This document shows positions 1-23,610 of a DNA stretch of 23,610 bases, in pieces. Under the pieces are notes generated by a model. The model ran no database searches, had not been told where the DNA came from, and saw only the letters and a program-made list of their open reading frames with translations. The position numbers and the translations under genes were made by a program. Within the stretch, counting starts at the first letter, position 1. Each line of letters starts with the position of its first letter. The stretch is from contig JASEGJ010000018.1 of assembly GCA_030018135.1 (NCBI GenBank), positions 1 through 23,610 on the forward strand. The letters are read 5' to 3'. Source of the DNA: Candidatus Hodarchaeaceae archaeon (GTDB taxonomy: Archaea > Hadarchaeota > Hadarchaeia > Hadarchaeales > Hadarchaeaceae).

Positions 1-219
1 GGCGGAGGTCGAAACTACATCGAGCGGTTGTTCGAAACCATCAAGGACAGGCTGATAGCTTTTGACTGCTTCTTCCCGACGGAGGGGATAGAAAGTGTAC
101 AAAATTTCTGCAATGCATTTGGATTTTTCTACAACCACTGTAGGCGGCATCAATCGATGAAGGGGCCGCCGTCCGGCGGGGCAGGTGGGCTAGAAGCTTG
201 GGTGGAGGTCTTTATTTGA
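1..219 (+). CDS. IS transposase, C-terminal end (DDE integrase core), cut by window edge
   Basis: The frame is open from base 1 and reads GGRNYIERLFETIKDRL, then a segment ending FYNHCRRHQSMKG, before a TGA at 217-219. This is the usual end of a DDE transposase core: the last catalytic acidic residue (E in YIER) followed by KDR and the FYN-x-RRH motif. The N-terminal part lies outside the window, so the IS family cannot be set with confidence; IS6- or IS3/IS481-like cores end this way. The last residues look less conserved than the FYN-RRH block. The gene runs into the 3' end of a broken radical SAM gene on the other strand, which suggests the element inserted there. Confidence 0.75.
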   Translation, partial: GGGRNYIERLFETIKDRLIAFDCFFPTEGIESVQNFCNAFGFFYNHCRRHQSMKGPPSGGAGGLEAWVEVFI

Positions 220-1564
220 ACGGCACCGTTCTTTGACCCAATATGTTGGGCGAATGAAGAATTCTTTATAAGCCCTTTTCATCCATTCCTCCAACTCCTC
301 CCTCGAGTGCGCATCGCATATGTCGGATATGATTATGTATCTGGCCCAATCATTTGACCCGATCGCGCCGCTGGACTCAAATCTCCGCCAGAGTTCGGTG
401 CCCGGCAAAACTTTGAGTAAGCTCATCTCCGCTATATCCAACTCAGCTTGAGTAGTAAAATCTAGTGTTTTTTGATAGTCCTCCTCCGTTTCGATCGGTG
501 CCCCCACTATGAATGAGCCAATCACATCCAGGCTCGCCCTTTGGGCCATCTCCACGGCTTGCATTCCCTTTTCAACAGTACAGTAGTTTTCTTCTCGTAA
601 TAATCCAAAATTCGTTGGCTTCCACTTTCGAGGCCGAAATAGTCAATCTACAGCCAGCGCCGACCATGCTTTTATGCATTTCTTTAGATGCGGTGTCGAC
701 CCTCCCGTGCAGATCCAATCGATATCTATGTTGCGCTCCTTGATCAGCCCACATATTTCCATGACGCGCTTGGGGAACATCGTGAAGTTGTCGTCCACCA
801 TAAATATCTGCTCGACACCGCGATCGTTTACTAGATTTTCTATTTCATCCACCACATTTTCTGGAGATCTAGCCCTCACCCTCTGCCCGAGAACGCCGTG
901 CATGAACAGAATGTGCAGCCAAAGGGACAGCCACGGGACGATACCACTCCGGAAAAAATTCTTGTTTGATATTTGATACCCGGCCTCGTGACGAAGGCTT
1001 CCATAGCGGATATTTGTTATAAGGTGTCTAGCCGGGAATGGGATATCGTTCAAATTTTGAGCTGGTTCCCTAATCCCCGTGAAAATCGCTTTGCCATCGC
1101 TCCTGCACATTACTCCCTTAACCCCACCAACAGACCGCCCATTTTCGATCGAGTGTACCAATTCCAGGAAGGTATATTCGCCCTCCCCGACGACGACGTA
1201 ATCAACGTCCGGGGGAGGTCTCGATGATCTTATCTGCCACAAATGAAGCGTGATGTCCTCCAACCACAATTTTAGCTTCCGGAATGGCTTGCCTCGCAGT
1301 TTTCACGGTTTCGATCGAATCCGGGCATAGCTCCGTCATCATGCATGCAATTCCAATAACTTTGGGATTGAACTCTGAGATTCTGCGCCCCAGCTCTTCT
1401 TGCGTAATCCCCTCCGCCGCCCCATCCAATACCGTCACCTCAATGCCGCGCCGTTCCAGCACCGCGGCTATATAAAGCAATCCGAGGGGTTCGGACAAGC
1501 CAGCAGCATTTATACCCTTTAGTTGAGTTCCGATTGGCGGATTGATTAATAACACCTTAACCAA
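190..1564 (-). pseudogene. B12-binding radical SAM protein, broken by multiple frameshifts
   Basis: Read from 1564 leftward, the first frame has a B12-binding-like N-terminus (VKVLLINPP, LGLLYIAAVLERRG, VVGGHHASF). The next frame gives VDYVVVGEGEYTFLEL. The radical SAM signature SRGCPFGCTFC (906-929) lies in a different frame from the sequence on both sides of it. FGLESGSQRILDYYEKK is in yet another frame, and a last frame covers the C-terminal part from about 564 to 190. Visible causes include a run of five G at 1211-1215, a run of six A at 953-958, and a 5-base tandem duplication ACAGT at 575-584. At least six indels are needed, so no working enzyme can be made. The C-terminus ends next to the IS remnant. 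Family members act on lipids, hopanoids, tetrapyrroles and other substrates; which one cannot be told. Confidence 0.85.
218..231. repeat. Short inverted repeat just after the transposase stop
   Basis: GAACGG (218-223) and CCGTTC (226-231) are perfect 6-base arms separated by CA, starting at the transposase stop codon. It may be a terminator-like hairpin or part of the IS end. The outer IS boundary cannot be placed without the left end. Confidence 0.3.
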
Positions 1565-1691
1565 GCTGTCTCCACCTCCCAGATGCCTCCAGAACTCTCA
1601 TTCAACGAGTAGGAGAGGACGATAAAAATCTGCTGTCGAGCGTCATATTGATAGATTTGCGGGTTTCAGAGAGGATAGACAACCGCACGAT

Positions 1692-1700
1692 AGGATATAA
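1692..1700 (+). promoter_or_regulatory. TATA-like box for carS
   Basis: The stretch GGATATAAC lies about 45 bases before the favoured TTG start at 1744. A start of transcription some 25 bases downstream would leave a short leader that includes the GGTGAG ribosome-binding site. Confidence 0.35.
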
Positions 1701-1743
1701 CCCTCCACCACCACCTAAGAATGGAACCAAAATCGGTGAGAAG

Positions 1744-2226
1744 TTGACTTGGCTGCCACAGACAATAGCATCTGCGATTTGGTTCATCTTGCCAGCATAT
1801 TTCGCAAACGCCGCCTCGGCCGTGCTTGGCGGTGGGCCGCCCTTAGACATGGGCAGAAAATTTCTGGACGGCTACAGGATCCTCGGCGAGGGGAAGACAG
1901 CGCGAGGATTTTTCGGCGGTCTGGTAGTGGGCACGATCGTGGGCATGCTGCAGGGTCGTCCCCCAGTCGGTTTTCTGCTAGCATTGGGCGCAATGCTCGG
2001 CGATTTGGCGGGCAGCTTCATCAAGCGCAGGTTGAACATAGCTCGAGGGGAGGCTGCCCCCGGGTTGGATCAATTGAGCTTCGTCGTCGTCGCCCTGTCG
2101 CTCGCCAGTCCCGTTGAGGCGGTGGCCTGGCAGACGGTTGCCGCGATACTCATTCTCACCCCACCGATCCACCTCGCCACGAACTTCATCGGCTACAAGC
2201 TGGGCCTTAAGGGCAGGCCCTACTGA
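1744..2226 (+). CDS. carS: CDP-archaeol synthase (CarS, DUF46 family)
   Basis: A membrane enzyme expected to transfer CMP from CTP to unsaturated archaeol phosphate, giving CDP-archaeol for archaeal phospholipid synthesis. The family pattern is clear: PAYFANAASAVLGGG, then PLDMGRKFLDGYRILGEGKT, GFLLALGAMLGDLAGSFIKRR, and a late LDQLSF block, with hydrophobic segments throughout. The frame is open from a TTG at 1648, but the start at TTG 1744 is preferred. It has GGTGAG three bases upstream and begins right before the first membrane helix, giving 160 aa. The extra 32 residues of the longer version are proline-rich and unlike the family. The stop overlaps the convergent phosphoribosyltransferase gene by 7 bases. 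The gene is intact. Confidence 0.9.
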   Translation: MTWLPQTIASAIWFILPAYFANAASAVLGGGPPLDMGRKFLDGYRILGEGKTARGFFGGLVVGTIVGMLQGRPPVGFLLALGAMLGDLAGSFIKRRLNIARGEAAPGLDQLSFVVVALSLASPVEAVAWQTVAAILILTPPIHLATNFIGYKLGLKGRPY

Positions 2227-2663
2227 CCTCGCCTAACCTCCATCTCCTCCCACGGGAAGACGATCCACTTGTCAGTTTCGAATACATAAAAGTCGGGTTT
2301 TATGCGAGAGTGAGGCTTCCAAGCAACCGTGGCGACGCGCACCTCCTTCGCCCCTCTTTCTTTGAGGTGCCGAACCACAAACTCCAAGGTCGTCCCGGTG
2401 TCCGCGACATCGTCGACCACCAGCACTTTGCCCTCCAGCTTACCAACGTCGGCCAAGAGCTCCGGCTCTTCCCTACGCAAGTTTACGCCCTTGTAGTACT
2501 TCACGTGAATGATGCGCAGCATCTTGTCCCCGAGCAAATGTGACAGTCGCACAGCGGGGATCAAACCGCCACGCGCGACTCCGACGATCACGTCCGGATC
2601 ATAGCCCCGTCTTAAGGCGTTAGCTAGCGCGGCGACGGCCTTCTCGACTTCATGCCAGCCCAT
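2220..2663 (-). CDS. Phosphoribosyltransferase (PRTase type I, hypoxanthine/xanthine-like)
   Basis: A cytosolic enzyme of the type I PRTase fold that joins a purine base to PRPP. The PRPP-binding motif VLVVDDVADTGTT is complete. Upstream are PDVIVGVARGGLIPAVRLSHLLG (the PPi loop region) and IIHVKYYKG, and the C-terminal part ends DFYVFETDKWIVFPWE, which is typical of archaeal xanthine/guanine-type PRTases. The frame is open much further upstream, but those residues are the shadow of a small gene on the other strand. The ATG at 2663 gives 147 aa, the normal family length; GTG codons at 2669 or 2681 are alternatives. A TATA-like TTTATT upstream suggests a leaderless or short-leader message. The base used cannot be told from sequence alone. 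Confidence 0.88.
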   Translation of the reverse strand: MGWHEVEKAVAALANALRRGYDPDVIVGVARGGLIPAVRLSHLLGDKMLRIIHVKYYKGVNLRREEPELLADVGKLEGKVLVVDDVADTGTTLEFVVRHLKERGAKEVRVATVAWKPHSRIKPDFYVFETDKWIVFPWEEMEVRRGQ

Positions 2664-2739
2664 TGGCACTGGCTCCACACGAACACCCGGGGAGAATAAA
2701 TTCAAAAGGGGAGCAAATAAAGGTTGCTGTGGAGATGCG

Positions 2740-2910
2740 ATGGGCGAGATAGCTAGTACCTGTGCGATCTGCGGGCGGACGACGGTGGACATACGTACGT
2801 GTAGGGTCTGCGGGGTGACTGTATGCTCTCGCTGTTTTCTGCCGGATATCGGCGTTTGCGCGAAGTGCATGAGACGCGGGCTTTGGGTCAGCGATCGCGG
2901 GCCGGGGTGA
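2740..2910 (+). CDS. Small zinc-finger protein with four CxxC knuckles (56 aa)
   Basis: A short frame ATG 2740 to TGA 2910 encodes 56 residues with eight cysteines arranged as four CxxC-type pairs: CAIC, CRVC, CSRC and CAKC. This is the pattern of a protein binding two zinc ions. GGAG at 2731-2734 lies five bases before the ATG and an A+T-rich stretch (AATAAA) lies about 20 bases before it. It is divergent from the phosphoribosyltransferase gene, so the two share a 76-base promoter region. The regular cysteine spacing is not expected by chance. No function is known to me; a role in nucleic acid or protein binding is inference. Confidence 0.75.
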   Translation: MGEIASTCAICGRTTVDIRTCRVCGVTVCSRCFLPDIGVCAKCMRRGLWVSDRGPG

Positions 2911-2980
2911 GCCTTATCGACTCGCAATCGAGACTTTACATCACATGCGCGGCAAGATAGCAATTGGGCAACGGCTTTTG

Positions 2981-2996
2981 TGATACATGTGTATCA
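2981..2996. promoter_or_regulatory. 16-bp palindrome TGATACATGTGTATCA, candidate operator
   Basis: The 6-base core arms GATACA/TGTATC, extended to TGATACA/TGTATCA, surround a 2-base centre. It lies 33 bases before the Toprim gene start at 3030, just before a TATA-like GTTTTAAG (3005-3012). The same palindrome, differing at one central base, occurs at 14881-14896. Binding by a dimeric regulator is inference. Confidence 0.55.
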
Positions 2997-3029
2997 AAGA
3001 CGAGTGTTTTAAGAAAGGCAGGATATTTC

Positions 3030-3446
3030 ATGAATATGGAGGAAACGCTTGAGCGGATTGGGGAGCTGCTCGATGAACTCAGGGAGTGCTCCGCCAAAGG
3101 TATCCCAATCGTGGTCGAGGGAGTCCGCGATGAAGAGGCCTTGCGCGAGCTCGATGTTAAGGGCCCCATATTTCAGATCTCAAGCAGCAAGAGGACCGCA
3201 CTAAATTTTTTAGAATGCTTGGCGCGTCACAGGCAAGTGATAGTTCTAACAGATTTTGATAGAACTGGCGAGGAGCTCGCGAAATTTTGCCTTAAACACC
3301 TCCAAAGGCTGGGCCCGAAGCCGATAGTCGACCTGCGCGAGGAACTCAGGGCACTTCTGCACAAGGACATAAAAGAAATTCAAGGGCTTGCAAAGTTTCT
3401 GCGCGTTCAAACAACGCGCGAAGCGGGGCGCAAGAGATCCCGATAA
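3030..3446 (+). CDS. Small Toprim-domain protein (UPF0292-like)
   Basis: A 138-aa cytosolic protein that is nearly all Toprim fold. The conserved glutamate is in PIVVEGVRDEEALREL and the DxD pair is in VIVLTDFDRTGEE, the metal-binding residues of Toprim enzymes (primases, topoisomerases, OLD and RecR types). Archaeal stand-alone Toprim proteins of this length form the UPF0292 group, with unknown biochemical role. The start at ATG 3030 has GGCAGG about nine bases upstream; ATG 3036 is also possible. The upstream extension of the open frame contains the palindrome at 2981 and is probably not coding. The stop is three bases from the stop of the convergent phosphatase gene. Confidence 0.82.
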   Translation: MNMEETLERIGELLDELRECSAKGIPIVVEGVRDEEALRELDVKGPIFQISSSKRTALNFLECLARHRQVIVLTDFDRTGEELAKFCLKHLQRLGPKPIVDLREELRALLHKDIKEIQGLAKFLRVQTTREAGRKRSR

Positions 3447-3449
3447 AAG

Positions 3450-4085
3450 TCATAAATAATTCAAGAGCAGGGGGAACTGTTTGAAATCTCTAATCACGAC
3501 ATCCGCAACCTCAGCTAAAGCCGCATTTCCGCCTATCGCGACGCCGAGACCAGCGTGCTTCAGGAAATTTATGTCATACTTACTATCGCCGACTGCGACG
3601 CATTCGTCGAGCGTAAAGCCGAGCTCGTCAACCAGCCCTAATAGCGCTTCATGCTTCGTGTACGGTTCAACCCGAAAGATACCCTCGCCCGTGAGGTAGC
3701 CACGTTCGTCGACTTCCAGCCCGTTCGCGAGGACATGGTCGATATTCAGCTTGCGTGCCACAATATTGGCTAGGATATCGAGCCCGCCGGTTATAATCGC
3801 AACTTGATAACCCCTCCTGCGAATTTCCGCAACGATGTCGGTCGTGTTCGGGGCCAATTTGAAATTAGCAAGCACTCGCTCGATCTGCGAAATATGTGGT
3901 ACGGGCTGCCAAAGCCTTATGTCGCGTCGCATGAACTCTGGATAATCGATCTCGCCCCGCTCATATATCTCAAGATTCCTCAGTGCAGCCCCTTGGGTTC
4001 CGAAGTGGCGGTGGAGGATGCCCCAGCAGCTATCCTCTTCGACCAGCGTGCCGTCCATGTCGAATGCGACTAGTTTGTACTCCAT
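3450..4085 (-). CDS. HAD-superfamily phosphatase, phosphoserine phosphatase-like
   Basis: A cytosolic hydrolase of 211 aa. Motif I is FDMDGT near the N-terminus (nucleophile aspartate), motif II is AIITGG, and motif IV is VAVGDSKYDINFLKHAG, all in normal positions with an inserted helical cap between motifs I and II. The order and the cap type match SerB-like enzymes, which remove phosphate from phosphoserine, but other small phosphates are possible. The start at ATG 4085 (MEYKLVAFDMDGT) places motif I at the normal distance from the N-terminus; a longer frame to 4118 adds an unlikely extension. It is convergent with the Toprim gene and divergent from the COG2426 membrane gene. Confidence 0.85.
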   Translation of the reverse strand: MEYKLVAFDMDGTLVEEDSCWGILHRHFGTQGAALRNLEIYERGEIDYPEFMRRDIRLWQPVPHISQIERVLANFKLAPNTTDIVAEIRRRGYQVAIITGGLDILANIVARKLNIDHVLANGLEVDERGYLTGEGIFRVEPYTKHEALLGLVDELGFTLDECVAVGDSKYDINFLKHAGLGVAIGGNAALAEVADVVIRDFKQFPLLLNYL

Positions 4086-4155
4086 AAGTTTACCATAGTT
4101 TAATGGGTATCGCAGCAAATATTAGTTTCCCCCAAAATAGACCTGGAGGCACCGG

Positions 4156-4605
4156 TTGACAGACCTACCCTTAATAATCCTGCTCCCACTCGTGCCCACG
4201 TTCGAGTCGCGCTATACCATTCCGTTGGCCATCTCGCTTACCGATATTCACCCCGCTTTTGCGTTCGGAGCATGCGTTGCCCTCAACATACTAGTGGTCC
4301 CCCTCGTCTTCCTCGGTTTGGATATGTTTGCGCCCCCGCTCATCAAGAGGTACAAATGGGTCAATTCCCTCTTTACTTGGTTTCTTAGGCGAGGCTATAA
4401 CCGAAAATGGGGGTCCTTTGGGCTTGCCATATTCGTCGCCATCCCACTGCCCATCACTGGCGCGTATACTGGCTCGCTTATAGCCTATTTGCTAGGCATG
4501 GACAGAAAACGCGCAATTATCGCCATCGCGGCAGGGGTTATCTCAATAGGCGCGATTGCGACGTTAGCGACGCTTGGCATAATTTCACTTGCTGGGCTAC
4601 TTTGA
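4156..4605 (+). CDS. COG2426-type small membrane transport protein (Sm_multidrug_ex family)
   Basis: A 149-aa integral membrane protein with about four hydrophobic segments. Family marks are PTFESRYTIPLAI near the N-terminus (E and R inside the first hydrophobic region), a positively charged loop RRGYNRKWG, and the strongly conserved FVAIPLPITGAYTGSLIAYLLG. The family is named after small multidrug export proteins, but transport has not been well shown and the substrate is unknown. The start is TTG 4156, with GGAGG at 4145-4149 six bases upstream. It is followed by an A+T-rich intergenic region before dnaG. Confidence 0.82.
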   Translation: MTDLPLIILLPLVPTFESRYTIPLAISLTDIHPAFAFGACVALNILVVPLVFLGLDMFAPPLIKRYKWVNSLFTWFLRRGYNRKWGSFGLAIFVAIPLPITGAYTGSLIAYLLGMDRKRAIIAIAAGVISIGAIATLATLGIISLAGLL

Positions 4606-4686
4606 CCGCATGCCTTTTTAACCCGAAATATTAATAAAATATTGAATCACAAATCAAAGCCAGAATCACAAATCAAGTTCATCTGG

Positions 4687-4693
4687 CTTTTAA
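4687..4693 (+). promoter_or_regulatory. TATA-like box for dnaG
   Basis: CTTTTAA in an A+T-rich region would set transcription near 4715, giving a leader of some 55 bases that carries the GGGAGG site at 4757-4762 before the favoured dnaG start at 4771. Confidence 0.3.
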
Positions 4694-4770
4694 GGGCGTG
4701 TTGCCCGATGGAAGAAAAACCGCTGAAGGAGTTAATTGCCGAGAAAATCGGCCAAAGGGAGGCTTCGATT

Positions 4771-5973
4771 ATGAAAGAGGATATTGGTACGACCAAGTAC
4801 CTTATTCACGCCAAAATAGAAGCGAACGGTGTGGTCGAGCGCCCGGATGTCGTGGGCGCGATATTCGGTCAGACCGAGGGGCTGTTGGGCGACGAGCTGG
4901 ACTTGCGCGAGCTACAGAAGACCTCTAGGATAGGCCGCATTAAAGTCGACATATCCTCAAGCCACGGTAAGTCGACGGGGACGATAGTCATACCCTCAAG
5001 CTTGGATAGGGTTGAGACATCCATCATAGCCGCAGCACTCGAGACGATCGACCGGGTCGGGCCGTGCGAAGCCACGATAAAGGCCGAGAGGATCGAGGAC
5101 GTCAGAGATGCAAAGCGCAAGTTCATAATCGACCGGGCTAAGGAGCTCTTGGGACAAATAGAGGAAATAACGCCCGAAACCCAAGAGATCTCGGAGCAGG
5201 TGAAGGAGTTCGTGCGCCTCGAGGAAATAGTGACGTACGAGGGCCTGCCGGCGGGCCCCGGGGTGCAGGAGTCGGACGCCATCATTATCGTCGAGGGGCG
5301 CGCGGATGTGCTAAACCTATTGCGGTGTGGCATCAGAAACGCGATCGCAATTGAGGGTACGAGCGTGCCTCAGGCAGTAATCGAGTTGAGCCGAAATAAA
5401 ACCACGACGGCATTTCTAGACGGCGATCGCGGCGGGGATTTAATCCTTAAGGAACTCCTCCAAGTAGCCGACATAGATTTTGTCGCGAGGGCACCACCCG
5501 GCGAGGGAGTCGAGGAGCTGACGAAGAAGGAGATAGTCAAGGCTTTGCGGAACAAAATACCCGTCGACCAAGCGCTGGCCGAGCTTAAGGGCAGGCCGGA
5601 GGCGCTGGAGGTCGCGCCCGCCGCCCCGGAATCGCGGGTAGAACACGATTTCAGCAAGCTCGCGAGCATCGTGGGCAGGTTGCGTGGCACGCTCAGGGCT
5701 TGCCTGCTCGATGAGAAACTTGAGAAAATGGACGAGGTACAGGTTAGAGACCTGAAGGAGAGACTCCCCCAAATGTCCAGCGTAGGTGCCGTGGTCTTTG
5801 ACGGCGTCGTAACTCAGGAGCTCGCGGACATCGCCGCGGAGAGAGGCCTCAAATATTTGGTCGGCATGCGCGCGCGCGTCGATAGGATGCCCGCAAATGT
5901 GCGTATCCTGACAATAGATGAGTTACACCGGCAATCTCGGGTCAGATCTCACAATAAGCCATATGGGCGCTAG
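4771..5973 (+). CDS. dnaG: Archaeal DnaG-type protein (Toprim primase / exosome subunit)
   Basis: The N-terminal block [17 protein letters not shown], then [19 protein letters not shown], is diagnostic of archaeal DnaG. A Toprim domain follows at about residues 168-250, with the catalytic glutamate in [14 protein letters not shown] (near residue 175) and the acidic pair in [10 protein letters not shown] (217/219). The C-terminal region has the usual [19 protein letters not shown] and YLVGM segments. Known members bind the archaeal exosome through Csl4 and have primase activity in vitro. ATG 4771 is chosen (400 aa) because GGGAGG lies eight bases upstream and family proteins begin here. The frame is open to 4642, and ATG 4708 would add 21 residues. 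The stop shares the palindrome CTAG with the stop of the convergent acetyltransferase. Confidence 0.93.
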
Positions 5974-6425
5974 TGATACCCATATGTCATAACCACAGCC
6001 GCTTCGCCGTCCTCATAGTAATAGGGAATTTCTTCGCGCTCATTGAATCCCAACCCCAAGTAAAATTGTCGCGCGGCGAAGTTGCTCTTTCTCACCTCAA
6101 GCCTTACGCCCTTTGCGCCCTTCGCTTTAAGGCGATCGAGCATGTTAACGATGAGCGCGGATCCTATGCCCCGGCGCCTGTAGGGCGGGTCAACGGCTAT
6201 GGCCAAGATGTGGCCGCTCGCACCCCACCTGATGACTCCGATGATATATCCCACGACTTCGCCGTCGAGTTCGGCCACTAAAAATCCGTCTGGGTGCATC
6301 TCCCGCAGGCGGTTGAGCAAGCTCAGAGGATATGGGTCGGGGAAGCAACGATATTCGATGTCCAAAATCGCTTGCATGTCCCCCTCACGTTTTAAATCCC
6401 TGATCTTGATGAGTTGCTGCGTCAT
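5970..6425 (-). CDS. GNAT N-acetyltransferase, RimI/ArdA-like N-terminal acetylase
   Basis: A cytosolic acetyl-CoA-dependent transferase of 151 aa. The acetyl-CoA loop is seen as [17 protein letters not shown] (motif A, RRRGIG), preceded by [12 protein letters not shown] and followed by [19 protein letters not shown], a hallmark of RimI-type enzymes, with a late [12 protein letters not shown] segment. Archaeal homologues acetylate protein N-termini broadly. ATG 6425 is preferred over a GTG at 6437. The TTTAAATTTA box centred near 6450 would start transcription at about that ATG, so the message may be leaderless. The gene is divergent from the Hjc-like gene across about 60 bases and overlaps dnaG by four bases at the stop. 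Confidence 0.88.
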
Positions 6426-6439
6426 GGTCGCGCCCACCG

Positions 6440-6467
6440 CTCATAAATTTAAACGTTCGAAAATAAA
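6440..6467. promoter_or_regulatory. Divergent promoter between RimI-like and Hjc-like genes
   Basis: TAAATTTAAA serves the minus-strand acetyltransferase and AAAATAAAG serves the plus-strand nuclease. Each is about 25 bases from its start codon, as expected for short-leader archaeal genes. Confidence 0.4.
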
Positions 6468-6487
6468 GTGGCTTCGGTTGAGCTAGC

Positions 6488-6877
6488 ATGACATCCGCAA
6501 AGCGACAGGGGACCAACTTCGAGTATCGCGTGGCCTACATCTTTGAGCGCTTCGGCTACACTTGGGATCGCTCGGGGAGTTCGCTGGGCATCGACCTCAA
6601 GATCTCGAGGGATGGCAATCCGCGTTATTTGGTCAACTGCAAGAAGACCTCATCGATCGGGCCAATTTACTTGCCGCGTCTCGAGGTCGAGCGCCTCATC
6701 GCGTCTGCCTCTCGTGCCGGGGTGAGGGGCATCATATGTTTTGGGTTCAAACGTACTCCTGTACTCGCGGTTACCCTCGAACAAATCCGCCACTTAAGGG
6801 CTACAAGACTTAGCTACAAGCTTTACCCCACCGATGGACACCGGCTGGACGAGCTCTTGAGTGAGGCCGAGGCATGA
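6488..6877 (+). CDS. hjc: Hjc-like Holliday junction resolvase family protein with an altered active site
   Basis: The 129-aa protein has the archaeal Hjc layout: KRQGTNFEYRV (Glu12), ERFGYTWDRSGSSLGIDL (Asp36), then the region LVNCKK, and IYLPRLEVERLIASASRAGV. In Hjc the PD-(D/E)xK core needs D, then E-x-K. Here the expected glutamate is Asn50 (N-C-K52), so a metal ligand seems to be missing, although Asp36 and Lys52 remain. It may be inactive, use another residue, or have a non-nuclease role in junction binding. The start is ATG 6488. The last four bases overlap the start of pelA, so the two genes are probably co-transcribed. There is no other Hjc in the window. Confidence 0.78.
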   Translation: MTSAKRQGTNFEYRVAYIFERFGYTWDRSGSSLGIDLKISRDGNPRYLVNCKKTSSIGPIYLPRLEVERLIASASRAGVRGIICFGFKRTPVLAVTLEQIRHLRATRLSYKLYPTDGHRLDELLSEAEA

Positions 6878-7926
6878 GGATCATCTACAGGGACTTGAAA
6901 CACGGACAGATCAAGCTTGCAGTTGAAACGCTCGATGATCTCTGGCATTTGCAACGCCTCGTTGAGCCCGGCGATTTAGCCACCATGCCGACCTGGCGGC
7001 GGGAACGAGCCGAAATGGACAAGCTGAGACCGGAGCGGCTGGAGAAAAAGCCCCTGAAGCTATCGATAAAAGTTGAGGGCATTGAGTTTCACAGGTTCGC
7101 GAACAGGTTGCGCCTGCTCGGCACGATCGAGGTCGGCCCGGACAAGGGCAAGCACCACACATTCAGCCTCGAGCCGGGGGCAACGCTTACCCTGACCAAG
7201 CGATGGCGCCCAGACCACTTGGAGCGATTGCAAGAGGCGGTGAAAGCGAGCAGGCGGCCCCGCGTCTTGCTCGTTGCGCTTGACGATGCATCGGCTGAGC
7301 TCGGGATTGTTCGACAGTATGGTTTAGAGCAGCTGAGCACGATTACGCGCCCAACGGCAGGCAAGCATTACGTGGTCGAGCGCGAAGCGGATGAGTTAAA
7401 ATTTTTTCACAGGCTTGCCGCGGCGATGAGCGATGTCATGACACGCGAGGGTATTCGAGTTGCTATCGTCGCTGGGCCCGGCTTCACAAAGGACAACTTC
7501 TCCGCCTTTCTGCGAGAAGCCTATCCAGATCTCGCCGCCAAGATTAGGCGTGACGATGTCAGCTCCGGCGGCAGGACGGGGCTCTACGAGATCATCCGCC
7601 GCGGTTTGGTCGAGCGAGTTTCCGCAGAGGACCGCGTTTCATTTGAAACTATGTTGGTCGAGCGGCTAATGGGCGAGATAGCGAAGGAGGGATTGGCGGC
7701 CTATGGCAAGTCGGAGGTCGAGCGAGCGGCGTCTCTCGGTGCGGTTGAAAAGTTGCTGGTCGTAGACGAGATGTTACGCGAGCACGACGCAATTGAAGGG
7801 CTGCTCGAACAGGTACGGGAAACGCGGGGCAAGGTTATTGTGGTGAGCACAGAGCACGACGCGGGCAGACAGCTTAAAGGACTCGGTGGCATCGCCGCCC
7901 TACTCCGATTTAAGCTCAGGGGCTAG
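6874..7926 (+). CDS. pelA: mRNA surveillance protein pelota (Dom34)
   Basis: A 350-aa protein that, with archaeal aEF1A, rescues ribosomes stalled on mRNA and helps split them through ABCE1. It is full length. The N-terminal Sm-like domain begins MRIIYRDLKHGQIKLAVETLDDLWHL, as in all pelota proteins, and includes LLGTIEVGPDKGKHHTFSL. The central domain is eRF1-like (RVLLVALDDASAELGIV, then VAIVAGPGFTKDNF). The C-terminal domain ends with VIVVSTEHDAGRQLKGLGGIAALLRF. As is normal for pelota, there is no GGQ motif. The ATG overlaps the Hjc-like stop (ATGA). Confidence 0.95.
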   Translation: MRIIYRDLKHGQIKLAVETLDDLWHLQRLVEPGDLATMPTWRRERAEMDKLRPERLEKKPLKLSIKVEGIEFHRFANRLRLLGTIEVGPDKGKHHTFSLEPGATLTLTKRWRPDHLERLQEAVKASRRPRVLLVALDDASAELGIVRQYGLEQLSTITRPTAGKHYVVEREADELKFFHRLAAAMSDVMTREGIRVAIVAGPGFTKDNFSAFLREAYPDLAAKIRRDDVSSGGRTGLYEIIRRGLVERVSAEDRVSFETMLVERLMGEIAKEGLAAYGKSEVERAASLGAVEKLLVVDEMLREHDAIEGLLEQVRETRGKVIVVSTEHDAGRQLKGLGGIAALLRFKLRG

Positions 7927-8011
7927 ACCCCGTCCGGCATGACTGGCCATTTGGTTGACCTATGATTATTTATGTGGGGCCCCCCCCAACTATCACCGGA
8001 GAGGTGAGGGC

Positions 8012-8209
8012 ATGGAATCAACACTTTTATCTAATCTGCCCGAGATCGTTGGGAAGTTGTCCACTTACCTTCGCGATGCATCGCCGGCGGTCCTCATCGT
8101 CATCGGGGGCCTCCTATTTGTGTTTGCTGGCATGGCGAAATGGATAGTTAGGCTAGTTGGCGCGGGGCTGTTTATCTACGGGTTGCTGGCCGTTCTGCAT
8201 GTGATCTGA
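8012..8209 (+). CDS. Small two-helix membrane protein, unknown function
   Basis: A 65-aa protein with two hydrophobic segments: SPAVLIVIGGLLFVFAGMA, then a short loop with K and R, then VGAGLFIYGLLAVLHVI. ATG 8012 is preferred because GGTGAG ends three bases before it. A TATA-like GATTATTTATG lies about 40 bases upstream. The region just before has a C8 tract (7980-7987). I do not recognise the family. It stands alone between pelA and the phosphoesterase-lhr pair. Confidence 0.65.
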   Translation: MESTLLSNLPEIVGKLSTYLRDASPAVLIVIGGLLFVFAGMAKWIVRLVGAGLFIYGLLAVLHVI

Positions 8210-8264
8210 AGCTCAAATACATCGGCGGGCCGTTGACACCCGCAAAAAGCCGATTTTTGCCAAG

Positions 8265-8274
8265 TTATAATTTA
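8265..8274 (+). promoter_or_regulatory. TATA-like box for the phosphoesterase-lhr operon
   Basis: TTATAATTTA is a strong archaeal TATA-like sequence. Transcription would begin near 8295, only a few bases before or at the candidate start codons. Confidence 0.5.
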
Positions 8275-8306
8275 TGGCGTCTTAAAGTTACTTGTCCGTG
8301 GTTGCC

Positions 8307-9101
8307 ATGCTTGCAGCTCCAATTTATGGCGTACCTGCCCTAAGGATAAACATTGAACGGGAGCGCGTGTTAGTTGCGGCAGACTTACACTTAGGTATAG
8401 AAGGGGAGCTGGTTGCTCGCGGTGTTTCACTGCCCAGCCAAATACCCAAAGCCAAGGCAAGACTGATCGAGCTGATCAAACAGCATAAGCCGGATCGTCT
8501 GCTTTTTTTGGGGGACGTGAAACACAACGTGCCCATCGCGACTTGGCAGGAGTGGAGGGAGCTGCCGGATTTCTTCGCCAATCTGGCCAAACTCGCGCGC
8601 GTGGAGGTCATACCCGGTAACCACGATGGCGATATCGAGGGCATGGTATCGCCCGGGGTAATCATCCATGATTTTAAGGGCGTGGTATTGGGGAGGCGCA
8701 GGCGGATAGGTCTCATACACGGCCATGCGTGGCCCAATCCAAGCGTGCTGAATGTCGAGCTACTTGTGGCCGCCCATAATCACCCGGCCGTTGAGTTCAG
8801 GGACGAACTCGGGGCACGCACGATTGAGCACGTTTGGTTGAGGTGCAAGCTGGAGCCGAAGAAGTTCCCGAAGAAGCTTCGGGGTGCGATCGAGGGCGAC
8901 GGTCCTGAGTTATTGGTGATGCCTGCCTTCAGCGAGCTGGTGGGTGGTGCCGCGGTAAATAAATCCATACCCGAGGAGCTTCTCGGCCCCATGTTTAAGG
9001 CTGGTGCGGTAAAGCTCGATGAGGCAGAGGTCTACATGCTAGATGGAACTTTCTTGGGCACCATAGCCGCCCTGAGGAAGTTGAGGGGGGCCAAGCATTG
9101 A
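8307..9101 (+). CDS. Metallophosphoesterase of the helicase-associated (MJ0037-like) family
   Basis: A calcineurin-like metallophosphoesterase of about 264 aa. All metal-binding motifs are present: ADLHLG (D-x-H), LFLGDVKHN (GD), VIPGNHDGD (GNHD), LIHGHAWP (GH) and VAAHNHPAVEF. The C-terminal part ends with LLVMPAFSELVGG, which is typical of this subfamily. Homologues are often found next to a DEAD/DEAH helicase. Here the last four bases overlap the start of lhr, so the two are almost surely one operon and may act together on DNA or RNA ends. The start is uncertain: ATG 8307 is given, but GTG 8298 and TTG 8292 are closer to the expected transcription start after the TTATAATTTA box near 8269. 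Confidence 0.87.
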   Translation: MLAAPIYGVPALRINIERERVLVAADLHLGIEGELVARGVSLPSQIPKAKARLIELIKQHKPDRLLFLGDVKHNVPIATWQEWRELPDFFANLAKLARVEVIPGNHDGDIEGMVSPGVIIHDFKGVVLGRRRRIGLIHGHAWPNPSVLNVELLVAAHNHPAVEFRDELGARTIEHVWLRCKLEPKKFPKKLRGAIEGDGPELLVMPAFSELVGGAAVNKSIPEELLGPMFKAGAVKLDEAEVYMLDGTFLGTIAALRKLRGAKH

Positions 9102-11767
9102 GCATCGCGTCGCGTATGAGGGTGGGCGAGCCCCTCGAGCGGTGGGCCGCGGTCAGGTACGCCCGGCGACCATCCAGCGACGAAGAGAGCTTGGGTTGCT
9201 TGGAGGAGTACGTACGCGAGTGGTTCCACGGAAACTTTAGCGAACTTACCCCTCCGCAGCAGTATTCGTTTAAGCTCATATCGCAGGGCAAGAATGTCAT
9301 AATCACCGCGCCGACTGGCAGCGGCAAGACCTTAGCGGGTTTTCTGGCTATTCTCAGCGACCTCTTCAGGTTGGGTGAGCGCGGCAAACTTCAAGATAGC
9401 GTCTACTGCATTTACATCTCTCCTTTGAAGGCGCTCGATAACGACGTTCGTAAAAACCTGCTGGTGCCCCTCACCCAAATCAGGGAGATAGCTCGAGAGC
9501 GAGGTATAGAACTCCCCGAGGTGAGAATCGCCGTTAGGACGGGTGACGTCCCGCCACATGAAAAGCAGAGGCAGCTTAAACTACCTCCCCACATCCTCGT
9601 CACGACGCCGGAAAGCGTCGCCGTCTTACTAAATGCTCCTAAATTTGTACAGCACCTGAAGACGGTACGATGGGTTATCGTCGATGAAATACATGAACTT
9701 GCAAACAACAAGCGCGGCGTTCATCTCGCCCTTTCGCTTGAGCGATTACGTGAAGAGGTCGGAGCAGAATTTCAACGGATAGGTATGGGAGCCACCCTTC
9801 ATCCGCTTGAGGAGGCAGCGAGATATCTCGTGGGCAGCGATGACGAGGGCAGGCCTAGAAAATGCACGCTCGTCGACGTTAGTTGGTACAAGCCATTTGA
9901 CCTACAGGTCATGAGCCCTGTGCGAGATATCGTTCGAACGAGCGCTGGTCACATAAATGCGGCCCTTTACAGACTTCTCGACAAGCTCATAAGTTCGCAC
10001 ACCACGACGCTCGTGTTCACGAACACGAGAAGCGGCACGGAGCGGGTTAGCTATCACTTGAAGGATCGCTGGCCTGAGCGCTACAACGATGAAACGATAG
10101 GCGCTCATCATGGCTCACTTTCTCGAGATATTCGCTTAGATATCGAGGAGCGCCTGAAGAAAGGTATGCTAAAAGCCGTCATATCCTCGACCTCGCTTGA
10201 GCTGGGCATAGACATAGGCTACATAGACCTCGTGGCGCAGATAGGCTCGCCGAAAAGCGTAACCCGCGCGGTGCAGCGAATAGGGAGGAGCGGCCATAAG
10301 TTCAGGGATGTGGCGAAGGGCAGGATGATCGTGCTCGATCGGGATGACTTGGTCGAGTGTGCAGTTATGCTCAGGTGCGCTGAGCAGCGAAGGCTCGACG
10401 AGATAGATATGCCCTCGAACTGCCTCGACATTCTCGCGCAGCACGTCGTGGGAATGGGGCTGGCCAAAAAGTGGACCGTGCGGGATGCGCTTCGTGTGGT
10501 GAGGCGGGCTTACCCCTATCGCAACTTGGGTGAGGAAGACTTCAAAGCGCTGCTCCACTATCTCGCAGGCCACTACGCATCGCTCGAGGATCGCCGCGTA
10601 TACGGCAAGATATGGTACGACGAAAGCGACGACATGTTCGGTCGACGCGGCAAGTACACCCGCATCATCTACTACCTAAACCTCGGCGCCATCCCGGACG
10701 AGGTCAAGATAGATGTCTATCGGCACCGCGACCGCCGCTACATCGGTGGCATAGAGGAGGGCTTCCTGGAGCGCCTTCGTCCCGGCGATATCTTCGTGCT
10801 CGGGGGCAGGCTCTACAAATTTAGGTTTGCCAGGGGTATGCGATGCTTCGTCGACGATGCACCGAGGGGCGCGGTGCCGACCATCCCATCATGGTTCTCG
10901 GAGATGTTGCCCCTGAGCTTCGACTTGGCCCTTGAGGTTCGGAAATTCAGGGATGAGATGAGGCGAAAGCTCGATCGACGCGAGCCCAAGGAAAAAATCG
11001 TGAAATGGTTGCTAGAGGAATATCCGATGGATGAGAGGGCAGCAAACTCGCTGTATGAATACTTCAGGGAGCAGTACCTCTTCACTCATGGCAAGGTGCC
11101 GGCGAGCGACGAGTTGCTGGTCGAGCGCACCTATGACCTCGAGGGGAGGCGCTACTATGTATTTCATTCGCTTTTCGGGAGGCGAGTCAACGAGGCCCTC
11201 TCTAGGGCGGCCGCGATAATCGCTTCCAATATGCTCGATGCAAACGTGGCCGTTATCTTGAGCGACAATGGATTTGCGATGATGGTCCCGAGCGACAAGG
11301 AGCTAGATATCGAAGGGCTCGTTCGAGAGCTCACGCGCGTCGATCTCGAGGGGCTACTCAAGGCGAACATAAGGCGCACGGAGCTGATGAAGCGCAGGTT
11401 CAGGCACTGCGCGGCCAGAAGCTTTCTGGTGCTCCGAAATTATAAGGGCTACAAGATAAGCGTCGGCAAGCAGCAGCTCAGCTCTCAGACCCTGCTCAAC
11501 GTTACCGAGGAGATCGACTTGAACTTTCCCGTGATAAAGGAAACATACCGCGAGATCCTCGAGGACACGATGGATGTTAAGAAGGTGAAGCTCGTGCTCG
11601 ATTGGCTCAGAGATGGCAAACTCAAGCTCGATGTAATTTCGACGGATGTGCCGAGCCCGTTCGCCCACAACCTCATCGTGCTCGGCGAGGCCGATATCAT
11701 CCTGATGGAGGACCGCAAGAAGCGCCTGCTACAGCTTTATGAGGCCGTGATGAAGCGGATAAAGTAA
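9098..11767 (+). CDS. lhr: Lhr-type superfamily 2 ATP-dependent helicase
   Basis: An 889-aa helicase. Walker A is TAPTGSGKT (about 70-78), the DEIH box is IVDEIHEL (196-199), and motif VI is VQRIGRSGH (about 393-400), giving two RecA-like domains. The Lhr core follows, with a winged-helix region and the Lhr-specific C-terminal domain (WYDESDDMFGRRGKYTR, ALSRAAAIIASNMLDANV). The length fits archaeal Lhr proteins, which unwind DNA or RNA:DNA duplexes and recognise forked DNA. TTG 9098 overlaps the upstream phosphoesterase stop, with a G-rich GGGGGG ribosome-binding site. The gene is intact over 2.7 kb, with no internal stops. Confidence 0.94.
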   Translation: MSIASRMRVGEPLERWAAVRYARRPSSDEESLGCLEEYVREWFHGNFSELTPPQQYSFKLISQGKNVIITAPTGSGKTLAGFLAILSDLFRLGERGKLQDSVYCIYISPLKALDNDVRKNLLVPLTQIREIARERGIELPEVRIAVRTGDVPPHEKQRQLKLPPHILVTTPESVAVLLNAPKFVQHLKTVRWVIVDEIHELANNKRGVHLALSLERLREEVGAEFQRIGMGATLHPLEEAARYLVGSDDEGRPRKCTLVDVSWYKPFDLQVMSPVRDIVRTSAGHINAALYRLLDKLISSHTTTLVFTNTRSGTERVSYHLKDRWPERYNDETIGAHHGSLSRDIRLDIEERLKKGMLKAVISSTSLELGIDIGYIDLVAQIGSPKSVTRAVQRIGRSGHKFRDVAKGRMIVLDRDDLVECAVMLRCAEQRRLDEIDMPSNCLDILAQHVVGMGLAKKWTVRDALRVVRRAYPYRNLGEEDFKALLHYLAGHYASLEDRRVYGKIWYDESDDMFGRRGKYTRIIYYLNLGAIPDEVKIDVYRHRDRRYIGGIEEGFLERLRPGDIFVLGGRLYKFRFARGMRCFVDDAPRGAVPTIPSWFSEMLPLSFDLALEVRKFRDEMRRKLDRREPKEKIVKWLLEEYPMDERAANSLYEYFREQYLFTHGKVPASDELLVERTYDLEGRRYYVFHSLFGRRVNEALSRAAAIIASNMLDANVAVILSDNGFAMMVPSDKELDIEGLVRELTRVDLEGLLKANIRRTELMKRRFRHCAARSFLVLRNYKGYKISVGKQQLSSQTLLNVTEEIDLNFPVIKETYREILEDTMDVKKVKLVLDWLRDGKLKLDVISTDVPSPFAHNLIVLGEADIILMEDRKKRLLQLYEAVMKRIK

Positions 11768-11910
11768 AAGTTGCTTAAACATTACGGCCTCTAGAGTGAG
11801 CCACCCTTGGTACGACTTTGAGAACTATCCCATCGTCCTCTGATGTAAAACTCGTCGTTCTTTTAATTTTTAAAGTAATTACGACATATCGTTAGCTGGA
11901 AGAGGGCCGG

Positions 11911-12174
11911 GTGTGGTTTTTGGAGGAGAAAATTTACCTGGACAAAAATGCGCTCAAAGCGCTAGCTTTTGGTGGAGGGATTCTAGGAGTTTACAGGTTC
12001 GTTGAGGGCATTACCGTCGCACCAGAAGTTCCGGGAGTTCCACCTCCTATTATTCCACCTCAGGTCGTTCATGAGCCGGCATACCTCATCGTAGGTTTGG
12101 CACTGATCTCGATCGGCCTACCGCTTTCATATTTAGGCCTCCGCATCTGGAAAAGAATGCGCACACGTTCCTAA
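11911..12174 (+). CDS. Small membrane protein with proline-rich loop, unknown function
   Basis: An 87-aa protein with a first hydrophobic segment (LAFGGGILGVYRFVEGI), a loop rich in proline and valine (VPGVPPPIIPPQVV) that is likely extracellular, and a second membrane segment (LIVGLALISIGLPLSYLGL) followed by a basic tail KRMRTRS, probably cytoplasmic. The start is GTG 11911 with AGAGGG upstream. The 143 bases between lhr and this gene hold a TATA-like TTTAATTTTTAAAG near 11863-11876 and nothing else I can identify. The family is not recognised. Confidence 0.6.
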   Translation: MWFLEEKIYLDKNALKALAFGGGILGVYRFVEGITVAPEVPGVPPPIIPPQVVHEPAYLIVGLALISIGLPLSYLGLRIWKRMRTRS

Positions 12175-12247
12175 CTTTATCGTTCGGATAAAACCTAACA
12201 TTTTCGGCATTTTTTTAAATACAAAACAAAAGTCTTTCCTTAATGCG

Positions 12248-12424
12248 ATGAAAATGCTTAACAGGATGCCCTCCTCCAGCTTGATCTCGGCTATGGTTTG
12301 CTTGTCGCACTTTGCTCAACCGAAAGCAAAACGAGAGATCTCTAACAACCACTCAAAAGAGATATTCTCCAAGACGAAATGTAATAATACCATCACCTAC
12401 CATTTTGATACCAGAGGCACGTGA
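12248..12424 (+). CDS. Possible small ORF (58 aa), weak
   Basis: ATG 12248 to TGA 12424 is open for 58 residues. A TTTTTTTAAATAC box centred near 12218 would place the transcription start close to this ATG. The composition is not convincing, no motif is seen, and there is no ribosome-binding site. It fills most of the 260-base gap after the preceding membrane protein gene, which otherwise shows nothing. Confidence 0.2.
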   Translation: MKMLNRMPSSSLISAMVCLSHFAQPKAKREISNNHSKEIFSKTKCNNTITYHFDTRGT

Positions 12425-12432
12425 GGGGAAAA

Positions 12433-12830
12433 ATGAAAGAAAAGGGTAAAGTTACTTTATTTCTCTTGGTGATTTTTTTAGCGGTGGTTTTCTTGGGGTT
12501 GTCGTTACTCGAGCTTCGCTTAGGCCTACAAAGAAGGGCACGGTTCTCTCCATCACCCCTTCGAGCTTCTACGTGGGATTATCGACGCATGTTCTGAGGC
12601 GACACTAACGGACGCCGATGGCAACCCGCTGGCGGGCAAAGTTATCGTTTGGTCCTCGATTCCAAGTATCCCGACTGGCTGGGGTCCCGACCCCCAGGGA
12701 AACCCTTTCCCGGTTGAGACCGTGACCGATTCCCCTCGGCCAAGCGTCGATCACCTATAAGTCCCCTCTTGTCGACTCTGAAACCTCCGTGACGATCGTA
12801 GCTGAGTTCGCTGGTGATGAATTGCATGAG
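12433..12830 (+). pseudogene. Secreted or anchored Ig-like (Big-1-type) domain protein, frameshifted remnant
   Basis: ATG 12433 has GAGGGG just upstream and opens with a signal/anchor segment (VTLFLLVIFLAVVFLGLSLL). It then needs at least three frame changes, near 12535, 12595 and 12735, to read GTVLSITPSSFYVGLSTH, then ATLTDADGNPLAGKVIVW, then LGQASITYKSPLVDSE and VTIVAEFAGDELHEGS. Put together this is one bacterial-Ig/invasin-like beta-sandwich domain, as seen in surface proteins. In the single first frame only 54 residues are made. The last frame runs on into the next gene, whose own start is inside this remnant. Confidence 0.7.
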
Positions 12831-13439
12831 GGCAGTACGAATAGAAAAAAGGAAGTTGCAATCATCTTGCTGGCCATCGTCATCTCAACATGTCTGTGGC
12901 TTGTACCAGCTATGAGATCGACCCCAGAACCCCTTCTCCTTCCTTCTAAACCGCCTGAAATGGACGAACGCAGCATTGGTAATCCCCTCACGCTCGAGGA
13001 GGTCAAGGAAAGGGCATCGTTTCCCATCCTGATCCCAACTTACGTGCCCGAAGGCATACAGTTAGAGGAAATAAGAGGATTAAGGGGTCACTTGTGGTCG
13101 CCGGAAGACAACCGACTGATCTCAGATAACTCCTATTGGGAATTTCGGTTCTTCTTCTCCAAGGAGAACCTCGTCCTAACCATCAGCCGATCGTACCAAA
13201 AGATGACGCTCGAAGGACTCAAGCGCGCTTTCGTGGAGGAATATCCCAAATACCGCAGGTTAGTCGAAATTAATGGGTCACCTGGCTTCGTCCAAGAAAG
13301 TCACGTCAACCTTGTTGGCGAACAACTACCAGTGTTTTTAGACTGGTGGAACAACGACCTATACCTGAAATTCGCGATCAGCGGTTTTCTTCCGTCCGAA
13401 GAGCTGATAAGGATGGCGGAGTCATTGAGACCCGCCTAA
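12822..13439 (+). CDS. Membrane-anchored DUF4367-like protein
   Basis: A 205-aa protein with an N-terminal membrane anchor (KKEVAIILLAIVISTCLWLV) and an outside domain resembling DUF4367: LTLEEVKERASFPILIPTYV, a strand-rich middle, then LVEINGSPGFVQES, VFLDWWNNDLYLKFAI and EELIRMAESLRP. Such domains occur in anti-sigma-factor-like or sporulation-related proteins in bacteria; the role in archaea is unknown. TTG 12822 is chosen because GGTGAT ends three bases upstream, the same arrangement as carS. The frame is continuous with the Ig-like remnant upstream, so this could instead be the tail of a broken larger protein or a fusion made by deletion. Confidence 0.6.
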   Translation: MHEGSTNRKKEVAIILLAIVISTCLWLVPAMRSTPEPLLLPSKPPEMDERSIGNPLTLEEVKERASFPILIPTYVPEGIQLEEIRGLRGHLWSPEDNRLISDNSYWEFRFFFSKENLVLTISRSYQKMTLEGLKRAFVEEYPKYRRLVEINGSPGFVQESHVNLVGEQLPVFLDWWNNDLYLKFAISGFLPSEELIRMAESLRPA

Positions 13440-13446
13440 GTTCCTC

Positions 13447-13948
13447 ATGGGGAGAAAGTCATCTATGGTGGGGGGACGAGCACATGAAACCCTGCACCGG
13501 TCGTTAAAGCGACGCCGGATCGTTGGATTCATAGCATTCGGTTTCGCAGCTGCAGGAGTTGTGGTTTTATGGGGCCATATCCAGAAAAGAGCACCCATCC
13601 CCAGCTCACACTTCCTCCAACAGCCTTGGGTTGAATTACTCCAAGATAACGTAATCTTAGAACCAGGGGAGACAAAAGAGATCTATTGCATCTTGAGAAC
13701 TAAGTACTATTCCGCAAGCGAAAACTGGATCGTGAGCTATACTGGACTCGACGGAAGGCCAGCTTGGCCCGAAGGCATGAGGATCTATGCCCCCATCCGA
13801 AGGTGGGGCCCTACGAAAATGCCTTCATTCCGGTAACCATCGAAACCGACTCTGGGCTCAGACCCGCGTATACGTATTCTATATGGGCAACGATTATTCG
13901 CCGAAATGGCCAGCTAAGCTCACCTTGAAGGTTGAAAGGGCAGAATAG
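13447..13948 (+). pseudogene. Membrane-anchored secreted protein, frameshifted, unknown function
   Basis: The first frame (129 aa, to 13836) has a basic N-terminus and an anchor (IVGFIAFGFAAAGVVVLWG), then a beta-rich part including LEPGETKEIYCILRTKYYS. After about 13795 the sense continues in another frame as PKVGPYENAFIPVTIETDSG and LRPAYTYSIW. After about 13900 it continues in a third as YSPKWPAKLTLKVERAE, ending at 13948. The joined product looks like an Ig-like or CARDB-like sandwich domain, with alternating strands. Two indels are needed. It follows the DUF4367-like gene by seven bases and was probably co-transcribed with it. Confidence 0.6.
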
Positions 13949-14124
13949 GAAACGGTGCGATGTCGAGCTCGGTATCCCTTGCTGGCTCCGCATTATGAGT
14001 TCCGAGCAGGTAGAGGTGGCCAGAGAATAAGAGTCATTCACTGACTTATTGTTCGTTTGAAAGGAAAACTTTCGGGATAAACCTTTTTTCCAAAAATGAT
14101 GTTACATAAGCATAAGGCGGGCCG

Positions 14125-14883
14125 ATGAAGCTCTGGGACAAAATTGAGATAATTGAGCCTTATCCGGCAGTTTACATCCCCGAGATCGACTCCATCGCGA
14201 TCGCCGACCTCCACTTGGGCTACGAGGGCATCATGGCCGAGCAGGGCATCTTCGTCCCAAAGGTGCAGTTCGAGAAGGAGATGAAGATCCTCAAAGAAAT
14301 TATGGACAAGCAGAAGTCCGGCCGGATCGTCATCTGTGGTGATATCAAGCATGAATTTTCAGAGACCAGCTATCATGAGTTTATCGAAGTTACAGATCTC
14401 CTCACGTTTCTCCGCGGGCATCTCCGGGAGGTCATCGCACTCAAAGGAAACCACGATAACTACCTAATCCGCGTCACTAGGCGCCACGGTATTGCGCTTT
14501 ACGATGAGCTCGAACTTGGCGACTTTTACTTTATGCACGGCCACGAGGTGCCGGAAAGGTTACTGACTGCGGAGGCCACATACATCATCATGGCTCATGA
14601 ACACCCCGCGATCGTACTTTACGATGAGGTCGGCGGCAGGGAGAAGCTCGACTGCTTCCTGTACGGCAATGTCAACGATAAGAAGCTGCTAGTTTTGCCC
14701 GCCTTTTCGACTTTTGCCGAAGGGAGCCAAGTTAACACCATCCCTCGGGAGGAGCTCCTATCGCCCATTCTGAGGGAACTCGTCGATGTGGATAATCTAA
14801 GAGCGATTGGGATAGCCGAGGAGGTAGGCTGCTTGGAGTTTCCGGAGCTTCGGAGGCTCAGACCCCAAGCCTCCAAATTTTGA
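14125..14883 (+). CDS. Second metallophosphoesterase (MJ0037-like), paralogue of the lhr-linked one
   Basis: A 252-aa calcineurin-like phosphoesterase. The motifs are IADLHLGYEG, VICGDIKHEF, ALKGNHDNYL, FMHGHEVP, IMAHEHPAIVLYDEVGG and LLVLPAFSTFAEG, in the same order as in the copy at 8307-9101, so the two are paralogues. This one stands alone and is not followed by a helicase. ATG 14125 has a G-rich GGCGGG upstream. The TGA stop is also the first three bases of the palindrome at 14881. The 170 bases before the gene contain a TATA-like ATAAACC near 14076 and no other gene. Confidence 0.87.
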   Translation: MKLWDKIEIIEPYPAVYIPEIDSIAIADLHLGYEGIMAEQGIFVPKVQFEKEMKILKEIMDKQKSGRIVICGDIKHEFSETSYHEFIEVTDLLTFLRGHLREVIALKGNHDNYLIRVTRRHGIALYDELELGDFYFMHGHEVPERLLTAEATYIIMAHEHPAIVLYDEVGGREKLDCFLYGNVNDKKLLVLPAFSTFAEGSQVNTIPREELLSPILRELVDVDNLRAIGIAEEVGCLEFPELRRLRPQASKF

Positions 14884-14896
14884 TACACGTGTATCA
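14881..14896. promoter_or_regulatory. Perfect 16-bp palindrome TGATACACGTGTATCA, candidate operator
   Basis: A perfect inverted repeat that begins with the stop codon of the second phosphoesterase and lies 85 bases before the 67-aa gene. It matches the site at 2981-2996 in 15 of 16 positions. It could be an operator for the downstream gene; a purely structural role is less likely because the first copy is upstream of a gene. Confidence 0.55.
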
Positions 14897-14909
14897 ATAA
14901 GAATTTTAG

Positions 14910-14929
14910 CCGGCGTTTTTAGTCGCCGG
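14910..14929 (+). terminator. Hairpin CCGGCG-N8-CGCCGG followed by GTTTT
   Basis: Six perfect stem bases, an 8-base T-rich loop and a trailing GTTTT lie 26 bases after the phosphoesterase stop. It may end that transcript. Archaeal termination relies mainly on T tracts, so the hairpin itself may or may not matter. Confidence 0.35.
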
Positions 14930-14981
14930 GTTTTGGCAGGAGGTTTTAAAGCATCAAAAAAAGACCTTTTCTTGGATAAAA

Positions 14982-15185
14982 ATGGGTGTCGTATTCGGAC
15001 CCGAGGACGCGTTAAAGGGGCGCAAACGGATGCTCAAGAGGGCGGCGCGAGACCTCAGCCCAGCGCACATGGAGCGGGTAGAGGATATCCTCCGCGGATG
15101 GGATGAGAAATCGGAGCAAAGGCTCATAGAGCTTTTGGGCGAGGAAAGGGCCAAGCGACTCCTAAGGGAGCTTCAAATGGAGTAA
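14982..15185 (+). CDS. Small charged helical protein (67 aa), unknown function
   Basis: ATG 14982 to TAA 15185. The product is rich in R, K, E and L, and reads as three helices with heptad-like spacing: EDALKGRKRMLKRAARDL, then AHMERVEDILRGWDEKSEQ, then IELLGEERAKRLLRELQ. No cysteines or membrane segments are present. A TTTTAAA box at about 14944-14950 is well placed to start transcription just before the ATG, so a leaderless message is possible. Coding is supported by codon-like composition and isolation between clear genes. The family is not recognised; a nucleic-acid-binding or adaptor role is only a guess. Confidence 0.6.
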   Translation: MGVVFGPEDALKGRKRMLKRAARDLSPAHMERVEDILRGWDEKSEQRLIELLGEERAKRLLRELQME

Positions 15186-15245
15186 AATTTATCCGCGGGG
15201 CAATTTTAAAAAAGCGCCGGGCGAAGCGATTTTCCCTCTAAAGGT

Positions 15246-15254
15246 TTTTATATA
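15246..15254 (+). promoter_or_regulatory. TATA-like box for the FAD dehydrogenase gene
   Basis: TTTTTATAT, followed by AGG, lies about 35 bases before the start codon and would begin transcription near 15275, just before the GGGGTGAT ribosome-binding site. Confidence 0.45.
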
Positions 15255-15284
15255 GGCGCCAGCATTAAGGCTCGGGGTGATTTG

Positions 15285-16658
15285 TTGGCGGATGTCATCA
15301 TAATCGGCGCCGGGCCCGCAGGTCTATTTGCAGCACATGAGATTTCCTCAAAGTCCAAGCTTTCCGTACTCATCATCGACATGGGGCGCGAGATGGACAA
15401 GCGCGCCTGCCCGGCAATGGAGACTGGCACGTGCATTCGCTGCGAGCCCTGCCATATAATGTGCGGCGTCGGCGGCGCTGGCGGTATGTCAAGCGGTACG
15501 CTGAACCTGCGCCACGATATAGGCGGAGACCTCAGCGAGATGGCGAAGGGCACCGCAAAGGCACAAAAGCTCGTGGAGGAGGTCGACGCCATCTTCTTGG
15601 AGCACGGCGCACCAAGGGAGGTTTACGGCGTTGAATCGGAGGAGATCGAGCGGCTGACCAGGCGGGCCGCCGCGGCGGGGGTGAGGTTCATACCGATACC
15701 CCAGCGCCACATCGGCTCCGAATACCTACCCGATGTCGTTAACTCGCTGAAGAAAAAGCTGGAGAAGCAGGGCGTTAAATTCATGTTGAACACGCGGGTC
15801 GAACAAGTTCGCAAGGGCGAGGTGTTGATCAAGGGCAAGAGAGTGCGAGCGAAGTACATCCTCGCCGCCCCAGGGCGGGTCGGCGCGGTTTGGTTCGCTG
15901 AGCAGGCGCGGGCCTTGGGCATAAAGCTGACGCACGGCGCCATAGATGTTGGGGTTCGCGTCGAGGTGCCCGCGGTCGTGATGGAGCCGGTGATCAGGGT
16001 CAGCCGGGACCCGAAGTTCCACATCATAACCAAGACGTTTGACGACTTCATAAGGACATTCTGCGTCAACTTCCAAGGATACGTGATGGAGGAGCGCTAC
16101 GACGACTACGTGGGCGTCAACGGGCATTCCCTGCGCGCCCGCAAGTCGACGAACGCCAACTTCGCCTTTCTGACGCGCGTGGAGCTCACGCAACCCGTCA
16201 CAGACACCACCGCGTACGGGCGCTCGATCGCATACCTCGCTACGACGATCGGTGGGGGAAGGCCCCTGCTGCAGAGGCTCGGGGACCTCAGGCGCGGCAG
16301 GCGCTCAACTTGGCAGCGCATAGAGCGGGGCCATGTCAGGCCGACGCTCAGGAGCGTGACACCTGGCGATATCTCCATGGCTTTGCCGGGTAGGATCGTG
16401 ACAAACATCCTCGAGGGCCTGGAGCGGCTGGACGCGGTCGTCCCGGGGGTTGCGTCGGACTCGACGTTGCTTTACGCACCGGAGGTTAAGCTGTACGCGA
16501 TGAAAATAGCCACGGACGAGCACATGGAGACGAGCGTGCCCGGTCTGTTCGTGGCGGGCGACGGGGCCGGGCTGTCGCGGGGCATCATCACGGCGGCCGC
16601 GACCGGCGTGCTCGCCGCGAGGGGCATACTGCACAAAGCCCATAGGCCTACTCGATGA
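15285..16658 (+). CDS. FAD-dependent dehydrogenase (COG2509-like)
   Basis: A cytosolic flavoprotein of about 457 aa. The N-terminal dinucleotide fold is ADVIIIGAGPAGLFAAHE (GxGxxG). A cysteine-rich segment, RACPAMETGTCIRCEPCHIM with a further C, lies at residues 40-60 and leads into CGVGGAGGMSSGTLNLR, a family hallmark. The C-terminal FAD motif is VPGLFVAGDGAGLSRGI. COG2509 members are predicted oxidoreductases with unknown physiological substrate. The five clustered cysteines might bind metal or act in redox chemistry, which is inference. TTG 15285 is three bases after GGTGAT; TTG 15282 is the other choice. The end overlaps the convergent cysteine synthase-like gene by 11 bases. Confidence 0.88.
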   Translation: MADVIIIGAGPAGLFAAHEISSKSKLSVLIIDMGREMDKRACPAMETGTCIRCEPCHIMCGVGGAGGMSSGTLNLRHDIGGDLSEMAKGTAKAQKLVEEVDAIFLEHGAPREVYGVESEEIERLTRRAAAAGVRFIPIPQRHIGSEYLPDVVNSLKKKLEKQGVKFMLNTRVEQVRKGEVLIKGKRVRAKYILAAPGRVGAVWFAEQARALGIKLTHGAIDVGVRVEVPAVVMEPVIRVSRDPKFHIITKTFDDFIRTFCVNFQGYVMEERYDDYVGVNGHSLRARKSTNANFAFLTRVELTQPVTDTTAYGRSIAYLATTIGGGRPLLQRLGDLRRGRRSTWQRIERGHVRPTLRSVTPGDISMALPGRIVTNILEGLERLDAVVPGVASDSTLLYAPEVKLYAMKIATDEHMETSVPGLFVAGDGAGLSRGIITAAATGVLAARGILHKAHRPTR

Positions 16659-17688
16659 CCTCGAGCTTTGAGAGGATTTTCCTCTGCTCGGCAGTCAGCT
16701 CCATTGGGTGCTCTCGCTCCGGGATCCTTATCTCCTTAACCTCGCCGAAGAGCGGGGTTGTGAAGTAGCGGAAGCCGTGGTCGTTCAACATGGTGACCAT
16801 GCGCTTGAGCTCCGGGTGGCGATCGTGGAGTTTGAGGCATGCGGCCACATTCGCCCCGCTCGAAATGCCGACGAAAAGTCCCTCCTCCATTGCCAAGCGC
16901 CTGGCCATCTGAATCGCATCCTCGGAGGAGACTAGGATCACTCCATCGAGGATCGAGATGTCGAAGATGGACGGGATGAACCCATCGCCTATCCCCTCTA
17001 TTCGATGGGAGCCCCAGCGTTGCTTCGATAGGATGGGGCACTCCGCCGGTTCCACGGCGTAGACCTTGATCCTTGGATTTCGCTCCTTCAAGTAGCGCCC
17101 GACGCCGGTTATCGTGCCGGCGGTCCCCTGCGCGGCGACAAAGGCGTCGAGGGCGCCGCCCGTCTGCTCCCAAATCTCGGGCGCGGTGGTCTCGTAGTGG
17201 GCTTGGACGTTCAGCGTATTGTTGAATTGATTTATCCAGAAGTAGCGTTCGGGGTCGAATGATATAATTTCCCTGACCTTTTTTACGACCAGATCCACAT
17301 CGGACTCAGCGCCCGGCATCGTCAATATCTTTGCGCCGTATGCCAGGATGGCCTTCTTCCTCTCCTCGCTCATACCCTCGGGCATGACTATGAGCACCGG
17401 GTAGCCCAGCAGGGCGCCAATCATGGCCGTCGAGATGCCGGTGTTGCCCGTGGTGCTTTCGATGATGGTCATGCCTGGCTTGAGCTTCTCGCTTTCGACC
17501 GCGTCTTTTACGATCTTTAGCAGGATCCTATCCTTCAGGCTTCCGGACGGGTTTAGGAACTCGGCCTTCCCCAACAACTCCATGTCGCGCCCATCCGTGA
17601 TCTTACCGAGGCGCACCAGGGGGGTGAGGCCTATGAGTTCGGTCACGTCATCAGCTATTTTCCTGTGACGTCCCCAATCAGCGCCCAT
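16648..17688 (-). CDS. Cysteine synthase-family PLP enzyme
   Basis: A PLP-dependent beta-replacement enzyme of 346 aa that likely makes cysteine from an activated serine and sulfide. It has IGLTPLVRLGKI, the PLP lysine in FLNPSGSLKDR (about residue 52), IIESTTGNTGIS (which binds the substrate carboxylate), VAAQGTAGTITGVGRYLK (phosphate loop) and VGISSGANVAACLKL near the end. These fit CysK/CysM and the CBS-like group; whether it uses O-acetylserine, O-phosphoserine or homocysteine cannot be read from this. ATG 17688 is preferred to TTG 17709, with GGGCGG upstream and a CTTTAAAAAT box near 17740. It is intact. Confidence 0.9.
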   Translation of the reverse strand: MGADWGRHRKIADDVTELIGLTPLVRLGKITDGRDMELLGKAEFLNPSGSLKDRILLKIVKDAVESEKLKPGMTIIESTTGNTGISTAMIGALLGYPVLIVMPEGMSEERKKAILAYGAKILTMPGAESDVDLVVKKVREIISFDPERYFWINQFNNTLNVQAHYETTAPEIWEQTGGALDAFVAAQGTAGTITGVGRYLKERNPRIKVYAVEPAECPILSKQRWGSHRIEGIGDGFIPSIFDISILDGVILVSSEDAIQMARRLAMEEGLFVGISSGANVAACLKLHDRHPELKRMVTMLNDHGFRYFTTPLFGEVKEIRIPEREHPMELTAEQRKILSKLEVIE

Positions 17689-17770
17689 GAAACCGCCCTT
17701 TTTTCCCAATTGAACCGTGACGCATCATATGCATTTTTAAAGTTCTAGCCAAAAATCCTTCGGGGCCGGG

Positions 17771-17983
17771 ATGAAAGTATCGCGGGCAGTCGCGCTTCTG
17801 CCATTGGGCTATCAGATGGGCGATTCAGGCATCGCCAAGGGCATCGTATATTTGCTCATCGCCACAGTTTTGGGCATCATAGTTCTGTTGATCAGGTCTA
17901 AACCTAGGCAGAAAAAACCCCGCGTTTTTCTAGCGGGTGCAGTCGAGGAAAATAGAGGCGAGCGGAAAGCCGTTAAGACGTGA
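17771..17983 (+). CDS. Small single-pass membrane protein, unknown function
   Basis: A 70-aa protein with one clear membrane helix (KGIVYLLIATVLGIIVLLI) followed by a basic stretch RSKPRQKKPR and a charged tail. ATG 17771 has GGGGCCGGG just before it. It is divergent from the cysteine synthase-like gene. The tail resembles short linkers of respiratory membrane subunits, but too weakly to name it. The stop lies eight bases from the tRNA-like repeat that may mark an island edge, so it is the last gene of the core side. Confidence 0.5.
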   Translation: MKVSRAVALLPLGYQMGDSGIAKGIVYLLIATVLGIIVLLIRSKPRQKKPRVFLAGAVEENRGERKAVKT

Positions 17984-17991
17984 AGCTCACC

Positions 17992-18009
17992 GGTGGGGTC
18001 GCCTAGCTT
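17992..18009. repeat. Imperfect direct copy of the tRNA 3' end, candidate attachment site
   Basis: GGTGGGGTCGCC is identical to 23586-23597, and the following NAGNTT also agrees, so 16 of 18 positions match the tRNA 3' end at 23586-23603 in the same orientation. It is not itself a tRNA gene because the next bases cannot form a T stem. The geometry is that of an att copy left by integration into a tRNA 3' end. Confidence 0.45.
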
Positions 18010-18153
18010 CAGATTTTCGCTTGAATTAATGCGCCAAGATTGGGCAAGAATTGGGAATCTCCGATGCAAATTTAGCATGAAAATCGCTCATGCCCACATA
18101 TGGAATTTGGGCAAAGTTTGGGTGTTTCTGGGAGAAAACATGGGGTGTATTTG

Positions 18154-19059
18154 CTAAACACTATCACGTTGTTTTTTCGTCTGCAGAATATCCTGCATCC
18201 CTCTCCAAGTAGTTTTTTCTAATGTTAATTTTCCCGCCAAGATGTTTTTGAGCAGGTATATCAAACGGCACGCCATGGAGAGGGTCTTGGCCTCGGCAAT
18301 CAGTCGGCCTGGCACCACGCGGACATCACCCAAGATCTGCCTCCCACCCAGCGAGGCCAAAGGACTCCAATGATCTGGAGGGTATTCGCGTGTCCAGCTG
18401 AAGTACTCCCCACCTTTTTCCCGACCACAGTACTCGAATTCCGGGTCACGCTTCCGTAACTCCGCAACTACATCCCGCTCATCCTCTATATGGAAACTCA
18501 TTTCGGTGAGGATCATTATCTCTTTCCCCTCCGGTAAATCTTCCGGCAAGGGGTTTTCTCGAATAACCTTGACCAAGTCTTGGGGGGTCAATCCGCCCGG
18601 GCCGATCAAGCGATCTATCCACCGTCGTCTGTTCCCTGGCGGCCGCGGAACCAAGCTGAGGTATTGCTCTGCTTCCGCGTCCCACGATGCCCCATGTTCT
18701 TCACTCAATGCATACGCTCCCCACACATACTCGGACAGGAGTTCAATTGTGCCGTCTTCAAATGGAGGGAACACATCACGCATTCTGTTGACAAATTCAT
18801 CGTGCTCTTTCGCAGTTGAATCTTTACCGAACATCATCACGATGCCGCCCTCTAGCAGGCTGATGATGAAAAAGGAGTGAACTAGGCGGCCATCGGGTTG
18901 TTCACGGGCAATCCCTGCCGTTCCAAATCCGGTGGCGCACCACGCATCCCGATCAGGGACGTACACATGAGTCACGGGGCATGAAAGCACGTCAGCTCGT
19001 AAGGACTTCGCGCCATCTGATCCGAAACCGGTTGGTATGGATAGGGCCCGCTTCTTCAT
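18154..19059 (-). CDS. Unknown protein (301 aa), last gene of an overlapping set
   Basis: A soluble 301-aa protein that I cannot assign. The N-terminal part has RALSIPTGFGSDGAKSLRA, VTHVYVPDRDAWCATGFGTA and SFFIISLLEGGIVMMFG. The middle part, with RRRWIDRLIGPGG, is helical. The C-terminal part, with QILGDVRVVPGRLIAEAKTL, weakly resembles short domains with the pattern LG-x-V-x(n)-RL-x-x-E-A seen at the ends of SEC-C-linked proteins; this is low confidence. ATG 19059 has a strong AAGGAGGT about eight bases upstream, placed inside the preceding 94-aa gene, and overlaps its stop by four bases. The pair is therefore translationally coupled. Its 3' end is near the left repeat of the island. Confidence 0.75.
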   Translation of the reverse strand: MKKRALSIPTGFGSDGAKSLRADVLSCPVTHVYVPDRDAWCATGFGTAGIAREQPDGRLVHSFFIISLLEGGIVMMFGKDSTAKEHDEFVNRMRDVFPPFEDGTIELLSEYVWGAYALSEEHGASWDAEAEQYLSLVPRPPGNRRRWIDRLIGPGGLTPQDLVKVIRENPLPEDLPEGKEIMILTEMSFHIEDERDVVAELRKRDPEFEYCGREKGGEYFSWTREYPPDHWSPLASLGGRQILGDVRVVPGRLIAEAKTLSMACRLIYLLKNILAGKLTLEKTTWRGMQDILQTKKQRDSV

Positions 19060-19340
19060 AAATCTCTACCTCCTTTATTTCTAAATCCTAACTCTCTCCG
19101 TTTCCTTTTAAGAAGCCGCTCCACCTCGGCATTACTCACACGGTTGATCTCCTCGAGGTAACTTCGCGGAAAATCTTCGGTCAGCTCCTCAAGCTTGAAT
19201 CGCTCGGCTTCTCGTTCCCAATGTTTTATTAAATCGCTCGACACCCGCCCAGAAAACTCCTTCACGTAGCGCTCGTGTACTTTCTTCTGTGTCAATAATG
19301 CCGCTGGTTTCTTTATTTTACGTTGTTTTCCCAAGCTCAC
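19056..19340 (-). CDS. Small charged protein (94 aa), unknown function
   Basis: The product is highly charged and helical (EREAERFKLEELTEDF, NAEVERLLKRKRRELGFR), with a basic N-terminus KQRKIKKPA. No cysteines or membrane segments are present. GTG 19340 lies inside the end of the nucleotidyltransferase-like gene (23-base overlap), and its stop overlaps the start of the 301-aa gene by four bases. Such tight packing suggests the three are made together. Size and charge would suit a small partner or antitoxin-like component, but this is inference only. Confidence 0.65.
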   Translation of the reverse strand: MSLGKQRKIKKPAALLTQKKVHERYVKEFSGRVSSDLIKHWEREAERFKLEELTEDFPRSYLEEINRVSNAEVERLLKRKRRELGFRNKGGRDL

Positions 19341-20250
19341 GCAACTCCGCAGATGTTTTCTCCCACTCTACTATTGCTTTCCTCCCCAATCTCTTGACCA
19401 CCCCGTCGCTCACGCTTACCCGTTTCCCCACCCTCACCTTCCTGCATACTTCCCGAAGCTCTTTAAACCCTGCAAAGCGCTCCGCAAATTCCTTCTCCAA
19501 CATCTTGCCCGAGAAGTTGCCTTGCACAGCGAGTGCACTCACTATTGTCCGCCTTGCCCCTCTCGTGATCCAGTAACAGGCAATGTCTTGCATGTCCTTT
19601 CGGGCGGCAACAATACCGCGTAGGATGCTTTCCTTGGCCGCGAGGAGTTCAACAGCGATGTGTTTGGGTGTGACCCGTGTAGCCCGGAGGATCCCCATGA
19701 GGCCAAAATCCAAGATAGTGGCACCGTCCCGCTCCACCAGCTTGAGAAAAATCGGATCCTTTTGTAAAAATCGCTCAAAATCCTGTATGCTCAAAACCTC
19801 AGCATCAAACGTGGGGGTGCGCTGCTCAATAGCGGGTATCCTTGAAAGCATTTGTCCCTTGGCCTCTTCGGACCGAACGATGACAAGGAAGTCCCAATCA
19901 CTGAGTTCATCTGCTCCGCCCCATAATCGGGAGCCGTAGAAGACCAGGCTTTCGAGATTATTCATGGAGTCTCTTAGGAGTTCCGCTAGCTCATTGCTGA
20001 TTTCGGGGACCTTGGTCAAGAACCGGTGAATGCGTACCCACCTTTCGGGTGGCACAAGTAGGTGCTCCCCTCTGCCGACTTTATCGACAAGCAGCGCTCT
20101 TCGCATCTCATGTAGGGCCACGCTAGCGTAGTTCTTACCAACTGCCCAACACCTAGAAGCGGTCAATCTATCAACGACTCGCGGATAGCTACCGTCCAGA
20201 TCAAAATACCGTTTGACAACCCACTCCGCTGGCCACACATCAACACCCAA
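19318..20250 (-). CDS. Nucleotidyltransferase-fold (MNT-like) protein with N-terminal helix-turn-helix-like region
   Basis: A 310-aa protein. The pol-beta-type nucleotidyltransferase motif is LVFYGSRLWGGADELSDWD, continuing FLVIV, with GS at 106-107 and D-x-D at 118-120. A later acidic position, TFDAEVLS (149-151), could be the third carboxylate, so the active site looks complete. Residues 1-90 (YPRVVDRLTASRCWAVGKNY, LLVPPERWVRIHRFL) look like a winged-helix domain. The C-terminal part is helical, without an RxxxxxH HEPN motif that I can see. MNT proteins often neutralise HEPN toxins by AMP transfer or act in defence. TTG 20250 is given; GTG 20238 is possible. A T8 tract lies just upstream and may be both a terminator for the methylase gene and part of a promoter. 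Confidence 0.7.
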   Translation of the reverse strand: MGVDVWPAEWVVKRYFDLDGSYPRVVDRLTASRCWAVGKNYASVALHEMRRALLVDKVGRGEHLLVPPERWVRIHRFLTKVPEISNELAELLRDSMNNLESLVFYGSRLWGGADELSDWDFLVIVRSEEAKGQMLSRIPAIEQRTPTFDAEVLSIQDFERFLQKDPIFLKLVERDGATILDFGLMGILRATRVTPKHIAVELLAAKESILRGIVAARKDMQDIACYWITRGARRTIVSALAVQGNFSGKMLEKEFAERFAGFKELREVCRKVRVGKRVSVSDGVVKRLGRKAIVEWEKTSAELRELGKTT

Positions 20251-20262
20251 TTTAAAAAAAAC

Positions 20263-20892
20263 TTAGTTATTTATTAAGTTAACTATTTGCTGCCTCCCTA
20301 AATTTTCCCTTGCCCAATTTATCATAGCTTTCGCTTCTTCTAGTGTCTTCTCAAATAGTTCAGCGTCAGCGTACTTCGCGGGGAACTCCACCGTTGATCT
20401 AAGTAATAGAAAAGCGAGAGGGTTGTACTCCACGGCAATTGTTTTGAAACCGAGTCTAAGCGACTCAAGCGGTATAGCGCCTCCTCCTGCCATAGGATCA
20501 ATGACGGTGATTTGCTCGGGTCTCCTCCCCAATCTGGCTAGAACACTTGAGAGTAGTGATCTGTCAGGATCGGTATAAAAAAGAAGCGGCGGAAATTTCG
20601 TGCTAAGCCTCACTTTTGGTATACCTAAAATTTCTTCGAAAACTTTTTTATCAATCTGTGAAGGAAGTAACGAAGCGAGATTAAGTGATCTAGCTATACC
20701 ACAAGGTCTACGAGCAAACCACGTATGTATACTACGTAGCTTGGGATCATAATTACTTCCTTTTCGGCTCAGTCCTAACTTGTCCCGCAGTTCCCCATAT
20801 TTTGGTTTGAATGATTGTTCGAACGAGGCATCAACGCTTAGCGCACGTAACGGTAACCAGCTTTCAATTAACTTTTCTCTCACTTTCATCAT
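20263..20892 (-). pseudogene. DUF1156-type N6-adenine DNA methylase, truncated after motif I
   Basis: The N-terminus matches the DUF1156 pattern: REKLIESWLPLRALS, then an insert, then IHTWFARRPCGIARS. The SAM-binding motif is VIDPMAGGGAIPLESLRLG, followed by TIAVEYNPLAFLLLRSTVEFP. The protein stops at 209 aa (LINN), whereas family members are usually several hundred residues longer and carry an N/DPPY catalytic motif and zinc-binding cysteines that are absent here. The remainder is not found in any frame downstream, because a different gene starts 12 bases later, so a deletion or insertion has replaced it. ATG 20892 overlaps the stop of the 172-aa gene by four bases. No methylation activity is expected. 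Confidence 0.75.
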
Positions 20893-21407
20893 CTCTTAAG
20901 CTTCTTCTCGGCTATAGAAAAGAAGCTCTTCATAGAAGCGGAGACGGCATCCGCGACTTCTGGTAAAATCGTCCCACTAACTTCACGACTCTTCCTATCT
21001 TGCCTGAGGGTCGTGGAAAGGTCAACCCCCATGAGCATAAAGTTTGCAAAGTGTTCTCCTAGCATAGATTGCGGACCACTGAGTACCTTGCTGAAAACAT
21101 TGCTCCACTTACTCGGGTTTCTACTTCGCCTCAAAAGCAAGATATATGAACCAACAGTAGGAGCAAGGTCTGCCCTCACGAAATACTTCTTTCTTTTGGG
21201 GGTACTCTCGAGAAGCTTGATGCCCCCACAAGTCGATAACGAGGCCAACAATTTCTCATGCGCTTCCCTCGCGGGTTTCCCTGTTAACTTAACAAGTGTG
21301 ATGGGTAGCTTGGCACCTTTCGTCGAGCACAACATCAACTTTAGTTCGCGCCCACGGGGTCCTTCGTAAACTAGAGAATAATCCGATTCCGTCAGGTTGC
21401 CCACCAC
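20889..21407 (-). CDS. Unknown protein (172 aa) of the PglZ-methylase operon
   Basis: A soluble protein that I do not recognise. The N-terminal half is strand-rich (YSLVYEGPRGRELKLMLCST, KLPITLVKLTGKPAREA) and the middle has RKKYFVRADLAPTVGSYILL. The C-terminal half is helical and ends AEKKLKR. It starts at GTG 21407, 16 bases before the PglZ-like stop, and its own stop overlaps the methylase start by four bases. It is therefore a coupled member of this operon. Its fixed position between PglZ-like and methylase genes suggests an accessory subunit, which is inference. Confidence 0.7.
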   Translation of the reverse strand: MVGNLTESDYSLVYEGPRGRELKLMLCSTKGAKLPITLVKLTGKPAREAHEKLLASLSTCGGIKLLESTPKRKKYFVRADLAPTVGSYILLLRRSRNPSKWSNVFSKVLSGPQSMLGEHFANFMLMGVDLSTTLRQDRKSREVSGTILPEVADAVSASMKSFFSIAEKKLKR

Positions 21408-22232
21408 CTTTTGGTGACGAGGGCGAAGAAGGAGATCTTGCTCAAATCTGCTAGCCCCCTTCTACCATGCCCCACAAATAGGATATTGTCCTCCTCGTAT
21501 ACGTCATAGCCGTGATCAGTCGTTATAAGAATGGTCCAAGAAGGAAGTTTAGATTGCTCAAAGATTTGGTAGATTTTCTCCAAGCGGGCGTGAAAGGGTT
21601 GTTCTCTTCTTCGACAAATGAGACAACGTCGCCAATTTGATGATGAAGGGCCCTATCGGGAAGCGGGCATGTACTGAACCCACTTGCGCCAACCGATTTA
21701 GCAAGCTCAGCAGCATAATCACGGAGCCTGTTTTTCTCAACTTGGTTTTGAACGAATGACGTTACACCGATGGGATTAACGAAGACCTGATCGCTCAGAC
21801 CTGCTGCGAGCCCGGTTCTTTTTGCCGTAACCAGAAGTGATGCAAATTCTATAGGTGAAAATGCATCAATGACTAATACATGGTTCGTCCTATTTTTATA
21901 ACGCCTCTCAGCTTCCTCGTAAACACGACGCAGGCTCGCTTCTTGGTCTATGGTCGCCTCTTGGACGCAGCTAGATATGGTATGAACCACGTCGGTTGCG
22001 AGCACGCTGAGTCTTTCCGCGGCCGCGCGAGCACTTTGAATTCCAATCTTGGCTTTAATAGACTGGAGAACCATTTGGTAATCCTTGTATTTCCCCTTTA
22101 GGTTTAAAATAGCTTCCAAGAACGCTGCAAATGTAACGTTATGTATCAATCTTGCTTTATTTACCATTCGAGGGAGTAAGTTATCGAGTTTTCTGAGAAC
22201 TTTTTGATAGCTTCAGGCGGATACAATCTCAT
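21392..22232 (-). pseudogene. PglZ-like alkaline-phosphatase-fold protein, split by two frameshifts
   Basis: Three pieces make one protein of about 275 aa. ATG 22232 directly follows the stop of the 410-aa gene and gives 23 residues (ending ITYSLEW) to a stop at 22161. The next frame from 22167 gives 214 residues, including HVLVIDAFSPIEFASLL (the position of the family's catalytic/metal aspartate) and FVNPIGVTSF. The third frame from 21583 gives the C-terminal metal site ILITTDHGYDVYEE and VGHGRRG. The second break lies around 21587-21597, where one lost base restores FHARLEKIYQIF. Small PglZ-domain proteins occur in BREX- and Pgl-type defence loci. The 23-residue N-terminal piece is less certain than the C-terminal join. 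Confidence 0.68.
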
Positions 22233-22234
22233 CA

Positions 22235-23446
22235 CTACTTCATCTTTTTGGCTAATTCCTCAAGTACTGCTTTAATCCTATCCGCGGGCAATCCCTTTTT
22301 CAATAAAATCTGAACATCCGCCGGAGCACCGTATCTACTTAAAATCGAGGCAAGCGCACCAGATATGGAGACTAGATCTTCAAATCTGCTTTTTATCTCC
22401 ATCGACATTTCAATGTTTTCTGTTTTCGAGCTGACTTTGATTTTATCTGGTTCACCAAGTCTGCCACCTTTAACTACTTGCGCCAAGCTACGTATGTCAG
22501 GTACGCTTAATCCTGTTAAAACAATTTGGTTCTGCAGTGGGCCGGCAGGTGGTCCTTCTTCGACCGGCGGCCCAACCAGAGGAGCCAGAGGTGCCATCAC
22601 TGCTTTAAATTTCATCGCTCCAGCTTCGATTGCGATCTCAATAAGGCTACCATCAGGGAGCTCTGTTTGAATCCCGTTTAGTCGTTCAACCGCCATTTTG
22701 GCTAGCTCGCCATTTAAGGGAACGATGCCGTAGACGCCCTGTAACAAGCTTTCCACGACATCGTTGACAGATAGTTCAGAGATCAAGCCTTTCTCCAAGC
22801 GCTCTCTGATGTGCTTCTCGACAACTTCTTCCAGTTTGTTTACGTCCTCGACATATCTCGTTACGACAATTCCCTTGAAAAAGCTTCCGAGAATATCAGC
22901 GTACTTATTCAAATCCACGGAAGTCACCTCAGATAAAGATTCGGTAGTTTTCCCAACGAGCTTTGAGATATCTTCGTGCACGAACGCCCTTTTGACTAAA
23001 TCATAAGCAACGATTCGCCGGTACAACGTCAGCAGGTTAGACACGGCCTCACGAGCCAATCGCATCATTCTCGCTTGAGTAGCGCTATTTGCCACGCCAA
23101 CTTCGATTTCAACCCGTTGTTGAATGATTCTCTGCAACTCTCTTCGACTAAGTTCGAACCGTCGAACAGCTGCGCTAGCAACAGCTTTTTCCATGAGCTC
23201 GCCAAGCACACTGGTTTTATCTTGGAGATACTCGAGAAATCCCCTTGATGCCTCATATTCAGCAACAGCATCAAGTAGCGAGTTCAATGTCGCCTCTTTG
23301 ATGTTCGGTACAAGGGAGAGGAGATACAAGGGCCTAGCAATTTTTTCAATTGAATCGTTCATTTTACTAGCAAGCTCGGCGATGAGGCCCGTAAAGCCTT
23401 TCTCATCCAGCCTGTGAGCAAGATAAGCATCCCAAGGATCCCCCAT
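22235..23446 (-). CDS. Helical protein, first gene of the PglZ-methylase operon (403-410 aa), unknown
   Basis: A soluble, mostly helical protein. Residues 1-240 or so are rich in L, E and A with coiled-coil-like stretches (FELSRRELQRIIQQRVEIEV, EEVVEKHIRERLEKG). A segment NDVVESLLQGVYGIVPLNG follows. A proline-rich linker (APLAPLVGPPVEEGPPAGP) separates a C-terminal domain ending DVQILLKKGLPADRIKAVL. There is no Walker A motif. It occupies the operon place that a DUF499- or BrxC-type ATPase takes in related loci and may be the C-terminal part of such a protein, but this is a guess. ATG 23446 is given; TTG 23467 lies closer to the expected transcription start. It is intact in this frame. Confidence 0.7.
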   Translation of the reverse strand: MGDPWDAYLAHRLDEKGFTGLIAELASKMNDSIEKIARPLYLLSLVPNIKEATLNSLLDAVAEYEASRGFLEYLQDKTSVLGELMEKAVASAAVRRFELSRRELQRIIQQRVEIEVGVANSATQARMMRLAREAVSNLLTLYRRIVAYDLVKRAFVHEDISKLVGKTTESLSEVTSVDLNKYADILGSFFKGIVVTRYVEDVNKLEEVVEKHIRERLEKGLISELSVNDVVESLLQGVYGIVPLNGELAKMAVERLNGIQTELPDGSLIEIAIEAGAMKFKAVMAPLAPLVGPPVEEGPPAGPLQNQIVLTGLSVPDIRSLAQVVKGGRLGEPDKIKVSSKTENIEMSMEIKSRFEDLVSISGALASILSRYGAPADVQILLKKGLPADRIKAVLEELAKKMK

Positions 23447-23483
23447 AGAATGTTTCGATCTTTCCAAACAACATTAGTGCAAA

Positions 23484-23506
23484 CCTAGAATAAAAATTCT
23501 CCTAGG
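23484..23506 (-). promoter_or_regulatory. Promoter of the island operon, with overlapping inverted repeat
   Basis: On the minus strand AATTTTTATT is a good TATA-like box about 25 bases before TTG 23467. CCTAGAAT and ATTCTCCTAGG flank the A-rich centre as an imperfect inverted repeat, which could be an operator overlapping the TATA box. Confidence 0.4.
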
Positions 23507-23516
23507 ATGCAAACAT

Positions 23517-23568
23517 TGAGCAGGATTTGAGTGGCTTCTTTGCCCAAATGGAGCTCAAATCTTGCTCA
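23517..23568. repeat. 15-base inverted repeat between the tRNA and the operon promoter
   Basis: TGAGCAGGATTTGAG (23517-23531) and CTCAAATCTTGCTCA (23554-23568) pair with a single mismatch around a 22-base loop. It lies just after the tRNA 3' end. It could terminate the tRNA transcript or be a recombination site. Confidence 0.5.
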
Positions 23569-23584
23569 TTTTACGAGAGTTGAG

Positions 23585-23610
23585 TGGTGGGGTCGCCGAG
23601 ATTTGAACTC
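23585..23610 (-). tRNA. tRNA gene, 3' end only (cut by window edge)
   Basis: Read on the minus strand, the T-loop TTCAAAT is followed by CTCGG (T stem 3' half), CGACCCC (acceptor 3' half), A (discriminator) and CCA, which here is encoded in the DNA. The preceding bases GAG match the T stem. The 5' acceptor half would be GGGGTCG, outside the window, and the anticodon is not visible, so the amino acid is unknown. Confidence 0.75.

Follow-up and report, generated by a model that had tools for sequence, protein, structure and literature searches.

A probable remnant of a compact, helicase-less BREX-Related defence operon in an archaeal draft genome, and its intact archaeal relatives

This analysis concerns a stretch of 23,610 nucleotides (the window), which is the whole of contig G000:C9; the contig belongs to an archaeal draft genome of 1.1 Mb (45 contigs, 93% complete). 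The window carries what is probably a decayed copy of a compact, helicase-less BREX-Related defence operon that would be guided by methylation, with PglZ as its probable effector. In its intact form the operon consists of a DUF1156 methylase (M), a DUF499-like ATPase of about 1,060–1,100 aa (A), a compact PglZ of about 275 aa (Z) and a protein of 158–172 aa (S). Complete copies occur in seven archaeal genomes and incomplete ones in others. A first-pass annotation of the window had recognized a PglZ and a DUF1156 methylase and had proposed a BREX/Pgl-type defence operon; both identifications were borne out by profile matches, and judged by homology the defence reading appears to be right.

The operon in the window

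Four genes with operon spacing occupy positions 20263–23467 of the minus strand in the order A-Z-S-M, as the first-pass annotation had listed them. The S and M ORFs share a 4-nt overlap, so that A-Z-S-M, as against M-A-Z-S in the intact loci, looks like a genuine operon order in the window. The features are as follows.

22235–23467, minus strand: 410-aa ORF, C-terminal remnant of a DUF499-like AAA+ ATPase (A), by BLASTP and profile match
22164–22232, minus strand: open frame (MRLYPPEAIKK...) just past the ATPase stop, putatively assigned as the start of PglZ in a third frame
21523–22167, minus strand: PglZ-like 214-aa ORF, matching a compact-PglZ profile built without it (E 5.5e-08)
21526–22212, minus strand: first large piece of compact PglZ (Z), with the conserved D, NPxGxT and DxxxH (profile positions 66–207, E 3.7e-08)
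21395–21652, minus strand: C-terminal piece of compact PglZ, read in a different frame and holding TTDHGYD and the conserved H that follows (profile positions 214–272, E 1.2e-09)
20889–21407, minus strand: S, complete gene of 172 aa, 32% identity over 144 aa to the S of L032
20263–20892, minus strand: M, N-terminal fifth of a DUF1156 N6-adenine methylase, 209 aa, 56% identity to the G337 methylase; Pfam DUF1156
23587–23610, minus strand: tRNA-like 3′ end, cut by the contig end and adjoining the ATPase remnant; sequence GTTCAAATCTCGGCGACCCCACCA

Among the four window ORFs, Pfam and PADLOC recognized the methylase alone and did not recognize the PglZ. The S gene is the sole undamaged one of the four. 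At C11 the tRNA-like 3′ end recurs with 2 mismatches; ARAGORN found no complete tRNA. Beginning 12 bp past the truncated methylase is a nucleotidyltransferase-fold protein (19318–20250; Polbeta/NTP_transf_2, weak; PADLOC PDC-S09 30.9 bits), which may belong to a defence island. Elsewhere in the genome, a weak PF08665 PglZ match at G000:C1:10155–10724 proved to be another, 362-aa protein.

Intact relatives and the four protein families

The window methylase fragment matched Pfam DUF1156 (2.6e-05), PADLOC HmaB (2.3e-15) and PHROG 10183 (6.4e-18), and its closest relatives were in genomes G337 (56% identity), G234 (48%) and G377 (46%), at 143–202 bits, with other DUF1156 methylases at 81 bits or less. 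The loci in G337 and G377 are intact, as the first-pass annotation had anticipated when it called the window copy broken and pointed to intact relatives. In G377 (Ca. Methanodesulfokora washburnensis; L034, L113) methylase, ATPase, PglZ and S have 996, 1052, 275 and 161 aa; in G337 (an Acidilobaceae MAG; L032, L120) they have 1002, 1100, 278 and 172 aa, with a BrxL of 475 aa in addition. Further members were sought with a profile of these two ATPases, run on the phylum of G337 and then on genome contigs. Complete M-A-Z-S operons occur at L112, L113, L097, L114, L115 and L117, and a complete M-A-BrxL-Z-S operon at L120; L116, L118 and L099 (M-A-BrxL) are partial, and L119 and L103 are more distant, with M-A-Z and no detectable S. 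Spacing in complete loci ranges from 8-nt overlaps to 28 nt, one start-codon assignment excepted. Chance as the origin of the operon was rejected, since six to seven genomes share the four-gene order, at 20–60% identity. In the phylum of M. washburnensis 1 genome of 29 had the system, and in that of G337 about 7 of 398, the weaker L102 and L103 loci counted; the phylum of the window genome is represented by 28 genomes in the sample. One genome, G768 (Thermoprotei archaeon B14_G17), has both an M-A-Z-S operon (L115) and the M-A-BrxL locus (L099) of the clade.

Intact methylases retain DPMAGGG, the CxxC pairs and DPPY, match Pfam DUF1156 (8.1e-11 in L034/L113) and match PADLOC HmaB down to 1.5e-45. 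When tested as PglX/BrxX they were of the DUF1156/HmaB type, with the PglXI model reaching a mere 32.6–33.7 bits. The methylases of 13 loci, that of the window among them, make up a single clade (SH-aLRT 100; 1 change, with 0 of 500 shuffles as low), which a long branch separates from 48 other DUF1156 methylases, helicase-linked ones included, in a tree that holds no confirmed Type-3 BREX-Related locus. Within the clade, the window fragment clusters with the two BrxL-bearing loci (support 98).

The first-pass annotation had counted the 410-aa helical protein and the 172-aa protein as two unknown partners. The second of these stands, but the first is, judged by sequence, a fragment of the DUF499-like AAA+ ATPase of about 1,060–1,100 aa and no separate protein family: in BLASTP it aligns over 321 aa with the 1100-aa L032 ATPase, at residues 649–969 (30% identity, 117 bits), and it matches the ATPase profile at model positions 708–1022 only. 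The annotation's link from DUF1156 methylases to DUF499 ATPases held within the operon itself. Searched as a single sequence, the 410-aa protein had no homologues in 198 relatives, in plasmids (tblastn) or in a scan of genome contigs, and PDB sequence searches with it and with the ATPase profile gave nothing useful. The intact ATPases carry a P-loop, [MF]GxGKTH, and a DE box. Profile comparison makes the ATPase a distant relative of DUF499 (hhalign 99.9%, E 9.5e-32, 642 columns), with no match to Pfam DUF499, 11.7 bits on NCBIfam DUF499_antiphage (cut-off 1200) and a weak match to PADLOC HmaC (best 3.6e-10).

The window PglZ ORF scored 48.9 bits against an intact counterpart. Across eight members of the compact family D118, N146, G149, T151, D194, H198, D240-H241-G242, D244 and H256 are invariant, and every predicted metal-site residue is kept. 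An NPP/alkaline-phosphatase metal site would show its residues in this order. An AlphaFold model of the compact PglZ (pLDDT 81, pTM 0.84) resembled PorX at VIA Z 10.6–11.9 over 224–235 residues and the Acinetobacter BREX PglZ 9zn5 at Z 8.2 (4.7 Å, 215 residues), and the top 18 Foldseek hits of the model were all PorX or PglZ. In a PDB search with the PglZ profile the best hit was ENPP4, weak and aligned in the DxxxH and DHG motifs. By order, T151 (L113 numbering) and H256 would match the positions of the catalytic Thr and His, for which the tested residues are T272/H500 in PorX and T538/H741 in E. fergusonii PglZ (PMC12205998). Nuclease activity of PglZ has been published for Type-1 BREX (PMC12205998), and BREX PglZ binds BrxB through residues 1–98 (PMC13326643). 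The compact PglZ starts in the helical linker and has no BrxB-binding part, which fits the absence of a recognizable BrxB.

The window S (77.8 bits to the S of L032) falls in one family with S of six further genomes, and among the loci examined S is confined to the M-A-Z-S system. Its model (pLDDT 81) has the order beta-beta-beta-alpha-beta-beta followed by four helices, with no alternating P-loop-like strand order. The best structure match in the PDB, at VIA Z 4.9, named no fold, and a PDB sequence search with the S profile gave nothing useful. DUF7680 was rejected as the family of S: two members matched weakly (E 0.042 or worse), and a genome search for DUF7680 had no match anywhere, its controls being silent too. 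S is thus a conserved protein without a recognized family or matched fold, for which a role as adaptor is proposed.

Relation to named systems

The closest published system is Type-3 BREX-Related (BR), which comprises a DUF499 ATPase, a DUF1156-type methylase, a BrxHII-like helicase, a standalone PglZ and a fast-evolving small iSTAND protein (Rakesh & Krishnan, NAR 2026, PMC12839542). The proposal in the first-pass annotation that the system was undescribed therefore has to be narrowed, as the combination of DUF499 and DUF1156 proteins with standalone PglZ was published in 2026, while the part that survives is the intact locus without a helicase. Within the open-access PMC literature the intact M-A-Z-S variant looks undescribed, and single members are possibly included in published data sets. 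Like Type-3 BR, M-A-Z-S has a DUF499-like AAA+ ATPase, a standalone PglZ without BREX fusions, a DUF1156-type N6 methylase with a zinc-finger insert and one small fast-evolving protein. The operon differs from Type-3 BR in having no BrxHII-like helicase, and its ATPase is too distant for Pfam or NCBIfam DUF499.

An alternative explanation, possible but unlikely, is that M-A-Z-S is a divergent Type-3 BR system with its helicase elsewhere in the genome and with S as a diverged iSTAND protein. Three of the five defining parts appear to correspond (DUF499 ATPase, DUF1156-type methylase, standalone PglZ; PMC12839542), but several observations speak against it. Five BR helicase probes matched none of 19 clade records and all of seven positive-control loci. 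Of the conserved neighbours suggested at the outset the ATPase was found; a helicase was found neither within the operons nor in the several kb of flanking sequence available on at least one side at L112, L097, L117/L101 and L120/L032. The M. washburnensis, L114–L116, L118 and L119 loci lie near contig ends, where an off-contig helicase is possible. In addition, the strand order of the S model is not the alternating P-loop-like order of an iSTAND protein, though the lack of a fold match is no proof on this point, and the methylases belong to a separate deep clade, although in a tree without a confirmed Type-3 BR locus. Plasmid DUF1156 loci, considered as Type-3 BR references, had no PglZ. The BR operon at L111 has an MBL protein at the supposed PglZ position.

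M-A-Z-S shares with Hma and Type-1 and Type-2 BR (HmaA-HmaB-HmaC) an HmaB-like methylase and an ATPase weakly like HmaC, but it is without the HmaA helicase-nuclease and has PglZ and S. With BREX Type 1/4 it shares a BrxC-like ATPase plan, the fold of the PglZ catalytic domain and, in L120 and L099, a true BrxL, whereas its PglZ of about 275 aa has neither the N-terminal domain that binds BrxB nor the C-terminal one, and its methylase is of DUF1156 type rather than PglX. BrxA, BrxB and DUF6079 had no match among the operon proteins, and the view that this is not a standard BREX gene set is upheld. Like the PglZ domain of PorX, the compact PglZ consists of a helical linker and NPP core with, by order, a Thr nucleophile and His site; unlike PorX it has no response-regulator receiver domain and occurs in another context. 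Homologues of the window proteins did not all fall in one named subtype with the same gene order.

BrxL was found in two loci of the clade only; in L120 it scored 475 bits on TIGR02688 (cut-off 329), and it is absent from the other complete loci and was not found in the window genome. A second BREX-related locus of Ca. Methanodesulfokora (L062, G377:C122, 452–9835) encodes a divergent DUF1156 methylase, a DUF499 ATPase (145 bits on the NCBIfam model, under the cut-off), BrxL, a 300-aa PglZ (VVTGDHGY) and small ORFs. Its methylase falls outside the M-A-Z-S clade and its contig has no helicase, a gene set which suggests that a helicase may have been swapped for BrxL more than once. We give about equal weight to either side of the question whether M-A-Z-S stands as a BREX-Related type of its own, archaeal and with four genes, in which compact PglZ would be the sole effector, a helicase would not be needed, S would be a new adaptor replacing BrxB or iSTAND, and BrxL would be an optional module.

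Decay and proposed function

Decay of the window copy is extensive. The ATPase has lost its first ~645 residues, including the N-terminal AAA+ part, and the methylase has lost ~800 residues, so that the DPMAGGG SAM motif is retained while the DPPY catalytic motif and the zinc-finger TRD are gone. The PglZ is broken into pieces that lie in at least two frames. It is improbable that this damage is an assembly artefact and that the genome has an intact operon. Frame breaks do affect another, unrelated gene here: that for a B12-binding radical SAM protein (190–1564) is split over several frames (SSRGCPFGCTFC motif in a third frame) and is either a pseudogene or the product of indel errors. Single frameshifts in this contig may thus be sequence errors; the contig also ends 140 bp past the ATPase remnant. 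However, the two large truncations cannot be sequence errors: both sit inside the contig, and the ATPase N-terminus and methylase C-terminus were not found in any of the 45 contigs. Given both truncations, the window copy is non-functional whatever the status of the frameshifts. A second decayed remnant is present at L033 (G234:C79, 4448–5272), a truncated methylase of M-A-Z-S type, ~200 aa with 48% identity, alone among unrelated genes.

BREX has a complex made up of methylase, ATPase, BrxB and PglZ, the last of these being a nickase that depends on metal and has a part in defence (PMC12205998, PMC13326643). By analogy with BREX, M would place a mark on host DNA at a particular site, and A, as a DUF499/BrxC-like AAA+ protein, would build up the complex on DNA and link restriction to the check for methylation. 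Z, as an NPP-fold metal phosphodiesterase, could then nick or cut unmarked invading DNA, with S possibly bridging as adaptor or sensor in place of BrxB or the iSTAND protein. Searches for a link to phages or viruses found none, for S in phages or for the methylase, PglZ and ATPase in viral contigs, and tblastn found no plasmid homologues of the 410-aa and 172-aa proteins. The ends of tRNA genes are common integration sites. Two other readings, in which the operon would not be antiviral defence but a DNA-modification complex with an epigenetic or regulatory role or a module for element maintenance, are very improbable. Although no phage link was found, the defence role is predicted from the genes and the window operon adjoins a tRNA-like end, all recognizable parts come from families known chiefly from BREX, BR or Hma defence, the sparse, patchy spread and decay fit a defence gene set, and BrxL is present in two loci.

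It is an open question how DNA is restricted by BREX and related systems, and systems of six genes are difficult to take apart. If the reading as a compact BREX-Related defence operon is true, a four-gene helicase-less set with a 275-aa PglZ and no recognizable BrxB would be about the smallest testbed, one that could show whether PglZ is by itself the effector, which task the ATPase scaffold has and what component the small partner stands in for. To our knowledge few defence systems are known in archaea, and the system would help to fill this gap. The Pfam, PADLOC and NCBIfam profile libraries miss its ATPase, PglZ and S. At the M. washburnensis locus (L113), a Dev_Cell_Death (DCD) domain protein is encoded just downstream of the operon (8636–9244), with a PD-(D/E)XK nuclease-like protein farther away (12944–14107).
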